Shown here piece by piece: positions 1 through 64,000 of a DNA stretch of 64,000 nt. Position numbers and translations under genes: made by a program. Position 1 is the first letter of the stretch. Each line of letters opens with the position of its first letter. This DNA comes from Pedobacter sp. SYSU D00535 (GTDB lineage: Bacteria > Bacteroidota > Bacteroidia > Sphingobacteriales > Sphingobacteriaceae). The notes under the pieces are model-generated. The model did not search any database and had not been told where the DNA came from. It saw only the letters and a program-made list of their open reading frames with translations. Location of the stretch: assembly GCF_017355855.1 (NCBI RefSeq), contig NZ_JAFEWD010000002.1, positions 310,001-374,000 on the forward strand. The letters are read 5' to 3'.

Positions 1-417
1 CGGAATCTCGACAAATTCAGGGGAGAACATGTGGGCGTCGTTTTACAACAACCCCATCTCCTGAAGAGCCTTACAGTTTGGGAGAATCTGCAGCTGGCAC
101 AGAGCTTTTCCAACATCATCGACAAAAGAAGGATCGAGGATGTACTCGAATCAGTAGGTCTATCGGAGAAACGGAGGAGCTATCCTCAGGAGCTCAGTCA
201 GGGACAGTTGCAACGCGTTTCTATAGCCAGGGCTGTGATAAACAAGCCGGTACTAGTGGTTGCAGATGAGCCCACCTCAAGTCTGGATGATCGAAACACG
301 GAGAAGGTCTTAACGCTGCTGAAACGTCAGACTGAGCTGCATCAAGCCGCACTGGTAGTTGCAACGCACGACAGGCGGGTAAAGGAAGCTTTTATAAACC
401 AATACAGGATAGCATGA
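1..417 (+). CDS. ABC transporter ATP-binding protein, 5'-truncated by window edge
   Basis: This is the C-terminal 138 residues of an ABC ATPase of the LolD/MacB type; the frame is open from the first base, so the Walker A part lies outside. Visible motifs in order are a Q-loop (VVLQQP), the ABC signature (LSQGQLQRVSIARA), Walker B (VLVVADEPTSSLD) and the switch histidine (ATHD). It powers the FtsX-like permease whose ATG overlaps its TGA by 4 bp, so the two are translationally coupled. The neighbouring DUF3299-like protein suggests a dedicated exporter, possibly metal related, rather than the general lipoprotein sorting system. Function as an ABC ATPase is certain; the substrate is not known. 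Confidence 0.93.
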   Translation, partial: RNLDKFRGEHVGVVLQQPHLLKSLTVWENLQLAQSFSNIIDKRRIEDVLESVGLSEKRRSYPQELSQGQLQRVSIARAVINKPVLVVADEPTSSLDDRNTEKVLTLLKRQTELHQAALVVATHDRRVKEAFINQYRIA

Positions 418-1586
418 GTTGGATTCGGATCAGTTGGAAAAATTTACTGTCGAAGAAAATGAATTTTTCGATGAACGTGCTCCTTGTTGCGTTTGGTACC
501 AGCATTCTTACGCTACTGTTGCTGAGCAGCGAACAGTTTAAAAGCAAGCTGAGCAATAACTCGAGAAATATTGACCTGGTGGTAGGGGCAAAGGGTAGCC
601 CCATGCAGTTGATCCTTAGCAGTGTCTATTATGTCGATTTTCCTACCGGAAATATTCCCTTGAAGGAGGCCAACAAGCTGGCAGCACATCCGATGGTAGA
701 GCGCGCAGTTCCGCTGGCGTTGGGAGACAATTACGAGGGATTTCGGATGGCTGGAACGGACTCCAATTTTGTGATCCTCTACGGCCTGGAACTGAAAGAA
801 GGGAAATTTTGGAAAGCGCCTTTTGAAGTGACAGTGGGATCAGAAGTGGCCAGGAATCAAGGGCTTCAGGTGGGAGATGTGATACATGGCGCTCACGGAC
901 TCAGTTCTAGTCAGGATCTGCACGCCGAGCGGGGGTACACGGTGACGGGAATCCTGAAACGGAAAGGGAATGTGACCGATAACCTCGTTTTAACCAGCGT
1001 CGAGAGTATCTGGAACATGCACGGTGGCCATGACGAAGAGCAGGACAAGGAGCTGACAGCCTTGTTGATAAAATACAGTTCACCAATGGCAGTAGTGATG
1101 TTTCCGAGGATGGTAAATCAAACTACGGCAATGCAGGCGGCTTCTCCAGCTTTCGAAAGTGCCCGCCTATTTACTCTAACGGGGATAGGGATGGAGGTCC
1201 TTCGTTGGTTTGCAATTCTTATTATGCTGATTGCAGGCGCCAGCATCTTTATCAGTCTCTATAGCTCGCTTCAAGAGCGCAAGTATGATCTGGCAGTGAT
1301 GCGGGTAATGGGGAGCTCACAAGAAAAGATCTTCCTGATTGTAATGATGGAAGGGGTGCTCCTGACGCTAATTGGCTCCCTTGTTGGAGTGTTTCTAGGG
1401 CATCTGTCTCTTCAGGTTGTCAGTCACTATCAGGAAATGGGGCAAACGCGGTTCGAACCCTGGATTTTTATGAAGGAAGAGTTTCTGGTGCTAGGTGGTG
1501 GGCTTTGCCTCGGCTTACTTGCCTCCGCGATCCCCGCTGTTCAGGCTTATCGATCTGATATTTCTTTAATTCTTGCTACACATTAA
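414..1586 (+). CDS. FtsX-like ABC transporter permease
   Basis: This 390-residue inner-membrane protein has the MacB/LolC/LolE layout: one N-terminal membrane segment (about residues 17-40), a long periplasmic domain (about 42-260), then three C-terminal membrane segments (about 262-285, 305-335 and 352-378) forming the FtsX domain. The sequence YDLAVMRVMGSS after the second segment is the usual coupling region touching the ATPase. Such proteins use ATP-driven movement of the periplasmic domain rather than carrying a substrate through the membrane. It overlaps the upstream ATPase by 4 bp and is followed at once by a DUF3299-like gene. The substrate is unknown; the gene context is the only hint. 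Confidence 0.9.
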   Translation: MSWIRISWKNLLSKKMNFSMNVLLVAFGTSILTLLLLSSEQFKSKLSNNSRNIDLVVGAKGSPMQLILSSVYYVDFPTGNIPLKEANKLAAHPMVERAVPLALGDNYEGFRMAGTDSNFVILYGLELKEGKFWKAPFEVTVGSEVARNQGLQVGDVIHGAHGLSSSQDLHAERGYTVTGILKRKGNVTDNLVLTSVESIWNMHGGHDEEQDKELTALLIKYSSPMAVVMFPRMVNQTTAMQAASPAFESARLFTLTGIGMEVLRWFAILIMLIAGASIFISLYSSLQERKYDLAVMRVMGSSQEKIFLIVMMEGVLLTLIGSLVGVFLGHLSLQVVSHYQEMGQTRFEPWIFMKEEFLVLGGGLCLGLLASAIPAVQAYRSDISLILATH

Positions 1587-1587
1587 T

Positions 1588-2028
1588 ATGCGAAAAATAT
1601 TGCTGTCACTTGTTTTAGTACTATTCTCCTTCTTTGTCAAGGCACAGGCACCGACACATGTGCCGCTCATGACTCCGGTCTGGGAGTTAATTGCGAAAAG
1701 GACTTTTAAGAAGAACGCCAACTTCAAAATGGTTCCAGCTTTCCCTGCCCAGCTGCAGATGCTTCAAAATAAGGTGGTAGAGCTGCCGGGGTATATTATT
1801 CCTCTCAACACCGACTATGAATCTTCTCACTTCATGCTGGCGGTTGTTCCCTACGACCAGTGTGCATACTGCGGTCAGGGAGATATACCACAAATGGTGG
1901 AGGTGAATATGGCAAAGCCTCTTCGCTATACAGACAAGCCTATAAAAATAAGGGGCAAGCTTTTATTGAACGAATCCGGCGACAAACGTTCGGAAGTGTT
2001 TCTGTTCAACGCAGAGCAGGTAAAATAG
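1588..2028 (+). CDS. DUF3299-like secreted protein
   Basis: A 146-residue protein with a clear signal peptide (MRKILLSLVLVLFSFFVKAQ, cleavage after AQA or KAQ). I chose the ATG two bases past the permease stop codon; a TTG 15 bp upstream would only add residues before the signal peptide. The mature part has the DUF3299 pattern: an LPGYIIPL strand, then VPYDQCAYCGQGDIPQMVEV with two cysteines four positions from each other, and a beta-strand end. Family function is unknown. In proteobacteria DUF3299 genes are often found beside an ABC ATPase and FtsX-type permease, sometimes in Zur-controlled zinc clusters, and the same trio is seen here. A metal link is inference. Confidence 0.75.
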   Translation: MRKILLSLVLVLFSFFVKAQAPTHVPLMTPVWELIAKRTFKKNANFKMVPAFPAQLQMLQNKVVELPGYIIPLNTDYESSHFMLAVVPYDQCAYCGQGDIPQMVEVNMAKPLRYTDKPIKIRGKLLLNESGDKRSEVFLFNAEQVK

Positions 2029-2066
2029 GACGAGCCAGGGTTGCACATTGAAATTGATCTTAACAC

Positions 2067-4589
2067 ATGAAAATTAACACATCATTATTACTCATAGGCT
2101 TAGCTTTAGCCGATGTATCTTTTGCTCAAACACCTGCGCGAAAAGCTTCGACAGACGCTCCCGCGAGGGCAAGCAGCATCTCTTCCCTTACGCAAGGGAT
2201 GAAAAAACACGAGGGTTTCTTTGATTTTTGGTACGATGAGAAAACCGGAAAGATATTTCTCGAAGTCGACGAGTTCGATAAAGAGTTTCTTTATTACAGC
2301 GGCCTTGCAGACGGGGTGGGCAATGGTGGACCGGAAAGGGGACAGGCCTCTTCGGCAATAGCGAAGTTTGTGAAAGCCGGACCGAAGGTATTGCTGGTGG
2401 TGCCCAATTACTCTTACCGGGCGATAACTGATAAGCCTGCAGAAATCAAAGCAGTAGAAAATGCTTTTGCCAAGTCGGTGATCTGGGGATTTATGCCTGT
2501 AGCATCCGAAGGTACAAAGGTATTGCTCGACCTGACTCCTTTCCTGATTCGCGATAGTCAGAAAATCGGTGATCGGATTGCCAGTACACGGCCTCTGGGG
2601 ATATCGGGAGCGAATGCAGCCAGGTCTGGTGGTGCGGCATCTGCCCCCTACCGTATGGACGAAAGTCGCTCGGTTGTGTACATGGATAACACCAAAAACT
2701 TTCCGAAGAACTCAGAGTTTGAAGCCATGATTACCTTCGTAGGGGGTGCAATGCCCACTAACCGGTGGGGTGGAGGAGTAAGCATCGCTCCTGATCCCAA
2801 TGCGATCACGGTGAGAATGCATCAGGCCTTTATCGAACTTCCCGACACAAATTATAGTCCCCGCAAGTTTGATCCCCGTTCGGGCTTCAACATGTTCAGC
2901 TATCTTGACTTTTCCGCTCCGATGACAGAACCGATGATTAAGCGGTTTATCAGACGCCACCGTCTTCAGAAAAAAGACCCGAATGCGGCGGTAAGTGAAG
3001 CGGTGAAACCTATCGTTTACTATGTTGATGCGGGAGCACCTGAGCCAGTAAAACAGGCGCTTATAGAAGGTGGTGCCTGGTGGAATGAGGCTTTTGAAGC
3101 TGCCGGTTTTAAAAATGCCTTTATCGTAAAAGAGTTGCCTGAAGGGGCAGACCCAATGGACATCCGGTATAATGTTGTCAATTGGATTAATCGTTCCGGT
3201 AGTCCTCAACGCGCTTTTTCCTCAGGCGCTTCGTATATTGATCCCCGCACAGGGGAAATTATTAAGGGGGTAGTCACGCTTGGCTCTGACCGCCACCGGC
3301 AGGATTACTTAATTGCTGAAGGGCTGCTTCAGCCTTATGAAGACGGAAAAGCAGTTAGTCCTGAGATGCAGAAATTGGCACTGGCACGCATCCGTCAGCT
3401 TTCCGCCCACGAAATTGGTCACACCCTTGGCTTCTATCATAATTTTACCTCAAGTTCTCACGAGCGAGCCTCTGTGATGGACTATCCGTTTCCAAAATTT
3501 TCGTTGGTAAATGGACGAGTTGATGTTACAGATGCTTATGCCAAAGGAATAGGAAGCTGGGATAAACGGGCCGTTATGTGGGGATACACCGAGTTTCCGA
3601 AAGGCGCAAACGAAGAAACCGAGTTGGAGAAAATCATGCAGGAAACCTTGCAGCAGGGCCATATTTTCATTCCTGATATCGGAGGTTACGTTCACCCAGC
3701 CTCTCATCAGTGGGACGACGGTAAGGATCCGATTGACCAGCTTGGTAATTTGATGGAAGTACGCCGCCACGTGCTCGATAATTTCTCCGAAAAAGCAATT
3801 CCGGCAGGCGCACCAATGGCTACTTTGGAAGAAGTATTAGTGCCCATGTACCTGCTACATCGCTATCAAATTGAGGCGGTAGCTAAGTCTATCGGAGGGC
3901 TTTACTTTACTCATGCCCTGAAGAATGACGGGCAGACGGTGACCAAAATGGTTGAGCCGGCAGTGCAATGGAAAGCTTTAGACGCGCTGTTAACCACCAT
4001 CTCTCCCGAAGCGCTAATCTTGCCGGAGAAGCTATTGCAAAAAATACCGCCCCGGCCAGTTGGCTATCCTGCTTCTATCGAAACATTTACGGGGCATACC
4101 GGCCCTACGTTTGATCCCATTGCCGCTGCCGAGTCGGCCGCCAGTACCACCATTGCCTCTATCCTGGATCCTCATCGGGCAGCAAGGTTGGTGGAGTACC
4201 ACTCGAGGGATAGCAAGCAGCCAGGCTTTGCACCTGTAGTGGATAAATTAGTGGCTGCTACCTGGAAAGTACCTATGGCAAGCGGATACAAAGGGGAGTT
4301 GCAGACCCTGGTAAACAATCTCACCCTGAAATACCTCCTGCAGCTGTCGGCTAATACAGAGGCGTCAGAAAGCGTACGCGGACATGCGCTCTTGAAGGTT
4401 GAAGAACTTAAAAAATGGATGAGTGCGAAAGCTGCTGCTGCCGCCCCTATGCAAAAGGCCAACCTCTTGTTCGGTCTGACACAAATAAAGGAATTCGAAG
4501 CTACTCCGGACAAGTTCCAGCCAGCACCAGCGCTTGAAATGCCACCCGGTGCTCCTATCGGTATGCCTGATAACGAATTCGAGTTTTAA
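2067..4589 (+). CDS. Secreted zinc-dependent metalloprotease (DUF5117/DUF5118 type)
   Basis: An 840-residue protein with an N-terminal signal peptide (MKINTSLLLIGLALADVSFAQ). The zinc-binding, catalytic motif HEIGHTLGFYHNF lies near residues 448-460 and fits the extended HExxHxxGxxH pattern of metzincin-like peptidases, with a downstream VMDYP that plays the Met-turn role. The N-terminal part (about 45-340) resembles the DUF5118 and DUF5117 modules that precede the catalytic domain in this large Bacteroidota family, and the C-terminal part is helical. No T9SS C-terminal sorting domain is obvious. It is followed by a strong hairpin and is likely monocistronic. Substrates are not known; it is probably periplasmic or exported. 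Confidence 0.88.
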   Translation: MKINTSLLLIGLALADVSFAQTPARKASTDAPARASSISSLTQGMKKHEGFFDFWYDEKTGKIFLEVDEFDKEFLYYSGLADGVGNGGPERGQASSAIAKFVKAGPKVLLVVPNYSYRAITDKPAEIKAVENAFAKSVIWGFMPVASEGTKVLLDLTPFLIRDSQKIGDRIASTRPLGISGANAARSGGAASAPYRMDESRSVVYMDNTKNFPKNSEFEAMITFVGGAMPTNRWGGGVSIAPDPNAITVRMHQAFIELPDTNYSPRKFDPRSGFNMFSYLDFSAPMTEPMIKRFIRRHRLQKKDPNAAVSEAVKPIVYYVDAGAPEPVKQALIEGGAWWNEAFEAAGFKNAFIVKELPEGADPMDIRYNVVNWINRSGSPQRAFSSGASYIDPRTGEIIKGVVTLGSDRHRQDYLIAEGLLQPYEDGKAVSPEMQKLALARIRQLSAHEIGHTLGFYHNFTSSSHERASVMDYPFPKFSLVNGRVDVTDAYAKGIGSWDKRAVMWGYTEFPKGANEETELEKIMQETLQQGHIFIPDIGGYVHPASHQWDDGKDPIDQLGNLMEVRRHVLDNFSEKAIPAGAPMATLEEVLVPMYLLHRYQIEAVAKSIGGLYFTHALKNDGQTVTKMVEPAVQWKALDALLTTISPEALILPEKLLQKIPPRPVGYPASIETFTGHTGPTFDPIAAAESAASTTIASILDPHRAARLVEYHSRDSKQPGFAPVVDKLVAATWKVPMASGYKGELQTLVNNLTLKYLLQLSANTEASESVRGHALLKVEELKKWMSAKAAAAAPMQKANLLFGLTQIKEFEATPDKFQPAPALEMPPGAPIGMPDNEFEF

Positions 4590-4608
4590 TATCTAAAATG
4601 CGCTCTCC

Positions 4609-4635
4609 GGTAAGCCGAATTTTATTCGGCTTACC
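4609..4635 (+). terminator. Perfect hairpin after the metalloprotease gene
   Basis: A perfect 12-bp stem (GGTAAGCCGAAT / ATTCGGCTTACC) with a 3-base TTT loop lies 20 bp past the stop codon. The following tract AAAATTTTC is only moderately U-rich. It is a probable transcription terminator separating the protease from the glycine cleavage operon. Confidence 0.7.
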
Positions 4636-4737
4636 AAAATTTTCGGTCAGTTTTTCTGTCCGCCCGGGGATTTTTTGCCATCTCATTTAGAATCCCTTCT
4701 TAGTTCAGGTTTTTAAAAAAAAACTCGCATTATTTCA

Positions 4738-7647
4738 ATGAAGTTAAATTTAGATTATCAGGAGAAGTTTGAGAGGAGGCATATCGCCGCCATTGATCAT
4801 GCCACTGCAGAAATGCTGGAACTTGTGAATGCCGCCTCTTTGGATGTTCTTATACAGGAAACCGTTCCTGTAAGGATTCGATTAACAAAACCGCTCGACC
4901 TACCTGCAGCAAAAACAGAATTTGAATACCTGAAGCATTTGCAGGAGTTGAGCTTAAAAAACAAAGTCTACAAATCCTTCATCGGACAAGGATATTACGA
5001 TACCATAACACCACCCGTTATTCTGCGGAACATCTTCGAGAATCCGGGGTGGTATACCCAGTACACCCCCTATCAGGCAGAGATCTCGCAGGGAAGACTT
5101 CAGGCCTTGCTGAACTACCAGACGATGGTGATTGACCTGACAGGAATGGAGATCGCCAACGCGTCTTTGCTGGATGAAGGAACTGCAGCAGCAGAGGCGA
5201 TGTTCATGCAGTACTCCCTGCGGAAGAACAAGGAGGCGAATATATTCTTCGTCTCTCAGGAGCTATTCCCGCAAACCATCGACATCCTTAAAACCCGTTC
5301 AGCCCCTTACGGGATTGAAGTGCAGGTGGGGGATCATCAGACTGTAGCACTTACAGAGAGGATGTTTGGTGCTATCGTACAGTACCCGGCAGGAAATGGA
5401 GTAGTTTACAACTACAAAGATTTTGCCTCAGCAGCTCACGAAAAAGGCATTAAGCTAACCGTGGTAGCGGACATCCTCAGCCTTGCTCTGCTTACTCCTC
5501 CGGGAGAATGGGGTGCAGACATTGTGGTGGGAAACACGCAGCGATTTGGTGTGCCGATGGGATTCGGTGGTCCTCATGCCGCTTACTTTGCTACCAAGGA
5601 AGAGTACAAGCGCTCCATCCCCGGAAGGATTATCGGGGTAACCATTGATTCTGCCGGCAACTATGCCCTTCGCATGGCACTTCAAACCCGCGAGCAGCAT
5701 ATCCGCAGGGACAAGGCGACTTCCAATATCTGTACAGCCCAGGCACTACTGGCCATCATGGCTGGTATGTATGCTGCTTACCATGGGCAGGATGGCTTAA
5801 AGAAGATTGCAGAGCGGGTGCACGGACTGGCAGTGGTGCTTTCCGATGCGCTGGAAGCTTTAGGCTACAAACAGGAAAACGAACAGTATTTCGATACTCT
5901 GCGGTTGGATGTGGGTGATCTTGCCGGTCCTATCCATGCCGAAGCGCTAAACAACGACATCAACCTCCATTATCAGGGCTCGATAGTCACGATCTCACTT
6001 GATGAGACAACCAGCCTGGAAGATATCACTACCATCGTTCGCTTTTTTGCAAAAGTAAAGGCTAAAAGCATCAACGATGTAGATTTTGATAGAATCAAAA
6101 CAGGATTAACAGCAAGAATTCCTGTTGAGCTAATCAGAAGCAGCGAGTTTCTCACTCATCCGGTTTTCAACACGCACCACTCTGAGCATGAGATGCTCCG
6201 GTATATCAAGTCACTGGAGGCAAAAGATCTTTCGCTGTGTCATTCCATGATTCCTTTAGGTTCCTGTACGATGAAGCTGAACGCCACTTCCGAGATGATT
6301 CCGGTTACCTGGAACCATTTTTCCAAGATCCACCCTTTTGCTCCAACCGACCAGGTGGGAGGCTATATGCAGGTGATCGACGAGCTGAATAACTGGCTGA
6401 GCGAAATTACCGGCTTTGCATCCATGAGTTTCCAGCCTAATTCCGGTGCCCAGGGAGAGTACGCAGGGCTGATGGTGATCCGTGCTTACCACATCGACAG
6501 AGGTGAAGGACATCGCAACGTGGCCCTAATCCCATCTTCTGCTCACGGAACCAATCCCGCTTCAGCGGCCATGGCAGGAATGAAGATCGTCGTAGTAAAA
6601 TGTGACATCAACGGAAACATCAACGTAGCAGATCTGCGGGCAAGAGCTGAAGAACACAAAGAGGACCTTTCCTGTCTGATGGTGACTTATCCCTCTACAC
6701 ACGGAGTTTTTGAAGAGTCGATCATTGAGATCTGCAACATCATCCATGAAAATGGCGGACAGGTTTATATGGACGGCGCTAACATGAATGCACAGGTGGG
6801 ACTTACCAGTCCTGCAAATATCGGTGCAGACGTTTGTCACCTGAACCTGCACAAAACCTTCTGTATCCCTCACGGAGGAGGCGGTCCTGGTATGGGCCCG
6901 ATCGGAGTGGCTAAACACCTGGTTCCCTACCTTCCCGGTCACCCGGTGGTAGATATTGAAAGAGGAAAATCCATTCATGCCGTATCAGCAGCGCCATGGG
7001 GATCGGCTTCGATCCTGCTTATCTCCCATGCTTACATCGCTATGATGGGAAGTGAAGGCCTAACAAATGCTACCAAGTACGCGATCCTAAACGCGAACTA
7101 CATTAAAGCCAGACTGGAGCAGCATTATCCGGTGCTTTATGCTGGAGCAAATGGCCGCTGCGCACACGAAATGATCCTGGACTGCCGGGCTTTCAAAAAC
7201 GCAGGAATTGAAGTAACAGATATTGCCAAACGACTGATGGATTATGGCTTCCATGCACCTACCGTCTCTTTCCCAGTAGCCGGAACGCTGATGGTAGAGC
7301 CTACAGAGTCAGAGCCGAAACATGAGCTAGACCGCTTCTGTGATGCCATGATTGCTATCCGTCAGGAAATAAGTGAAGTGGAAAGCGGAGGAATGGACAA
7401 GGCTAACAATCCTCTGAAGAATGCACCACATACCGTTGCTGTTGCTACAGACAGCAACTGGGACAGACCCTACTCAAGAGAGCAGGCAGTATTCCCGCTT
7501 CCTTACGTGAAAGAGCACAAATTCTGGCCTTCTATCGGCCGCGTGAATGATACCTACGGTGATCGAACACTTATCTGCTCTTGTCCGCCGCTGGAAGCGT
7601 ATGAGGAGGAAAGTCTCTTGGAGGAGCCGCTCGAAATTCTTGAATAG
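4738..7647 (+). CDS. gcvP: Glycine dehydrogenase (decarboxylating), P protein
   Basis: This 969-residue pyridoxal-phosphate enzyme decarboxylates glycine and passes the aminomethyl group to the lipoyl arm of GcvH. Its length matches the single-chain GcvP, with both the N-terminal non-catalytic half (the gcvPA-like part, to about residue 440) and the C-terminal catalytic half. The PLP lysine lies in [18 protein letters not shown] (K near residue 706), and GSCTMKLN and [11 protein letters not shown] are other family motifs. It is cytoplasmic. The gene starts an apparent operon with gcvH 20 bp downstream, gcvT and sdaA. There is too little room upstream (about 100 bp after the terminator) for a tandem glycine riboswitch and I see none. 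Confidence 0.98.
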
Positions 7648-7667
7648 TCACCTTAACAATCTTAGAT

Positions 7668-8048
7668 ATGAATTTTCCAACAGAACTAAAATATACCCTT
7701 GATCACGAATGGATTAAAGTGGACGGTAGTGTGGCCTATGTAGGCGTGACAGATTTTGCACAGAGAGAGCTCGGCGACATTGTTTTTATCGATATCCCTG
7801 TTCCGGGAGTGGTGGTGGCAAAGAATGAGGTTTTTGGGTCGGTAGAGGCGGTCAAGACCGTTTCCGATCTTTTTATGCCTGTTTCCGGAACAATTACAGA
7901 GCTAAATCCGCTATTGGAGGCATCGCCGGAATTGGTGAATAGTGATCCTTACGGAGAGGGGTGGATGGTGAAGCTCGAACTGGCAGACCTCTCAGAGCTG
8001 GATGTCTTGATGAGTGCCGAGGAGTACAAGGAGCAGATAGGAGGTTAA
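7668..8048 (+). CDS. gcvH: Glycine cleavage system H protein
   Basis: A 126-residue lipoyl carrier protein that shuttles the aminomethyl intermediate between GcvP, GcvT and lipoamide dehydrogenase. The lipoylation site is the lysine in [12 protein letters not shown] (K near residue 63), set in the usual beta hairpin. The N-terminal [26 protein letters not shown] and the C-terminal [12 protein letters not shown] are standard for the family, and length is normal. It lies 20 bp after gcvP and only 1 bp before gcvT, so the three subunits are made together. No lipoamide dehydrogenase (L protein) gene is in this window; as usual it is probably shared with other complexes and encoded elsewhere. Confidence 0.98.
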
Positions 8049-8049
8049 T

Positions 8050-9138
8050 ATGGAGATAAAAAACACGGCTTTAACTCAAGTCCATATATCCCTTGGTGCT
8101 AAAATGACTCCTTTCGCTGGATATAATATGCCGGTTCAGTATGGGGGGATTAATCAGGAGCACGCCGCTGTACGAAATGGAGTGGGAGTGTTCGATGTAA
8201 GTCACATGGGCGAGTTTATTTTAAGTGGAAGAAACGCCCTTGATCTCATTCAGAAAGTAACCTCTAATGATGCTTCAAAACTTACTGACGGGAAAGTGCA
8301 GTATTCCTGCTTGCCCAATGAAGCCGGAGGAATTGTGGACGACCTGCTGGTTTACCGTTTTACGCAGGAGAAATACATGTTGGTCGTCAACGCTTCTAAT
8401 ATCGAAAAGGATTGGAACTGGATCATGAGGTATAATACGATAGGAGTAGAAATGGAAAACGTTTCGGATCAGACTGCCTTGCTGGCAGTTCAGGGACCCA
8501 AAGCTGCTGAGAGCATGCAACTACTTACCGATGTAGCTCTGGCAGCTATGCCTTACTACACGTTTGTAACGGGAACTTTTGCGGGCGTTGAAAATGTAGT
8601 GATCTCCGCCACTGGCTACACAGGGGCAGGAGGATTTGAAATCTACGTACCAAGTATGCAGGCCCGCCAGGTGTGGAATGCCATTTTTGTAGCAGGAGAG
8701 GCCTTTGGAATTGTACCAGCAGGGCTTGGCGCCCGGGATACGTTACGGTTGGAGATGGGGTATTGCCTTTACGGAAATGATATTGATGATACCACGTCTC
8801 CCCTGGAAGCGGGACTGGGATGGATCACTAAATTCAATAAGGATTTTGTGAATGCGGTAGCGTTGAGGAAACAAAAGGAGATGGGCGTCGAGCGGAAACT
8901 TGCGGGATTCGAGATGATCGAGAGAGGCATTCCCCGACACGGATATCCGGTGACTGACGAACAGGGAAAACTGATAGGAAGGGTTACATCGGGAACACAA
9001 TCGCCATCCTTACAAAAAGCCATCGGTCTTGCTTACGTGGAAAAGGACTGGGCGGAGGCAGGCAAAGAAATTTACCTGCAGATCCGGGAAAAGAAGGTGA
9101 AAGCCACCATTGTTAACCTTCCATTTTTCAAGACATGA
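8050..9138 (+). CDS. gcvT: Aminomethyltransferase (glycine cleavage T protein)
   Basis: A 362-residue tetrahydrofolate-dependent aminomethyltransferase that releases ammonia from the GcvH-bound intermediate and makes 5,10-methylene-THF. Family motifs are seen: FDVSHMGEF near residue 50, [10 protein letters not shown] near 95, the [11 protein letters not shown] folate-pocket segment near 192 and [15 protein letters not shown] near 232, with a C-terminal barrel domain (RKLAGFEM onwards). Start ATG lies 1 bp after gcvH. Its stop codon overlaps the ATG of the serine deaminase gene by 4 bp (ATGA), so glycine cleavage and serine breakdown are translationally coupled, which is a functional hint for a glycine-to-pyruvate route through serine hydroxymethyltransferase. 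Confidence 0.98.
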
Positions 9139-10601
9139 GAGCAGTATCAGAACGCTACAACAAGGTATTCCTCGCTGAAAGTATATCCGCTTTCGACATG
9201 TTTAAGATTGGAGTGGGACCGTCTAGCTCTCACACATTAGGTCCCTGGAAGGCAGCTCTCGAGTTTCTGGAGATCCTGAAATCCCAAACGCCGCTACATA
9301 AGATTAAATCCGTCTCTGTAATGCTGTACGGTTCACTCGCGAAAACGGGTGTAGGTCACGGAACGGACGTCGCCATCATGATGGGATTAAGCGGTCACTT
9401 ACCAGAAAGTATAGATACAGGCCTTATACCGGCTTATCTGCAAACCATCCGAAACCAGGAAATGCTGGTGCTTGACGGCACCACAACGGTAGAGTTTTCT
9501 CCAGAGAGCAATATTATTTTTCTGTACAGCGACTCCCTGCCTTTTCATCCTAACGGAATGACTTTCCTGGCCGAAACGGGTAGCGGGAGCCAGTTTGTCG
9601 AGACTTTCTATTCGGTTGGAGGCGGCTTTATCAGTAGGGATGGGGCTCGCGATCATAAGAGCAGTGTGGCGAGCGTCGTGCTTCCTTTTCCTATCAATTC
9701 AAGTGCAGATTTGCTTGCTTATTGTCAATCGACCGGCTCTTCAATTTCATCCATCGTACATACAAACGAGATGAAATGGCGTAGTGAAGCACAGATCTTA
9801 CATGATTTGCTCCAGATTTTTCAGGAAATGAAAGATTGCGTGTACCGTGGCTGCAATGCCGAGGGCTTACTACCGGGAGGTTTGCAGGTAACGCGGAGGG
9901 CCAAAAACCTGAGTAGGGAATTGCTTAATACGGATTTTCCGGTAGCCTTTGAACAATGGATTTCGCTCATCCGCGAGAAGGGAACGGGATTCCAGTACAC
10001 CCTGGACTGGGTAAGTTGTTTTGCCCTGGCTGTAAATGAAGAGAATGCTTCGTTTGGCCGGGTGGTAACTGCTCCTACCAATGGTGCAGCCGGCGTGATA
10101 CCAGCTGTTCTTCTCTATTTTATCATTTTCTGCGACGGCTACTCTGAAGATAAGATTTGCCGCTTTTTACTAACAGCAGCAGAAATAGGGAGCATTTTTA
10201 AAAAGGGGGCAACTATTTCAGCAGCAATGGGGGGGTGTCAGGCGGAAATCGGAGTTTCTTCTGCGATGGCTGCAGGGGCATTAACTGAAGTGATGGGAGG
10301 TACTCCTGAACAGTGCTTAATGGCGGCGGAAATTGCCATGGAACATCACCTCGGCTTAACCTGTGATCCGGTTGCTGGCCTAGTCCAAATTCCCTGTATT
10401 GAGCGAAATGCCATGGGCGCCATCAAGGCGATCACCGCTTCCCAGCTTGCTCTTAAAAGTAATCCTCAACATGCAAAAGTTTCGCTGGACCATGTCATTA
10501 AAACTTTGTGGGAAACAGCCCGGGACATGGATTCCCGCTATAAGGAGACGTCTGAAGGCGGCTTGGCTGTCAATATTCCAATCAGCTTAAGCGAATGTTA
10601 A
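9135..10601 (+). CDS. sdaA: L-serine ammonia-lyase, iron-sulfur type
   Basis: A 488-residue fused L-serine deaminase that converts serine to pyruvate and ammonia. The N-terminal beta domain begins with [24 protein letters not shown] (about residues 18-41); the alpha domain starts near 205 and holds the cysteines that bind the 4Fe-4S cluster, including the [17 protein letters not shown] region near 372 and [14 protein letters not shown] near 418. The start ATG overlaps the gcvT stop; it leaves about 17 residues before the conserved region, slightly longer than usual but with no better start. Methylene-THF and glycine from the preceding genes feed serine synthesis, so this enzyme would complete catabolism to pyruvate. 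An amino-acid permease gene follows at 30 bp. Confidence 0.96.
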
Positions 10602-10631
10602 TCAGTTACTACTGTTTCAAATTTTTCAAAA

Positions 10632-12161
10632 ATGAAGTACAAAAAACCTCTTGATTTATTAGTTAAAGAAGCTGCTGAAACAGGTAGCGGAACCTTGAAG
10701 AGAACGCTTGGTGCCGGCAACCTGATAGCCCTTGGTATAGGTGCAATTATTGGAGCCGGTTTATTCGTGAGAACCGCTGCTGCCGCTGCCGATCATGCCG
10801 GCCCTGCTGTGACGCTTTCCTTTATTCTTGCCGCCGTTGGGTGTGGATTGGCTGGCTTGTGTTATGCTGAGTTTGCCTCGATGATTCCTATTGCCGGCTC
10901 TGCTTATACTTATTCTTATGCAACAATGGGTGAGTTTATAGCCTGGATAATAGGGTGGGATCTGGTGTTGGAGTATGCCGTAGGAGCGGCGACGGTATCC
11001 ATTGCCTGGTCCGAATACCTGAACAAGCTTTTGGAGACGGTCGGGCTTTCTATTCCCTACCAGTTTTTCCATTCACCGTTTCAAACCTCTCCTGATGGCG
11101 TGCAGGGTATTATCAATCTGCCAGCCTTATTTATTGTGATTGTCCTTTCACTGGTGTTGATACGGGGTACGCAGGAGTCTGCTACGGTTAATGGCATCAT
11201 TGTGATATTGAAGGTTGCCATCGTGATTTTGTTCATAATCCTGGGTTGGAGTTTCATGAACCCCGCAAATCATACTCCTTATATTCCAGATAATTCTGGT
11301 GAAGTCGCCCTCCAACAGGAAAATTCAAGCTGGCTAGATTTTTTCAAAAATGATTTCGGAAACTTTGGGTGGTCGGGGATCATAAGTGGCGCCGGTGTGG
11401 TTTTTTTCGCCTTCATTGGTTTTGATGCGGTGTCGACTGCTGCCCAAGAGGCAAAAAATCCAAAAAGGGACATGCCTATTGGTATCCTCGTTTCCCTGCT
11501 CATCTGTACTGTGCTGTATGTGCTGTTTAGCCATGTGCTAACCGGCGTAGCGAATTACAAGGAATTTGGGGTAGCAGGTAAGGAAGCCTCTGTTGCTTAT
11601 GCAATAGACAATTATATGAAAAGCTATTCGTGGCTTTCGGTATTGATCACCGTAGCGATACTGGCTGGCTTTTCGTCTGTCATCCTGGTGATGTTGCTGG
11701 GCCAGTCGCGGGTTTTCTTCTCTATGTCAAGAGACGGACTTATTCCCAAGATTTTCTCGACAGTCCATCCCAGGTATCAGACTCCTTACAAATCCAACCT
11801 GATTTTTTTGGTGTTCGTGGGGCTCTTTGCGGCGTTTGTACCGGGTGACATTGTAGGAGATATGACCAGTATTGGAACTTTATTCGCCTTTGTATTGGTG
11901 TGCATTGGGGTGATTGTAATGCGAAAGACAGATCCCGATACAAAACGTCCCTTCAAAACTCCATTCATGCCGGTACTACCTATTGTGGGGGCACTAGCTT
12001 GTTTGTTGATGATGGTAGGACTTGGAGCACATAACTGGGAGCGCTTGCTTTTATGGATGGGGATCGGTTTTATCATCTACTTCACATACAGTGTCAAAAA
12101 TTCATTAATCAGGAAAGGCCTGGTAGTCGTTCCAGTAGATCCGGCAGAACCGAAATTATAG
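10632..12161 (+). CDS. APC superfamily amino acid permease
   Basis: A 509-residue inner-membrane transporter of the amino acid-polyamine-organocation superfamily, cationic amino acid transporter type. The N-terminal LGAGNLIALGIGAIIGAGLFVRT (TM1, about residues 27-50) carries the helix-break GxG substrate motif, and about 12-14 hydrophobic segments follow. GFDAVSTAAQEAKNPKRDMPIGI near residue 265 is the TM6/loop signature. Length and the hydrophilic C-terminus fit YfnA/CAT-type uptake systems. It lies 30 bp after sdaA and 15 bp before a sigma factor gene on the same strand. Substrate is probably an amino acid such as serine or alanine judging from context, but annotation beyond amino-acid permease is not safe. 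Confidence 0.93.
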   Translation: MKYKKPLDLLVKEAAETGSGTLKRTLGAGNLIALGIGAIIGAGLFVRTAAAAADHAGPAVTLSFILAAVGCGLAGLCYAEFASMIPIAGSAYTYSYATMGEFIAWIIGWDLVLEYAVGAATVSIAWSEYLNKLLETVGLSIPYQFFHSPFQTSPDGVQGIINLPALFIVIVLSLVLIRGTQESATVNGIIVILKVAIVILFIILGWSFMNPANHTPYIPDNSGEVALQQENSSWLDFFKNDFGNFGWSGIISGAGVVFFAFIGFDAVSTAAQEAKNPKRDMPIGILVSLLICTVLYVLFSHVLTGVANYKEFGVAGKEASVAYAIDNYMKSYSWLSVLITVAILAGFSSVILVMLLGQSRVFFSMSRDGLIPKIFSTVHPRYQTPYKSNLIFLVFVGLFAAFVPGDIVGDMTSIGTLFAFVLVCIGVIVMRKTDPDTKRPFKTPFMPVLPIVGALACLLMMVGLGAHNWERLLLWMGIGFIIYFTYSVKNSLIRKGLVVVPVDPAEPKL

Positions 12162-12176
12162 TCATCAGTAGTATTC

Positions 12177-13022
12177 ATGGAACAAAAGAGGATAGTTTAT
12201 TCATTTACCAACCGCGACGCATACTCGCTTTCGAAATACTTGCAGGAGATAGCGAAATTTGGAACCTTGTCTTCCGCTGAGGAAGAGGAGCTAATTGAGA
12301 AGATTCGGCTGGGTGATGAAGAAGCGGTTCAAAAACTTGTCACCTCCAACCTGCGCTTTGTAGTTTCTATTGCGAAGCAATATCAGCGAGAGGGTGTTTG
12401 TCTGGAGGATTTAGTTAGTGAAGGAAATATTGGCCTCATCAAGGCTGCAAAACGGTTTAACAATGAGAAGGGGTTCCGTTTTCTATCTTATGCTGTTTTT
12501 TGGGTGCGTCAGGCCATTATGGATTCCGTTTCAGAATATATCAACCTGGTATATCTGCCGCAAAATCAGTTGGACGCCCTGAGTAAGATAAGAAAGGCAA
12601 GGGTGAAACTGGAGCAGCAATTACATCGGGAACCCAGTGACTCCGAAATTTCTGACTTTTTAAATACCTCCATTGAGAAGATACCCAGCAGTTGTACTTA
12701 TCTTTCGCTTTACGCCCCGGCTAAGGCAGGCGATGAGCGGCCCCTGATAGATATGTATCCCAGTCATGCAGCCTTAGCAGATCACCACCTCGACACTGAA
12801 TCGCTTTCGGCCGAGATCAGGCGTTATCTTACCCTTCTCCCTGCAAAAGAAATGGAGGTGGTTAGTTTATATTTCGGTATTGATACCCCATTCGCACTCA
12901 GTCTGGAGGAGATTAGTGATAGATTTTCTCTCTCCCGCGAGCGAGTTCGTCAGCTTAAGGAAAAAGCGATCCAGTTGCTGCAGGCGAATGCGGTCAAGTA
13001 TAGACAATTATTATCTGCCTAG
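12177..13022 (+). CDS. RpoD/SigA-like sigma-70 factor, likely non-primary paralogue
   Basis: A 281-residue sigma-70 protein with region 1.2 (about 18-50), region 2 (about 56-125, with RFNNEKGFRFLSYAVFWVRQAIMD for 2.3/2.4), region 3 (about 130-190) and region 4 (about 215-270, FSLSRERVRQLKEKAIQLL). Region 1.1 is absent, as in Bacteroidota primary sigma factors. The segment after region 2.4 reads SEYINLVYLPQNQLDALSK, where Bacteroidota RpoD normally has an AEQSRIVRLP-type sequence, and the region 3.2 loop is also divergent. I therefore infer a secondary sigma factor. It is last in the gcv-sdaA-permease run, 15 bp after the permease, and a terminator follows. Which promoters it reads is unknown. 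Confidence 0.9.
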   Translation: MEQKRIVYSFTNRDAYSLSKYLQEIAKFGTLSSAEEEELIEKIRLGDEEAVQKLVTSNLRFVVSIAKQYQREGVCLEDLVSEGNIGLIKAAKRFNNEKGFRFLSYAVFWVRQAIMDSVSEYINLVYLPQNQLDALSKIRKARVKLEQQLHREPSDSEISDFLNTSIEKIPSSCTYLSLYAPAKAGDERPLIDMYPSHAALADHHLDTESLSAEIRRYLTLLPAKEMEVVSLYFGIDTPFALSLEEISDRFSLSRERVRQLKEKAIQLLQANAVKYRQLLSA

Positions 13023-13039
13023 TTTCTGGGTGGAAATAG

Positions 13040-13076
13040 CCGGTCCTCTTTCATTGTTTCGGGGCCGGTTTTTTTT
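13040..13076 (+). terminator. Rho-independent terminator after the sigma factor gene
   Basis: CCGGTCC pairs with GGGCCGG (one U-G pair) across a 15-base loop and is followed directly by eight T residues. It closes the gcvP-to-sigma-factor transcription unit. Confidence 0.88.
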
Positions 13077-13151
13077 GTTCCTTCCTTAGTGGCAGTTCCA
13101 AACACTTATCTTTTTAATGTCTTAACTTAGTGAAAACATAAACTAGAAGAT

Positions 13152-13418
13152 ATGAAATGTCCAAACTGCCAAACTACTTTACTTATCAGCGACAAGCAGG
13201 GTGTAGAGATCGACTACTGTCCGAATTGCCGGGGCATCTGGCTGGATAGAGGGGAATTAGAAAAGATTATTGAAAGATCGGCTGACCACTACTCGAAACG
13301 AGAGAATTATGAGTCGGATTATAAAAGATACGGCTATCAGGATTACCGGGAAGATGAGCACAAACGGCATCCCCATAAAAAAAAGAAATCATTCCTGGAC
13401 GATTTCTTTGATTTCTAA
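13152..13418 (+). CDS. Zinc-ribbon (zf-TFIIB) protein
   Basis: An 88-residue protein whose first 40 residues form a TFIIB-type zinc ribbon: CPNC near residue 3 and CPNCRGIWLDRGELEKI near residue 28, the hallmark of the zf-TFIIB family (PF13453). The remainder is highly charged, rich in Tyr, Arg, Lys, His and Glu, ending in a KKKKSFLDDFFDF tail, which suggests nucleic-acid or protein contacts and little fixed structure. It stands between two terminators and so has its own transcript. Family function is not established; a regulatory or RNA/DNA-binding role is a guess. Confidence 0.85.
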   Translation: MKCPNCQTTLLISDKQGVEIDYCPNCRGIWLDRGELEKIIERSADHYSKRENYESDYKRYGYQDYREDEHKRHPHKKKKSFLDDFFDF

Positions 13419-13431
13419 AAATTTAGCTGGT

Positions 13432-13465
13432 GGGAGAAACGAGGATAAAGCCCTTTCTCCCTTTT
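13432..13465. terminator. Hairpin between convergent genes
   Basis: GGGAGAAA pairs perfectly with TTTCTCCC around a 14-base loop and is followed by TTTT on the plus strand. It lies between the convergent zinc-ribbon and NTF2-like genes and chiefly serves the plus strand. Confidence 0.75.
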
Positions 13466-13467
13466 CG

Positions 13468-13893
13468 TTACACGATGGCGCTGGAGATGTTTGTTATTTT
13501 CCAACCGTTACTGCTATTGGCTATGGTAACAAAGTTGATCCGCGAGAAACCTGAATATTCCATGCGGACTTTGACAACCGCCTGAGTAGGAGTTATATCG
13601 AGCACTTCGACGCTGGTGCTGCAATTCTGCTCGACGTTTTCAATGTTCTTCAGATGGCTCATCATTGCTTGTCGGCCATAGTTGCGAATTTTCTCTCTCA
13701 CTGTTAACGTAAACTTGACGTCGGCATCCAACACCTTATATAAACCTTTTATATTGCCGTGTACCATCGCATCGATGTAAGTGTTCACGGCATGATCAAG
13801 CTGGAGCTTTTCATTTTTGCTATCATCAGTTGCAAATGCGCTGAAGGATAGGACCATTAATACTGCTGCAAGTACTGTTCTTAAAGTTTTCAT
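13468..13893 (-). CDS. Secreted NTF2-like (lumazine-binding-type) protein
   Basis: A 141-residue exported protein. I start at the ATG giving MKTLRTVLAAVLMVLSFSAFATDD, a good signal peptide cleaved after FA or FAT; an upstream ATG would add 15 hydrophilic residues in front of it. The mature part (LDHAVNTYIDAMVHGNIKGLYKVLDADVKFTL, then strands with VVKVRMEYSGFSRINFVTIANSSNGWKITNI) fits the small cone-shaped NTF2-like fold, closest to the putative lumazine-binding family common in Bacteroidota. No catalytic residues are evident; such proteins may bind small ligands. A TAGTTTTG promoter box lies 42 bp upstream of the start codon. Confidence 0.75.
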   Translation of the reverse strand: MKTLRTVLAAVLMVLSFSAFATDDSKNEKLQLDHAVNTYIDAMVHGNIKGLYKVLDADVKFTLTVREKIRNYGRQAMMSHLKNIENVEQNCSTSVEVLDITPTQAVVKVRMEYSGFSRINFVTIANSSNGWKITNISSAIV

Positions 13894-13935
13894 ATCTGTT
13901 GCTGTTTTTTGAGTGCTATTGTTGGTTTGATGACT

Positions 13936-13943
13936 CAAAACTA
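13936..13943 (-). promoter_or_regulatory. Bacteroidota -7 box upstream of the NTF2-like gene
   Basis: TAGTTTTG on the minus strand matches the Bacteroidota -7 consensus TAnnTTTG. It lies 42 bp before the NTF2-like start codon. No clear -33 TTG-type box is seen at the expected distance, so this rests on the -7 box alone. Confidence 0.45.
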
Positions 13944-13976
13944 GCTTGAGATAGTGGGTTAGAGAACAGAAACTAG

Positions 13977-14027
13977 GCCGGCGAATGAAAGTATTCGGTA
14001 AATAGTGGGGAAAAGCCGGCGAATGAA
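13977..14027. repeat. 13-bp direct repeat, two copies
   Basis: GCCGGCGAATGAA occurs at 13977-13989 and again at 14015-14027, 38 bp apart, in the non-coding gap between the NTF2-like gene and the cupin gene. An ATAGTGGG also recurs nearby (13951 and 14003). Function is unknown; it may be remnant duplication. Confidence 0.6.
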
Positions 14028-14111
14028 CTTCAGTAAATTTTCACCGCCTTTATTTCTTTGCCGGATCAGAGAAAACTTGGGATACCTCTCTCCATTCAAC
14101 CGCTGCCTCTC

Positions 14112-14468
14112 TCAGAGGGTGATAAAAATCGATCTTCGCTCGATGGGACTGAGATTCCTTGTTTTGTGCCCTTTACCTTCCGTGTCTTCTACCAAAAGGA
14201 TGTCTCCGGCACCAAACTGTCGTTTCTCGCCGAGTGAAGTTTCAATCTCTATTTCTCCGTCGAGCAGAATGATAAACTGGCGTGCAGGAGCGTTATGAAA
14301 CTCATAGTCGTACTCCGGTAACACCTTTCGGAATACGAGATTCTCAACTTTGTATTTCTCAGAAAGGTAGCCTATGGGACCAGCTTCTGTTAACGGGATT
14401 CTAAGTTCATCGAAACAGCTTTCTCCCGATTCGTTCGAGAAAATCCTTGTTACCACAAAACCTTCCAT
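14112..14468 (-). CDS. Cupin-domain protein
   Basis: A 118-residue single-domain cupin. The beta-barrel motifs are visible but metal ligands are sparse: HNAPARQFIILLDGEIEIETSLGEKRQFGAGDILLVEDTEGKGHKTRNLS, with histidines at the start and end and G(D/E)IE-type spacing. It would be cytoplasmic, as no signal peptide is present. It is the last of three tightly packed genes (MhqO-like dioxygenase, MhqD-like hydrolase, cupin), lying 2 bp after the hydrolase, so it probably joins the handling of quinone or aromatic electrophiles. Exact reaction is unknown; it could equally be a ligand-binding protein. Confidence 0.82.
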   Translation of the reverse strand: MEGFVVTRIFSNESGESCFDELRIPLTEAGPIGYLSEKYKVENLVFRKVLPEYDYEFHNAPARQFIILLDGEIEIETSLGEKRQFGAGDILLVEDTEGKGHKTRNLSPIERRSIFITL

Positions 14469-14470
14469 AG

Positions 14471-15094
14471 CTACGATAAGATCAGTTGATTGGCCAGTTG
14501 GATCTCTTCCATCTGGATAGTGTGCGGCCGCCCTTTATAAATTTTCAAAGTCACCCTTGCCTTTAGCTCTTCCAGGATCGACACGCTTTCTTCCACTCTT
14601 CCTACGGGCACGTGTGGATCCGGATCTCCTGTGGTTAAAAGGACAGGGGTGCCGGCAAAATCACCTTTGTAATTGCTCCTGTCCAGCTTCTCACCGATCA
14701 GGCCGCCCGTGTAAGCAATTACACCTCCATATCTTTTCCCATTTCTGGCAACAAACTCAAGTGAAAGGCAGGCACCTTGTGAAAAGCCCAGGAAATAGAT
14801 ATGCTCCGACGGTATTCCTTTGCCCTCAACTTCCGCCAGCAGAGAGCCAATCAGATCGAGCGCAGAATCAAGCGCCGGCTGATTTTGTTGCACCGGCGCC
14901 ATGAAGCTGTAGGGGTACCAGCTATTATTGGTCGCTTGCGGTGCAAGGATAGCTGCATCCGCGAGTTGCAGATGATCAGCAAGTGAAGCAATGCTTTCCG
15001 CTGTAGCGCCTCTTCCGTGTATCATAATCACCACTTTCTGTGCCTCCTCCAGCGGAAGCCCTTCGGTCAGAATATTTTTTTCGTGTGTGTACAT
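14471..15094 (-). CDS. Alpha/beta hydrolase, MhqD-like phospholipase/carboxylesterase family
   Basis: A 207-residue cytoplasmic alpha/beta hydrolase. The oxyanion-hole motif MIHGRGA is near residue 26; the nucleophile serine is in GFSQGACLS near residue 105; the acid is likely the Asp in TGDPDPHVP near 157; the histidine is in GRPHTIQMEE near 190. Size and motifs fit the carboxylesterase/lysophospholipase family that includes Bacillus MhqD. It sits 1 bp after the ring-cleaving dioxygenase gene and 2 bp before a cupin gene. In Bacillus, MhqO and MhqD respond to hydroquinones and other electrophiles, so the same job is likely here. The true substrate has not been shown from sequence. Confidence 0.88.
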   Translation of the reverse strand: MYTHEKNILTEGLPLEEAQKVVIMIHGRGATAESIASLADHLQLADAAILAPQATNNSWYPYSFMAPVQQNQPALDSALDLIGSLLAEVEGKGIPSEHIYFLGFSQGACLSLEFVARNGKRYGGVIAYTGGLIGEKLDRSNYKGDFAGTPVLLTTGDPDPHVPVGRVEESVSILEELKARVTLKIYKGRPHTIQMEEIQLANQLILS

Positions 15095-15095
15095 T

Positions 15096-16031
15096 TTAAT
15101 CTAATTTTGGTAAACGACTGGCTATGTCCTCCCGGTAGCCTTCATATTGAGGTGGCAACTTCAACCCTGTTCCCAGCTCATCCACTGTTTCGTCAGTTGC
15201 AAATCCAGGATTATCACTGGCAATCTCGAATAATACTCCTCCCGGCTCACGGAAATACAGCGAGTAAAAATAGTTTCGGTCGATCTTTTCGGTGATATGA
15301 AGTCCCGCCTCTACGATCCGATCGCGAAAGCGCATTAAAACTTCATCATCCTTTACTCTGAATGCCACATGGTGCACTGAACCGCCTGCTACATGTCCAA
15401 TCGCTTCTCCCGGCGCCTCTACCAGGTCTACGTAAGCAGCTGTTTCAACTGCATCCGTCACAAAGCGGTATCTGTTTACATGCTGTTCCAGTAACTTGTA
15501 GCCAAACAAATCGGTGAGGACGCTTGCGGTCGCTTCAACTTTGTTGCTGGTGATGGTGACGTTATGGAAACCGCGGGTAGCATGTTCAGCACCTACTTCC
15601 GCCGTTTCCCAAGGTTGCCGGTGGTCGCTGTTTTTAGGGACCGTCAACTCGAACTTCAATCCGTCAGGATCCAGAAACGTTAGGTACTGTTCACCAAATT
15701 TCTCGGCAATTTTATTATAAGTGATATTGTTCTTTTCAAATCTCTTGAGCCAAAACTCCAGACTGTTTTCAGGTACTGAATACCCAATTTCTGTCACCTG
15801 CCTTGTTCCGCGACGACCTTTACTAATTCCTTCCCAGGGAAAAAATGTGAGAATGGTCCCGGGAGTACCTACCCGGTCACCGTAGTAGAAGTGATAGGTG
15901 TAAGGGTCATCAAAGTTGACGGTTTTTTTTACCAACCGGAGCCCTAGTATCCGGGTATAAAAATCATAGTTCCTTTTTGCTTCACCCGCTATCGCTGTGA
16001 TGTGATGAAGTCCTAAAATTTTATCTTCCAT
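15096..16031 (-). CDS. Ring-cleaving dioxygenase of the VOC family, MhqO-like
   Basis: A 311-residue protein with two vicinal-oxygen-chelate halves. The first starts GLHHITAIAGEAKRNYDFYTRILGLRLVKKTVNFDDP (His ligand near residue 9), the second begins near 152 with GFHNVTITS; VHHVAFRVKD near 223 and LFEIASDNPGF near 272 supply further metal ligands (His and Glu). These are the marks of MhqO/MhqA-type dioxygenases, which open hydroquinone-like rings using Fe(II). It is the first gene of a three-gene unit with the hydrolase and the cupin. Its upstream region has a TAGTTTTG box, a shared 18-bp element and an inverted repeat over the expected transcription start. Confidence 0.9.
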   Translation of the reverse strand: MEDKILGLHHITAIAGEAKRNYDFYTRILGLRLVKKTVNFDDPYTYHFYYGDRVGTPGTILTFFPWEGISKGRRGTRQVTEIGYSVPENSLEFWLKRFEKNNITYNKIAEKFGEQYLTFLDPDGLKFELTVPKNSDHRQPWETAEVGAEHATRGFHNVTITSNKVEATASVLTDLFGYKLLEQHVNRYRFVTDAVETAAYVDLVEAPGEAIGHVAGGSVHHVAFRVKDDEVLMRFRDRIVEAGLHITEKIDRNYFYSLYFREPGGVLFEIASDNPGFATDETVDELGTGLKLPPQYEGYREDIASRLPKLD

Positions 16032-16058
16032 AATACTTCTTATTAGTAATTCTGCCTT

Positions 16059-16081
16059 TCAACAATTGTTTTTATTGTTGA
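16059..16081. promoter_or_regulatory. Inverted repeat at the expected start site of the dioxygenase operon
   Basis: TCAACAAT and ATTGTTGA form a perfect 8-bp dyad with a 7-base spacer. It begins 7 bp downstream of the -7 box (minus strand), where a repressor would block transcription. A MarR- or HxlR-type operator is a reasonable inference; no such regulator is encoded in the window. Confidence 0.5.
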
Positions 16082-16088
16082 TGTAATG

Positions 16089-16135
16089 CAAAACTACGGC
16101 GGGAAACAAGGCTCAGCATTGATCTAGGATAAGAA
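16089..16135 (-). promoter_or_regulatory. Promoter of the dioxygenase operon with shared 18-bp upstream element
   Basis: On the minus strand the element TTCTTATCCTAGATCAAT (16118-16135) is followed after exactly 21 bp by TAGTTTTG (16089-16096), a TAnnTTTG-type -7 box. The same element, with one base different, stands at the same distance before the yceI-family gene. The element begins 1 bp past the stop codon of the Crp/Fnr-type regulator gene. Confidence 0.65.
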
Positions 16136-16136
16136 C

Positions 16137-16724
16137 TCAGCCACTTTTCTTTTTGTGAAGATTTGACCTGATTCTGCTTAGTGATTCGGGAGTGATGCCA
16201 AGGTAAGAGGCTATTTGTGTTTGTGGCACCCTTTGCGGGATGGTGGGGTAGCGACTCATGAAATCCAGGTAACGTTGCTCGGCAGTATGTGATACAGTCG
16301 CATAGAATCGGTTTTCAAGTACGCTGTAGGAGCGTTGCAGCATCAGGCGGAACACCCGCTCCAGGTGAGGTAGCTGCTGGTAAAGAAGTTCTTTGCTCTC
16401 ATAGTCGATGATTAGAAGCTCGGTGTCTTCCAGTGTTTCTATGAAGAGGTTCGATGGTTTCTGTTCTGAAAAGCTTCCAATGTCACTGATCCACCAGTCC
16501 TCTACTGCAAACTGAAGGATTACCTCATCTCCGTTCCTGTCGATATAATACTTCTTAACACATCCGCTCACGATGTATGCCTCAAAGCGGCACACTTCCC
16601 CCTGGCTAAGCAGCACTGTTTTCTTTCGGTAGTTCTTCCTTTTCAAGCGGGCATGGAAAAGCTCTAGGTCGGTTGCTGAAAAGGGATGGCAGCGCGTGAT
16701 GTGTTTGTCGATTTCATTGAACAT
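16137..16724 (-). CDS. Crp/Fnr-family transcriptional regulator
   Basis: A 195-residue regulator. Residues 1-120 form the cyclic-nucleotide-binding-type beta roll (KTVLLSQGEVCRFEAYIVSGCVKKYYIDRNGDEVILQFA), and the C-terminal helix-turn-helix is QTQIASYLGITPESLSRIRSNL near residues 167-188. Bacteroidota members of this kind usually lack the residues for cAMP binding and their ligands are unknown. It lies between the yceI-family gene and the dioxygenase operon, all on the same strand; both neighbours share an upstream 18-bp element containing an ATCAA half-site, so it is the first candidate to bind it. A long dyad and a TATTTTTG box directly precede its ATG, suggesting self-regulation. Confidence 0.9.
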   Translation of the reverse strand: MFNEIDKHITRCHPFSATDLELFHARLKRKNYRKKTVLLSQGEVCRFEAYIVSGCVKKYYIDRNGDEVILQFAVEDWWISDIGSFSEQKPSNLFIETLEDTELLIIDYESKELLYQQLPHLERVFRLMLQRSYSVLENRFYATVSHTAEQRYLDFMSRYPTIPQRVPQTQIASYLGITPESLSRIRSNLHKKKSG

Positions 16725-16761
16725 TCACAAAAATAAAATAAGCTTTATTAAAGTTTGTGAA
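16724..16761. promoter_or_regulatory. Long dyad overlapping start of the Crp/Fnr-type gene
   Basis: TTCACAAA and TTTGTGAA form perfect 8-bp outer arms around an inner AATAAGCTTTATT palindrome; the TTCACA half recalls Crp-type half-sites. A TATTTTTG match to the -7 consensus (16728-16735, minus strand) lies within it, 3 bp before the ATG. Likely autoregulatory operator and promoter; a leaderless transcript would follow. Confidence 0.5.
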
Positions 16762-16841
16762 GATGTTGCTGAAGGGGCAGGTTCTGGAGATTTAGGACGG
16801 AAAGGTGTACCGTCCGAGGAAAGTAGGCTGCATGGTTTAGT

Positions 16842-16871
16842 AAAAAGGCCGGAAAAAATATTCCGGCCTCT
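16842..16871 (-). terminator. Terminator of the yceI-family gene
   Basis: Reading the minus strand, AGGCCGGAA pairs with TTCCGGCCT around a 6-base loop and is followed by a run of T residues. It lies 4 bp past the stop codon of the YceI-family gene and would keep transcription from entering the regulator gene. Confidence 0.85.
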
Positions 16872-16875
16872 GGTC

Positions 16876-17406
16876 TTATGCTTGTTTAACCAACTGGATC
16901 TCTGCGTGCAGTTTGATTTCGTCGCTTACCACAACAGCGCCCGCTTCAGTTACAGCACTCCATGTTAAACCAAATTCTTTTCTGCTTATTTTGCCATCCA
17001 CTGTGAAGCCAGCTTTTGTCTGGCCATAGGGGTCAACCACAATACCGCCAAACTCTACTTTTACGGTAACTGGCTTTGTGATACCACGGATGGTCAAATT
17101 TCCATGTAATTGAGCTTCTTCGCCATCTCCCTCGTACTTGTTGCCTACAAATTTCAGTTGCGCATACTCCTCTGCATTAAAAAAATCAGCAGACTTCAGG
17201 TGCGTATCCCGTTGCTCGTTATTGGTGTTAATTGAGTTGATATCTGCAGTGAACTCAATTTTAGAAGCGGTAGTGAAGTCGTCGCTTTCAGTTACCACCT
17301 CCAAATCAAAGGTTTGAAAATATCCGGTAACGGTAGTGATCATCAAGTGTTTTACTTTAAACTGCACTTCACTGTGCGTAGGATCAAGTTTCCAAGTAGT
17401 TGCCAT
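16876..17406 (-). CDS. YceI-family lipid-binding-like protein
   Basis: A 176-residue YceI-domain protein. The opening TWKLDPTHSEVQFKVKHLMITTVTGYFQTFD, the central LKFVGNKYEGDGEEAQLHGNLTIRGITKPVTVKVEFGG and the closing GKISRKEFGLTW are family hallmarks. YceI proteins form an extended lipocalin-like barrel that binds polyisoprenoid-type lipids. No signal peptide is present here, so it is probably cytoplasmic, as for a subset of the family, some of which are induced by stress. Transcribed alone, with a terminator downstream. Its promoter shares an 18-bp element with the MhqO-like operon, which points to co-regulation in an electrophile or acid stress response. Confidence 0.93.
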   Translation of the reverse strand: MATTWKLDPTHSEVQFKVKHLMITTVTGYFQTFDLEVVTESDDFTTASKIEFTADINSINTNNEQRDTHLKSADFFNAEEYAQLKFVGNKYEGDGEEAQLHGNLTIRGITKPVTVKVEFGGIVVDPYGQTKAGFTVDGKISRKEFGLTWSAVTEAGAVVVSDEIKLHAEIQLVKQA

Positions 17407-17456
17407 AGTTTTATGTTATTTAATTTAAGAAATGGTTGTTGTTCGTTTTTGTTTAA

Positions 17457-17503
17457 CAAAACTAGAATAGTCCCCGGTTCTGTAAATTGATCTATGATAA
17501 GAA
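17457..17503 (-). promoter_or_regulatory. Promoter of the yceI-family gene with shared 18-bp upstream element
   Basis: On the minus strand TTCTTATCATAGATCAAT (17486-17503) is followed after 21 bp by TAGTTTTG (17457-17464). Element, spacing and -7 box all match the dioxygenase promoter, differing in a single base of the element. The start codon is 50 bp downstream. Confidence 0.65.
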
Positions 17504-17633
17504 ATTCTATTAACGCTAAGGACAAGACTTTAAGATTTTGCTAAATCGGAAAAGCCCGACAAGGCCTCGTCCATAAGGGAATTACTGCTTATTTTGGAGC
17601 CGAGTGCTTATATTCGCATTGGAAAACTTGGTC

Positions 17634-19028
17634 ATGTATTTCAAAAGAATCCTTTTCGTAATCACTCTTATCGCTTTTTCAGCTTGCAGCACTTCCCAAA
17701 AAATTGAATCATTAAAACCTGCTGCCAGCTATTCAAAAGCCCTTGTTTACGATAAGCAAATTTCCCATCTGGCTTTACCTGTCGAAATCAGCATTGCCGA
17801 CATTCAGCTGCAGGTCAATAAGTACTTGAACGGACTAGTTTATGAAGACAATAATCTGCTCGACGACGACCGCGAGCTTAAAGTTTGGAAGCAGGGCCCT
17901 ATTTTGATTTCTGAAATGGATGGTAAACTGCAACTGGAACTCCCTCTGAAAGTTTGGGCTAAGATCCGTTACGGCGTAGAGAAGCTAGGGGTTTCGGCAC
18001 ACGACACCCGGGAGGTGAACCTAAATGGCGTGCTGAAGTTAAGCGCTGCGGTTGGCTTTAGTAACTGGAGGTTGAGCACCGTTACCGAAGTACAGGATGT
18101 GGTATGGACAGAAAGTCCGACCCTTACCATCATGGGCAAAAATTTAGCAATTACCTACCTGATTAATCCAGCCCTTGCGCTATTTAAGGGGAAGATGGGT
18201 AAAATGGTGGATGAGGCGATGGCGAGCTCCGGGGATGTACGGCCGATGGTGCTGGCAGCGCTGGAATCAGTTTGTAAGCCGCGGCAGCTGAACGAGGAAT
18301 ACAACGCCTGGTTGGCAATACAACCATCAGAAGTTTATGCGAGTAAAGCTATTGTTTCTGGCCGAAAAGTTACCATGAACCTGGGGATGAAGGCTTACCT
18401 GGAAACAGCCATCGGCTCAAAACCGGCGCTGACCCTCGACAAGGGGAAGTTGCTGATGAAGGCGGTGGATAAGATGCCCGCCGATTTCAATGTTACAGTT
18501 GCCAGCTTTGTGACTTATCCTAACGCTGCAGCCCTTATTCAGAAAAACCTTGTGGGACAGAAATTTGAATCAGGTAAGCGCTCAGTGACGGTTACGAGTG
18601 TAAATCTCTGGGGGAAAGATAACAAGATGATTATTGAACTGGGGCTGAAGGGTACTGTGAACGGCTTAATCTACCTCTCCGGTATTCCAGGTTACGATGC
18701 CGCCAAACAGGAAATTTTTATGCAACAGGTAGATTTCGTGCTGGATTCAAAAAACAAGCTTTTAAAGATGGGCGATTGGCTAGTGCATGATCTCATCTCG
18801 AAAAAAATAGAAACAAATTGTCGGTTTTCCATTAGCAGCTATTTAAAGGAAGGTCAGAAGTCCATTTCGTCCTTTCTAACAAACTATCAACCCATAGAAG
18901 GGGTAAGGATAAACGGCACGCTTACAAAACTCGCTCCAAATAAAGTTGTTCTTACACCAAACGCTCTGGTGGCTTTGGTTGTAGCTAAAGGAAAAGCAGG
19001 AATAAGTATCAACGGCATGAAACCATAA
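17634..19028 (+). CDS. DUF4403 family lipoprotein
   Basis: A 464-residue predicted lipoprotein. I start at the ATG giving MYFKRILFVITLIAFSACSTSQ, which places a lipobox-like cysteine at residue 18; an in-frame upstream TTG only adds ten residues before this. The sequence matches the DUF4403 family: a repeated structure of paired beta-rich halves with VKVWAKIRYG-type strands, WTESPTLTIMGKNLAITYLINP near residue 160 and GYDAAKQEIFMQQVDFVLDSKNKL near 355. Such proteins may be tubular lipid-binding proteins, but no role has been shown that I know of. It is followed 40 bp later by a histidine kinase gene on the same strand, with no clear functional link. Confidence 0.85.
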   Translation: MYFKRILFVITLIAFSACSTSQKIESLKPAASYSKALVYDKQISHLALPVEISIADIQLQVNKYLNGLVYEDNNLLDDDRELKVWKQGPILISEMDGKLQLELPLKVWAKIRYGVEKLGVSAHDTREVNLNGVLKLSAAVGFSNWRLSTVTEVQDVVWTESPTLTIMGKNLAITYLINPALALFKGKMGKMVDEAMASSGDVRPMVLAALESVCKPRQLNEEYNAWLAIQPSEVYASKAIVSGRKVTMNLGMKAYLETAIGSKPALTLDKGKLLMKAVDKMPADFNVTVASFVTYPNAAALIQKNLVGQKFESGKRSVTVTSVNLWGKDNKMIIELGLKGTVNGLIYLSGIPGYDAAKQEIFMQQVDFVLDSKNKLLKMGDWLVHDLISKKIETNCRFSISSYLKEGQKSISSFLTNYQPIEGVRINGTLTKLAPNKVVLTPNALVALVVAKGKAGISINGMKP

Positions 19029-19068
19029 ACTCCTGTCCGCATTATATGATTCACTTAGCCAGCAGATC

Positions 19069-20694
19069 ATGTTGACCAGAACTGCCAGAAACAATGAAGT
19101 AAACTTCGACATTCTCTTCTATCGAAGTCCGCTGCCGATGTTAATATTTGACGTGGATAGCTTGCGTATTGTCGATGTGAATGACGCAGCCCTCGAATTC
19201 TATGGCTATACGGTAGAGGAGTTCCGGAACATGACGACCCGCGACCTGCGCGTGCCACAGACCAGGAAGGATTTCGATAACTTGGCCCCGCAATTTAAGA
19301 CGGAGGACAAGATCTATGTGGATGCACAGCATCAAAAGAAGTCGGGAGAAGTTGTAGACCTGCAGATCGTTTCGTATTTAATCGAATATGAAGACAAGAC
19401 TTATCGTCTGGGTCAGATGCACGACGTGACCACCAAGGTACGCCAGGCAAGAAATCTGGAAATATTAATATCAATAGGCAAATCTATCTCCGAGGAACTT
19501 GACCCTAAAAGCGTATTGCAAAAGGTAACAGATGCTACTACTCAGCTCTCTGGCGCAGAGTTCGGTGCGTTCTTTTACAACTTACGTAACGAGCAAGGAG
19601 AAGTCTTCCGCATGCATACGTTTTCGGGAGTACCTCCAGAAGCTTGCAAAGAGCTTGAACGGTTTGCCTCCACCTTTCATCCTACATTTTCCCAGGTTCA
19701 GCTATTACGGATCGATGATGTGACGAAAGGTCCCCGATTCGGAAAAAACTTCCCTCATGACAACTTGCGTGGGCAGGACTTGTGTTTAACCAGTTTTATG
19801 TCTGTTCCCGTGATTTCCAAATCCAGGGAAGTAGTGGGTTGCCTGTTGTTTGGGCACCGCCTTACCGGAGTGTTTTCGGAGGAAGCTGAGCACATGGTAG
19901 TGTCAGTAGCATCGCAGGCTGCTATTGCTTTAGATAATGCCACTTTGTTCGAAGATCTGCTGCAGGCTAACAAAGAAAAAGAAGAGTTATTACGGCAGGC
20001 CCAGGAGCAAAATTTCAAGAAAGATGAGTTCCTGAGTATTGCCAGCCATGAACTAAAAACGCCTGTTACCAGCATGAAGGGCTACCTGCAGATATTGACC
20101 AGGCAAGCCCGGAAAGAAGAAAATTCCGCTTATGCAACGATGGTAGACAATGCGAACCGGCAGGTAGATAAGATAGTACGCCTGGTGGATGAACTTCTTA
20201 ATCTTTCCAAGTTGGAGTCAGGAAAGATGGTTTATAACCTGGCCGACTTCGCGATCAGTGAAGTGATTGAAGACGTTATTACTCATTTTGTAAATAGTAG
20301 AACATCACACTCTATCCGAATTTTCGGAGATAAGAGTCAGCAGGTCTACGGCGATAAGAATCGGCTAGAGCAGGTGATCGTTAATCTGATAGACAATGCC
20401 ATCAAATATTCGCCGAAGGCGACAGAAGTATTGGTAGGACTTTCGCAGGAAAGGGGCTATTTTAAGTTGGAAGTCAGGGATTTTGGACCCGGTATCCCCG
20501 AAGAAAAGCTGTCACTCATTTTCGATCGCTTCTACCGGGGCGAAGAGAACTCGTTCAATACATCCGGCCTTGGTTTAGGCTTATATATCTCTTCCGAGAT
20601 TATTAGAAGTCATGATGGAAAAATGGGAGTGGAAAGTGAGATAGGCAAAGGCTCCAATTTTTGGTTCATGATTCCGGCGAGTTCCGGCGCCTAA
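19069..20694 (+). CDS. PAS-GAF sensor histidine kinase, orphan
   Basis: A 541-residue kinase. Domain order: PAS (about 12-120, FYRSPLPMLIFDVDSLRIVDVNDAALEFYGYT), GAF (about 130-295, starting LEILISIGKSISEELDPKSVLQKV), a short coiled segment, HisKA with the phospho-accepting His in FLSIASHELKTPVTSMKGYLQIL (H near residue 327), and HATPase with N box NLIDNAIKYSP, G1 DFGPGIPEEKL and G2 GLGLGLYIS. No membrane segment is present, so it senses cytoplasmic signals through PAS and GAF. No response regulator is adjacent. It lies next to a divergent-convergent pair with the oxidoreductase gene, and another PAS kinase follows 1.2 kb later. Confidence 0.93.
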   Translation: MLTRTARNNEVNFDILFYRSPLPMLIFDVDSLRIVDVNDAALEFYGYTVEEFRNMTTRDLRVPQTRKDFDNLAPQFKTEDKIYVDAQHQKKSGEVVDLQIVSYLIEYEDKTYRLGQMHDVTTKVRQARNLEILISIGKSISEELDPKSVLQKVTDATTQLSGAEFGAFFYNLRNEQGEVFRMHTFSGVPPEACKELERFASTFHPTFSQVQLLRIDDVTKGPRFGKNFPHDNLRGQDLCLTSFMSVPVISKSREVVGCLLFGHRLTGVFSEEAEHMVVSVASQAAIALDNATLFEDLLQANKEKEELLRQAQEQNFKKDEFLSIASHELKTPVTSMKGYLQILTRQARKEENSAYATMVDNANRQVDKIVRLVDELLNLSKLESGKMVYNLADFAISEVIEDVITHFVNSRTSHSIRIFGDKSQQVYGDKNRLEQVIVNLIDNAIKYSPKATEVLVGLSQERGYFKLEVRDFGPGIPEEKLSLIFDRFYRGEENSFNTSGLGLGLYISSEIIRSHDGKMGVESEIGKGSNFWFMIPASSGA

Positions 20695-20754
20695 ACAAGA
20701 AAGCGCCGTAGTAATTGCACACTTTGTGAGGCTCTCTCCGCTTCATTGTTTTGT

Positions 20755-21705
20755 TTAGGGAACGATAACTATTTTCCCTTTTGTATGATGCGTTTCAATT
20801 TGTCGCATGGCAGCGGCTGCTTCGGCCAGAGGGTACCAGTTGCTAAGGTGTACCTTCAGTTTTCCACGATCAGCCATTTCCGCCAGCGCTTCCAATTGAC
20901 GGCTGTTAGGTTCAACAAAAACATACTTAAAATTCAAGTCTTTTGGCAGGTCTTCCCCGGTATTTAGAATAGACACTAGTTTTCCGTCCGGCTTTAGCGA
21001 GGCTAAGCTTTTTTGTAAAGTCTCTCCGCTTGCAGCATCAAAAATAAGATCTACGCCTTCACCGAACAGGTCCCTTAGCTCTGCGGCAATGTCAGTGTCC
21101 CGGTAATCAATCGTATGATCGGCGCCAAGCTCTTTCATATATTCATGGTTAGTCTGGCTTGCCACGCCGACTACCTTCGCCCCCTTTTCTTTTGCAATTT
21201 GAATCCCCATGGTTCCAATACCTCCCGAAGCACCTAAAATAAGTACTACCTGGCCTTCCTGAAGTCTGCCTGCATCGATAAGGGACTGCATGGCCGTTAA
21301 ACCGACTAATGGAATGCCTGCTGCTTCGCTAAAGGTAAGTGTGCGAGGTTTGAGCGCCAGATAGGACTCAGGCAATACGATGTATTCGGCAAACGTTCCA
21401 TGTTGTACCACAGGCCGGCGGGCATAGGCATACACTTCATCACCTGGCTCGAACCTCCGTGCGCTGTAAGCCCTGTCTTCCACAACTCCGGCTACATCCC
21501 ATCCAGGAATGGCAGGAAATTCCACCGGAATAAAAGATTGCAGATAGCCTTCGCGGACGGCTGAATCTACCGGATTTACGCCCGCCGCCCTGATTCGTAT
21601 AAGAACTTCTCCTTCCTTTAGCTCAGGAACAGCTATTTGTTCTAGCGCAATTTTATCAGCAGATCCAAACTCTTTGTAAACTGCCGCTTTCATTAGTCTT
21701 GTCAT
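20755..21705 (-). CDS. NADP-dependent quinone-oxidoreductase-type medium-chain dehydrogenase
   Basis: A 316-residue zinc-independent member of the medium-chain dehydrogenase/reductase superfamily. The catalytic GroES-like N-terminal half (to about 125) includes EFPAIPGWDVAGVVE; the Rossmann motif is LILGASGGIGTMGIQIAKEKGAKVVGVAS near residues 150-178. The cysteines that hold structural zinc in alcohol dehydrogenases are absent, as expected for quinone/enone reductases. Its place between two orphan histidine kinases and its divergent upstream region with a dyad fit an electrophile-stress enzyme. Substrate is not determined. It is transcribed alone. Confidence 0.9.
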   Translation of the reverse strand: MTRLMKAAVYKEFGSADKIALEQIAVPELKEGEVLIRIRAAGVNPVDSAVREGYLQSFIPVEFPAIPGWDVAGVVEDRAYSARRFEPGDEVYAYARRPVVQHGTFAEYIVLPESYLALKPRTLTFSEAAGIPLVGLTAMQSLIDAGRLQEGQVVLILGASGGIGTMGIQIAKEKGAKVVGVASQTNHEYMKELGADHTIDYRDTDIAAELRDLFGEGVDLIFDAASGETLQKSLASLKPDGKLVSILNTGEDLPKDLNFKYVFVEPNSRQLEALAEMADRGKLKVHLSNWYPLAEAAAAMRQIETHHTKGKIVIVP

Positions 21706-21797
21706 AGCGAGATGTTTCCTTAGAAATTTTTTGTACTGCTAATTGTTTTGATTTATCGCATCCATGCTGCAATAAACTAGCCTTCTCCTTTCATCCT

Positions 21798-21823
21798 AAA
21801 ACTATTATCGCAACCGATAGTTT
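21798..21823. promoter_or_regulatory. Dyad in the divergent region between oxidoreductase and kinase genes
   Basis: AAAC...TATCG and CGATA-GTTT pair around a CAAC loop, with a 3-base bulge (TAT) on the left arm. The site lies 92 bp upstream of the oxidoreductase start and 57 bp before the kinase start. It resembles operators of HxlR/MarR-type repressors of quinone reductases; the cognate regulator is not in the window. Confidence 0.45.
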
Positions 21824-21880
21824 AAATTGTGTTTACAGTTAAATACAATCCTTCACGCGTGGAGGGTACAATAAGGTACT

Positions 21881-22939
21881 ATGGATCTGGATACCTACGG
21901 CGAATTTTTAGAAACTCTTCCCCTGGCTAGCTTTCTTTTTGACCTGTCCTCGGGGAAGGTGGTCTATAATAACACTTCATTAAGACGACTTCTTGGCACT
22001 GATCTTCAGGACTTCAGTGCCGGGAAACTGATAGAGTTGGTTCCGCAGGAGGATAGGGCCTACCTGAAAAAGCGATATTCGATGCTACGGAAGGGGAGCG
22101 ACCAGAGAGACCTGGAATTCCGGATTTATGCTAAGGACGGCAAAGAGCGCTGGCTGCGCTTAAGTGCTACGCTTGTAGAAGCAGGAGGTAGAGAATGCAT
22201 AGTTGCTACACTGGCGGATATATCGCCTGAAATAACGAATCTGCATCAGTACAAGAAATTCGCAAATAAAAAAGACTCTATCCTGCAGATACTGGCTCAT
22301 GATCTCAGGGGACCTCTTGGCACCGCACAAATGGCTACCACTGCTATTACTGCCCGGTTGGGAGATTCGGAGCTGGTCAGACTGACGAGGTCCATTTCAA
22401 GTATCCTCAAACAATCGATAGACCTCATTTCTGACTTAACAGAAAGGGAGTTTTTGGAAACAGCTGAGGTAGTATTAGTCAAATCAAGGATTGACGTCGT
22501 CTCTAAAATAAAAGAGTGGTTTGAAGAGTGTCAGAAAGCGGCAGGTCTCTCCAACCGGGTTTTTAAGTTCCTGGCTGATAGGGATAGGGTGTTCTTAACG
22601 GCCGACGAGGGAAAGATTATCCAGATTTTCAACAACTTGCTTACCAATGCTTTAAAGTTCACGCGGGACGGCGGCACGATTAGTCTTTCGATTGAGGAGA
22701 AGCAAAACTCGGTGATGTTTTCAGTGGCCGATGACGGAATAGGGATTCCTGATCATCTGCAGTCTTCGCTTTTTGAGAAGTATACAGAGGCCGGCAGGGC
22801 TGGACTGCAGGGAGAGCCGAGCATAGGGCTAGGTATGTACATTGTTAAAACAATTGTAGAGTGGCACCACGGAACGATTTGGGTAGAAAGTAAAGAAAAC
22901 CAGGGAACGACCGTGTTTTTTGAACTTCCGAAAGCTTAG
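21881..22939 (+). CDS. PAS sensor histidine kinase, orphan
   Basis: A 352-residue kinase with one PAS domain (about residues 8-118; SFLFDLSSGKVVYNNTSLRRLLGTDL and the PAC-type RLSATLVEAGGRECIVATLADIS), a HisKA-like helix pair with HDLRGPLGTAQ (phospho-accepting His near residue 140) and a HATPase domain with NLLTNALKFTRDGG, ADDGIGIPDHL and GLGMYIVK. The proline after the H box is shifted compared with the usual HELRTPL, as is common in this Bacteroidota subgroup. No membrane segments. No response regulator gene is nearby, so it is an orphan. It is separated from the oxidoreductase by a divergent intergenic region with a dyad. Confidence 0.92.
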   Translation: MDLDTYGEFLETLPLASFLFDLSSGKVVYNNTSLRRLLGTDLQDFSAGKLIELVPQEDRAYLKKRYSMLRKGSDQRDLEFRIYAKDGKERWLRLSATLVEAGGRECIVATLADISPEITNLHQYKKFANKKDSILQILAHDLRGPLGTAQMATTAITARLGDSELVRLTRSISSILKQSIDLISDLTEREFLETAEVVLVKSRIDVVSKIKEWFEECQKAAGLSNRVFKFLADRDRVFLTADEGKIIQIFNNLLTNALKFTRDGGTISLSIEEKQNSVMFSVADDGIGIPDHLQSSLFEKYTEAGRAGLQGEPSIGLGMYIVKTIVEWHHGTIWVESKENQGTTVFFELPKA

Positions 22940-23022
22940 CTCTTTTCAAACGGTTTCTCTCTTTCTATTAAAATTTAAAGCAAAATCTGCCTGCACCTGT
23001 TCCTCGAAAAAACAAGCGACCT

Positions 23023-23388
23023 ATGTTTAAGTACCTTAGGGAACATCAAGAAGATACCATGGCTGTGATGGTTACCGGAAAACTGCAACGGGCTGACTAT
23101 GATAGTTTGCTGCCGGAGTTGGAACAGAAGCTGCAGCGTTATGGAAAGGTAAATCTGTACTGGGAGATGAAGGATTTCGAGGGTTGGGACGTTTCGGGTG
23201 CCTGGCAGGACTTAAAGTTGAATGTGAAGCATGCCAATGACTTTAGGCGGGTGGCGATGGTAGGCGATAAGCATTGGGAACAGCAGCTAACTAGTCTGAT
23301 GAAACCGTTTAGCAAGGCGGAGATTAAGTTTTTCGATATGTCGGAGGCTGCAGAGGCCAAGGTATGGGTGCAGGGAAAAAATAGTTGA
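23023..23388 (+). CDS. STAS/SEC14-like (SpoIIAA-like) protein
   Basis: A 121-residue protein matching the SpoIIAA-like family (PF11964): AVMVTGKLQRADYDSLLPELEQKLQRYGKVNLYWEMKDFEGWDVSGAWQDLKLNVKHANDFRRVAMVGDKHWEQQL. The alternating strands and helices fit a STAS/CRAL-TRIO-like fold. No catalytic residues are clear. Family members are widely present in environmental bacteria and are suspected to bind lipids or partner proteins, without firm function. It stands alone 80 bp after a histidine kinase gene on the same strand and could share its transcript. Confidence 0.85.
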   Translation: MFKYLREHQEDTMAVMVTGKLQRADYDSLLPELEQKLQRYGKVNLYWEMKDFEGWDVSGAWQDLKLNVKHANDFRRVAMVGDKHWEQQLTSLMKPFSKAEIKFFDMSEAAEAKVWVQGKNS

Positions 23389-23540
23389 TTGAAATGTCGG
23401 CGGGCTAATCTAAACCTGATTGACGTGGAAAACCCGCAGCCGAAGCAATGACCAGTGAGAGGGGCGAGGATTTGGAACAGAAAGCAGGACTGGCGGTGAA
23501 AAGAGGAGGTTTGCTGTTTTCCAAATAATCCAAAGAAGGA

Positions 23541-23566
23541 GTCATCCGGGCCTCAACACGGATGAC
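23541..23566. terminator. Perfect hairpin between convergent small genes
   Basis: GTCATCCG pairs with CGGATGAC across a 10-base loop. It lies between the convergent STAS-like and DUF3606 genes but has no T run on either side, so terminator function is only possible. The remaining bases from 23389 to 23540 show no gene. Confidence 0.4.
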
Positions 23567-23572
23567 CGATCG

Positions 23573-23782
23573 CTAGGGTACATCTTGCCGCGGAATGCCG
23601 GTCTTTTCTGATAAATACTCCTCTACGTCAATTGGATTGTTTGATTTTACTTCGCGAATTGCTTCGACAACCTCCTCAGTGGTAAGGTTGTATTTTGTTC
23701 GCAAATAGTTTACATCGTAGACCTCTTCAAGGTTAGCTCCCGGCTTATCCTGATCCTCTCTTAAATTTGAATTATCGACCAT
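23573..23782 (-). CDS. DUF3606-type small protein
   Basis: A 69-residue, acidic, soluble protein. The core DVNYLRTKYNLTTEEVVEAIREVKSNNPIDVEEYLSE has the helix-turn-helix-like pattern of DUF3606, small proteins typical of soil and plant-associated bacteria and often linked with stress genes. Length is normal for the family. It has no signal peptide and no operon partner: it is convergent with the STAS-like gene and starts 84 bp before the end of the T9SS plug-type gene, which is on the same strand upstream of it. Function unknown. Confidence 0.78.
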   Translation of the reverse strand: MVDNSNLREDQDKPGANLEEVYDVNYLRTKYNLTTEEVVEAIREVKSNNPIDVEEYLSEKTGIPRQDVP

Positions 23783-23866
23783 GTTATTTCATATTTAGTG
23801 CAACAGATTAACAAGTCCTGATATCAATTGTTGCGGGAAATTTATGTTGGAGAGGGGGCGTATCGA

Positions 23867-25168
23867 TTATCTGCGCACTTCCGTAAAGCCCACCAGTTCT
23901 TCCCATCTGGAGCCAGGCCGGCGGTAGTAGAACAGGACCTGGTAGCTGTTGTTGGTCTGAAAAAAGGAACCTTCAAAGGCGGTATGATCGACGTACCGGG
24001 TGTTGCCAGACCGCTCTACCCACACGTACTGATAATCATAAACGCCCTGTTTAAGCAGGAGATCTCCATAGAAGCGCTGGTTGGCAGCATCGTAGTTGAG
24101 CTTGTTATCTTCCCGCAGATTGTAGGAGTTGAAGCGCCCCACCACGTAGGCGTCACCCTGATCCGAGGGAGCGGAAGCGGCCAGAGTAAATTTTACGGTG
24201 GCGTAATCGGCATCGGTACGATTGTCGCGACCGTCCTGATTACGGATGTAGAAAGCACCATTTTCATCAAAGTTGAAGGTATACCCAAGGGTGTTGAGAT
24301 TGGGATCGGGAAGTAGCTGGACGATGTTCACCGAATCGCGAACGATTCGCGCGACCCGTTCTGTCTGGAAGCGGAGGCTTCGGATATCAAAACGGCGAAA
24401 TTCATTGCCGGCCGGAAAATCAAATAAACGGATGTCGTTATAAACCAACTGCCCCTGACGCACATAAGTAGGTCGTTCTGCCAGCACGGCAATATCAAAC
24501 CGGGCATTTTGCATTACGATTGTCTTGATATCTAAATAAGGATTTTGGATCGCCAGCTGTGGATGATTAATGAGCAGGTTGATCTTCTGGTTCTTATCCC
24601 GACTGGCCACCTGTGTAGAAGCAGCTATTTCGGCACCTATGGAAACTTGCGGGTTCACTACAAAAAAGCGTCGGGTTAAAATCAGCTTCCGCGGATCGTT
24701 GTCTTCGTACACCTTCAGCAGGTAGTTGCCGGAAATTTTGGGCCTGATGCTGAAGTTGGGTAGAGTGACTTCGTAATGGGTGTATTTTTGGAAGGTATTG
24801 AACGAAAAACGGTAATCGTTGATGCGGTCTTCCGAAAAATTCTCGAGGTAATCGATAGGAGAGAGGTTGCTGCTATTCCATTTCGAATCGCAGTGCTCAA
24901 TAGTATAGTAGTAATTCCTGCTGCCGGCTCTCAAGTCGTCGAAGGCGAGAAGGAGCTCATCATTGGAACCCAAAGTGATGACGGGAACAGACTGTTCTTT
25001 CTGGCGGTTATAAAACTCTACGGTCTTTATTTGTGGAAGATCGGTCCAATCGTCGTACATCAGCTGTTGCCCGGGGGTGGCTGCCACAGGGGACGATCTT
25101 GTTCTGCGCTGGGCAGAACAAGATGTAAACAGGACGAGGAGTAATAGAACTGCCGGGAGCTTTTTCAT
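23867..25168 (-). CDS. DUF5103 lipoprotein, type IX secretion system plug-type protein
   Basis: A 433-residue lipoprotein ([20 protein letters not shown]; lipobox cysteine at residue 17). The body matches DUF5103: a beta-rich N-terminal part with [42 protein letters not shown], and a C-terminal part with a carbohydrate-binding-like/E-set fold ([44 protein letters not shown]). In Bacteroidota this family is the plug protein that closes the SprA translocon of the type IX secretion system. No sprA is present here; T9SS genes are scattered in this phylum. The pair gldK-gldN is 20 kb away. Ends 22 bp after the ABC-F stop, so may be co-transcribed with it. Confidence 0.85.
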
Positions 25169-25190
25169 GCTTGTATAACAGCGGTGTAAG

Positions 25191-27104
25191 CTAGGCGTTT
25201 TCTAAGTCCAATATTTGTTCGGCGAGGCTTTCCCAATCCGCTTGTACTGTTTGCAAGTCTGTCTTCGCTTTCTGGTAACGTTCGTTGACCTCCCTAAGTT
25301 TCTCCTGGTCGCTGTAAAGGCTTTCATCACCAAGCTCTAGCTCGGCCCGTTTGACCTCTTTCTCCAGCTCATGGATTTTCTCCTCCAGGCTCTGAAGCGT
25401 TTGGTTCAGCTTTTTCAGCTGCTTGCTCTTGTCTTCCGTAGGAGCGGCCTTCTCTTTAGGCTTTTCCTCCTTTTTCGGAGCTGGTGGAGCCGGCTTGTTC
25501 TGCACTACGCGCTTTGATGACCACTCTTCGTACTCCTTGTAAGTACCGGGATAATCTTTAATTTTTTGATCTTCGATGTACCAGATCTTGTTCGCTACGT
25601 TGTCCAGGAAATACCGGTCGTGAGATACGACGATCAGCGTTCCTTCAAACTGCTGCAAGGCCTGGATCAGGATGTTCACCGACTGGATGTCCAGGTGGTT
25701 GGTAGGCTCATCGAGGATCAGGAAATTCGCGTCTGCGGTAAGTGCTTTCGCAAGAGCTACCCTCGATTTTTCACCACCGGATAACACTTTGATTTTTTTG
25801 AATACGTCGTCTCCTGTGAACAGGAAACATCCTAAAATAGAGCGAAGTTCTGTCTCCGTGTGTTTGGGGGCGAAGGCCTGAAGCTCACGCACAATCTCAT
25901 TTTCCAGGTGAAGCGATTCTAACTGGTGCTGTGCGAAGAAGGTCGTGGTAACGTTATGACCCGTTTCTGCCATTCCTTCAAATTCCTTATCTGTTCCTGC
26001 AATGATACGCAGTAGGGTAGATTTACCGCGACCATTCGCTCCGATCAGCGCAATCTTATCGCCTTTCTCAATCACCGCTTCTGCGTCCTTCAAAATTTGC
26101 AGTCCCGGATAGGATTTGCTGATGTGCTCCATGCGTACAACGTGGCGCCCGGACTGCTTGCTGAACTTGAAGCTGAAGTTTACCGTAGGGTTGTCGTCAT
26201 CTACATCATCCACTCGTTCCATTTTCTCCAACGCTTTGATGCGGGATTGAGCCATCTTGGCCTTACTTGCTTTGGCACGGAAACGCTCAATCAGGCGCTC
26301 TTCCTGACGGATCTTGGCTTGCTGGTTTTTAAACTGATTGGCCTGAATCTCTTCGCGTAAAGCTTTCTCTTCTAAATAAAAACTGTAATTACCTGCATAG
26401 GGAATAAGCTTTCCTTTGCGGGATTCCACAATCTTATTTACAATCCTGTCGAGGAAGTAGCGGTCGTGAGATACGATGACGATGGAGCCTTCAAATGCCT
26501 GTAGATAACCTTCCAGCCACTTAATGGATGGTAGATCCAGGTGGTTGGTAGGCTCATCCAGCAGCAGGATATCAGGTGTCTGAAGCAGGATTTTTGCAAG
26601 CATTACCCGCATGCGCCAACCTCCGGAGAAGGTAGCTAAAGGACGGTTCTGTTCGTCCTCACTGAAGCCTAGTCCTGCAAGAATCTCATGGGCTCTGAAT
26701 TCAATGTTGTAACCATCCAGAGCTTCGAATTCATGTTGTTTATCACTCAGCTTATGTAAGATATCGTCGGAGTAGTCGGTCTCTAATTTTTTCAGCAATT
26801 TCTCGATCTCTGTGTGCAGCTGGTTTTGACGTTCAAAAGCTTCCATTGCCACATGAAGAATGCTCTTGTCTGAATTGTAGGAAAGAAGATCCTGGTTAAG
26901 GTAGCCGATCTTGATGTCTTTAGCCATCGAAATCGTTCCGCTGGTGGGAGAGTAAGCACCGACAATCAGTTTAAGCAGTGTTGTTTTTCCTGTACCATTC
27001 GCCCCAATCAGTCCTATTTTCTCGTTGGGTTTGATATGTAAGTTAGCGTCGTCGTATAATGCCCTTGCACCAATCTCGAACGTAAGGTTGTTAATCGCAA
27101 TCAC
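25191..27104 (-). CDS. ABC-F family ATPase, Uup/YdiF-like
   Basis: A 637-residue soluble protein with two ABC domains: Walker [12 protein letters not shown] (about 35-45) and [11 protein letters not shown] (about 355-365); signatures [13 protein letters not shown] and [13 protein letters not shown]; Walker [13 protein letters not shown] and [13 protein letters not shown] linker with many Glu/Lys/Arg joins the domains, and the C-terminus (about 555-637) is a charged coiled coil as in Uup. ABC-F proteins act on the ribosome rather than in membranes. The start codon is GTG; I kept it since [20 protein letters not shown] is the conserved beginning. A TAAATTTG box lies only 4 bp before it, so the mRNA may be leaderless. 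Confidence 0.95.
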
Positions 27105-27108
27105 AATG

Positions 27109-27116
27109 CAAATTTA
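27109..27116 (-). promoter_or_regulatory. -7 box immediately before the ABC-F gene
   Basis: TAAATTTG on the minus strand fits TAnnTTTG and ends 4 bp before the GTG start codon. If used, the transcript would begin at or near the start codon. No convincing -33 box is seen. Confidence 0.4.
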
Positions 27117-27279
27117 TAATTTTAACTCTATATAGCTTTCCTCGCAATTAGGCCCGGAAGAAATAGGACTTTGATGCTACAAACGCAAATCGGGAATGCT
27201 TATTTTACTGATCGAAAGGGAAGCCGAATTCAATGCCGGTACGACGAGAGCCTGCCTTCCTTCGTATTCAAGGAGCTGC

Positions 27280-27895
27280 TTATTTTACGGTTATTCCAGT
27301 TACTTCTTTTAGCTTGAAGTAGGATTTAGCAGCGGGGATAAATACTTCGATTTCCTTCCAGTCGATAGTTACGCTTTTCCCGATAAAGGCTTTGGGATTG
27401 CTGATATACTTTTCAGAACCAGGAAATTGTCTAAGCCATATGAAGCTCTTTTCTTTGTTATCCGAGCCGGTGAGAATGAAATAATTAAAGTCTTTCGTGT
27501 CAATTCTTTTGAGCACTCCTGTACTGGCCGAGCTAAGTTCGGCGTCGTCCGAGGAGTCAGATTTTACCAGGGCCATCGAGAGTTTTAAAAAGGACTCGCA
27601 GTTCTGATTCAGCAGGTTTTTCCCGATATCCATTCCCAACTGGCGCATAGCAGTTTGGTCTGTTATCTCCACTTTGCGTTCCTGCGTTAACGGAATTAGT
27701 AAAGCCGCCTGCTTCCCAAAGCAGTCCATAAAGGCTGTCTCTGCTTTTTCTTTTGTCTGGATGGACGAGAATCAAGCGTTTTCAGGCAGGCGCAATAGAA
27801 TCTGTAATGTTTTGTTCTATTGGGCCGGTTTTACTTTGTGCGGTGGTAAAGAAGCAAAGAAGAGACAGTGCGGCGGATAACGTTAGGTGTTTCAT
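27280..27895 (-). pseudogene. Secreted Cys-rich protein gene with two -1 frame shifts
   Basis: The gene begins with MKHLTLSAALSLLCFFTTAQ, a good signal peptide, then runs into a TGA after 37 codons (27782-27784). Its continuation is in another frame: adding one T near 27794 gives DSICACLKTLD, and one more T near 27770 gives DFSSIQTKEKAETAFMDCFGKQ, joining smoothly to the long downstream frame that ends at 27280. The restored protein would be about 203 residues, with a CxC motif and MDCFGKQ and NQNCESFLK cysteine motifs typical of small exported Bacteroidota proteins whose function I do not know. Either the gene is decayed or the assembly has two homopolymer errors. Taken as it stands, only a 149-residue fragment starting MDCFGKQAALL could be made, without signal peptide. 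Confidence 0.7.
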
Positions 27896-27940
27896 GTTTT
27901 ATTTTTTGCAAACATACGCCGGTGGCTAAGTCAGGTTACC

Positions 27941-27983
27941 AAAAAACAAAAGAGGCAGCTTAAACGCTGCCTCTTTTGTTTTT
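27941..27983. terminator. Bidirectional-looking terminator
   Basis: ACAAAAGAGGCAGC pairs with GCTGCCTCTTTTGT, flanked by A6 on the left and T5 on the right, so it can work on both strands. On the minus strand it ends the M13 peptidase transcript, whose stop codon overlaps the outer arm. Confidence 0.9.
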
Positions 27984-30015
27984 ACCAGATTCTAATCCTG
28001 TCTTCCGGTTTTTTATAAAGTTTGTCTCCCGGTTTCACATTAAATGCTTCGTACCAGGCATCCATGTTTACCGGCGCACCAATGGTGCGATAAGGACCCG
28101 GAGAGTGTGGGTCAGTAACAATAAATTGTGCGGCCGTCTCATTCAGAATATTTCCTCTCCAAACCTGCGCCCAGGAAAGGAAAAAGCGTTGATCGGGTGT
28201 GAAACCGTCAATTTTCTCGTTCGACTGCCCTTGCTTCGTCATCTTGAAGGCTTCGTAAGCAGCATTTAAGCCGCCAAGGTCACCGATGTTTTCCCCAAGG
28301 GTAAATTTACCGTTTACATGCAGGGTGTCCAGCACGGTATAGGCGTTAAATTGCTCTACCAACGCTTTGGTCTTTGCATCAAACTTAGCTCGATCTTCGT
28401 CTGTCCACCAGTTTCTCAAGGTTCCGTCTTTATCGTACTGACTTCCGGAATCGTCAAAACCGTGGGACATTTCGTGCCCTATGACAGCACCGATACCACC
28501 ATAATTTACTGCGTCATCGGCGTTAGGATCAAAAAACGGGAATTGAAGAATTCCCGCAGGGAAAACAATCTCGTTCATCACCGGACTGTAATAAGCATTT
28601 ACAGTAGGAGCCGTCATTCCCCAACGGGTACGGTCTACCGGTTTACCTAGCTGGTTGATCATATCATTGTATGCCCAAACAGAAGCATTACGGACGTTAT
28701 TGAAGTGAGAAGTCCTGCTTATTTCCAGACCTTCGTAGTTTTTCCATTTGTCCGGATAACCGATCTTCGCTTTAAATGCCGCCAGCTTAGCCAGAGCCTT
28801 TTCCTTCGTCGCGTCGCTCATCCAATCCAATCCTTTGATGCGGATTTCAAATGCTTTGCGCAGATTTTCTACCAGTACCTGCATTCTCGCTTTCGCCTCC
28901 GGCTTAAAATGTTCCTTCACATACAGCTGTCCAAGCAACTCACCAATAGTATTATCAGTTAATGCAGAAACGCGTTGCCAGCGTGGCGTTTGTATTTTTT
29001 GGCCGGTTAGCACCTTGTTGTAGGCAAAGTTGGCATTCACGAAAGGAGAACTCAACTGAGACGCTGCGTTTTTCAATACGTTCCACTGCAGATAGGTTTT
29101 CCAGTCCGCTACAGGAACTTTACCCAGAAGGGAATTCAACCCTACAAAAAACTGGGGGTTAGAAACGAGAATGGTGTCCTGTCCGTTTACTTTCAGCTTG
29201 CTCAGGTACGACTTCCAGTTAATTGCTGGTGTCGACTTGTTGAATTCAGAAATGGCAAACTTGTTATACGTTTTCTGCGGGTCACGCATCTCTACGCGGC
29301 CCATTTGTTGTTCGGCAAGCGCTTTTTCAATAGTAAATATTGTTTCAGCATGTTTTTGAGCTACAGCCGCCGATGTTCCTGTCAACTGAAACAGCGTGCT
29401 CACATATGTTTTTAGAGCCTCTTGTGCTTTTAAACTTCTGGCATCCGTTTTCAGATAATAGTCTCGATCCGGAAGAGAGATACCGCCCTGCGTCAGTTGC
29501 GGAACCATCTTTTCCACGTTTTTCCGGTCCTGACCAACATGGAAACCGAACATGGGCGATGCGGCACCGGCGATGCGTAAATTCGCAGCTTCATTAAGTA
29601 CTCCAGAGAGATCCTTTATTCCCTGAATTCGACTAAGATCTGGTTTGATAGGCTGGTATCCTGCTTTTTCAATAGCTAGGCTGTCCATGGCCGCCGCGTA
29701 AAAGTCACCTACTCTTCTTTCAATAGAGCCTTTAGGTGCAGTCTTGTCTGCAGCAGCATCTGCGAGCAATTTCTTCACTGCGTTGATGTTAAAATCTCTG
29801 AGTACCTGGAAGCTTCCCCAACGGGTTTCCTTTGCGGGGACGGGGTTGTTCCTGATCCAGGTACCGCCTGCGTAGGTATAGAAGTCATCTCCGGGTTTTA
29901 CAGAAAGATCCATATGTGCCGGATCGATGAATTTTTGCTGAGATTCCTGGGCGGAAACCTGAAGGGTACAAGCAATCATACCCATTGCAATAAGCTTAAA
30001 ACTTTTACTATTCAT
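27982..30015 (-). CDS. M13-family metallopeptidase (neprilysin/PepO-like)
   Basis: A 677-residue zinc endopeptidase with an N-terminal signal peptide (MNSKSFKLIAMGMIACTLQVSAQ). The M13 N-terminal domain spans about 40-420 and the catalytic domain about 475-677. Zinc and catalytic residues are in VIGHEMSHGFDDSGSQYDKDG (HExxH near residue 514) and ENIGDLGGLNAAYEA (third ligand Glu near 573). The substrate-backbone motif NAYYSP near 475 and the C-terminal HSPGPYRTIGAPVNMDAWYEAFNV are also standard. Length is typical. It is exported to the periplasm or cell surface and cuts peptides shorter than about 40 residues in the characterised members. It is monocistronic, between terminators. Confidence 0.96.
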   Translation of the reverse strand: MNSKSFKLIAMGMIACTLQVSAQESQQKFIDPAHMDLSVKPGDDFYTYAGGTWIRNNPVPAKETRWGSFQVLRDFNINAVKKLLADAAADKTAPKGSIERRVGDFYAAAMDSLAIEKAGYQPIKPDLSRIQGIKDLSGVLNEAANLRIAGAASPMFGFHVGQDRKNVEKMVPQLTQGGISLPDRDYYLKTDARSLKAQEALKTYVSTLFQLTGTSAAVAQKHAETIFTIEKALAEQQMGRVEMRDPQKTYNKFAISEFNKSTPAINWKSYLSKLKVNGQDTILVSNPQFFVGLNSLLGKVPVADWKTYLQWNVLKNAASQLSSPFVNANFAYNKVLTGQKIQTPRWQRVSALTDNTIGELLGQLYVKEHFKPEAKARMQVLVENLRKAFEIRIKGLDWMSDATKEKALAKLAAFKAKIGYPDKWKNYEGLEISRTSHFNNVRNASVWAYNDMINQLGKPVDRTRWGMTAPTVNAYYSPVMNEIVFPAGILQFPFFDPNADDAVNYGGIGAVIGHEMSHGFDDSGSQYDKDGTLRNWWTDEDRAKFDAKTKALVEQFNAYTVLDTLHVNGKFTLGENIGDLGGLNAAYEAFKMTKQGQSNEKIDGFTPDQRFFLSWAQVWRGNILNETAAQFIVTDPHSPGPYRTIGAPVNMDAWYEAFNVKPGDKLYKKPEDRIRIW

Positions 30016-30249
30016 TAATGATTTGTGTTAATAAGTAGATTTCCTAAAAATAACTTCTGATCGGTTGAAAAATTATTCTGATTAAGTGGCGGGATTGGAA
30101 ATCCAGGTGTAAAAGAACTAATATGTTCCGAGAATGACAAAGAGGATTTTTAATTTTTTCGTTACAATAACTTAATCTACGAGTGCTGAGGGGGGAAGAT
30201 AGTGACTAGACTAGTGTTCTGTTGGTACAACAGCATTAGCATTCAAAAG

Positions 30250-30287
30250 ACAAAAGCCTGTAAAACGTTACAGACTTTTGTTTTTTG
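30250..30287 (-). terminator. Hairpin downstream of glgB
   Basis: CAAAAGCCTGTAA pairs with TTACAGACTTTTG, with one C-A mismatch and a 4-base loop. On the plus strand a long T run follows; on the minus strand, where glgB ends 11 bp away, TCTTTTG follows. It probably ends the glgE-treS-glgB transcript. The rest of the interval from 30016 to 30249 has no gene. Confidence 0.65.
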
Positions 30288-30298
30288 TTTGTCTGGTA

Positions 30299-32302
30299 TC
30301 AATCGTAATCTCTCAGATATTTCAACACCGTTATTCCGAGAGGAGGAAGCGTGAGGTTCACCGAGTGAGAACGTCCGTGTTTAGGAATAGGGAAGGCCTC
30401 AATATCTCCGCTGTTCAAAATATCCGCACCGCCATATTTGAGATTATCTGAATTGAAAATTTCTTGGTAATAGCCCATCTTCGGCACACCGATACGGTAG
30501 TTTTCTTTCACTGCAGGCGTAAAGCTGGCCACAAAGATCAAGGACTCGTCCGGATCTTTTCCTTTCCTCAGCCAGCTGATCACACTGTTTGCCGAGTCAT
30601 TGATGTCGATCCATTCAAAGCCCTCCCAGCTGAAATTGTTTTCATAGAGTGCCGACTCGCCTTGATAGAGTTCGTTCAGGTCTTTTAGCACTTTTTGAAT
30701 GCCGTTGTGTAACGGATGGTTGTTTTCATGCCAGTCAAGACTGAAGTCGTGACGCCATTCATGTCGTTGCGCAAAATCTCCTCCCATGAAGATTAGTTTC
30801 GCACCGGGGTGCCCGAACATATAGCTGAACAGCAGCCGCAAGTTGGCAAACTGCTGCCATTCGTCGCCCGGCATTTTATTGATTAGCGAACCCTTTCCGT
30901 ATACGACCTCGTCGTGTGAAAGGGGCAGGGTGAACTTCTCTGTAAAGGCGTACACTAAGCTAAAGGTGATTTCGCCTTGGTGATACCTGCGGTAGATAGG
31001 GTCGGTCTGGAAATAGTGAAGCGTGTCGTGCATCCAGCCCATCATCCATTTCATATCAAAGCCTAATCCTCCGATGCTGGTTGGATGGGTAACGCCCGGC
31101 CAAGAAGTTGACTCTTCCGCCACCGTAAAGACGTCGGGGTGATGTTGATGAACTGCGTCGTTAAATTCCTTCAAGAAGCTGATAGCTTCCAGGTTCTCCC
31201 GACCGCCGTGCTGATTGGGGATCCATTCGCCTTCCTTCCGCGAGTAATCGAGGTAAAGCATCGACGCAACAGCATCTACACGCAAACCGTCAATATGATA
31301 TTTATCCAGCCAATAAAGGGCATTGGAGATCAGAAACGCTCTTACCTCATTTCTCTCCAGATTGAAAATGTTACTTTTCCAATCGGGGTGAAAACCTTTT
31401 CTCGGATCTGCGTACTCATAGAGGTGTGTGCCGTCAAAGTAACCCAGGCCGTGCTCGTCGGTAGGGAAATGGGAAGGCACCCAATCCAGAATTACGCCTA
31501 TTCCTTCCTGGTGCAGTGCGTCAATTAGGTGCATGAATTCCTGCGGTGTGCCGAACCTGCTGGAAGGAGCATAGTAGCCTGTAAGCTGATAGCCCCAAGA
31601 GCCGTAGAAGGGGTGCTCCATCACCGGCATAAACTCCACATGCGTAAAGCCCATGTACTTACAGTATTTCGGAAGCTCCACTGCCAGGTCCTTGTAGCAA
31701 AGGAATTCCCCTTCTGCATTTCTTCGCCAGGACCCAAGGTGTACCTCGTAGATGGAGATGGGCTTGCTAAGCGCATGGGTGCTGGCCCGCTCTTTCATCC
31801 AATGTTCGTCGTTCCAAGTGTAGCTGGTGTCCCAAACGACGGTAGCGGTGGCGGGAGGCGTTTCCCAATGAAAAGCATAAGGGTCGCCTTTTTCTACTGA
31901 GTAGCCGTTAAACGACTCAATAAAGTATTTGTAATATTCTTTGTCGCCTACCTCCGGTAAGAAGGCTTCCCATACTCCCGATCCATCCCAGCGAAGTTTC
32001 ATCGGATGCCCCTGCCGGTTCCATGCGTTAAAATTGCCTACTACCGAGACGAAGCGGGCATTTGGTGCCCAAACAGCGAAGTACGTTCCTTTTTGGCCTC
32101 CTACTTCCACCAGATGTGCGCCGAGCTTGTTGTAGAGATGATAGTGTTTCCCGGCCTTAAAAAGTTCTATATCGAAATCAGAGAACAAGGAAAAGTGCGA
32201 TTGTTCATCAGTCATCAGTCCCACTCCCTGAAGGGATTCCCCTGCATTTTCTTCGTACTGTGGTACTATTTGCGATTTTCTTCGTGTCATAACTTTCTTC
32301 AT
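30299..32302 (-). CDS. glgB: 1,4-alpha-glucan branching enzyme
   Basis: A 667-residue GH13 enzyme that makes alpha-1,6 branches in linear alpha-glucan. It has an N-terminal CBM48 module (about 30-130, [22 protein letters not shown]), the catalytic barrel with nucleophile Asp in [15 protein letters not shown] (about residue 335), acid/base Glu in [12 protein letters not shown], and the transition-state-stabilising Asp in [12 protein letters not shown], then the C-terminal beta domain. It is shorter than long proteobacterial GlgB since the extra N1 module is missing. Lies 1 bp after treS and so forms the last step of a three-gene GlgE-pathway operon; ATGs at codons 1 and 5 are both possible starts. 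Confidence 0.97.
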
Positions 32303-32303
32303 T

Positions 32304-35300
32304 TTATGCAGTTACCATTCCGTTATCCTGCATAATTGCCTTAATTCCCCTTATCGGGATGATGACCCAGTCAGGTCGGTTGTTCAGTTCGTAATTTAGC
32401 TCGTATATCGCTTTTTCCAGCAGGAAGGTTTGCATCAGGATATTCAGATCTTCCTTGTTGTTAGGCACGAGTGGAGTTCCTGAAACGGTTTCCAGATAAG
32501 CTTTCATGAAGAACCCGCTCATATAATGATACCACTGTTCTGCGTAAGGTAACAGCTTCTCCATGTCTTCTCGGTTGATCTGATCATCAAGGAAAAGACC
32601 GCCATAAGCGGCATAATGGAAAGACCTGATCATGCCTGCCACATCGCGAAGTGCTGATCTTTTCAGCCTTCTCTCGCTGTACGGTCTTGCCGGTTCGCCT
32701 TCAAAGTCGAGGATTACGAAGTCTTTACCAGTAAACAATACCTGACCGAGATGATAGTCGCCGTGAGTTCTGATCTTCACCACATCTATTTTTTTGCTAT
32801 AGATGCGTTTCAGCACATTCAGGATTTCAGTGCGCATGTTCAGCAGTTCTTCCGCTTCTCCGCGGATACTTTCATCCACCTTTTTGATATTCCGGCTTTG
32901 ATTCTGGAAGGTAGCTCTTACCAGGGATTGGAGGGAAGAGAATAGCGATCGCTGGTAGTGCAGCGAGTACTCTTCGGGCCTGAACTCTGGTATGTCGTCG
33001 CCTTTCAACAAAGCAAGATGCATCTCACCGGTCCTGACTCCCAGCAGACGAGCTCTTTCAGCTATGCTCGCATCCAGAAGCAACTTAAATTCTTCAGGAG
33101 CATCTTCGTAGGCAACGGGGTCTGTCAGTGTTCCCCGAAGGTCGGAAGCTGGCGGTTCTACCCGTGTTCCTGACAATAGCGTTTGATTGTAGTCGTTCAG
33201 ACGGTCAAGCATGTAACTCCATGCGTCACCGCTGTTCTCCACCATTTCCTGCATCATGCCTAACACCATGGTGTCTTTCTCATATTTCCATTCAATTGCG
33301 CCTAAAAATGATGGAATATTTTCAAAGTGGGCATGGTTGGTGAGGAAATGGGTAATTTCCAGATCCGGGTTAATAGCGCGGTCGACCTTCCGATAGATCT
33401 TCAGAAAGAACTTATTGTCGAAGGTGAGGGAGGTATTGCTCTGTTCAGCAGACAAAACACGCGATTTCACTTTCTCATGCTCAGAAACATAGGTCCTCAG
33501 GGCCTTGGTTCCTGAAAACGCCAGCGCGCTGTCTCTTAAATCGATGGTTTGGTTTCCGGAAATCTTATTAAACAACAACTGCTGAAACTCTTCACAAAAC
33601 AGCGCATCGAACAGCACGCCGTCTTCACCCTCCAGCCGCAGTCTCGATAGCACCGCTTTAGGGTTCTCTGATTCCAGGGTTGCTGCTACAGAGGCTGATC
33701 CAAAGGTAACGGGCAGCTGATAGATTTCTGGTAGTCCGCTATGGTAAGCTACTTCTACCAGTAGGATTACTGCTCCACTTTTAGCAAGGGGAATAGCAGC
33801 ATGATTGATGATCTTAATACTTTCTATCGACCGTCCCTTACCTCCAAACCAGCGCACTTTCATCAGATAGTCGGGCAAAATCGTTTTCTCCAGGCGGGCG
33901 AAGGTCTCTTCTTTGGTAAAGTCTTTCCAGCTTGTCAGTTCTACCATTGGCAGTGTCCGTTGCTCCGGAACGTCTGCATTCACCTGCTCTAATAAAAACC
34001 AGTAGCAATCGTAGGGGCCCAGGGTAAAGAAATAAGGCGTTTCGTCCTTGATGCCAGGAAACTTATTCTTACTGAACACTTCAACCGGAACGTATCCCTT
34101 GTAAGCACTCAGATCCAGTTCTGCCGGTTGCGAGTAGCGCGATAGGTTAACGATAACGAGCATTGTTTCGTCCTCATAAGTCCGCGTAAATGCGAGTACC
34201 TTCGAGTTCTCCAGGTTCAAAAACTTGAGATCTCCCCGGCTAAAGGCTTTGTATTGCTTACGTGTATTGATGATCCGTTTGGTCCACCACAACAATGAGC
34301 TGGTGTTTCTGCGTTGGATATCTACGTTTACCGACTCGTAGTGGTAGGACGGGTCGAGGATCACCGGCAGGTACAGCTTGTGCGGGTTTGCTTCAGAGAA
34401 ACCTGCATTCCGGTCGGACGACCACTGCATAGGCGTGCGCACCCCGTCGCGGTCGCCGAGGTAGAAATTGTCTCCCATCCCGATCTCATCGCCGTAATAA
34501 ATAACAGGGGTGCCGGGCAGCGAGAATAACAGGTAATTCAGCAGCTCGATCTTCTGCCGGCTATTGTCCATTAGCGGTGCCAGGCGGTGGCGGATGCCGA
34601 GGTTAATACGGGCTTTCGGGTCTTTAACATACACTTTATACATGTAGTCACGCTCCTCGTCCGTCACCATCTCAAGCGTCAGCTCGTCGTGATTACGGAG
34701 GAAGATGCCCCACTGACACGTTTCAGGGATGTCCGGGGTTTGATCAAAGATGTCGGTGATCGGATACCGGTCTTCCATTTGCAAAGACATAAACATCCGG
34801 GGCATTACCGGAAAATGGTAGTTCATGTGACATTCATCGCCGTCTCCAAAATAGGCTGCCGAATCCTCAGGCCACATATTTGCCTCCGCCAGCAACAGCG
34901 TTCCCGGGAATTTCTCGTCGACATGTTTGCGCAGCTTTTTCAAAAAGGCATGCGTCTCGGGAAGGTTCTCGCAGTTCGTCCCTTCTCTTTCAAACAGATA
35001 AGGCACTGCATCCAGCCGGAAGCCATCAACGCCCATCCGACACCAATAGTCGATCATCTTGAAGACCTCTTCCTGCACCTGGGGGTTGTCATAGTTCAGG
35101 TCAGGCTGGTGATGGAAAAACCGGTGCCAGTAGTATTGCTGGGCAACAGGGTCCCAGGTCCAGTTGGAAGTTTCATAATCCTGGAAAATAATGCGGACTT
35201 CCCTGAATTGATTCGGGTTATCGGTCCATACATAATAATCCCGGTATGGCGATCCTTTCGGCGATTTTCTTGCCCGCTGGAACCAGGGGTGCTGGTCCGA

Positions 35301-35639
35301 CGTATGGTTGATCACCAGCTCGGTAATGACCTTCAGATTGCGTTTGTGAGCTTCTTTTAAAAATTGCCTGAACTCCTTAATGTCGCCATAGGAGGGATTG
35401 ATGCTGTAGTAGTCCGCAATATCATAGCCGTCATCCTTTAACGGGGATGGGTAAAACGGCAGCAACCAGATAGCAGTTACCCCCAGGTTCTGCAGGTAAT
35501 CGAGTTTTTCAAAAAGTCCTTTAAAGTCTCCAATTCCATCGCAATTTCCATCGCGAAAAGCTTTGATGTGAAGTTCGTATATGATGGCATCTTTGTACCA
35601 GTGAAGCTTATCGTCTAGTTTCGTTTCTTTCTCAGGCAT
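32304..35639 (-). CDS. treS: Trehalose synthase/maltokinase fusion
   Basis: A 1111-residue bifunctional protein. The N-terminal GH13 domain (about 1-540) converts trehalose to maltose: [12 protein letters not shown] (nucleophile Asp), [12 protein letters not shown] (acid/base Glu) and [10 protein letters not shown] (third acid) are seen. The C-terminal half (about 570-1105) is a maltokinase of the Pep2/Mak type, with a kinase-like ATP site and [28 protein letters not shown] as the catalytic loop and metal-binding segment; it would make maltose 1-phosphate for GlgE. I start at [10 protein letters not shown], 7 bp after the glgE stop; a longer in-frame start would overlap glgE by 41 bp. Fusion of the two activities is common where the GlgE pathway occurs. 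Confidence 0.95.
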
Positions 35640-35646
35640 AGTTCGG

Positions 35647-37602
35647 TTATTTAAGTTCAACCCTGAATACATGCACGGGCATCTCAAAGGGGTTCAGTTC
35701 TACATAGTTCCAGTCATCCACCCAGCGGTAACGGCTACCACTTAGCAGGTCGTGCACAAGGTAAGGCTGGCCCGCCGTTAATCCCAACAGGTTTAGTGGC
35801 ACCTGCACATGCGCACCCTGGGTGTTGTGGACGTCGAGGTTAGCCACCACAATGAAGTGCTGGCCCGACTTCTTATCAATTTTCGCAAAGCAGAAGATTT
35901 GATCATTGCTGGTGCTAATCAACTCCAGGTTGTAAGTGGTGTGGAAGGCAGAATGTTCTTTTCGGATCCGATTAATCCGGGTGATAATGTCTTTAATGCG
36001 GGTATATTTATCCCAGTCCCAATGCCATATCTCGTATTTTTCATTGTCAATGTATTCTTCTTTGCCGGGACGGGGGGTGTTCAGACCGAATTCGTATACC
36101 GGTCCGTATAGACCATAGTTTGCGGACATGGTTGCAGCAAGAAGTAGGCGCAGGATATGTGCATTTTCTCCACCGTAAGTTAGAAAAGGTGGCAGGATAT
36201 CCGGTGTGTTGGGCCAGAAATTTGGCCTGAAATAGTACCTCCGCTCAGTTTTGGTAAGCTCGGTGATGTACTCTTCAAGTTCGTACTTGGTATTTCTCCA
36301 GGTAAAGTAGGTGTACGATTGGCTGAATCCGATCTTCGCCAGCCGTTCCATGATTCTGGGCCGCGTAAAAGCTTCGGCCAGGAAGATGATTTCAGGATGC
36401 GCTTTTCGAACCTCCCCAATCATCCATTGCCAAAACGGAAACGCCTTTGTATGCGGATTGTCTACCCGGAAGATGCTCACTCCCTGCTCAATCCAGTAGT
36501 CGATTACACTTTTTAATTCCTGCCAAAGGTTCTCCCAGTCTTCGCTTTCAAAGTTGATAGGAAGGATGTCCTCGTATTTCTTAGGCGGATTTTCAGCATA
36601 TTGAACGGTGCCATCTGGCCTCCATTTAAACCACTGCGGGTGTTCTTTTACGTAGGGATGATCGGGGGCGCACTGATAAGCAATGTCCATCGCGATTTCA
36701 ATGTCATAGGCTTTCGCCTGTTCAAGCAGGTCCTTGAAATCTGCCAGACTACCCAGCTCCGGGTGGATATCTTTATGACCTCCCAGCCTGTTTCCAATCG
36801 CCCAGGGAGAACCGGGCTCGCCCGGTTCAGCAACCAGCGAGTTGTTTTTACCTTTTCTGTTGATTTCTCCAATCGGGTGGATGGGAGGGAAGTAGATAAC
36901 GTCGAATCCCATCTTCGCTACCCGAGGCAACAGGCGAGCAGCATCTTTAAATGTCCCATGTTTTCCAGGCTCTGCAGCTGCTGATCGGGGGAAAAACTCG
37001 TACCAGGAGCTGAAGCCTGCTTTCTTTCGTTCAATCTCCACGTCGAATATGTGTGGATAAAGGGTGTCAAGCGTTTTATCGCGGAGCCGGTACATTAGTT
37101 GTGCTACCTCGTTGCTGGTGGCCAGGGCGACTAGCAGGTCGGGACTTTCATCTCCCCGAAGTCGCGAAGCATATTGTTGCAGGGCTGCTTTGTCACTTTC
37201 GGAGCTAGTAGCTAACGTTTTTTCTAATAGTTCGGCCCCGATTAAAAGCTCCACCCGAATGTCTTGATTGGCGTCGAATTTTTTCACCAGTCCTTTTTTC
37301 CAGGTGGTATAGTGGTCAATCCAGCCTTTGACCTGAAACTGGTAAAAGCCCAGCTGCTCCGGTTGGAGTATGGCCTCCCAATGGTCATTTATGACGAATT
37401 TCATAGGTAGCTCGGTCCAGTTATCCTGATCTTTCAATCTTACCAGAACTGCAGCCCCTACTTCGTCGTGACCGTCACTGAAAATATCGGCCGAGATAAT
37501 TACTTCTTCATGAATCGCCGCTTTTGCGGGAAATTGTCCCCCTTCAATAGCTGGCGATACGTTGGTGATGATAACTCTTTTTCTTCCGTCGGAATTAATC
37601 AT
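35647..37602 (-). CDS. glgE: Alpha-1,4-glucan:maltose-1-phosphate maltosyltransferase
   Basis: A 651-residue GH13_3 enzyme that transfers maltosyl units from maltose 1-phosphate to the non-reducing end of alpha-glucan. The N-terminal domain (RVIITNVSPAIEGGQFPAKAAIHEEVIISADIFSDGHDEVGAAVLVR) is typical of GlgE, followed by the barrel with FDVIYFPPIHPIGEINRKGKNNS, the nucleophile Asp in IFRVDNPHTKAFPFW and the acid/base Glu in IIFLAEAFTRPRIM. It is the first gene of the operon glgE-treS/mak-glgB; with GlgB it makes branched glucan from trehalose without ADP-glucose. No otsAB or treYZ genes occur in the window, so the trehalose source is outside it or taken up. Confidence 0.96.
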   Translation of the reverse strand: MINSDGRKRVIITNVSPAIEGGQFPAKAAIHEEVIISADIFSDGHDEVGAAVLVRLKDQDNWTELPMKFVINDHWEAILQPEQLGFYQFQVKGWIDHYTTWKKGLVKKFDANQDIRVELLIGAELLEKTLATSSESDKAALQQYASRLRGDESPDLLVALATSNEVAQLMYRLRDKTLDTLYPHIFDVEIERKKAGFSSWYEFFPRSAAAEPGKHGTFKDAARLLPRVAKMGFDVIYFPPIHPIGEINRKGKNNSLVAEPGEPGSPWAIGNRLGGHKDIHPELGSLADFKDLLEQAKAYDIEIAMDIAYQCAPDHPYVKEHPQWFKWRPDGTVQYAENPPKKYEDILPINFESEDWENLWQELKSVIDYWIEQGVSIFRVDNPHTKAFPFWQWMIGEVRKAHPEIIFLAEAFTRPRIMERLAKIGFSQSYTYFTWRNTKYELEEYITELTKTERRYYFRPNFWPNTPDILPPFLTYGGENAHILRLLLAATMSANYGLYGPVYEFGLNTPRPGKEEYIDNEKYEIWHWDWDKYTRIKDIITRINRIRKEHSAFHTTYNLELISTSNDQIFCFAKIDKKSGQHFIVVANLDVHNTQGAHVQVPLNLLGLTAGQPYLVHDLLSGSRYRWVDDWNYVELNPFEMPVHVFRVELK

Positions 37603-37825
37603 TACGTATGTTTTATAGATAGATAGAGAAGAGCTTCCTGTTAAAAGCTCTGTTCAAGAACTTTGTTCGGACAGTAAAAGTTTGAAGAAAATCGAATTCG
37701 AAATTTGGTGCAGGACAGTTATGTGAGCGGCCTATTTTGTTTAGAACTTATTTAGAGATAATTGGTTATTACACGAGTAAGCGGATTTGGTGGGGTCGTT
37801 AGTCACGATATTTAAGCAGCTGCCT

Positions 37826-38212
37826 ATGATCATAAAATCTACTTTAACGTTTCTTATCGCTTTAACTCTCTCTGCAGCCCATCTTCCATCACAGGGCGAG
37901 CGGGTAGTCGGCAAAATTGTGAATGAAGATTTGGAACCTCTGGAAGGGGTTACTATCCTGAACGGTCGTACAAGGATAAGCGCCCAAACAAATTCAAGTG
38001 GTGTTTACTCGATTAAAGCCGTCCCGGGGGATCCCTTACTTTTTTCTCTCTATGGACGTATAGGCACTCGCAAGGTCGTCCGGAATTTGAAGCAGGTGAT
38101 CAATATCATTCTTCTTGATGAACCGAAGGAGGAATTTGACATGGCAGAATTGGAGAAGAAACATCAGAAGCTTTCGAAATTAGCGCAACAGAAAGGCATT
38201 TGGAACTATTGA
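37826..38212 (+). CDS. Exported carboxypeptidase-regulatory-like domain protein
   Basis: A 128-residue protein. I start at the ATG giving MIIKSTLTFLIALTLSAAHLPSQ, a good signal peptide; an upstream TTG would add 13 residues in front. The mature part, GERVVGKIVNEDLEPLEGVTILNGRTRISAQTNSSGVYSIKAVPGDPLLFSLYGR, is a CarboxypepD_reg-like beta sandwich of the kind found at the N-termini of TonB-dependent receptors, but here it stands alone, followed by a short helical charged tail (KEEFDMAELEKKHQKLSKLAQQ). Role unknown, perhaps surface attachment or interaction. It is close to the next small gene (same strand, 38 bp) and divergent from the glgE operon. Confidence 0.72.
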   Translation: MIIKSTLTFLIALTLSAAHLPSQGERVVGKIVNEDLEPLEGVTILNGRTRISAQTNSSGVYSIKAVPGDPLLFSLYGRIGTRKVVRNLKQVINIILLDEPKEEFDMAELEKKHQKLSKLAQQKGIWNY

Positions 38213-38249
38213 CGTGGACATTAAAACTATGAGAAACAACACATCCCTC

Positions 38250-38414
38250 ATGAAAATTAAATCGATTATACTGTCGGTTCTCCTATCTTTTTTTCTTCAG
38301 GGTTGTGTAGTAGTTGGTGGGAACTGGGGCGGCGGATGGGAGTTTTACTTTCTGCCATTCTTCCTGATTTTTCTCCTGCTCGCCTTTCTTCGTGGATTTA
38401 GACGAAGGAGGTAA
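38250..38414 (+). CDS. Small lipoprotein/membrane protein
   Basis: A 54-residue protein beginning MKIKSIILSVLLSFFLQGCVVVGG, with a lipobox-like LQGC placing the cysteine at residue 19, followed by a Gly/Trp-rich stretch, a second hydrophobic helix (FYFLPFFLIFLLLAFLRGF) and a terminal RRRR. The helix and positive tail mean it could instead be a two-helix inner-membrane protein. An ATG seven codons upstream (MRNNTSL) is an alternative start. It matches no family I recognise. It lies just after the regulatory-domain gene and before a terminator that belongs to the convergent GH43 gene. Confidence 0.55.
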   Translation: MKIKSIILSVLLSFFLQGCVVVGGNWGGGWEFYFLPFFLIFLLLAFLRGFRRRR

Positions 38415-38427
38415 AATTGATGGATAT

Positions 38428-38470
38428 TAAAAAACCCGAAGGATCAGGGGTACCCCTGGCTCTCTTCGGG
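38428..38470 (-). terminator. Terminator of the GH43 gene
   Basis: CCCGAAG pairs with CTTCGGG, enclosing an inner palindrome CAGGGGTACCCCTG. On the minus strand a TTTTTT run follows directly, so it terminates the GH43 gene, which ends 26 bp away. Confidence 0.85.
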
Positions 38471-38495
38471 CTGCCTGATTAAAGTGATGCTGTTT

Positions 38496-39584
38496 TTATT
38501 TGTAAGGATCAATGGTTACAATGGAACCATCAGGACGGTGACTCAACTCTGTAACCTTAACATTTCTCAAATGTGTTTTTCCCGATAATTCTGTGTCGTG
38601 ATAGAACAAGTACCATTTTCCTTTGAACTCAACAATGGAATGATGCGTTGTCCAGCCCTTAACCGGTGTTAGGATGACGCCCTGATAGGTGAAGGGTCCG
38701 TAAGGATTGTCGCCCGTAGCATATACCAGCTGATGCGTATCTCCAGTGGAATAGGTTAGGTAATATTTGTTATTGTTTTTATAAACCCAGGGTCCTTCAA
38801 AAAAGCGTCTGTTTTTATCCGTAGCTAGAAGAGGTTTGCCCTCCTTATCCAGGATTTTGATCTCTTTCAGAGGCTCTGCGAAGGTCTTCATGTCTTTGCT
38901 AAGTCTTGCGATCCTAGGGCCTAAAGCCGGACGGTTTCCGCTTGGTTCTTCCGGAGCGTTTGCATTATAGGTCCCGGTTTCCCAGCGTTGCAACTGACCA
39001 CCCCAAATGCCTCCTAAATACATGTAATGGTTTCCATCCGTATCCTTGAATACTGCAGGATCAATACTATAACTTCCTTCTATCGGCTGCGGCTCTGCTT
39101 TAAAAGGACCAGCCGGCTTGGTGCTGGTCGCCACGCCAATTCTAAAGATATCGTTTTTGTCTTTTAACGGAAAATACAGGTAATAAGTACCATTTGCATA
39201 GGCAGCGTCAGGTGCCCACAACTGTCTTCCAGCCCAAGGGATATCGTCAACGCTTAGTGCCACACCATGATCTGTAACTTCCCCGCCAATACTATCCATC
39301 GAAAGGATGTGGTAATCGCGCATTGCGAAATGGTCTCCCTTGTCATTTTCCGGTACTCCCGCTTCAATGTCGTGGGAAGGGTAAATGTAAATTTTTCCTT
39401 CAAAAACGTGCGCCGATGGGTCAGCAGTATAAATGTGACTAACCAGGGGCTTGGAGATAGGTGTGCTGTCTTTTTGAATGCTGGTGCTAGCGGTCTGATT
39501 CGTTGTTGTTTTAGTCTTACAGGCTGCAATGACTAATGGAGCGAGAAGCAAAGCGGTCGCTGCGGTTTTTAAATCTTTTACCAT
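38496..39584 (-). CDS. Glycoside hydrolase family 43 lipoprotein
   Basis: A 362-residue exported five-bladed beta-propeller enzyme of GH43. I start at MVKDLKTAATALLLAPLVIAAC, which puts the lipobox cysteine near residue 22; an upstream ATG would add 13 residues. The three catalytic acids are visible: Asp in YTADPSAHVFEG (base), Asp in SYSIDPAVFKD (pKa-modulating) and Glu in FFEGPWVYKNNN (acid). Members attack arabinans, xylans or related side chains; the substrate cannot be read from sequence. A TATTTTTG box lies 36 bp before the ATG. It stands alone with its own terminator and no SusC/SusD pair nearby, so it is not in a polysaccharide utilisation locus here. Confidence 0.88.
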   Translation of the reverse strand: MVKDLKTAATALLLAPLVIAACKTKTTTNQTASTSIQKDSTPISKPLVSHIYTADPSAHVFEGKIYIYPSHDIEAGVPENDKGDHFAMRDYHILSMDSIGGEVTDHGVALSVDDIPWAGRQLWAPDAAYANGTYYLYFPLKDKNDIFRIGVATSTKPAGPFKAEPQPIEGSYSIDPAVFKDTDGNHYMYLGGIWGGQLQRWETGTYNANAPEEPSGNRPALGPRIARLSKDMKTFAEPLKEIKILDKEGKPLLATDKNRRFFEGPWVYKNNNKYYLTYSTGDTHQLVYATGDNPYGPFTYQGVILTPVKGWTTHHSIVEFKGKWYLFYHDTELSGKTHLRNVKVTELSHRPDGSIVTIDPYK

Positions 39585-39620
39585 GTTGTTTAATTTAGTG
39601 CAATCGGTTGCATAAAGAAA

Positions 39621-39628
39621 CAAAAATA
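39621..39628 (-). promoter_or_regulatory. -7 box upstream of the GH43 gene
   Basis: TATTTTTG on the minus strand matches TAnnTTTG and lies 36 bp upstream of the ATG. The -33 region is not clear. Confidence 0.45.
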
Positions 39629-39714
39629 ATTTGATTTCAAAGAAGTTGCGGCGGTTTTTTCCTTGGAAGCTTTACTTCTGGCTTTTTTTTGGGTATAGAG
39701 TTAGTATTTTTCGT

Positions 39715-40047
39715 TTATGCCGTTAGCGCTGCTGCAGCTGCTCCTGCATTAATGGTGTAAAGTGACTGATTCAACGTACAATTTCCGTCTTTAATTACCA
39801 GCATCTGTGGAGACTCGTGCTCAACGCCAAACTCTTGAGCTACAGCGTCTGAAACATTACGATAGCTGAGTAAGTCAAGGAAGTAAACAGCTGTCCCCTC
39901 CGGAATTAGCCCCGCATCCTCTTCAAACTTTTCCCGGGTCATTTTACTGATGGGACAACTGGTATTGTGTTTGAAGATAATCGAGCTACCCTTCGCATTT
40001 TTGATTGCATGAACTTGTTCTTCGGATTCTAATTTTTGAAATTCCAT
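39715..40047 (-). CDS. ytxJ: Bacillithiol-type monothiol protein YtxJ
   Basis: A 110-residue thioredoxin-fold protein. The single active cysteine lies in FKHNTSCPISKMTREKFEE near residue 31, the position where YtxJ proteins have C-x-I-S; later VYFLDLLSYRNVSDAVAQEFGVEHESPQMLVIKDG contains the cis-proline PQ loop. These proteins are thought to act as monothiol redox partners in bacteria that make bacillithiol, which many Bacteroidota do; no bsh biosynthesis gene is in the window. It lies 32 bp after the ligD gene on the same strand and could be expressed with it, although a functional tie is unclear. Confidence 0.9.
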   Translation of the reverse strand: MEFQKLESEEQVHAIKNAKGSSIIFKHNTSCPISKMTREKFEEDAGLIPEGTAVYFLDLLSYRNVSDAVAQEFGVEHESPQMLVIKDGNCTLNQSLYTINAGAAAAALTA

Positions 40048-40079
40048 ATGTAGGTATTGTTTTAATATTGATTCTGATT

Positions 40080-42095
40080 TTAAAGCAGCTTTTCGAGCGC
40101 ACTTTTTGCTTTTGGCAGGTCAATTCCTGTTCCCAGGACTCCTTTAAAAATATCTCCCTGTTCCTTTATCTTGTCGAGGGCGTTAAATATCGTATAATCT
40201 TTTATGGTCAACCCCGACCTGATCTCCTCCCAGTCAAGGGGCATGGAAACTGTAGCACCGCTGCGTGGACGAAGGGAATAAGGACCGGCAACAGTAGCCT
40301 GAGGGCGGTTCTGTAGAAAGTCGATATATAACTTGCCCTTCCTTTTCTGCGTGAGACGCTCGATGCTGGTAAACTCCGGCAGTTCCCTGTGGACCAGCTT
40401 AGCAATTACCCGGCCGAATTCCTTCGAATCTTCGTACGTGTATTTTGCTTCGAGTGGGATATAGATATGTAGACCGGTTGAACCGGATGTTTTGCAGAAG
40501 GAAGTGATACCCGCTGAGTCGAGGACGTCTTTTGTAATACAAGCGGTTGCAATTACCTCCTCAAATGGATTTTTATCCGGATCAAGATCAATAATACACC
40601 AGTCGGGGTTGTCAGGTGAAGCACAGCGGCTGCTCCAGGGATTGATCTCTATACAGCCAAGGGAAACGAGGTATAGCAGACTCGCTTCATCATTTGCTAC
40701 CGGGAATTCTTTTAGTCGCTTGTCCGTTTCGCTGTAGTATTCAAAGGTAGCGAGCCATTCGGGTACCTTACCCTTTACATCTTTCTGGTAAAAACTTTTA
40801 CCATGAATTCCGTTGGGAAAACGATTCATAGTCTGGGGCCTTTCCTTCAGATATGGCAGGATATACGGCGCGACCTGATAATAATAGTTGAGCATATCCC
40901 GTTTGCTCACTCCCTCTTCCGGCCAAAAAATCTTACTCAGGTTACTGAACTTCACATCGTAGCCATTGATATTCCTAACCTGAGACTCTTCTGCGGGGTT
41001 CAGCAAGGTCTTTCTTTCTTTTTTGCCCGGCCGGGAGATGACCTGCTTTTCGTGCAGTGAGCCTGCATCCTCTACCAGTTTCGATGTACCTGCTGGTCGC
41101 TCTCTTGTTACCTCGCGGGCATTTTTATCCTCTCTTAAGCCCCTGAAAGACGGTTGCCGGATCGCCCCGTCTTTCGTTAGTTCCCGATAACTAATTTCTA
41201 CTACCAACTCTGGTTGTACCCAGGTTACTGATGCTTTCGGGGGATTGGGCCGAAAGCGCGAAGGTTTGTTATAGTCGGGAACGACGTTGAATGGACATTC
41301 TTCCAAAATAAGCGGCTTTAATTTTTCCAGGATTTCGGACTGCAGTTTAGCGGAGAAGCCTGTGCCCACCGGACATACAAATTTGAATACACCCTCATCG
41401 AAGATCCCGAGCAGTAAGGCGCTGAATTTTCTGGATGTATTTTCATTTTTAGTATAGCCTCCAATTATAAGCTCCTGATGCAGTTCTGTTTTTATTTTCA
41501 ACCAATCCTTCGAGCGGAGGTCGGGGTGGTACTTGCTGTCTGCTTTTTTAGCGATAATCCCTTCCAGTCCCATCTTCTCAGCGGCAGCAAAAAAGTCGGT
41601 CCCCTTTTCATTAAAAGTTCTGCTTACTTTAATAATTCCATCCGCCGGAACAAGTTGCTCCAGCAATTCTCTCCGGGTGGATAACGGTTCGTCCATCAAA
41701 TTTTTTCCGTCAAGCCAGAGAAGGTCGAAAGCGTAAAATACCAGTTCACCGTCAGCCTCGCTTCTCCATCCCTGCAAGTCAGAGAAATCCGCAATCCCTT
41801 TTTCGTTGATCACTGCAATTTCCCCGTCAAGTATCGCATCTACTTTCCACTGTTTAAAAGCCTGGTAAATAGGATAGAATTTTTCGTTGAACGGGTTGTT
41901 ATTTCGTGACCGCAATTCGACTGTTCCGTTGTCAACATAGGCTATTGCACGGTAGCCATCCCATTTAACCTCATAAATCCACCCTTCTTCATCGAACGCT
42001 TTATCCACCAGTGTAGCAAGCATCGGCTTTAAGTCCTTTGGTTTCTCTGCCGGCTTAGTTTCTGTTTTTTTTGCGTCCGATGTACTCTTTGCCAT
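40080..42095 (-). CDS. ligD: NHEJ DNA ligase D (ligase-polymerase, no phosphoesterase domain)
   Basis: A 671-residue protein. The ATP-dependent ligase domain comes first (about 20-305): KPMLATLVDKAFDEEGWIYEVKWDGYRAIAY carries the nucleotidyl lysine (KWDGYR), and DGEIAVI, KxDWLKIK and the OB-fold part follow. The polymerase/primase domain (about 370-665) has GIHGKSFYQKDV, IDLDPDKNPFEEV (metal acids), and SGSTGLHIYIPL. Unlike the common three-domain Bacteroidota LigD (phosphoesterase-ligase-polymerase), there is no N-terminal phosphoesterase. It would join double-strand breaks with Ku, whose gene is not in the window. I prefer ATG at MAKSTS over the upstream TTG. It precedes ytxJ by 32 bp. Confidence 0.93.
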   Translation of the reverse strand: MAKSTSDAKKTETKPAEKPKDLKPMLATLVDKAFDEEGWIYEVKWDGYRAIAYVDNGTVELRSRNNNPFNEKFYPIYQAFKQWKVDAILDGEIAVINEKGIADFSDLQGWRSEADGELVFYAFDLLWLDGKNLMDEPLSTRRELLEQLVPADGIIKVSRTFNEKGTDFFAAAEKMGLEGIIAKKADSKYHPDLRSKDWLKIKTELHQELIIGGYTKNENTSRKFSALLLGIFDEGVFKFVCPVGTGFSAKLQSEILEKLKPLILEECPFNVVPDYNKPSRFRPNPPKASVTWVQPELVVEISYRELTKDGAIRQPSFRGLREDKNAREVTRERPAGTSKLVEDAGSLHEKQVISRPGKKERKTLLNPAEESQVRNINGYDVKFSNLSKIFWPEEGVSKRDMLNYYYQVAPYILPYLKERPQTMNRFPNGIHGKSFYQKDVKGKVPEWLATFEYYSETDKRLKEFPVANDEASLLYLVSLGCIEINPWSSRCASPDNPDWCIIDLDPDKNPFEEVIATACITKDVLDSAGITSFCKTSGSTGLHIYIPLEAKYTYEDSKEFGRVIAKLVHRELPEFTSIERLTQKRKGKLYIDFLQNRPQATVAGPYSLRPRSGATVSMPLDWEEIRSGLTIKDYTIFNALDKIKEQGDIFKGVLGTGIDLPKAKSALEKLL

Positions 42096-42170
42096 AAATT
42101 CGTTATTATTTCTATTCAACCGAGGTGCTGGCCCTTTGGTTTTTTATCGAACATCCTGCATATAAATAAT

Positions 42171-42460
42171 ATGGATCAATATCTGATAATAGCTTACGAT
42201 TTTACGACGAAAACGCACTTGCCCGGCGAATGGAAGCCCGTCCCAAACACTTTGATATGGTGCGAAAACTGAAAGCGACGGGAAACTTTATTGTGGGTGG
42301 TGCAATTTTAAATGAGGCAGGGACTATGTGTGGGTCGTCCTTAATTGTGCAGTTTGAAACAGAAGACGATCTGCAGGAATGGTTAAAGCAAGAACCATAT
42401 CTCCTGCATAAGGTTTGGGATAGGGTAGACGTGAAGCCTTTTAGGGTTGCAGATGTATAG
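42171..42460 (+). pseudogene. YciI-family protein gene with a -1 frame shift
   Basis: From ATG the frame reads MDQYLIIAYDF, a typical YciI start, then loses the frame. Inserting one T in the T4 tract at 42200-42203 gives DFYDENALARRMEARPKHFDMVRKL, which joins the open frame to the stop at 42458-42460. The restored protein would be about 96 residues, with the usual ferredoxin-like fold and the conserved GNFIVGGAILNE segment near residue 43. YciI relatives include chlorohydroxyquinol-type enzymes, but most are uncharacterised. As written, only a 76-residue fragment from the internal ATG is free of stops. The lesion is a homopolymer deletion; it may be an assembly error. Confidence 0.75.
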
Positions 42461-42483
42461 AATGCCGGAAAGGTCGTGATAGA

Positions 42484-42520
42484 AAAACGAGTGGCGGGTT
42501 TTCATCCGCCACTCGTTTTT
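42484..42520. terminator. Bidirectional terminator between YciI and phosphohexomutase genes
   Basis: AAAACGAGTGGCGG pairs with CCGCCACTCGTTTT around an 8-base loop, with A residues on the left and T7 on the right. It lies between two convergent genes and can end both transcripts. Confidence 0.92.
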
Positions 42521-42523
42521 TTG

Positions 42524-44260
42524 CTATACTGCCAGGTCGCTCATGATCGCAGTAACCTTCTCATCCAGCTCTTTATCGCTTTGCTTATAATTTTCGCTGC
42601 TTGCTAAAGATCCTTTTACGCTGCAATAGAACTTAATTTTTGGCTCTGTTCCAGATGGACGGGCAGAGATGATGCTGCCATCCTCTGTTATAAACTGGAG
42701 TACATCTGATTTAGGAAGCTCGATCTCTTTGACAGATCCGGAAGTGATATCCGTTTCCTTTCTCAGCTCATAATCTTTTAGCGTCACTACTTTAGAATTT
42801 CCGAGAGACACGGGTGGATTGTTGCGGAACCTTTCCATCATTGCCTTAATCTCTTCAGCTCCGCTTTTTCCTTTTTTAGTCACTGATACCAGCTTTTCTT
42901 TGTAAAAACCGTACTGCTGATACATGTTCAACAGCACTTCGAACAGGCTGCTGCCTTTGTCTTTGTAGTAGGCCGTCATCTCTGCAATAAAGGCGGCAGA
43001 AATCACTGCATCTTTATCGCGCACCAGTTCGCCGATGAGGTACCCGTAGCTTTCTTCGCCACCGCCAATAAATGTTTTCTGGCCTTCGAACCGCGTCATC
43101 AACTCACCGATATACTTGAAGCCCGTCAAGGTGTTGTAGCATTCGACATTTTTCGACTTCGCAATTTCATCAATGATATAAGAAGTTACGATGGTTTTAA
43201 CGATATATTCATTGCCGGTAAGCTTACCCTTCTCTTCCCAGGCTGTCAGCAGGTAGTTTATAAGCAAGCTACCGGTCTGGTTTCCGTTCAGAAGGACGAA
43301 TTCGCCCTCGTTGTTTTTTACTGCGATACCTACGCGGTCAGCGTCAGGGTCGGTCGCCAGGATCAGATCTGCATCAATTTCCTGTCCTTTTTTTAGCGCC
43401 AGTGTCAAAGCTTCTTTTTCCTCCGGATTTGGATACACTACAGTAGGAAAGTTTCCGTCAGGTTGTATTTGCTCTTCTACCAATGTGACGTTGGTAAAGC
43501 CGAATCGCTCCAGCGCTTTTGGTACCAATGTTATGCCCGTTCCATGGATGGGAGAGAAAACTATTTTTAGGTCTTTTTGACGCTGGATAGCATCAGGAGA
43601 AACAGAAAGTTTCACGATTTTATCCAGGTAAAGTCCATCGATCTCTTCTCCAATTAACTCAATGTTTGACTCATCAGGGGTAAACCTTACTTCGTCAACT
43701 GACGTGATTTTTGCCACTTCCTCCATCACTTTCTTGTCTTCCGGAGATACGAACTGACCACCGTCTGCCCCGTAGGCCTTGTATCCGTTGTATTCTTTTG
43801 GATTGTGAGATGCAGTTAACATAACGCCGCTCTTACATCCTAATTCGCGGATGGCGAAAGACAGTTCAGGGGTAGGACGGAGCTCCTTGAAAAAGTAAAC
43901 ATAGATGCCGTTGGCAGAGAATACTTCCGCAGTGATGCGGGCAAAAAGATCGGAGTTGTTTCTGCTATCGTGGGCAATTGCAACCTTGATCTGTTCATTT
44001 GGATACGTTTTTTTAAGATAGTTGCTCAGACCTTGAGTTGCCGCGCCGATTGTATATTTATTAATCCTATTTGAACCAGGCCCCATGATTCCTCTTAATC
44101 CGCCTGTTCCAAATTCCAGGTCTCTATAAAAAGAATCAGTAAGTTCAGTGTGGGCTCCTGAATCCAACAAGCTTCGAATTTCTTTTTTGGTTTCTTCATC
44201 ATAGCTACCGTTAAGCCAGCTATTAACTCGTTCTAAAACGGAAGGGTCTAATTCTTGCAT
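42524..44260 (-). CDS. Phospho-sugar mutase (phosphoglucomutase/phosphomannomutase)
   Basis: A 578-residue alpha-D-phosphohexomutase. The active-site phosphoserine loop is GVMLTASHNPKEYNGYKAYG (Ser near residue 144), the metal loop is DPDADRVGIAVKN near 307, the sugar-binding loop is GGGEESYGYL near 396, and the phosphate-binding loop is RPSGTEPKIKFY near 535. Four-domain length matches the PGM2/YhxB (PgcA) group that interconverts glucose 1-phosphate and glucose 6-phosphate or handles mannose/ribose phosphates. It is monocistronic and ends at a shared terminator. No partner genes of a nucleotide-sugar pathway are near, so its preferred substrate is not clear. Confidence 0.93.
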   Translation of the reverse strand: MQELDPSVLERVNSWLNGSYDEETKKEIRSLLDSGAHTELTDSFYRDLEFGTGGLRGIMGPGSNRINKYTIGAATQGLSNYLKKTYPNEQIKVAIAHDSRNNSDLFARITAEVFSANGIYVYFFKELRPTPELSFAIRELGCKSGVMLTASHNPKEYNGYKAYGADGGQFVSPEDKKVMEEVAKITSVDEVRFTPDESNIELIGEEIDGLYLDKIVKLSVSPDAIQRQKDLKIVFSPIHGTGITLVPKALERFGFTNVTLVEEQIQPDGNFPTVVYPNPEEKEALTLALKKGQEIDADLILATDPDADRVGIAVKNNEGEFVLLNGNQTGSLLINYLLTAWEEKGKLTGNEYIVKTIVTSYIIDEIAKSKNVECYNTLTGFKYIGELMTRFEGQKTFIGGGEESYGYLIGELVRDKDAVISAAFIAEMTAYYKDKGSSLFEVLLNMYQQYGFYKEKLVSVTKKGKSGAEEIKAMMERFRNNPPVSLGNSKVVTLKDYELRKETDITSGSVKEIELPKSDVLQFITEDGSIISARPSGTEPKIKFYCSVKGSLASSENYKQSDKELDEKVTAIMSDLAV

Positions 44261-44359
44261 AAAGTATAAGTTGTAAGTGTAGATTAAATTTAATGATACA
44301 AGTATAATGATTTGTCTGTTCTTCTGCTTGAGACAGATCGCATAGGTAAATTGTAGAAC

Positions 44360-44665
44360 CTAGGCGGATTTCAACAGCTCGACCGTGTTCCAGTTCAATA
44401 CCAGCCAGTCGGCAACTTCAACTTGGGTTTTAATTTGGGGAGGCATATCCAGCCAAATCATTCGTTCTATCTTCAAACACTCTTCGCGGCTTTTCAGTCC
44501 CCATTGTTTTTGCAATGCATGGATGAAAAAGATCATTTCGTAGCGGTTGAATCTGTTGAAGATCTCGTTGTTTGGCATTCCCCTGTATTTGTCCTCTTTA
44601 GGCTTAAAGACCAGAGAATTTTCGTATTTGTATTGCAGGTCGCGGAGATGGAGTAAAAAGTTCAA
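44360..44665 (-). CDS. Hypothetical protein, about 100 residues
   Basis: A 101-residue soluble protein, MNFLLHLRDLQYKYENSLVFKPKEDKYRGMPNNEIFNRFNRYEMIFFIHALQ onwards, rich in Trp and aromatic residues (VADWLVLNWNTVELLKS at its end), mostly helical in appearance. The start is TTG, chosen since no in-frame ATG precedes it and an in-frame stop lies 9 bp upstream; the ATG at MPNNEIF would yield a shorter form. I do not recognise the family. It lies 99 bp upstream of the phosphohexomutase gene on the same strand and divergent to gldK. Confidence 0.6.
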   Translation of the reverse strand: MNFLLHLRDLQYKYENSLVFKPKEDKYRGMPNNEIFNRFNRYEMIFFIHALQKQWGLKSREECLKIERMIWLDMPPQIKTQVEVADWLVLNWNTVELLKSA

Positions 44666-44743
44666 AACGGTAATCTAATTTCTATTAGTTCGCTAACAGA
44701 TTTTTCAATTTTTGGTTTTGTTCTTGATCATTTTTTCATTGAA

Positions 44744-44806
44744 AGGACTAATTGCTTATAATATAGTTCAAAGTGTAGATTTTTTGAACGCTGGTTAGTT
44801 GGTCCT
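44744..44806. promoter_or_regulatory. Nested inverted repeat in the gap upstream of gldK
   Basis: AGGACTAATTG pairs with TAGTTGGTCCT (11 bp, four G-T pairs if RNA) and encloses a second perfect hairpin, GTTCAAA with TTTGAAC. It lies in the 309-bp gap from 44666 to 44974, 169 bp before gldK. I see no gene and no clear -7 box in that gap. It could be a structured leader, a protein-binding site or chance. Confidence 0.35.
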
Positions 44807-44974
44807 ATGGAAGTTGGAGGCGATTTTAGTATAATTCTAACTAACTGTTTGTTCTGTAGTCTTTTAAATGCTAGGTGTTTCTGTTGTTTTGGCGCTTTAA
44901 TAGCGGTTTTTGTTTCCTGCTAGGCGCAATGGCATTGTTCTTGTTTTACGGAGGTGACAACAAATTACACACTT

Positions 44975-46414
44975 ATGAGACATCTTAATTTTTACTCCTT
45001 ATTTCGCGAGAAAAAAAATACCAAACCTATTATCAATACCAACACTATTTTAACGGCCGCATGTATTGTTGCCGCTTCTGTTTTTTCTTCCTGCAAGTCC
45101 AATAAGGCTCTGTATGAGGCGCCTTCCGTGTACGGTTTTAAAGGCAAGGGGATGCTACCGCCGCCCGGAATGGTTTATGTGCCTTCAGGTACAATCCTTT
45201 ACAAAAGTTCTGCCGACAACGATGGTGCTACTCGTAGGGTTAGCTTGAGTCCTTTTTTTATTGACGCTACCGAGGTAACCAATAAGCAGTATCGGGATTT
45301 TGTTAATTGGGTAGCAGATTCTATTGTAATTACAGATTATCTGAAAGACGATAGTTACTATCTGAAGCCGGGTAAAAGTTCTACATCTACAGCTAAATAT
45401 ATCGATTGGAGCCGAATCGACAAACTTGGAGCACCACTATGGCAAAGTAACGACGAGGCAATCACCTCAAAAATTATGGGGACCCTTGTCATCTCAGAAA
45501 ACGGAAAGAAAGTATTGAACAGCGAGCTTCTAAAATATCAGTTGTCTTATTTTCAAGCGGGCGGCGAAAATGCTAACAAGCAGATTACTGAATTTGTGAA
45601 AGTGATCCCGGAAAACGCTGTGTGGGTTAAAGACTTTCCAAACTCACAGATGGGATTCATGGCCGCTAATTATTATGATCATCGCAGCTATGATAATCAT
45701 CCCGTAGTTGGTGTTACCTGGAAACAAGCCCGTGCTTTCGCCGACTGGAGAGGGAAGGCTGCAGCTTCTCAGCTACAGCGAAACGCCTATTTAAAAGCCT
45801 ATCAGCTTACATTCAACCTGCCTACTGAAGCGCAGTGGCAGTACGCTGCTTCCGGTGTTCGCCATCCGGAGGAAGCAGAAGGAAGTCCGGCTCTTAGTTA
45901 CAAAGACCGTAAAGGAGAGAAGTTGCTGGTTAACTTCAAGCAGGGAGAGGGAAATTACACGCAAGACGGTTCTACGTTCACCTTGCCGGTGAAATCCTAC
46001 AGCCCCAATACATTTGGCGTGTTCAATATGGCCGGCAACGTTTCAGAATGGACACTAGATGCTTTCAGCCCTTCTGCTGTAGAGTTCGTACACGACTTAA
46101 ACCCTGTATTGCTTTATGATGCCGCTGATACTGACCCTGTAGTAATGAAAAGAAAAGTGATAAGAGGCGGTTCCTGGAAGGACAATGCTGAATTATTGAA
46201 TATCGATACCAGAAACTACGAAGCCCAGGATGCTTCCCACTCTTACATCGGATTTCGGTGTGTAATGCCGGCCCCCGAATTGCTGAGCGAGCAAGTGCGT
46301 ACCAGAAAGACGGCAAGCAAAAGCAAACGGAGCTCGTCATCAGAAGGAAGAGCTACAAGATCGACCTCAAACACTTCTTCTAAAGGAATGAAATCAGTAT
46401 CAACTAAGGAATAA
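44975..46414 (+). CDS. gldK: Type IX secretion/gliding lipoprotein GldK (SUMF1-like)
   Basis: A 479-residue lipoprotein with an unusually long n-region before ILTAACIVAASVFSSC (lipobox Cys near residue 40). The rest is a formylglycine-generating-enzyme-like (FGE-sulfatase) domain: PGMVYVPSGTILYKSS, FFIDATEVTNKQYRDFVNW, HPVVGVTWKQARAFADWRG, LPTEAQWQYAAS, FNMAGNVSEWTLDAF and IRGGSWKDNAELLN, ending GFRCV. A low-complexity Ser/Lys/Thr tail follows. In the type IX secretion system GldK forms the periplasmic ring attached to the outer membrane with GldN. Start ATG chosen; GTG 21 bp upstream is possible. The domain also fits GldJ, but the adjacent gldN favours GldK. gldL and gldM are not next to it. 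Confidence 0.85.
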   Translation: MRHLNFYSLFREKKNTKPIINTNTILTAACIVAASVFSSCKSNKALYEAPSVYGFKGKGMLPPPGMVYVPSGTILYKSSADNDGATRRVSLSPFFIDATEVTNKQYRDFVNWVADSIVITDYLKDDSYYLKPGKSSTSTAKYIDWSRIDKLGAPLWQSNDEAITSKIMGTLVISENGKKVLNSELLKYQLSYFQAGGENANKQITEFVKVIPENAVWVKDFPNSQMGFMAANYYDHRSYDNHPVVGVTWKQARAFADWRGKAAASQLQRNAYLKAYQLTFNLPTEAQWQYAASGVRHPEEAEGSPALSYKDRKGEKLLVNFKQGEGNYTQDGSTFTLPVKSYSPNTFGVFNMAGNVSEWTLDAFSPSAVEFVHDLNPVLLYDAADTDPVVMKRKVIRGGSWKDNAELLNIDTRNYEAQDASHSYIGFRCVMPAPELLSEQVRTRKTASKSKRSSSSEGRATRSTSNTSSKGMKSVSTKE

Positions 46415-46443
46415 TTGACCCTACGTCTAACCGAAGAAAAACA

Positions 46444-47358
46444 ATGAAAAGATATATCTATACTACGCTAGCTGTAGTTGCGAGTTTAACAGCTAATGCT
46501 CAATTGAAACCAGACACGGTGGTGGCAGCAAGCCAAACTAACCTTTCAATGTCGTCATCTACAGCGGTACAGGCAGCTCCTACCGCGAATACACCCATGA
46601 AACCAGTGGACGGCTTTTATAACTACTCCGTTCTCGGGAATGCAACGCCATTCAATTACCCCTACATCAACCCGAACAATGTTCGTTTCTACAAGCGTTT
46701 ATGGAGAGATATCGATCTTTCGGATCCTCAAAATCAAATATTAGCTACCCCAGGGAACACACTGATCGAGATGATTATTGAAGGAATTAAAGCTGGCAAA
46801 ATTACAGCTTATGATCCTTCTGATGATAGCTTCAAGCATCCGCTTAAAGGCGACGAGGCTTTCCGGAAAATGTCGGACAGTGTACTAGTTCCTATTTTTG
46901 ATGGAGATGGTAATCAGATTGACGCCAAAATGATGGCAAACGATTTTAGTCCCGAAAAGATCACCAAATTCAGAATCAAAGAGGATATCTTTTTTGACAA
47001 GCAGCGATCTAAAGTGGAGACGAGGATCATCGGCATAGCACCTATTATGAAAGTAACTTCAGGAGAGGTGCAGATGGGAGAGACGCCCGCTTTCTGGCTC
47101 TACTTCCCTGAATGCCGCAATGTTTTCGTAACTAAAGATATCTCTGACCCTGACCGTAATATCTTTGATATGAGTATGGATGATGTCTTTTTACAACGGA
47201 AATTCGCCAGCAGGATCATCCGCGAATCTAATACATCCGGTCAACGTATTGCTGATTATGCGCAGGATGAGGCAGAGCAGGAGAAAGAAGCCAAACGGAT
47301 CGAGGAAAATATCGAAGACTATAAAAAGAAGATCTGGGGATATAATAAAAAGGATTAA
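46444..47358 (+). CDS. gldN: Type IX secretion system/gliding protein GldN
   Basis: A 304-residue periplasmic protein with a signal peptide (MKRYIYTTLAVVASLTANAQ). A low-complexity segment (about 21-55) is followed by the conserved core: FYKRLWRDIDLSDPQNQILATPGNTLIEMIIEGIKAGKITAYDP, the DFSPEKITKFRIKEDIFFDKQRSKVETRIIGIAPI region and FWLYFPECRNVF with MSMDDVFLQRKFASRIIRESN. All are features of GldN/PorN, which with GldK makes the 50S-sized ring of the T9SS. It starts 29 bp after gldK, so they form a two-gene operon, and a terminator follows. The absence of gldL and gldM in between is unusual. Confidence 0.9.
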   Translation: MKRYIYTTLAVVASLTANAQLKPDTVVAASQTNLSMSSSTAVQAAPTANTPMKPVDGFYNYSVLGNATPFNYPYINPNNVRFYKRLWRDIDLSDPQNQILATPGNTLIEMIIEGIKAGKITAYDPSDDSFKHPLKGDEAFRKMSDSVLVPIFDGDGNQIDAKMMANDFSPEKITKFRIKEDIFFDKQRSKVETRIIGIAPIMKVTSGEVQMGETPAFWLYFPECRNVFVTKDISDPDRNIFDMSMDDVFLQRKFASRIIRESNTSGQRIADYAQDEAEQEKEAKRIEENIEDYKKKIWGYNKKD

Positions 47359-47378
47359 CGTCCGAAAACTAGAATTGT

Positions 47379-47407
47379 AAAGGAAGGCTTAACGCCTTCC
47401 TTTTTTT
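47379..47407 (+). terminator. Terminator after gldN
   Basis: GGAAGGC pairs with GCCTTCC around TTAAC, followed by seven T residues. It ends the gldK-gldN transcript. Confidence 0.93.
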
Positions 47408-47456
47408 GTTTCCCAATAATGGCTACAACCGTTATCAAAACAGTGTGTTCCCCATT

Positions 47457-47897
47457 CTAAAATCTGCGGGTCGTTATCACCACTTGCGATCCCGGGTTTT
47501 GTATAGTAGCATTTTTTTCCGCGGTAACATAAATCCGTGTAGGTTTAAAGGGAGTGACGGTCGTTAAGGTGGCTTCTAACGCATTAGAGAAGAAACCACT
47601 TGAACTAACAAGACGACCAATGTTTTTAGTGCCGTCGGTTTCGGTTTCCAGCCAGACCACATAGACGTCCTTTGGGGGTGTCAACTTGCTCGGCGGCGCA
47701 AGGTTTTCAATGCTGACATTTACTGAGTAATTGTCGTTGTCGTCTTTCTCGATTTTGACTCGCCCGTCGGCCGCAGGCACCACTGTAGATGTAGCAAAAC
47801 GAACCGTTTTTGCACAGGAGCAAAGCGTAAGGACCGGTAAAGCGAGAAATAAAACAAGACAGAGTGTCTGATTCGATTTTGAAGGATTGGTTTTCAT
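47457..47897 (-). CDS. Hypothetical lipoprotein
   Basis: A 146-residue exported protein. The signal sequence is long (MKTNPSKSNQTLCLVLFLALPVLTLCSC) and the cysteine at about residue 28 is lipidated if the lipobox LTLCSC functions. The mature part (about 29-146) is beta-rich: RVKIEKDDNDNYSVNVSIENLAPPSKLTPPKDVYVVWLETETDGTKNIGRLVSSSGFFSNALEATLTTVTPFKPTRIYVTAEK, which reads like a small immunoglobulin-like or anti-sigma-type beta sandwich. I do not recognise the family. It is convergent with gldN, having its own upstream region to the next gene, and is not in an operon. Confidence 0.65.
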   Translation of the reverse strand: MKTNPSKSNQTLCLVLFLALPVLTLCSCAKTVRFATSTVVPAADGRVKIEKDDNDNYSVNVSIENLAPPSKLTPPKDVYVVWLETETDGTKNIGRLVSSSGFFSNALEATLTTVTPFKPTRIYVTAEKNATIQNPGSQVVITTRRF

Positions 47898-48094
47898 AGG
47901 TAGAGAGATAGATGTATTGAACCAACTCGTCCCACTATTTTTTGTTTCGCTCCGGGAGCTCTGAATGCAATATTAACACCACCCCGAATTTTAAATGCGC
48001 TATTCTTTCAGATTTAGTAGTTTTACCGCCGAAAAAGCGAGGGAAGATGTGTCACACATCGTGGCCTCTTATCGTATAAAAAAACAAAGAAAAA

Positions 48095-48505
48095 ATGAAC
48101 TATTGGTTGGTCAAGTCTGAGCCCTTTAAGTACAGCTGGGAGAAGTTTAACGAAGATGGTAGAACTTTTTGGGATGGAGTGCGCAATTTTCAGGCTAGAA
48201 ATAATCTGAAAGCTATGAAAGAGAACGATCTCGTTCTTTTTTATCATAGTAATGAGGGTAAGGCGGTTGTGGGGATTGCGAAGGTGGTAAAGGAATTTTA
48301 CCAGGACCCTACGACGGACGATTCGAATTGGGTAGTGGTTGATCTCGCTCCTGTTGAAGCTTTGAAAAATCCTGTTACGCTGGAGAAGATCAAGGCTGAT
48401 TCTCAACTGGCGGATGTAGGTTTGGTAAGACAAGGAAGACTCTCTGTAATGCAGTTGAAGCGCGAAGAGTTCGACCGGATTGTGGAGCTAGGCTCTGGAG
48501 AATAA
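48095..48505 (+). CDS. EVE-domain protein
   Basis: A 136-residue PUA-like protein of the EVE family (thymocyte nuclear protein 1 type). The opening NYWLVKSEPFKYSWEKFNEDGRTFWDGVRNFQARNNLKAMKENDLVLFYHSNEGKAVVGIAKVV is typical, and the C-terminal LEKIKADSQLADVGLVRQGRLSVMQLKREEFDRIV completes the domain. EVE domains form an aromatic-cage pocket that recognises modified bases in DNA, and occur in modification-dependent restriction and in free-standing form. This one is free-standing with no nuclease attached or adjacent, so its ligand is unknown. Length is normal for the domain. A small exported protein gene follows on the same strand. Confidence 0.93.
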   Translation: MNYWLVKSEPFKYSWEKFNEDGRTFWDGVRNFQARNNLKAMKENDLVLFYHSNEGKAVVGIAKVVKEFYQDPTTDDSNWVVVDLAPVEALKNPVTLEKIKADSQLADVGLVRQGRLSVMQLKREEFDRIVELGSGE

Positions 48506-48585
48506 ATTTCTGGTTGAGTATATTTTTAAATATCTTTAAGGCGAGTTTAGCGGGAACTGCCCCCCTTGCCCTTTTACTTCTAAGG

Positions 48586-49071
48586 ATGAAATTAAAACTA
48601 GTTTCGACCATACTAATGGTCATTTTCGCTGTCAATGTAGCTTCAGCCCAAAAAAAAAATAAGCAATACACTTCTAAGGTATATCTCACATCTAATAAGG
48701 TAGAAAGAGGTGTGCTGCAGTCTGCTGATGAAAAAGGAATTTACATTCTTGACAGACGAGACTCTACTCATTTCATCGATTTATCTCAGATAGCTGTTTT
48801 AAAACTGCGCCCAAAAAAGGCTGCATCGAGAGGAGCAGTGATTGGTTTACTTACTGGTTTGGCCATTGGGGCTACCGCTACCTATTTTATTGAGCCGGAT
48901 GACGCACTGGAAAGAACAGTAAGCGCCGTAGGTACCGCCGGTTTATCCTTTGCGAGTATGGCTATCGGAGGCTCTATCGGCAGCAGAGCCCGAGAAACTT
49001 TTCAAATTAACGGTAATCGTCAGGACTTTCTGCAACACCTTCAACAGATAAAATCATTTTCCCTTCAATAA
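48586..49071 (+). CDS. Hypothetical exported protein with glycine-zipper segment
   Basis: A 161-residue protein starting MKLKLVSTILMVIFAVNVASAQ, a signal peptide; a further upstream in-frame start gives a 24-residue extension, which I consider unlikely. The mature N-terminal half is a short beta-rich module (YTSKVYLTSNKVERGVLQSADEKGIYILDRRDSTHFIDLSQIAVLKLRPKK), much like an Sm-like fold. Then comes a hydrophobic glycine-rich stretch (AVIGLLTGLAIGATATYF and SMAIGGSIGSRARETF) resembling glycine-zipper membrane segments. The family is not known to me; similar proteins are found in Bacteroidota. It is followed by a terminator. Confidence 0.65.
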   Translation: MKLKLVSTILMVIFAVNVASAQKKNKQYTSKVYLTSNKVERGVLQSADEKGIYILDRRDSTHFIDLSQIAVLKLRPKKAASRGAVIGLLTGLAIGATATYFIEPDDALERTVSAVGTAGLSFASMAIGGSIGSRARETFQINGNRQDFLQHLQQIKSFSLQ

Positions 49072-49092
49072 AGGGTGCAGATCACTGCATAG

Positions 49093-49135
49093 AAAAGCAG
49101 CAGGAAAGGCTAGTCAGTGCTTTTTTGCTGCTTTT
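49093..49135 (+). terminator. Terminator after the glycine-zipper protein gene
   Basis: AAAAGCAGCA pairs with TGCTGCTTTT across a 23-base loop and continues into a run of T residues. It lies 21 bp past the stop codon. Confidence 0.78.
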
Positions 49136-49216
49136 TTTCATTTCTTTAATTTCTCAAATTGGTTAAAACTAAGTCGTTTCGCGAAGGTTTTTTTAGATAC
49201 ACTAACTATTGAAAAC

Positions 49217-49780
49217 ATGCGAGAAAAAGAATTAGTTCTTAGCAGGAACTGTGATGACATATGGAGGGAAATTTCAGAAGATTTCGCCCGAGATGCTCCC
49301 TTGCAATATCAAACCATAATTCAAGACGACGAAGCAAGTGTTCTGTTAGATTTAGATATTGATCTTGGTGGAGGCTTTGAAAGTGGCTACGAGCTAACCA
49401 CGCTGAGCTCGAAAATAAGGAATAAAACCAACTTTCGTTTTGCAATTCATGATCAGGATTTCATCGACGAGATCGGAAAATTTTTTGGGATGCAGGATGC
49501 TACTACCGGGTATCCGGATTTTGATGAAAAACTAGTCGTTAAAACAAACAACGAAACAGAAGTGATGCTTTTATTTAAGGATGCCGAGGTCAGGGAAGTG
49601 TTGCAGGATTTAAAAGATTTTCATTTTGGAATTGTTTCCCATACAGACGACAAGGGAGACTCACAAATTTATCTCGAATTGGTGGTAGAAGAAGGGATTA
49701 CAGATGTAACAAGACTACAGCTCCTTCACAGGACTTTTGTGGCGGTGTTGAAGCGGATCGAGAGTCTTCAACTTCTTTGA
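49217..49780 (+). CDS. Hypothetical soluble protein
   Basis: A 187-residue acidic protein with no signal peptide or membrane segment. It has an alpha/beta pattern: MREKELVLSRNCDDIWREISEDFARDAPLQYQTIIQDD, then LLDLDIDLGGGFESGYELTTLSSKIRNKTNFRFAIHDQDFIDEIGKFFG, VVKTNNETEVMLLFKDAEVREVLQDLKDFHFGIVSHTDDKGDSQIYLELVVEEGITD. The length and alternation suggest a compact two-layer domain, but I cannot name a family. Its 3' end overlaps the convergent sterol-desaturase-family gene by 66 bp in the opposite strand. It probably has its own promoter. Confidence 0.65.
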   Translation: MREKELVLSRNCDDIWREISEDFARDAPLQYQTIIQDDEASVLLDLDIDLGGGFESGYELTTLSSKIRNKTNFRFAIHDQDFIDEIGKFFGMQDATTGYPDFDEKLVVKTNNETEVMLLFKDAEVREVLQDLKDFHFGIVSHTDDKGDSQIYLELVVEEGITDVTRLQLLHRTFVAVLKRIESLQLL

Positions 49781-50698
49781 GGTCAGTGATTTATCCTTTT
49801 TTTCTTTGGCAATCTTTGCGGGGCTACCGAAAATGTAGTACAACTTTTTCCTTAGCCCCTTGGCTTTTTTTACATCCTCCAGTATATCCATGTACTCATG
49901 GAAATTGAGGTATAAGGGGTTTAGCTTACTGTCCAGCTGGGTAGTAAGCCCATAGTCAGGTTTCTCTTCCTCCTTCTGAAACGTCCCGAACGTCCGATCC
50001 CAAAAGATGAAAGTGGCGGCGAAGTTTTTATCCAGGTACTTTTCGTTTGATCCGTGATGTACCCGATGATGGGAAGGGGTAGCAAAAATATATTCGATAG
50101 CTGGATGAAGTTTGCCTATATACTCTGTATGCACCCAAAACTGGTAAAGCACCGCAATTTGGTTGGCAACAAAGAAAATAATAGGATGAAAGCCCGCAAA
50201 GGCAAGCGGCAGAAAAAAGATAATCTTGAAATGCTGTACCCAGCTTTGCCTGAAAGAAACGGTAAGGTTGTAGTGCTCTCCAGAGTGATGGACAACATGT
50301 GAGGCCCAGAAGAAACGCTGAAAATGAGATATTCTGTGGGACCAGTAGCTACACAGGTCATAGAGGATATAACATGGGATAAAGGTCCACCAGTTTAACT
50401 CCATGCGCCATGGAACGATATTGTAGATCCACACCGCACCATAGAGCAGAGTAATTTTCATCGCCAAATTTACCCCCAGGTTACCCGCCCCAATCAGCAT
50501 CGACCCCAAAGTCTCTTTCATTTCATAGTTGTCTTTTTTTAAATACCAGGAGCAGAAGATTTCCAGAAGCGTAAAGAAAACTACTATAGGAAGGGAGTAA
50601 ACGATAAGTTCTGGAGAATCTTGTTCAATTTGCGTTAGGGATTCAAAAGGAATCTCTGGGGCGCCAAATAATAGCAGTATCTGGTTTAGTTCAGTCAT
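49715..50698 (-). CDS. Sterol desaturase/fatty acid hydroxylase family protein
   Basis: A 327-residue integral membrane protein of the fatty acid hydroxylase superfamily. The di-iron histidine boxes are clear: SHRISHFQRFFWASHVVHHSGEHYN (about residues 131-155) and the last HxxHH box HHRVHHGSNEKYLDKN (about 216-231), and there are four to five membrane segments. I start at MTELNQ; an ATG 15 codons upstream is less likely. Bacterial members desaturate or hydroxylate lipids; in Bacteroidota some are linked to carotenoid or hopanoid changes, but no such genes are near. It overlaps a hypothetical gene by 66 bp at its 3' end. Confidence 0.9.
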   Translation of the reverse strand: MTELNQILLLFGAPEIPFESLTQIEQDSPELIVYSLPIVVFFTLLEIFCSWYLKKDNYEMKETLGSMLIGAGNLGVNLAMKITLLYGAVWIYNIVPWRMELNWWTFIPCYILYDLCSYWSHRISHFQRFFWASHVVHHSGEHYNLTVSFRQSWVQHFKIIFFLPLAFAGFHPIIFFVANQIAVLYQFWVHTEYIGKLHPAIEYIFATPSHHRVHHGSNEKYLDKNFAATFIFWDRTFGTFQKEEEKPDYGLTTQLDSKLNPLYLNFHEYMDILEDVKKAKGLRKKLYYIFGSPAKIAKEKKDKSLTSKKLKTLDPLQHRHKSPVKEL

Positions 50699-50793
50699 AC
50701 TCAACATAGGCAAGCTTCTTAGGAAACGCTTACCAAGACGCAATGTTTAGGATTTTCCTTTTCCGGATCCAATGAAGCGACTAGCTTATCCTA

Positions 50794-51273
50794 TTAGTGA
50801 TGCTCGCTGTCTTTGTTTGGGATGATAAGTACAGGACAACGTGCCTTTTGCACCACCTTTTCTGCTACAGACCCTGAAATAAAATGATCGAAGCCAGTGC
50901 GGCCATGCGTTCCAAGAATGATCAGATCCGCATTCCATTCCTCAGCGGTACTTAATATTTCATCACGTACGCTTCCCATTTTATTAAATGTATAAACTGT
51001 CATCTCTGATCCATAAGCATCTGCAATACGGTCCAAAAGTCGCTTGCTTGCGTCCTCCTGGGCGGTAATCATCTCAGGCATCACTACCGGAGCTTCATTT
51101 ACCAGGGGGTCGGCAAGGTAGGGGGTAGCCACAGGTATTTCGTTTACATGAATCAGCGCTACCTCTGCTCCAAGTTTTCGGGCCAGGTCAAATCCGTAAC
51201 TCGCTGCCCGATCTGAGTACTGGCTGTCTTCTACGGCAATCAGTATTCGATGAAGTTCATTCAAACTTTTCAT
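50794..51273 (-). CDS. Universal stress protein UspA family
   Basis: A 159-residue single-domain Usp protein. It begins RILIAVEDSQYSDRAASYGFDLARKLGAEVALIHV and has the ATP-binding end GTHGRTGFDHFISGSVAEKVVQKARCPVLIIP (G-2x-G-9x-G-S/T type), so it belongs to the ATP-binding UspA subclass. Cytoplasmic. Length is normal. It stands between the sterol-desaturase-family gene (95 bp away, same strand) and the divergent C40 peptidase gene. The signal it responds to cannot be read from the sequence. Confidence 0.93.
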   Translation of the reverse strand: MKSLNELHRILIAVEDSQYSDRAASYGFDLARKLGAEVALIHVNEIPVATPYLADPLVNEAPVVMPEMITAQEDASKRLLDRIADAYGSEMTVYTFNKMGSVRDEILSTAEEWNADLIILGTHGRTGFDHFISGSVAEKVVQKARCPVLIIPNKDSEHH

Positions 51274-51356
51274 ACACTGAAAACACCGAAAGTATTGGTT
51301 AAGTTTTTAAAGTTAGCCAGGCCTAAGCAAAAAATTATTTCTTTTGTATTTATAAG

Positions 51357-52145
51357 ATGGATAAAGAATACGGAATTTGTCATTTGTCGATTGTTCCTTT
51401 AAGGGCAGAAGCATCCGACAGAAGTGAAATACGGAGTCAGCTATTATTCGGCGACTGCTTTGAGGTGGTGGAGGTATCCGAAAAGTGGGTGAGGATCCTC
51501 ACCATTTATGATGAGTATTCCGGTTGGATAGACAGAAAGCAATATCTACCCCTAAATAAGCAGGACTACGGGACCCTTCTAGAAAGTACAAAGGTACTAG
51601 GGCCAGCGCCCTTCCACCTCGCGTCAAAGATTCGAACAGGCGAGCCGCTTTACCTCGTTTCGGGCAGCTCTATACCAACTTTGCAGGATGATAACTACTT
51701 TTCCCTCGGTGCCGAGCAGTACCAGCTTCTGGGATCTCCGGCTTTCGCGACAGGTACCGATTTTTCGAGTCTTGTTTGTGAATATGCCCATTTCTTTCTC
51801 CATGCACCGTATTTGTGGGGAGGAAAATCACTTTTTGGCATCGACTGTTCTGGGTTCACCCAAGTAGTTTTTAAGATGCTGGGGGTGAAGCTTAAAAGAG
51901 ACGCCTGGCAGCAGGCAGAGCAGGGAGAAGTGGTGAGTTTTCTGCAGGAAGCCCGGGCGGGGGATTTGGCTTTTTTTGACAATGAGGAGGGTAGGATCAC
52001 GCACGTGGGTATAATGTTGGACGACCAGAAGATCATTCATGCTTCAGGTAGGGTAAAAGTTGATCCGATCGATGATCAAGGGATTTATAGTCTGGATCTG
52101 CGCAAGCACACGCATAAGTTGAGAATTATAAAACGATATGTTTAG
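51357..52145 (+). CDS. C40 (NlpC/P60) peptidase with SH3-like domains
   Basis: A 262-residue cysteine peptidase. Residues 1-60 form an SH3b-like module (GICHLSIVPLRAEASDRSEIRSQLLFGDCFEVVEVSEKWVRI), a second SH3-like part follows to about 130, and the NlpC/P60 domain takes the rest: catalytic Cys in FGIDCSGFTQVVFKMLGV (near residue 164), His in RITHVGIMLDDQKIIHASG (near 213) and the third polar residue in the latter segment. Such enzymes cut gamma-D-glutamyl-diamino acid bonds of cell wall peptides. No signal peptide, so a cytoplasmic role in recycling muropeptides (YkfC-like) is likely. Monocistronic as far as seen. Confidence 0.92.
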   Translation: MDKEYGICHLSIVPLRAEASDRSEIRSQLLFGDCFEVVEVSEKWVRILTIYDEYSGWIDRKQYLPLNKQDYGTLLESTKVLGPAPFHLASKIRTGEPLYLVSGSSIPTLQDDNYFSLGAEQYQLLGSPAFATGTDFSSLVCEYAHFFLHAPYLWGGKSLFGIDCSGFTQVVFKMLGVKLKRDAWQQAEQGEVVSFLQEARAGDLAFFDNEEGRITHVGIMLDDQKIIHASGRVKVDPIDDQGIYSLDLRKHTHKLRIIKRYV

Positions 52146-52207
52146 AATTTGATTCTTGAGCTGAAGAATTTGAATTTTTTTTCGTTTTTTGTGAAAGAGA
52201 CTAAAAT

Positions 52208-52591
52208 ATGAAAAGTGTATTTTTACTAGTAGGTTTCTTGTTTCTTTCTGTTGCTTCCTTTGCGCAATACGGTCGATTACAGCGGCTTAGTACCAGCGAC
52301 ACCACTTTAGTTCTTAGAACTCCTGAAGAGACTATTTCGAAACTTAAAGAACAGGGAGATAAGAAGACTAGAAGGGTAGGCAATTGTATCGAATCTGTGG
52401 AGCGTCAGTTGGACTTTGTCCGTTCGGGCTTCACCACTAACCAACTCCCCACAATGAATGTCCAATCCTTTTTAAATTGTATAAAGTATTTGGAAGCAAA
52501 TGGCATTGACGTAAATTACTACGTACAGGAATACTTCTACTATTTCCCGCAAAGGGGTTCTAAAGAAAATCGAACCAACAGGGCCTATTAG
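52208..52591 (+). CDS. Hypothetical exported protein
   Basis: A 127-residue protein with a signal peptide (MKSVFLLVGFLFLSVASFAQ, cleavage after FAQ). The mature part is basic and helical with two cysteines (GNCIESVERQLDFVRSGF and SFLNCIKYLEANGIDVNYYVQEYFYYF), perhaps making a disulfide, plus a charged tail ending KENRTNRAY. I do not know the family; it looks like a small periplasmic Bacteroidota protein. It lies 62 bp after the peptidase gene on the same strand and is convergent with the WD40 gene, 7 bp between their ends. Confidence 0.65.
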   Translation: MKSVFLLVGFLFLSVASFAQYGRLQRLSTSDTTLVLRTPEETISKLKEQGDKKTRRVGNCIESVERQLDFVRSGFTTNQLPTMNVQSFLNCIKYLEANGIDVNYYVQEYFYYFPQRGSKENRTNRAY

Positions 52592-52598
52592 GCTGTAG

Positions 52599-53513
52599 TT
52601 AAGAGAAGTCAACTTTCCAGACGTTCACGTCTTTATCGTCGCTGATAGAAATTAAATTTCCGGTTTGTTTATCCCAGCAAATCTTATTAATTGAATGAGA
52701 GTGGGAGGGATAGCCCTTCTCTCTACTGATAATCTTTCTAAGTTTGAGGCTTTCTGCATCCCATATTTTTATAGTTTTATCCTGACTACAAGTAGCAAAA
52801 TAAGGATATTGGGGGTGAAAGCGAATATCGTATATGGAGAAGAGATGCGCTACAACTGTATCTTTTAACGAGTAATCCAAGAGGTCCCAAACATTAAGCT
52901 TTGCATCCCGTCCACCGGAAAGCAAGCTTTTACCGTCGGGTGAATATTGAATAGAGGTGATTGGGTGAGTGTGGCCATTCAGCTCCCGAAGAAGCGTGTA
53001 GTCGTCAAGACTATAGATCCTGATAATATTATCCTTGCAACCAAATGCTACTTGTTTTTCATCCGGACTAACTGCAATCACCCGAACCGTCTGGTCGGCT
53101 ACGTGGAACCTGTAAAGCAGCGAATAATCTGTTAAACTAATAACAGAAACAGAGCCGTCTTCCGAAGAGGCGAGAAGCTCTCTTTTGCCGGAAACGGAAC
53201 AAAGGCCGAAAACAGGGTACTTATGATGATCAAGTTTGGCCACCACCTTTTGCGCTTCAAAGTCAAATATGGCTATTTGTCCACTCCGCATTCCAACAAC
53301 AAGCACGGGAGCAGATTCAGGAGCATGGAGGGAGTACACAGAAGAAGAAACAGGCATAAGCACCTTGATAAACTCGTTTTTGCTGAGGCTCCATTCCACT
53401 ACCCCTTTATCATTGCCAGCGGTAAATAGAATGCCCGGCTTCTGAGAAAGTTCTAGAGCATAAACCGGATTCTGATGTCCGGTTAGCGAGGCTATGCGTG
53501 TTACTTCTATCAA
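52599..53513 (-). CDS. WD40-repeat protein at the 3' end of the his operon
   Basis: A 304-residue beta-propeller with seven WD40 repeats: examples are GHQNPVYALELSQKPGILFTAGNDKGVVEWSL, GHTHPITSIQYSPDGKSLLSGGRDAKLNVWDL and HPQYPYFATCSQDKTIKIWDA. There is no signal peptide, so it is a cytoplasmic scaffold. The start codon is TTG, placed directly after the hisIE stop with no gap. It is therefore transcribed with the histidine genes and its translation probably depends on theirs. A link with histidine enzymes, for instance assembly of HisF/HisH or regulation, is guesswork. No enzyme residues are seen. Confidence 0.85.
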   Translation of the reverse strand: MIEVTRIASLTGHQNPVYALELSQKPGILFTAGNDKGVVEWSLSKNEFIKVLMPVSSSVYSLHAPESAPVLVVGMRSGQIAIFDFEAQKVVAKLDHHKYPVFGLCSVSGKRELLASSEDGSVSVISLTDYSLLYRFHVADQTVRVIAVSPDEKQVAFGCKDNIIRIYSLDDYTLLRELNGHTHPITSIQYSPDGKSLLSGGRDAKLNVWDLLDYSLKDTVVAHLFSIYDIRFHPQYPYFATCSQDKTIKIWDAESLKLRKIISREKGYPSHSHSINKICWDKQTGNLISISDDKDVNVWKVDFS

Positions 53514-54101
53514 TTACTTATGTCTTTGTTCCAGATTCTTAGCGATCGTCTCTAAACTGATGTTCTTCTCTTTCAAAAGAACAAGCAAATGAAAAACCAA
53601 GTCGGAAGCTTCGTTAATAAAATCGGTTTCTGTTTCATTTAGGGCGGCTATCACCGTTTCCACACCTTCTTCTCCTACCTTCTGGGCAATTTTATTCAAA
53701 CCCTTCATGTGAAGTTTGTTCACATAAGAACCTTCGACAGGATTTTTGTAGCGGTCATTAATAATATTTGCCAGCTCGAAAATGAAGTTCTGATTGTATT
53801 CGGTTTTGAAACAGCTTCTTGAACCAGTATGACATGTAGGCCCAACCGGATTCACTTTAATCAATAGGGTGTCATTGTCGCAGTCGATGCTTATGTTCTT
53901 CACCCATAAAAAGTTTCCACTTTCTTCACCCTTTGTCCAAAGACGACTTTTTGTCCTCGAGAAGAATGTAACCCGACCTTCTTCCTCCGTTTTTTGATAG
54001 GCCTCCTCGTTCATGTACCCAAGCATAAGCACTTCAAGTGTTTGCTCATCTTGAATCACCACAGGAACGAGTCCGCCTGATTTAGAAAAATCTATATTCA
54101 T
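53514..54101 (-). CDS. hisIE: Bifunctional phosphoribosyl-AMP cyclohydrolase/phosphoribosyl-ATP pyrophosphatase
   Basis: A 195-residue fusion of HisI (about 1-105) and HisE (about 110-195), steps two and three of histidine synthesis. HisI carries the zinc and magnesium ligands: [58 protein letters not shown] and [11 protein letters not shown]. HisE has [25 protein letters not shown] with acid residues for metal binding. Start ATG follows the hisF stop without a gap. Cytoplasmic. It is the last canonical gene of the his operon, with a WD40 gene immediately after. Confidence 0.97.
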
Positions 54102-54902
54102 TTAAAGTCTTACTTCAATGTTGTGGGTTCTCAGGTCCTCTTTTAATGCAGGAATAAGAATCTCACCGTAATGGAAAACAGAGGCAGCAAGAGCTGCATC
54201 TACGTTAGTTTGATGAAATACATCAATAAAATGTTGCACGTTGCCAGCGCCACCCGAAGCAATAAGGGGAATTGATATCTGGTCATTAATCTTGCGAAGC
54301 AAGCGATTGTCGAAACCTCCCTTGGTGCCGTCATGATCCATCGAGGTCAACAAAATTTCTCCTGCACCTCGATCTTCAGCTTCCTTAATCCATGATTCGG
54401 TCTCGAATTCCGTAGCTATCCGTCCGCCATTTAGGTGTACCAGATTTTTATCGCCTACCGCCTTTGTATCCACTGCAACTACTACAAATTGCTTTCCAAA
54501 AGCCATCGCGAGGTCATTGATAAGTTGTGGGTTTCTCACTGCGGCAGAATTGATAGAAATTTTATCTGCACCTGAATTGAGAAGTATATCAGCATCAGCT
54601 ATTTCGTTGATGCCACCACCAATGGTAAAGGGAATATTTACATTCCTCGCTACAGCCTTTACCAGTTCTACCATAGTCTTCCGGCGCTCGTGGGTAGCTG
54701 TAATGTCCAAAAATACTAGCTCGTCGGCTCCCTGTTGGGAATATTGCCAGGCCAGCTCCACCGGGTCACCAGCATCCCGGAGGTCGACAAAATTTACTCC
54801 TTTAACAGTGCGACCGTCTTTAACATCAAGGCACGGGATAATGCGTTTTGCGAGTCCCGTGCCTTGATGATTTTTAGAATCGTAAGTATTTGAATTGCTC
54901 AA
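54102..54902 (-). CDS. hisF: Imidazole glycerol phosphate synthase, cyclase subunit
   Basis: A 266-residue beta/alpha barrel that, with HisH, turns PRFAR plus ammonia into IGP and AICAR. Motifs: [25 protein letters not shown] near the start (catalytic Asp), [36 protein letters not shown] (second catalytic Asp region) and [17 protein letters not shown] phosphate loops. The only start codon upstream of LAKRIIP is a TTG, 5 bp after hisA, which gives a 16-residue N-terminal extension ([16 protein letters not shown]) not present in typical HisF. No ATG or GTG codon in frame lies nearer. Confidence 0.95.
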
Positions 54903-54907
54903 ACGGC

Positions 54908-55657
54908 CTAAAATGAAATTAGCGATTTTAAGTTCCAGTCTTTGATTTCTTCGATGGTGATGCGGCCTTCATAAATTGCTTTGCCTACCACACACGCTTC
55001 CACTTTAATTTCCTGTAAAGCGCGGATGTCCTCCATCGAACTCACTCCACCAGATGCAATTAATTTGATGAAAGGAGAGTGGTCAAGCAATTTTTGATAC
55101 AGCTCAACTCCTGCACCGCCTAGTTTACCATCTTTGTTGATGTCTGTGCAAAGGAAGCGGAAGAATCCTAAGTTAAGGCAACGGTCAACGTAATCCATCA
55201 GCTTAATAGGAGAGCTTTCCATCCAGCCGGAGTATTTGATCACCTCATCAAGAACATCGATAGCCACCACAATTTGATCTGATAATTTCTCTTTGCCGCA
55301 AAGCTGTTCGCTCAACTCAGGTAGAAAATCAGGGTTAGTAACCGCTTGTGTTCCTACGATCACGCGGTGAATACCAGCGTCTAAAAGTTCTTTTACCTTT
55401 TCAATACTTCTGATACCGCCACCGTATTGAACCTTCATTTCCGTTTTCCGGATGATATCAAACAGGTAACCCTGGTTGCTGAAGTCACCTTTAGCACCGT
55501 TCAGGTCGATGATATGAACGTATTCTGTACCGTTCGACTGATACTTCTCTATCATCTCCTCCAGTGTTACATCGTAAAATGTAACCTGATCGTAGTCGCC
55601 TTCACGTAAGCGCACTACCTTTTTGTCCAGAATATCAATTGCAGGGATTATGTACAT
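54908..55657 (-). CDS. hisA: Phosphoribosylformimino-5-aminoimidazole carboxamide ribotide isomerase
   Basis: A 249-residue beta/alpha barrel isomerase of histidine synthesis. The start [26 protein letters not shown] has the catalytic Asp (AIDI); [29 protein letters not shown] and [23 protein letters not shown] give the second Asp (TDINKDG) and phosphate-binding loops; [16 protein letters not shown] is the last. Length normal. It lies 6 bp after hisH and 5 bp before hisF. The enzyme is encoded as a separate protein and shows no PriA-type fusion. Confidence 0.97.
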
Positions 55658-55663
55658 ATCTTT

Positions 55664-56305
55664 CTATAGTTCTGAAAAGTTTTTTAAAATTTTCTCGCCA
55701 GCTTCCCCTGACTTCTCGGGATGAAACTGAACTCCGTAAAAATTATTTTTTTGCAGCGCAGCCGAGAACTTAATGCCGTAATCGGTGGATGCGATTGTAA
55801 AAGTAGGATTAAATTCTATAAAATAGGAATGAACGTAGTAAAAGTAAGTTCCTGGTTTTATGTCTTTAAATAATTCATTATCAGGCACTGCGTTAACTTT
55901 GTTCCAACCAGTATGAGGTATTTTTAGTTTTAAATTTTCGGAAAAATGACAAGTTTTGACAGAAGCAATACCAAGCAGTTCAGCGTTGCCTTCTTCAGAA
56001 AATTCGGTCATTAATTGCATGCCTACGCAAATGCCTAAAACGGGCTTCGACGTTCCTTTAATCTTGGGAACCATCCCGCTCTCTGCCAGTTTTTGCATGG
56101 CAGCGCCTGCATGACCTACACCGGGAATAATATAACGCTCATATTTGTCGAACTCTTCCGGAGAATTGATCATCTCATAAGCGATGCCCTGTCTGTCGAG
56201 AGCTGCAGTGAGAGAGAAAATGTTGCCGGCTCCGTAGTTTACTATTCCCAGAAGTTTGGGAGTGGTTGAAGCAGAACCGGTATCGATACTCTTATTTTCT
56301 ACCAT
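55664..56305 (-). CDS. hisH: Imidazole glycerol phosphate synthase, glutamine amidotransferase subunit
   Basis: A 213-residue class I amidotransferase supplying ammonia to HisF. The catalytic triad is visible: Cys in VLGICVGMQLMTEFSEEG (near residue 93), and His and Glu in GVQFHPEKSGEAG near the C-terminus. The N-terminus has about 15 extra residues (MVENKSIDTGSASTTPK) before LLGIVNYGAGNIFSLTAALD, slightly more than usual. It lies 6 bp upstream of hisA and 76 bp downstream of hisB in the same operon, a wider gap than elsewhere in it. Confidence 0.96.
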   Translation of the reverse strand: MVENKSIDTGSASTTPKLLGIVNYGAGNIFSLTAALDRQGIAYEMINSPEEFDKYERYIIPGVGHAGAAMQKLAESGMVPKIKGTSKPVLGICVGMQLMTEFSEEGNAELLGIASVKTCHFSENLKLKIPHTGWNKVNAVPDNELFKDIKPGTYFYYVHSYFIEFNPTFTIASTDYGIKFSAALQKNNFYGVQFHPEKSGEAGEKILKNFSEL

Positions 56306-56381
56306 AATTTGGGCTACAAATATACCGATAATCTCCGGTGAATAGGAAAAGGTATTTCCCTTGTCACAGGTCCTGCAATTT

Positions 56382-57569
56382 TTACAGCAGTCCTTTTGTG
56401 CTGGGAAGCTGCATATTGTTCACGTCCCGCTTCGCTGCCATTTTTATTGCTTTAGCAAAAGCTTTGAAAATGGCCTCTATTTTATGATGCTCATTTTGAC
56501 CTTCGGCCTTAATATTCAAATTGCTTCGGGACGCATCTGAGAATGATTTGAAGAAATGGAAGAACATCTCGGTCGGCATTTCTCCCACCTTTTCGCGTTT
56601 AAATTCCGCGTCCCAAACAATCCAGTTTCTCCCTCCAAAATCAATTGCTACCTGTGCCAGGCAATCGTCCATGGGCAGGCAAAAGCCGTAGCGCTCGATA
56701 CCTCTTTTGTCGCCAAGTGCTTTCGCGATGGCTTCACCTAAGGCAATTCCTGTATCTTCAATGGTATGATGTTCATCAATATGAAGGTCGCCTTTAGCAG
56801 TTATCTCCAGGTCGATGCTGCCATGACGTGCTATCTGATCCAGCATGTGATCAAAGAAATGAAGACCTGTACTTATTTTAGCTTCACCTTTTCCATCCAG
56901 GTTCAGCTTGATGAAAATGTCGGTTTCTTTGGTAGTGCGCACGTGTTCCACCTCCCGTTTTCCCACTTTCAGAAACTCATAAACATCCTTCCAGCTTGTG
57001 GTGTCAACGGCAATAACCTCGGCAAGGGTAGCATCTTTGTCTGTAATTTCCGCTAAGCCCAAGGTAGCATCCTGTTTCAGCCAAATCGCTTTGCAATCCA
57101 AGTTTTTTGCAAGAGCCACATCGGTAATCCGATCGCCGATTACAAATGAGTGCTCTAAGTCAAATCGGTCTTTATCAAAAAAGTGAGTAAGTAAACCAGT
57201 GCCCGGCTTGCGGGTTGGAGCATTTTCATGAGGGAAAGTCTTGTCGATCAGTACTTCCTTAAAAAAAACTCCTTCGGCTTCAAAAGCATCAATGATGAAG
57301 TTATGCACCGGCCAAAAGTTTTCCTCCGGATGGGAGCTGGTACCGAGTCCGTCTTGATTTGTCACCATCACCAGGTCAAAGTCAAGTTCCTCGGCGATCT
57401 TCGTAAGGTACTTGAAGGCTTGTGGATAGAACTTCAGCTTGGCGAATGAATCCACCTGGTAATCTTCGGGCTCCAGGCAAAGTGTACCATCTCTATCGAT
57501 GAATAAAACTTTACGTGGCTGTGCTTTTACAGTCTCATTTGCCTCAGTTGTTGGGTTATCCAGACTCAT
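56382..57569 (-). CDS. hisB: Bifunctional histidinol-phosphatase/imidazoleglycerol-phosphate dehydratase
   Basis: A 395-residue fusion. The N-terminal HAD domain (about 1-175) has [19 protein letters not shown] (nucleophile Asp and acid Asp), VTNQDGLG and [13 protein letters not shown]. The C-terminal dehydratase (about 205-395) contains [38 protein letters not shown] and [39 protein letters not shown], with the two manganese-binding HEHHT-type clusters. It performs the sixth and eighth steps of histidine synthesis. It starts 1 bp after the hisC stop codon. The N-terminal extension ([19 protein letters not shown]) is a little longer than in enteric HisB. Confidence 0.97.
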
Positions 57570-57570
57570 G

Positions 57571-58623
57571 TTATGATTGAAAAGATTTGAGCGTATTGAC
57601 TAAAATTTCGTTTTCAGAAGGAGTGCCTACTGTGATTCTCAAGCTGCCTTCGCACAGCTCCACCTTGGTGCGGTTTCTCACAATAATCCCCCGCTCCACC
57701 AAAAAGTTATAAATGCCATTTGCATCAGTAGTTTTAACCAGAATGAAGTTGGCATCAGAGGGGTAGATTTTTAACACGAAAGGCAGCGAGTGAAGATTAC
57801 CAACCAGCTTCTCCCGTTCTCTGATTGTTTCCTTAATCCAGTCGTTAACCTGGTCAATATTTTTCAAAGCTTCCAAGGCTAATTCCTGGGAGGCCTGATT
57901 GATGTTGTACGGCGGTTTTACTTTATTGAAAACTTCGATGATCTCTTCACTTGCGAAGGCCATCCCCACACGCAAGGCTGCCAGTCCCCATGCTTTTGAC
58001 AGCGTTTGCAGGATGACGAGATTGCTGTATTCAGTGAGTTCCTGGATAAACGTCTTTTGACGTGAGTAATTGATATATGCTTCGTCGATCACTACTAATC
58101 CAGGGAAGTTTGCCAGCACTGTTTCCACATCTTCTCGGTTGATTGAATTTCCTGTTGGATTATTGGGCGAGCAAATAAAGATCATCCGGGTATTCGCATC
58201 AATTGCTTCTGCGATGCCTTCCAGGTTCAACTGGTAGTCAGGAGTCAGCGGTACTTTTTTGATCGCTACATCATTAATGTTGGCAGATACTTCGTACATG
58301 CCGTAAGTAGGAGGAACGGTGATTACATTGTCGACACCCGGGCGGCAAAATGCTCTGAAGAGGATGTCGATCGCTTCGTCACTACCATTTCCCAAAAAAA
58401 TGTTTTGAGGTGGAACTCCTTTAATCTCACTTAAACGTTTTTTAACCTCCCACTGTAAGGGATCCGGATAACGGTTATAAGCGGTTTCGAGCGGGGAGCC
58501 GTAGCTGTTCTCGTTAGCATCTAGAAATACGGACGCTTCTCCTTTAAATTCATCACGGGCGGATGAGTAAGGAACTAAGTTTTTTATGTTGTCTCTTAAA
58601 ATAGAGTTAATATCAAAATTCAT
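57571..58623 (-). CDS. hisC: Histidinol-phosphate aminotransferase
   Basis: A 350-residue class I/II PLP aminotransferase. It has NENSYGSP near the N-terminus, [21 protein letters not shown] near residue 78, [13 protein letters not shown] near 150, [13 protein letters not shown] near 177, and the PLP lysine in [19 protein letters not shown] (Lys near residue 210). Length is typical for HisC. Acts at step seven, converting imidazole acetol phosphate to histidinol phosphate using glutamate. It lies 37 bp after hisD and abuts hisB, in the standard operon order. Confidence 0.97.
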
Positions 58624-58660
58624 CGTTTTAGCATTAAAATGGACATTGCTTCAAATCTCC

Positions 58661-59959
58661 TTACTTTCCGGCCAAAGACTTCCGTACTGTCACGGCGTTC
58701 TTGTGCGCCTGCAATCCTTCCAGTTCGGCGAGAACTTCCACCGTTGTGCCCAGATTGTTTATCCCCTGAGCTGTCAGATGCTGGAAAGTGATCTTTTTTA
58801 CAAAGGAATCCACAGAAACACCTGAATAGGATTTCGCGTAAGCGCTGGTTGGAAGGGTATGATTGGTGCCCGAAGCGTAATCACCGGCACTTTCAGGAGT
58901 AAGATTTCCCAGAAATACCGAGCCTGCGTTGCTGATCAAGCCGGTAATCTTCTGCCAGCTTTCTGTCGCGAGGATCAGGTGCTCAGGGGCGTACTCGTTG
59001 CTAAATGCCATCGCCTCTTCCAGGTCAGCAGCCACCACAGCATAAGAATTATCAATGGCTTGTGCAGCAATCTCCTTTCTTGGAAGTACGGCCAGTTGCT
59101 TTTCGAGTTCGGCGATTGTTTTTGCAATGATTTCCTCGGAAGTTGCCACTAATACCGCCTGTGAATCCACCCCATGTTCTGCCTGAGCTAGCAAATCAGC
59201 AGCGACAAAAACGGGATTTGAAGTCTCGTCCGCGATCACCAGCACCTCTGACGGTCCTGCCGGCATGTCAATAGCAGTAGGGGTAGTCGACTGAACAATC
59301 GTTTTTGCCTTGGTCACGTATTGATTTCCCGGTCCGAAGATTTTGTCCACTTTCGGCATACTTTCCGTTCCATAAGCCATTGCTGCTACAGCTTGCGCTC
59401 CTCCAACTAAATAAACGCGGTCTATCTGCAGCAGCTTTGCTACGTAGGCGATATAGCAGTTAATTGATCCGTCTTTCTGAGGAGGTGAACACACAACTAT
59501 TTCTTTACATCCGGCAATCTTAGCAGGAACACCCAGCATTAAAAACGTGCTGGGAAGGACAGCTGTTCCCCCCGGAATATAAAGTCCCACTTTTTCAATG
59601 GGCCGAAATTCACGCCAACAGGTAACGCCCGGCATGGTTTCTACCTGGGCTTCCTTTTTTAGCTGCGACTGATGGAATTTATGAATATTGTTGTAGGCAG
59701 TGTCAATCGCCAAACGTTGCTCGTCGCCGATCTGTGCTGCTATCGTAGCTATTTCTGCCTGATTGAGGTAAAGTTTAGACAGGCTCACTTTATCAAAGGT
59801 CTCCGCAAAGCGGATCAGTGCCTGATCACCTTCGGCCTTCACAGCCGCAATAATTGACTCCACCCGTTCGCCGATTGTATTGTTCTCATCGGCATTACGT
59901 GAAACCAGTTGCTGTGTTGCTTCCCGATTTAATTCCCTGTATTGATAGATCTTAAGCAT
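58661..59959 (-). CDS. hisD: Histidinol dehydrogenase
   Basis: A 432-residue NAD- and zinc-dependent enzyme for the last two oxidations to L-histidine. Diagnostic segments: GLYIPGGTAVLPSTFLMLGVPAKIAGC near residue 120, IFGPGNQYVTKAKTIVQS near 208, DMPAGPSEVLVIADE near 231, LLAQAEHGVDSQAVLV near 255 (Gln and His zinc ligands), and GDYASGTNHTLPTSAYAKSYSGVSVDSFVKK near 360. Length is typical. It is the second gene of the operon, 68 bp downstream of hisG, and 37 bp before hisC. Cytoplasmic homodimer in known examples. Confidence 0.98.
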   Translation of the reverse strand: MLKIYQYRELNREATQQLVSRNADENNTIGERVESIIAAVKAEGDQALIRFAETFDKVSLSKLYLNQAEIATIAAQIGDEQRLAIDTAYNNIHKFHQSQLKKEAQVETMPGVTCWREFRPIEKVGLYIPGGTAVLPSTFLMLGVPAKIAGCKEIVVCSPPQKDGSINCYIAYVAKLLQIDRVYLVGGAQAVAAMAYGTESMPKVDKIFGPGNQYVTKAKTIVQSTTPTAIDMPAGPSEVLVIADETSNPVFVAADLLAQAEHGVDSQAVLVATSEEIIAKTIAELEKQLAVLPRKEIAAQAIDNSYAVVAADLEEAMAFSNEYAPEHLILATESWQKITGLISNAGSVFLGNLTPESAGDYASGTNHTLPTSAYAKSYSGVSVDSFVKKITFQHLTAQGINNLGTTVEVLAELEGLQAHKNAVTVRKSLAGK

Positions 59960-60027
59960 CTTTTCAGTAGTTAATCCCTTGAGATCTCGGTTAAGCCCGG
60001 ATCTTTTCAGAGAAGAAGTTTAGGACG

Positions 60028-60879
60028 TTAAAGAATTATCTTTTCAATTGGCATCACCACAATTCCCTGAGCGCCGGCAGCTTTTAGCTGATTAATGCGG
60101 CTCCAGAAATCTTTTTCAGGAATAACTGTATGAATGGCAACCCAACCTTCTTCTGCCAAAGGAACTACAGTAGGGCTTTTGATCCCGGGTAGTAAAGTTT
60201 TGATCTCATCGACGTTCTTCCGTTCGGCATTCAGTACCACGTACTTCGTTTCCTTTGCGCGCAGAACGGATTGGATACGTTGAATAAGCTCCTGAATGAG
60301 CGGATCTTCCTCTTCTCCTTTGCGTCCGATAAGAACAGCTTCAGAGGATAGTACATCGCCGAAAGGCTTTAAGCCGTTGCTTTTTAAGGTGCCTCCCGTT
60401 GAAACGATGTCGCAAATGGCGTCCGCCAGACCTAAGCCCGGAGAAATTTCTACAGAACCCGAAATAGTTCTTATTTCGGCTTCCACGTTATTGTCCTTAA
60501 GAAACTTGCCGAGGATAACCGGGTAAGAGGTTGCAATCGCTTTTCCGTTAAGATCCGCAAGAGCTTGAATATCGCCTTTATTAGGGATAGCAAGTTTTAA
60601 AGTGCATTTTCCAAAGCCTAAGCGTTGGAGGTAGGCTACTTCAACTTCTGTTTCGCAAATTACGTTTTCACCTACAATTCCCAGATCAGCAATGCCATCC
60701 TGAACGTATTCAGGAATATCATCGTCGCGAAGAAAAAGAATCTCTAAGGGGAAATTGGATACCGGAGATATCAAAGAGCTTTTATAATTTTCGAAGCTTA
60801 AACCACAATTTTTAAGAAGCTCTACGGATTTTTCATTTAACCTACCCGACTTCTGGATAGCTATTTTGAGTGTTTTCAA
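60028..60879 (-). CDS. hisG: ATP phosphoribosyltransferase (long form)
   Basis: A 283-residue enzyme for the first committed step of histidine synthesis. The catalytic domain opens KTLKIAIQKSGRLNEKSVELLKNCGL and has YVQDGIADLGIVGENV near residue 57 and the P-loop-like DIVSTGGTLKSNGLK near 165. The C-terminal ACT-like regulatory domain (about 210-283, GWVAIHTVIPEKDFWSRINQLKAAGAQGIVVMPIEKI) identifies the long form, which binds histidine as feedback inhibitor and needs no HisZ. Start is TTG; no upstream in-frame ATG exists. A His-rich leader reading frame precedes it by 67 bp. Confidence 0.97.
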   Translation of the reverse strand: MKTLKIAIQKSGRLNEKSVELLKNCGLSFENYKSSLISPVSNFPLEILFLRDDDIPEYVQDGIADLGIVGENVICETEVEVAYLQRLGFGKCTLKLAIPNKGDIQALADLNGKAIATSYPVILGKFLKDNNVEAEIRTISGSVEISPGLGLADAICDIVSTGGTLKSNGLKPFGDVLSSEAVLIGRKGEEEDPLIQELIQRIQSVLRAKETKYVVLNAERKNVDEIKTLLPGIKSPTVVPLAEEGWVAIHTVIPEKDFWSRINQLKAAGAQGIVVMPIEKIIL

Positions 60880-60912
60880 TGTTTAAATTTTAGTAATCAG
60901 ACCAATAAAAAT

Positions 60913-60923
60913 ATTCGGGGAAT
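60913..60923 (-). other. Weak terminator-like hairpin in the his leader
   Basis: Reading the minus strand, ATTC pairs with GAAT around CCC, followed by ATATTTTTATT. It is a possible attenuation point just before hisG. It is short; the GTTTC-TACGT-GAAAC hairpin 5' of it (60926-60940) is a likelier partner in any switch. Confidence 0.3.
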
Positions 60924-60925
60924 CA

Positions 60926-60940
60926 GTTTCACGTAGAAAC
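60926..60940 (-). other. Hairpin with alternative pairing in the his leader
   Basis: On the minus strand GTTTC and GAAAC form a 5-bp stem with a TACGT loop. Its 3' arm extended, GTGAAA, can also pair with TTTCAC at codons 5-6 of the leader peptide (60990-60995), so two mutually exclusive folds exist. No folding calculation was run. Confidence 0.35.
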
Positions 60941-60946
60941 ATACAT

Positions 60947-61006
60947 TTATCTATCGCCGCAATGGCGATGATGAGCATGCATGTGATGTGTGAAAACTAA
61001 TATCAT
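60947..61006 (-). CDS. Candidate his operon leader peptide
   Basis: A 19-codon frame with ATG and TAA encoding MILVFTHHMHAHHRHCGDR, with six histidines in a stretch of nine residues. It starts about 30 bp after a TATATTTG promoter box and stops 67 bp before hisG, which opens a complete histidine operon. The pattern is that of amino-acid leader peptides, where ribosome stalling at His codons reports low charged histidyl-tRNA. A hairpin (ATCGCC / GGCGAT, 60953-60969) overlaps its last His codon and stop. Leader peptide function is inferred from composition and place; the enteric hisL has no sequence likeness beyond the histidines. It is too short for usual gene finders. Confidence 0.75.
   Translation of the reverse strand: MILVFTHHMHAHHRHCGDR
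60953..60969 (-). other. Hairpin at the end of the his leader peptide frame
   Basis: ATCGCC and GGCGAT form a perfect 6-bp GC-rich stem with a 5-base loop overlapping the last codons and near the stop codon of the leader frame. It can form only when no ribosome sits there, so it may act as the pause or the switching hairpin. Confidence 0.45.
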
Positions 61007-61035
61007 TTGTTGGTTCCTGATTAAATCGGGAGTCG

Positions 61036-61043
61036 CAAATATA
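61036..61043 (-). promoter_or_regulatory. his operon promoter, -7 box
   Basis: TATATTTG on the minus strand is a full match to TAnnTTTG. It would start transcription about 20-25 bp before the leader peptide ATG. The -33 box is not clear, though the upstream region is rich in A and T. Confidence 0.6.
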
Positions 61044-61168
61044 CGTATCCCACCTAAAAATTAAAATTTTATATCCTTTTATACGCTCCGGGTTTCGTTT
61101 TAGAGAACGCGAACAAATTTTTTCTGCTTTGCTGCAGCAATTTTATTTTTGCAATCCCAACTATCGCA

Positions 61169-61384
61169 ATGCCGGAAGTAGTTTTAGTTATTTTTATTAT
61201 CGCACTGATTTGTTCTCCACAAATTCTTGCTGGTTTACTTGCAAGAAGCATGGGACGTAGCTTCTGGTTTTGGTTCTGGATCTCTTTCCTGATCCCTATT
61301 ATTTCGTTAGTGATTCTTCTGTGCAAGAAGGATGACCGGCCTGGCCAAAGTTATAAGCTGGCCGATCACGTAAAAGGGGAGTAG
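61169..61384 (+). CDS. Small two-helix membrane protein
   Basis: A 71-residue protein with two predicted membrane helices, PEVVLVIFIIALICSPQILAGLLA (about 2-25) and SFWFWFWISFLIPIISLVILL (about 31-51), then a soluble basic-acidic tail (CKKDDRPGQSYKLADHVKGE). The Phe/Trp alternation FWFWFWISFLIPIISL is common in small inner-membrane proteins of Bacteroidota. Family unknown to me. It starts with an ATG and is divergent from the his operon, convergent with the HAD phosphatase gene (11 bp between ends). Confidence 0.6.
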   Translation: MPEVVLVIFIIALICSPQILAGLLARSMGRSFWFWFWISFLIPIISLVILLCKKDDRPGQSYKLADHVKGE

Positions 61385-61395
61385 TCTTCGTAATG

Positions 61396-62220
61396 CTACA
61401 ACTGCTGCTGCGGGGCTTGCGCTTCCACCACTTGTTTTAAAATTTCTTCAACCCCGAGTGAGCTATTGTTTTTTGTGGTGTATTTCGCCGCCGCCTTTAC
61501 GTCCGGATGCGCATTCTCTACGGCATAGCTGAAGGCAGCCCGTCCCAACATGCCTATATCATTCTGATAGTCGCCAAAGGCAATTGTTTCTTCAGGGCCT
61601 ATGTTGAACTTGCTCTGCAGGTATTCAATAGCGTGCCCTTTGTTGGTGGCCTTGTCGGCGATATCCAGCCAGATCTTTCCGGAAACGGTTACCTGCATTG
61701 ATTCCCGGTACTGTTTGAAATGCTGAAAACTATTCCGCTCGGCTCCCTCAAAATCACAGATCGCAATTTTCAAAAAGTCGTCATCCTTGACGTGCTCGAG
61801 GCTCTCTACCAGTTCGTATTTATCGTAATACATCTTCACCTGCTCCAAAAAACGGGGAGTATCGTTTTCGATGTAAGCCTGTTTCTTTCCGCACAACACT
61901 ACTTCAGTGCCCGGGAGGCTGCCTGCCTCTTTAAGAATTCTCTTCACTAAATCAGGATCAGTGGGCTGCACCATTAACTCTTGATCCTTTTGCACTACAT
62001 AGCCGCCGTTCTCTGCCACAAAGATCACATCGTCTTTTACCCGTTCAAACGTTTTGATCAGGTTGAAGTATTGCCGACCGCTGGCAGCAACGAAGAGTAT
62101 CCCGAGCTCCTGTAGCTGCTGAAATAGCGAGTAGAACTCCCCGCTCAGTTGGTGCTGAGGATTGGCAAGCGTGCCATCCACGTCGGTTGCGACAAGTTTT
62201 ATATTTGAAAAATCGATCAT
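61396..62220 (-). CDS. Cof-type HAD-IIB family phosphatase
   Basis: A 274-residue HAD-superfamily hydrolase, subfamily IIB (Cof). Motif I is LVATDVDGTLANPQ (nucleophile and acid Asp near residues 12-14), motif II is AASGRQYF near 43, motif III Lys in WLDIADKATNKGHAIEYL near 197, and motif IV is AFGDYQNDIGML near 218. The C2B cap lies between motifs II and III. Such enzymes remove phosphate from sugar phosphates, FMN or PLP precursors; the specific target is unknown. It is separated from the efflux pump gene by 47 bp on the same strand, so the two may form an operon. Confidence 0.93.
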   Translation of the reverse strand: MIDFSNIKLVATDVDGTLANPQHQLSGEFYSLFQQLQELGILFVAASGRQYFNLIKTFERVKDDVIFVAENGGYVVQKDQELMVQPTDPDLVKRILKEAGSLPGTEVVLCGKKQAYIENDTPRFLEQVKMYYDKYELVESLEHVKDDDFLKIAICDFEGAERNSFQHFKQYRESMQVTVSGKIWLDIADKATNKGHAIEYLQSKFNIGPEETIAFGDYQNDIGMLGRAAFSYAVENAHPDVKAAAKYTTKNNSSLGVEEILKQVVEAQAPQQQL

Positions 62221-62267
62221 GTATAAGCTGATTTAAGTGGTGAAAATAGGAATTCCTGCCCCTGAAC

Positions 62268-63458
62268 CTAATGCAATTGCTTGTGTACAAATTTCCTGCC
62301 GATTAGCAGGATGCCCAGGCTACTGACCGAACAGGTTGCCATTACGGCGGTCATCGGAATTGCTGTATGGTTGGTCAAAATGCTGACGCAGAAGGAAGTG
62401 AAGGCGCCCACGGCCATTTGAACACTTCCCATCAGTGCCGAGGCACTGCCCGCGTTTTTTGAAAAAGGAGCCATGGCCAGTGCTGAGGTGTTCGGGAAAG
62501 TAAATCCCTGGCAGCAAAGGAAGAGAAAGATAAGCGCAATGGTGCTGTAGAGTCCGGTGAATCCAAACATGGCTCCGCTAACAAGCAAAAGCCCTGTACT
62601 TACCTGACAAATGAGGGCTCGCAAAATGATAGTTCGGCTGCTAAGGTGTTTTAAAGCAACCGTGTTTAATTGGCTGGAGCCGATAATACCAACAGCAATG
62701 GCGGCAAAAATCCAGCCGTACTCCTGTTCAGTCACCTGGAAAATCTCCATAAAAACGTAGGGTGAGCCGGAGATATAAGCATAAAGCCCAGCTGCGGCCA
62801 CAGAACCACTAAGGGTATAAACAAGGAATTGAGGCTCTTTCAATACTGCCAGAAAGTTGCGGAGGATGGGGCGCGGTTTCAGGGATAAACTGGTGTCCGG
62901 CTTCTGGGTTTCGGGGAGGACGAAAAAGACACCCGCGAGTACGGCGAGGCCCATTATAAATAGGATGACGAACACAGAATGCCAGCCGAAAGTTGCTGTT
63001 ACGTAACCACCAAGAGTAGGGGCAATGATGGGAGAAACCCCAATTACCAGCATGAGGGTAGAGAAAACTTTTGCGCTTTCAGAGACTGGAAACAGATCAC
63101 GAACCATCGCTCTCGAAGCTACCATCCCTGCGCATCCTCCTGCTGCCTGAAGAAAACGAAGGGCAATAAGTCCCTCCACACTTTCCACAAGGGCGCAGCC
63201 AATGGAAGTAAGCACGTAAGCCGCCAAACCAAAGTATAAAGGTTTTTTCCTACCAAAACGGTCTAATAAAGGACCATACAAGAGCTGACCTGCAGATATT
63301 CCGATAAAAAAACTAGTTAATGAAAGCGAAACCTGGGCTACCGAGGTATCAAGATCTTCTGCAATTGCAGGAAACCCAGGCAAGTACATATCAATAGAAA
63401 ATGGGCCGATAGCCGAAAGAGCACCGAGTATAAGAATAAGAAGAAAGCGGTTTTTCAT
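62268..63458 (-). CDS. Bcr/CflA-family drug efflux MFS transporter
   Basis: A 396-residue major facilitator protein with 12 predicted membrane helices. DHA1 motifs are seen: SIDMYLPGFPAIAEDLDTS in helix 1 region (near residue 22), QLLYGPLLDRFGRKKPLYFGLAAYVL (motif A) near 58, ALRFLQAAGGCAGMVASRAMVRDLF (motif B) near 98, and VIGVSPIIAPTLGGYV (motif C) near 138. The Bcr/CflA group exports bicyclomycin, sulfonamides and other compounds by proton antiport, but specificity here is unknown. Length typical. Lies directly upstream (47 bp) of the HAD phosphatase gene on the same strand. Confidence 0.94.
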   Translation of the reverse strand: MKNRFLLILILGALSAIGPFSIDMYLPGFPAIAEDLDTSVAQVSLSLTSFFIGISAGQLLYGPLLDRFGRKKPLYFGLAAYVLTSIGCALVESVEGLIALRFLQAAGGCAGMVASRAMVRDLFPVSESAKVFSTLMLVIGVSPIIAPTLGGYVTATFGWHSVFVILFIMGLAVLAGVFFVLPETQKPDTSLSLKPRPILRNFLAVLKEPQFLVYTLSGSVAAAGLYAYISGSPYVFMEIFQVTEQEYGWIFAAIAVGIIGSSQLNTVALKHLSSRTIILRALICQVSTGLLLVSGAMFGFTGLYSTIALIFLFLCCQGFTFPNTSALAMAPFSKNAGSASALMGSVQMAVGAFTSFCVSILTNHTAIPMTAVMATCSVSSLGILLIGRKFVHKQLH

Positions 63459-63686
63459 CAGAATTAATAATGTAAAAAGTTTACAAGGAGCAAGTGCTTA
63501 TGTTTGATTGCAAGCCTAACTGGGGAAGATTATGACTTCCAGCAGATTTTTAATCTACTTTTTGAGTCGCTGGAACCAAAGCGTCAATCGCCAAAAGTGG
63601 CTGGTAAAGGAGAGCGTGAGGCAATTGTTAAGCCTGGGACGAAGAGTTGGGGCCTTGCCGAAAGAAACGGTTCGGGCCCCAAAACA

Positions 63687-64000
63687 TTACTTCATCAAAA
63701 AGGTGTAATTATCAATATTTTTTAATGCAATATTGGTTCCCCGTGCTACTGCTCTCAGCGGATCATCAGCTATCCGTACTGGAAGCTTGGTTTTGGAAGA
63801 TATACGCCGGTCGAGGCCTCTTAACATCGCCCCTCCACCCGTTAGGTAAATGCCGGTTTGATAAATATCTGCCGAAAGTTCCGGCGGCGTAATTTCAAGT
63901 GCTTTTAGCACAGCTTCTTCAATTTTAGATATCGACTTGTCAAGGCAATGGGCGATTTCTGTATATGAAACCGTGATCTGTTTTGGCGTCCCGGTCATTA
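63687..64000 (-). CDS. mreB: Rod shape-determining protein MreB, 3' part only
   Basis: The C-terminal 104 residues of MreB, cut by the right window edge; the frame continues to the last base. Actin-fold subdomain IIA motifs are visible: ISKIEEAVLKALEITPPELSADIYQTGIYLTGGGAMLRGLDRRISSKTKLPVRIADDPLRAVARGTNIALKNID, including the adenosine motif (LTGGGAMLRGLD) and the usual DPLRAVARGTG-type end. MreB polymerises under the inner membrane and guides lateral wall synthesis. The rest of the cluster (mreC, mreD, pbp2, rodA) would lie downstream of mreB, but to the left of this gene is an efflux gene, so mreCD are not adjacent here. Confidence 0.93.
   Translation of the reverse strand, partial: MTGTPKQITVSYTEIAHCLDKSISKIEEAVLKALEITPPELSADIYQTGIYLTGGGAMLRGLDRRISSKTKLPVRIADDPLRAVARGTNIALKNIDNYTFLMK

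Follow-up and report, generated by a model that had tools for sequence, protein, structure and literature searches.

Histidine operons of enteric bacteria are controlled by hisL, a short leader open reading frame (ORF) that is rich in His codons and lies before hisG. It is a transcription attenuator, in which the position of the ribosome selects between alternative RNA pairings. In the anti-TRAP system of Bacillus subtilis, leader-peptide codons of one amino acid reportedly control translation initiation at the next gene (the work is that of Chen and Yanofsky in 2004). This system is said to use Shine-Dalgarno sequences, and to our knowledge it has no helix of the P1 type presented below. Work by Vitreschak in 2004 and Lopatovskaya in 2010 is said to touch on attenuators of the Bacteroidetes. 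Clues to leader-peptide attenuation before amino-acid operons have been presented for Flavobacterium psychrophilum, in a study whose main text does not mention histidine (PMC9723704), and leader-like short frames are among the content of a study of Bacteroides thetaiotaomicron (PMC7366714). The portions of the literature covered by our search (including PMC2864571, PMC6429828, PMC4833913 and PMC4027176) hold no account of the His leader of the family described here, and a mention in Vitreschak 2004 or Lopatovskaya 2010 is possible.

The window, that is, the whole stretch of 64,000 nucleotides analysed here, carries a his operon on the minus strand with a His-rich short frame before it. The frame comprises 19 codons, from an ATG at 61006 to a TAA ending at 60947, and its stop is followed after 67 nt by the TTG start of hisG at 60879. 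Each of these elements, as well as the TATATTTG box upstream, is present as claimed in the initial annotation, which had been made from the letters of the window. The features are listed below in transcript order with the evidence for each; the helices are predicted RNA pairings.

61036 to 61043, minus strand: TATATTTG, the putative TAnnTTTG -7 box of the leader promoter (sequence)
61010 to 61023, minus strand: predicted 5' arm of helix P1, UAAUCAGGAACCAA, directly 5' of the leader ATG (partner-swap tests, predicted window fold)
60947 to 61006, minus strand: his leader ORF, MILVFTHHMHAHHRHCGDR plus stop (direct reading of the sequence, His-frame count)
60977 to 61001, minus strand: region 1, leader codons predicted to pair with region 2 as P2a and P2b (covariation counts, fold)
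60949 to 60972, minus strand: predicted hairpin P3 within the leader ORF, AUCGCC with GGCGAU (alignment, covariation)
60922 to 60946, minus strand: region 2, the strand common to P2 and P4 (fold, covariation)
60926 to 60940, minus strand: predicted hairpin P4, GUUUC-UACGU-GAAAC, the alternative to P2 (covariation in the alignment)
60894 to 60905, minus strand: predicted 3' arm of helix P1, UUGGUCUGAUUA, directly 5' of hisG (partner-swap tests, predicted window fold)
60028 to 60879, minus strand: hisG with a TTG start (TIGR00070 and TIGR03455)
54908 to 59959, minus strand: hisD, hisC, bifunctional hisB, hisH and hisA, the remaining his operon (NCBIfam models)

In the ORF listing of the window, hisD, hisC, hisB, hisH and hisA start with ATG, and the frame after hisA (54102-54902), which is hisF-like by eye, starts with TTG. 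Of 104 family loci, 101 have the TAnnTTTG motif, whose consensus is taken from PMC9723704, no more than 80 nt 5' of their leader. Rfam gave no match relevant to the leader in the whole window at the gathering score, and nothing relevant in 60800-61200 at E values up to 10, where no His leader model appeared.

We identified hisG in 182 of the 201 genomes of the family of the window (f1), which its named relatives suggest to be the family of Pedobacter and Mucilaginibacter. The family sample consisted of 110 hisG genomes, comprising 30 returned loci and 80 picked for genus spread among the matches listed. We defined a His leader as a short ATG frame with at least four His in 10 residues, located no more than 260 nt upstream of hisG. 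Such frames precede hisG in 104 of 110 family genomes as compared with 3 of 550 dinucleotide shuffles; with at least five His in 10 residues, the counts are 89 of 110 and 0 of 550. The runner-up amino acid in the same test was Leu (11/110). A second set of 80 family relatives, partly overlapping the 110, revealed a His frame in 76 and a Leu frame in 30, and at five or more residues His was found in 72/80 versus 1/80 for Leu. The leader frame is real and widespread. The inspection of hisG upstream regions in relatives that the initial annotation had proposed as a check thus bears out a conserved His-rich frame (in the 104 of 110), along with the covarying hairpins P3 and P4 discussed below.

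In other families, a His frame was found before hisG in 48 of 69 rows and in 0 of 345 shuffles. The 69 rows comprise 26, 20 and 23 loci; two of them are second copies of genomes in the set, so that the distinct outside genomes number 67, of which 46 have a His leader, and distant Bacteroidota are under-sampled among them because the most distant hisG matches were left out. The locus had been put forward as a possibly independent or poorly described example in the Bacteroidota. It is not isolated, given that 48 of the 69 outside rows share a leader, and the unusual feature is the absence of a terminator from the form found in the family.

Six family genomes have no His frame by our definition (L069, L074, L077, L081, L088 and L098). 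Four of these (L069, L077, L081 and L098) are small assemblies of 1.5-2.4 Mb, one of which is only 76% complete; perhaps control was lost in reduced genomes. Three loci of genus g5 (L093, L101 and L102) stand apart by their longer leaders, which contain 10-11 His (MITKQHIALHHHTHLHHGHHHHCA is one of them), and by a differing downstream arrangement with no clear P1.

We scanned the interval between leader and hisG for intrinsic terminators, defined as a hairpin at least as stable as -8 kcal/mol with a U tract behind it. A strong terminator was identified behind 41 of 46 His leaders outside the family, in a single scan that also serves as the positive control. Five outside leaders are without a strong one (L133, which has a weak terminator, L138, L237, L238 and L273), possibly through independent terminator losses. 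Within the family no his leader had a terminator at this threshold, either among the 104 loci (and an initial sample of 60) or among the 76 of the second set, and an intrinsic terminator behind the family his leader was rejected on these counts. As a control in the same family, a terminator was found at trpE in 11 of 11 loci scanned, the weaker matches L290 and L293 having been left out of the scan, and nine of these 11 trpE genes are preceded by a short frame in which 10 residues include two or more Trp; in the window's own genome this frame reads MLDSLHTKIWWWQATACAG. For ilvD, a terminator was found at three of 11 scanned family loci, each of which belongs to the genus of the window. Elsewhere in the window's genome, a WWW leader and a terminator precede trpE (L280, at C17), and an Ile/Val/Leu-rich leader and a terminator precede ilvD (L302, at C8).

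The terminator layout used by other families of the class, and by trpE in this family, would be in keeping with ordinary transcription attenuation at the family his leader as well, through an intrinsic terminator that our scan missed. We consider this highly unlikely, given that the same scan yields nothing in either family set at -8 kcal/mol, and only 2 of 104 loci qualify when the threshold is relaxed to -6 kcal/mol.

The start codon of hisG was compared between near loci, where the leader stop lies at most 95 nt from hisG (92 family loci), and far loci, where it lies further away (12). It is TTG in 63, GTG in 28 and ATG in one of the near loci (non-ATG in 91/92), and ATG in all 12 far loci. 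The second family set gave 37 TTG and 37 GTG starts at near loci and two ATG starts at far loci. In none of the 92 near loci does an in-frame ATG occur between hisG and the nearest upstream stop or within codons 2-19. Outside the family, an in-frame ATG lies close to the aligned hisG start in 60 of 67 genomes. The initial annotation had hinted at translational control, a suggestion that fits both the missing terminator and the TTG/GTG start of hisG.

The leader RNA of the window is predicted to fold more stably than its shuffles (z -3.5). We examined the pairings in an alignment of 53 diverse near family loci (A1), against shuffles that ignore kinship. For P3 and P4 together, standard pairs occupy 94.9% of cells versus 87.1% in these kinship-blind shuffles, and the covariation score is 0.306 versus 0.165. 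The values for P2a are 75.6% versus 67.7% and 0.206 versus 0.115, and those for P2b 63.8% versus 61.1% and 0.162 versus 0.111, kinship again being ignored; the P2 counts favour P2 somewhat, as the structure tested was named from the window's own fold. RNAalifold on the whole alignment recovered P3 and P4 only (8 pairs), and neither P1 nor P2.

A C-G pair of P4 is switched to G-C, with the pair kept, in 11 of the 53 aligned sequences. The leader base is G too in 10 of these 11, so that both the P2a and the P4 pairings survive; the switched sequences all come from genera g13 and g18, and thus may reflect one or two events. In genus g14 the leader base is A in six of seven sequences, which makes P2a weak there. 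P2a and P4 are mutually exclusive, as they share a strand and each covaries with it, and we infer that the position of the ribosome on the His codons would decide between P2 and P4. The hairpin at 60926-60940 and its competition with the leader TTTCAC, both named in the initial annotation, are present and both show covariation, and the conserved frame and the covarying shared strand lend strong comparative support to the broader claim of a His leader peptide whose RNA has alternative folds. The alignment backs two of the three small hairpins described there, the local P3 and P4, and not the third, and the long-range helix P1 had been overlooked.

No further copy of region 2 with up to three mismatches was found elsewhere in the genome, and a region-2 regulon was rejected because the his locus holds the single copy. 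Two other pairings were set aside: that of leader GUUUUCA with UGAAAAC at the hisG start, seen by eye in some loci and absent in others, and one that would join early codons of hisG to the 5' end of the leader RNA, which appears in the predicted fold of the window and is absent from those of L002 and L009. In several genera, P4 is followed by a short patch rich in C (CCCC or CCUCC), which lies at 60922-60908 in the window and could bear on Rho.

P1 pairs the leader ribosome-binding region with the RNA just before hisG. With one locus per genus from 18 genera, P1 formed from its own arms reaches -10.7 kcal/mol versus -7.1 kcal/mol for swapped arms, and none of 300 permutations equals the real pairing. 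Over all 92 near family loci, 0 of 2000 permutations were as good; outside the family there was no excess, with 913 of 2000 as good. At single loci P1 is often unremarkable. By duplex energy, 79 of the 92 near loci do better than their cross-genus mean and 41 rank in the top 5% of cross-genus partners; the corresponding numbers with an ungapped helix score are 81 and 28. When the P1 test was made over a wider interval, 75 of 104 loci surpassed the swapped mean, and the window's own locus showed no gain over swapped partners (-11.4 vs -11.8). The same pairing is formed by clade-specific sequences, such as UAAUCAGG/UCUGAUUA, UAAGCUAUAAU/AUUAUAGUUUA and AUUAUUAAAA/UUUUAAUAAU.

Three far loci (L085, L094 and L105) have P1 near the leader and the hisG start 56-76 nt downstream of P1; P1 must therefore have some role that does not depend on adjacency with hisG, or be a remnant there. 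These three loci, together with L088 and L090, have an extra stretch between P1 and hisG that contains look-alike pieces such as CATTGAAACC and AAGCTTCATTGCC, and hisG starts with ATG after it.

The retention of P1 at those three loci despite the displaced hisG, and the long paired rod in predicted folds, are points in favor of a mechanism acting on RNA stability. A double-strand nuclease would cut the P1-P2-P3 rod on a ribosome-free leader, and stalled ribosomes would protect the operon mRNA. However, this leaves the TTG/GTG start of hisG beside P1 unexplained, and we regard it as distinctly unlikely. Alternatively, the leader may have been an unregulated relic ever since the terminator was lost. 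The terminator is indeed gone in the family, but the His codons, the P1 complementarity, P4 and the choice of start codon have been kept across the genera examined, and a relic seems extremely improbable to us.

Rho-dependent attenuation would also suit his loci that have no intrinsic terminator. The C-rich, G-poor His codons would load Rho, which a stalled ribosome would block and a departed one would allow to terminate transcription before hisG or early within it. The window's genome encodes rho (TIGR00767 above the cut-off), His codons are C-rich by nature, and the patch after P4 adds C-rich sequence in several genera, but by eye it is missing in genera g18, g20 and g21. Moreover, Rho would leave both P1 and the non-ATG start of hisG unexplained. 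We consider this explanation unlikely.

For the translational reading, we calculated the energy required to open the region from -20 to +15 of hisG. The cost is 5.62 kcal/mol in free RNA. A ribosome on the first His codon brings it to 5.40, a queue of ribosomes headed by one on the last His codon to 4.20, and occupancy of the leader start to 3.52, although masking any upstream stretch tends to lower such costs. The stall at the first His codon by itself shifts the cost by only 0.23 kcal/mol, and opening becomes more than 0.5 kcal/mol cheaper in 22 of 92 near loci and dearer in 13 of 92. Occupancy of the leader start lowers the cost by 2.10 kcal/mol versus 0.33 with a shuffled 5'UTR, and the drop exceeds that in the locus's own shuffles in 66 of the 92. 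The start codon and the region from -18 to +12 are equally open in all tested states (0.643 free, 0.635 stalled), and opening -12 to +15 is no cheaper in any tested leader state. Plain hiding of the hisG start codon is thus unsupported. As occupancy lowers the cost for -20 to +15 and the start codon is always open, the effect would lie at the 5' border of the region in which hisG translation is initiated. Initiation in F. johnsoniae is described, in the relevant part of PMC6847099, as tuned by structure at about -20 to +20 around the start codon. Overall, the energy calculations back the translational model only partly.

Comparison of the sequences shows a conserved His-codon leader, a region 2 with a predicted choice between P2 and P4, the predicted helix P1 and a TTG/GTG start of hisG. 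They suggest attenuation as such at the family his leader, and we infer translation as its probable output. Most likely, the leader is a His-codon attenuator whose output has moved from transcription termination to hisG translation. When charged tRNA-His is ample, ribosomes would clear the leader and the RNA would close as a P1-P2-P3 rod, in which both the start of the leader and the sequence leading up to the weak hisG start would be hidden. Under a shortage of His-tRNA, ribosomes slowed by the His codons would cover region 1, with the result that P2 would be lost and P4 could form. The ribosomes behind them, held up at the leader start, would keep P1 from closing, and hisG would become accessible to 30S subunits. 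We rate the chance of a terminator-less, ribosome-sensing His attenuator that probably acts on hisG translation as slightly better than even. The evolutionary proposal seems to us evenly balanced: family f1 would have turned its His leader attenuator from transcription termination into a terminator-less switch, in which P1 pairs the leader ribosome-binding region with the approach to the weak non-ATG hisG start and hisG would be opened when ribosomes wait at the start of the leader, and the trp attenuators of these genomes would have stayed classical. In our ranking, control of translation comes first with close to half of the weight, Rho follows, and the three other readings (RNA stability, a terminator missed by the scan, a relic) stand lower.

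If this is true, a leader-peptide sensor has kept its input, the His codons, while its output module was swapped within one lineage. The system comes with built-in controls: relatives in the class have His leaders of the terminator type, and so does trp in the same genomes have control of this type. It would also provide an example, open to testing, of translation governed by an amino acid in bacteria whose mRNA is described in PMC6847099 as being without Shine-Dalgarno sequences. It also offers an annotation rule for a small frame that is easily missed.

Like enteric hisL, the family leader is short, His-rich, located before hisG and equipped with predicted alternative pairings. It differs in having no intrinsic terminator and no Rfam match, and in possessing helix P1 and a hisG start other than ATG. 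By eye, the enteric and family peptides have nothing in common beyond their richness in His. The terminator-type His leaders of other Bacteroidia (for example L127, L129 and L145) are likewise His-dense and lie 60-200 nt before hisG, but they differ in their terminators, in the ATG near the hisG start and in showing no excess of P1 pairing. The anti-TRAP leader of Bacillus subtilis is similar in that codons of one amino acid govern initiation at the following gene, and it differs in amino acid, phylum and geometry. The attenuation in F. psychrophilum concerns the same phylum and amino-acid operons, but is described, in the sections concerned, as control of transcription elongation (PMC9723704). 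Compared with these systems, a leader that has no terminator but is combined with P1 and a hisG start other than ATG would be a new form of leader-peptide attenuation.
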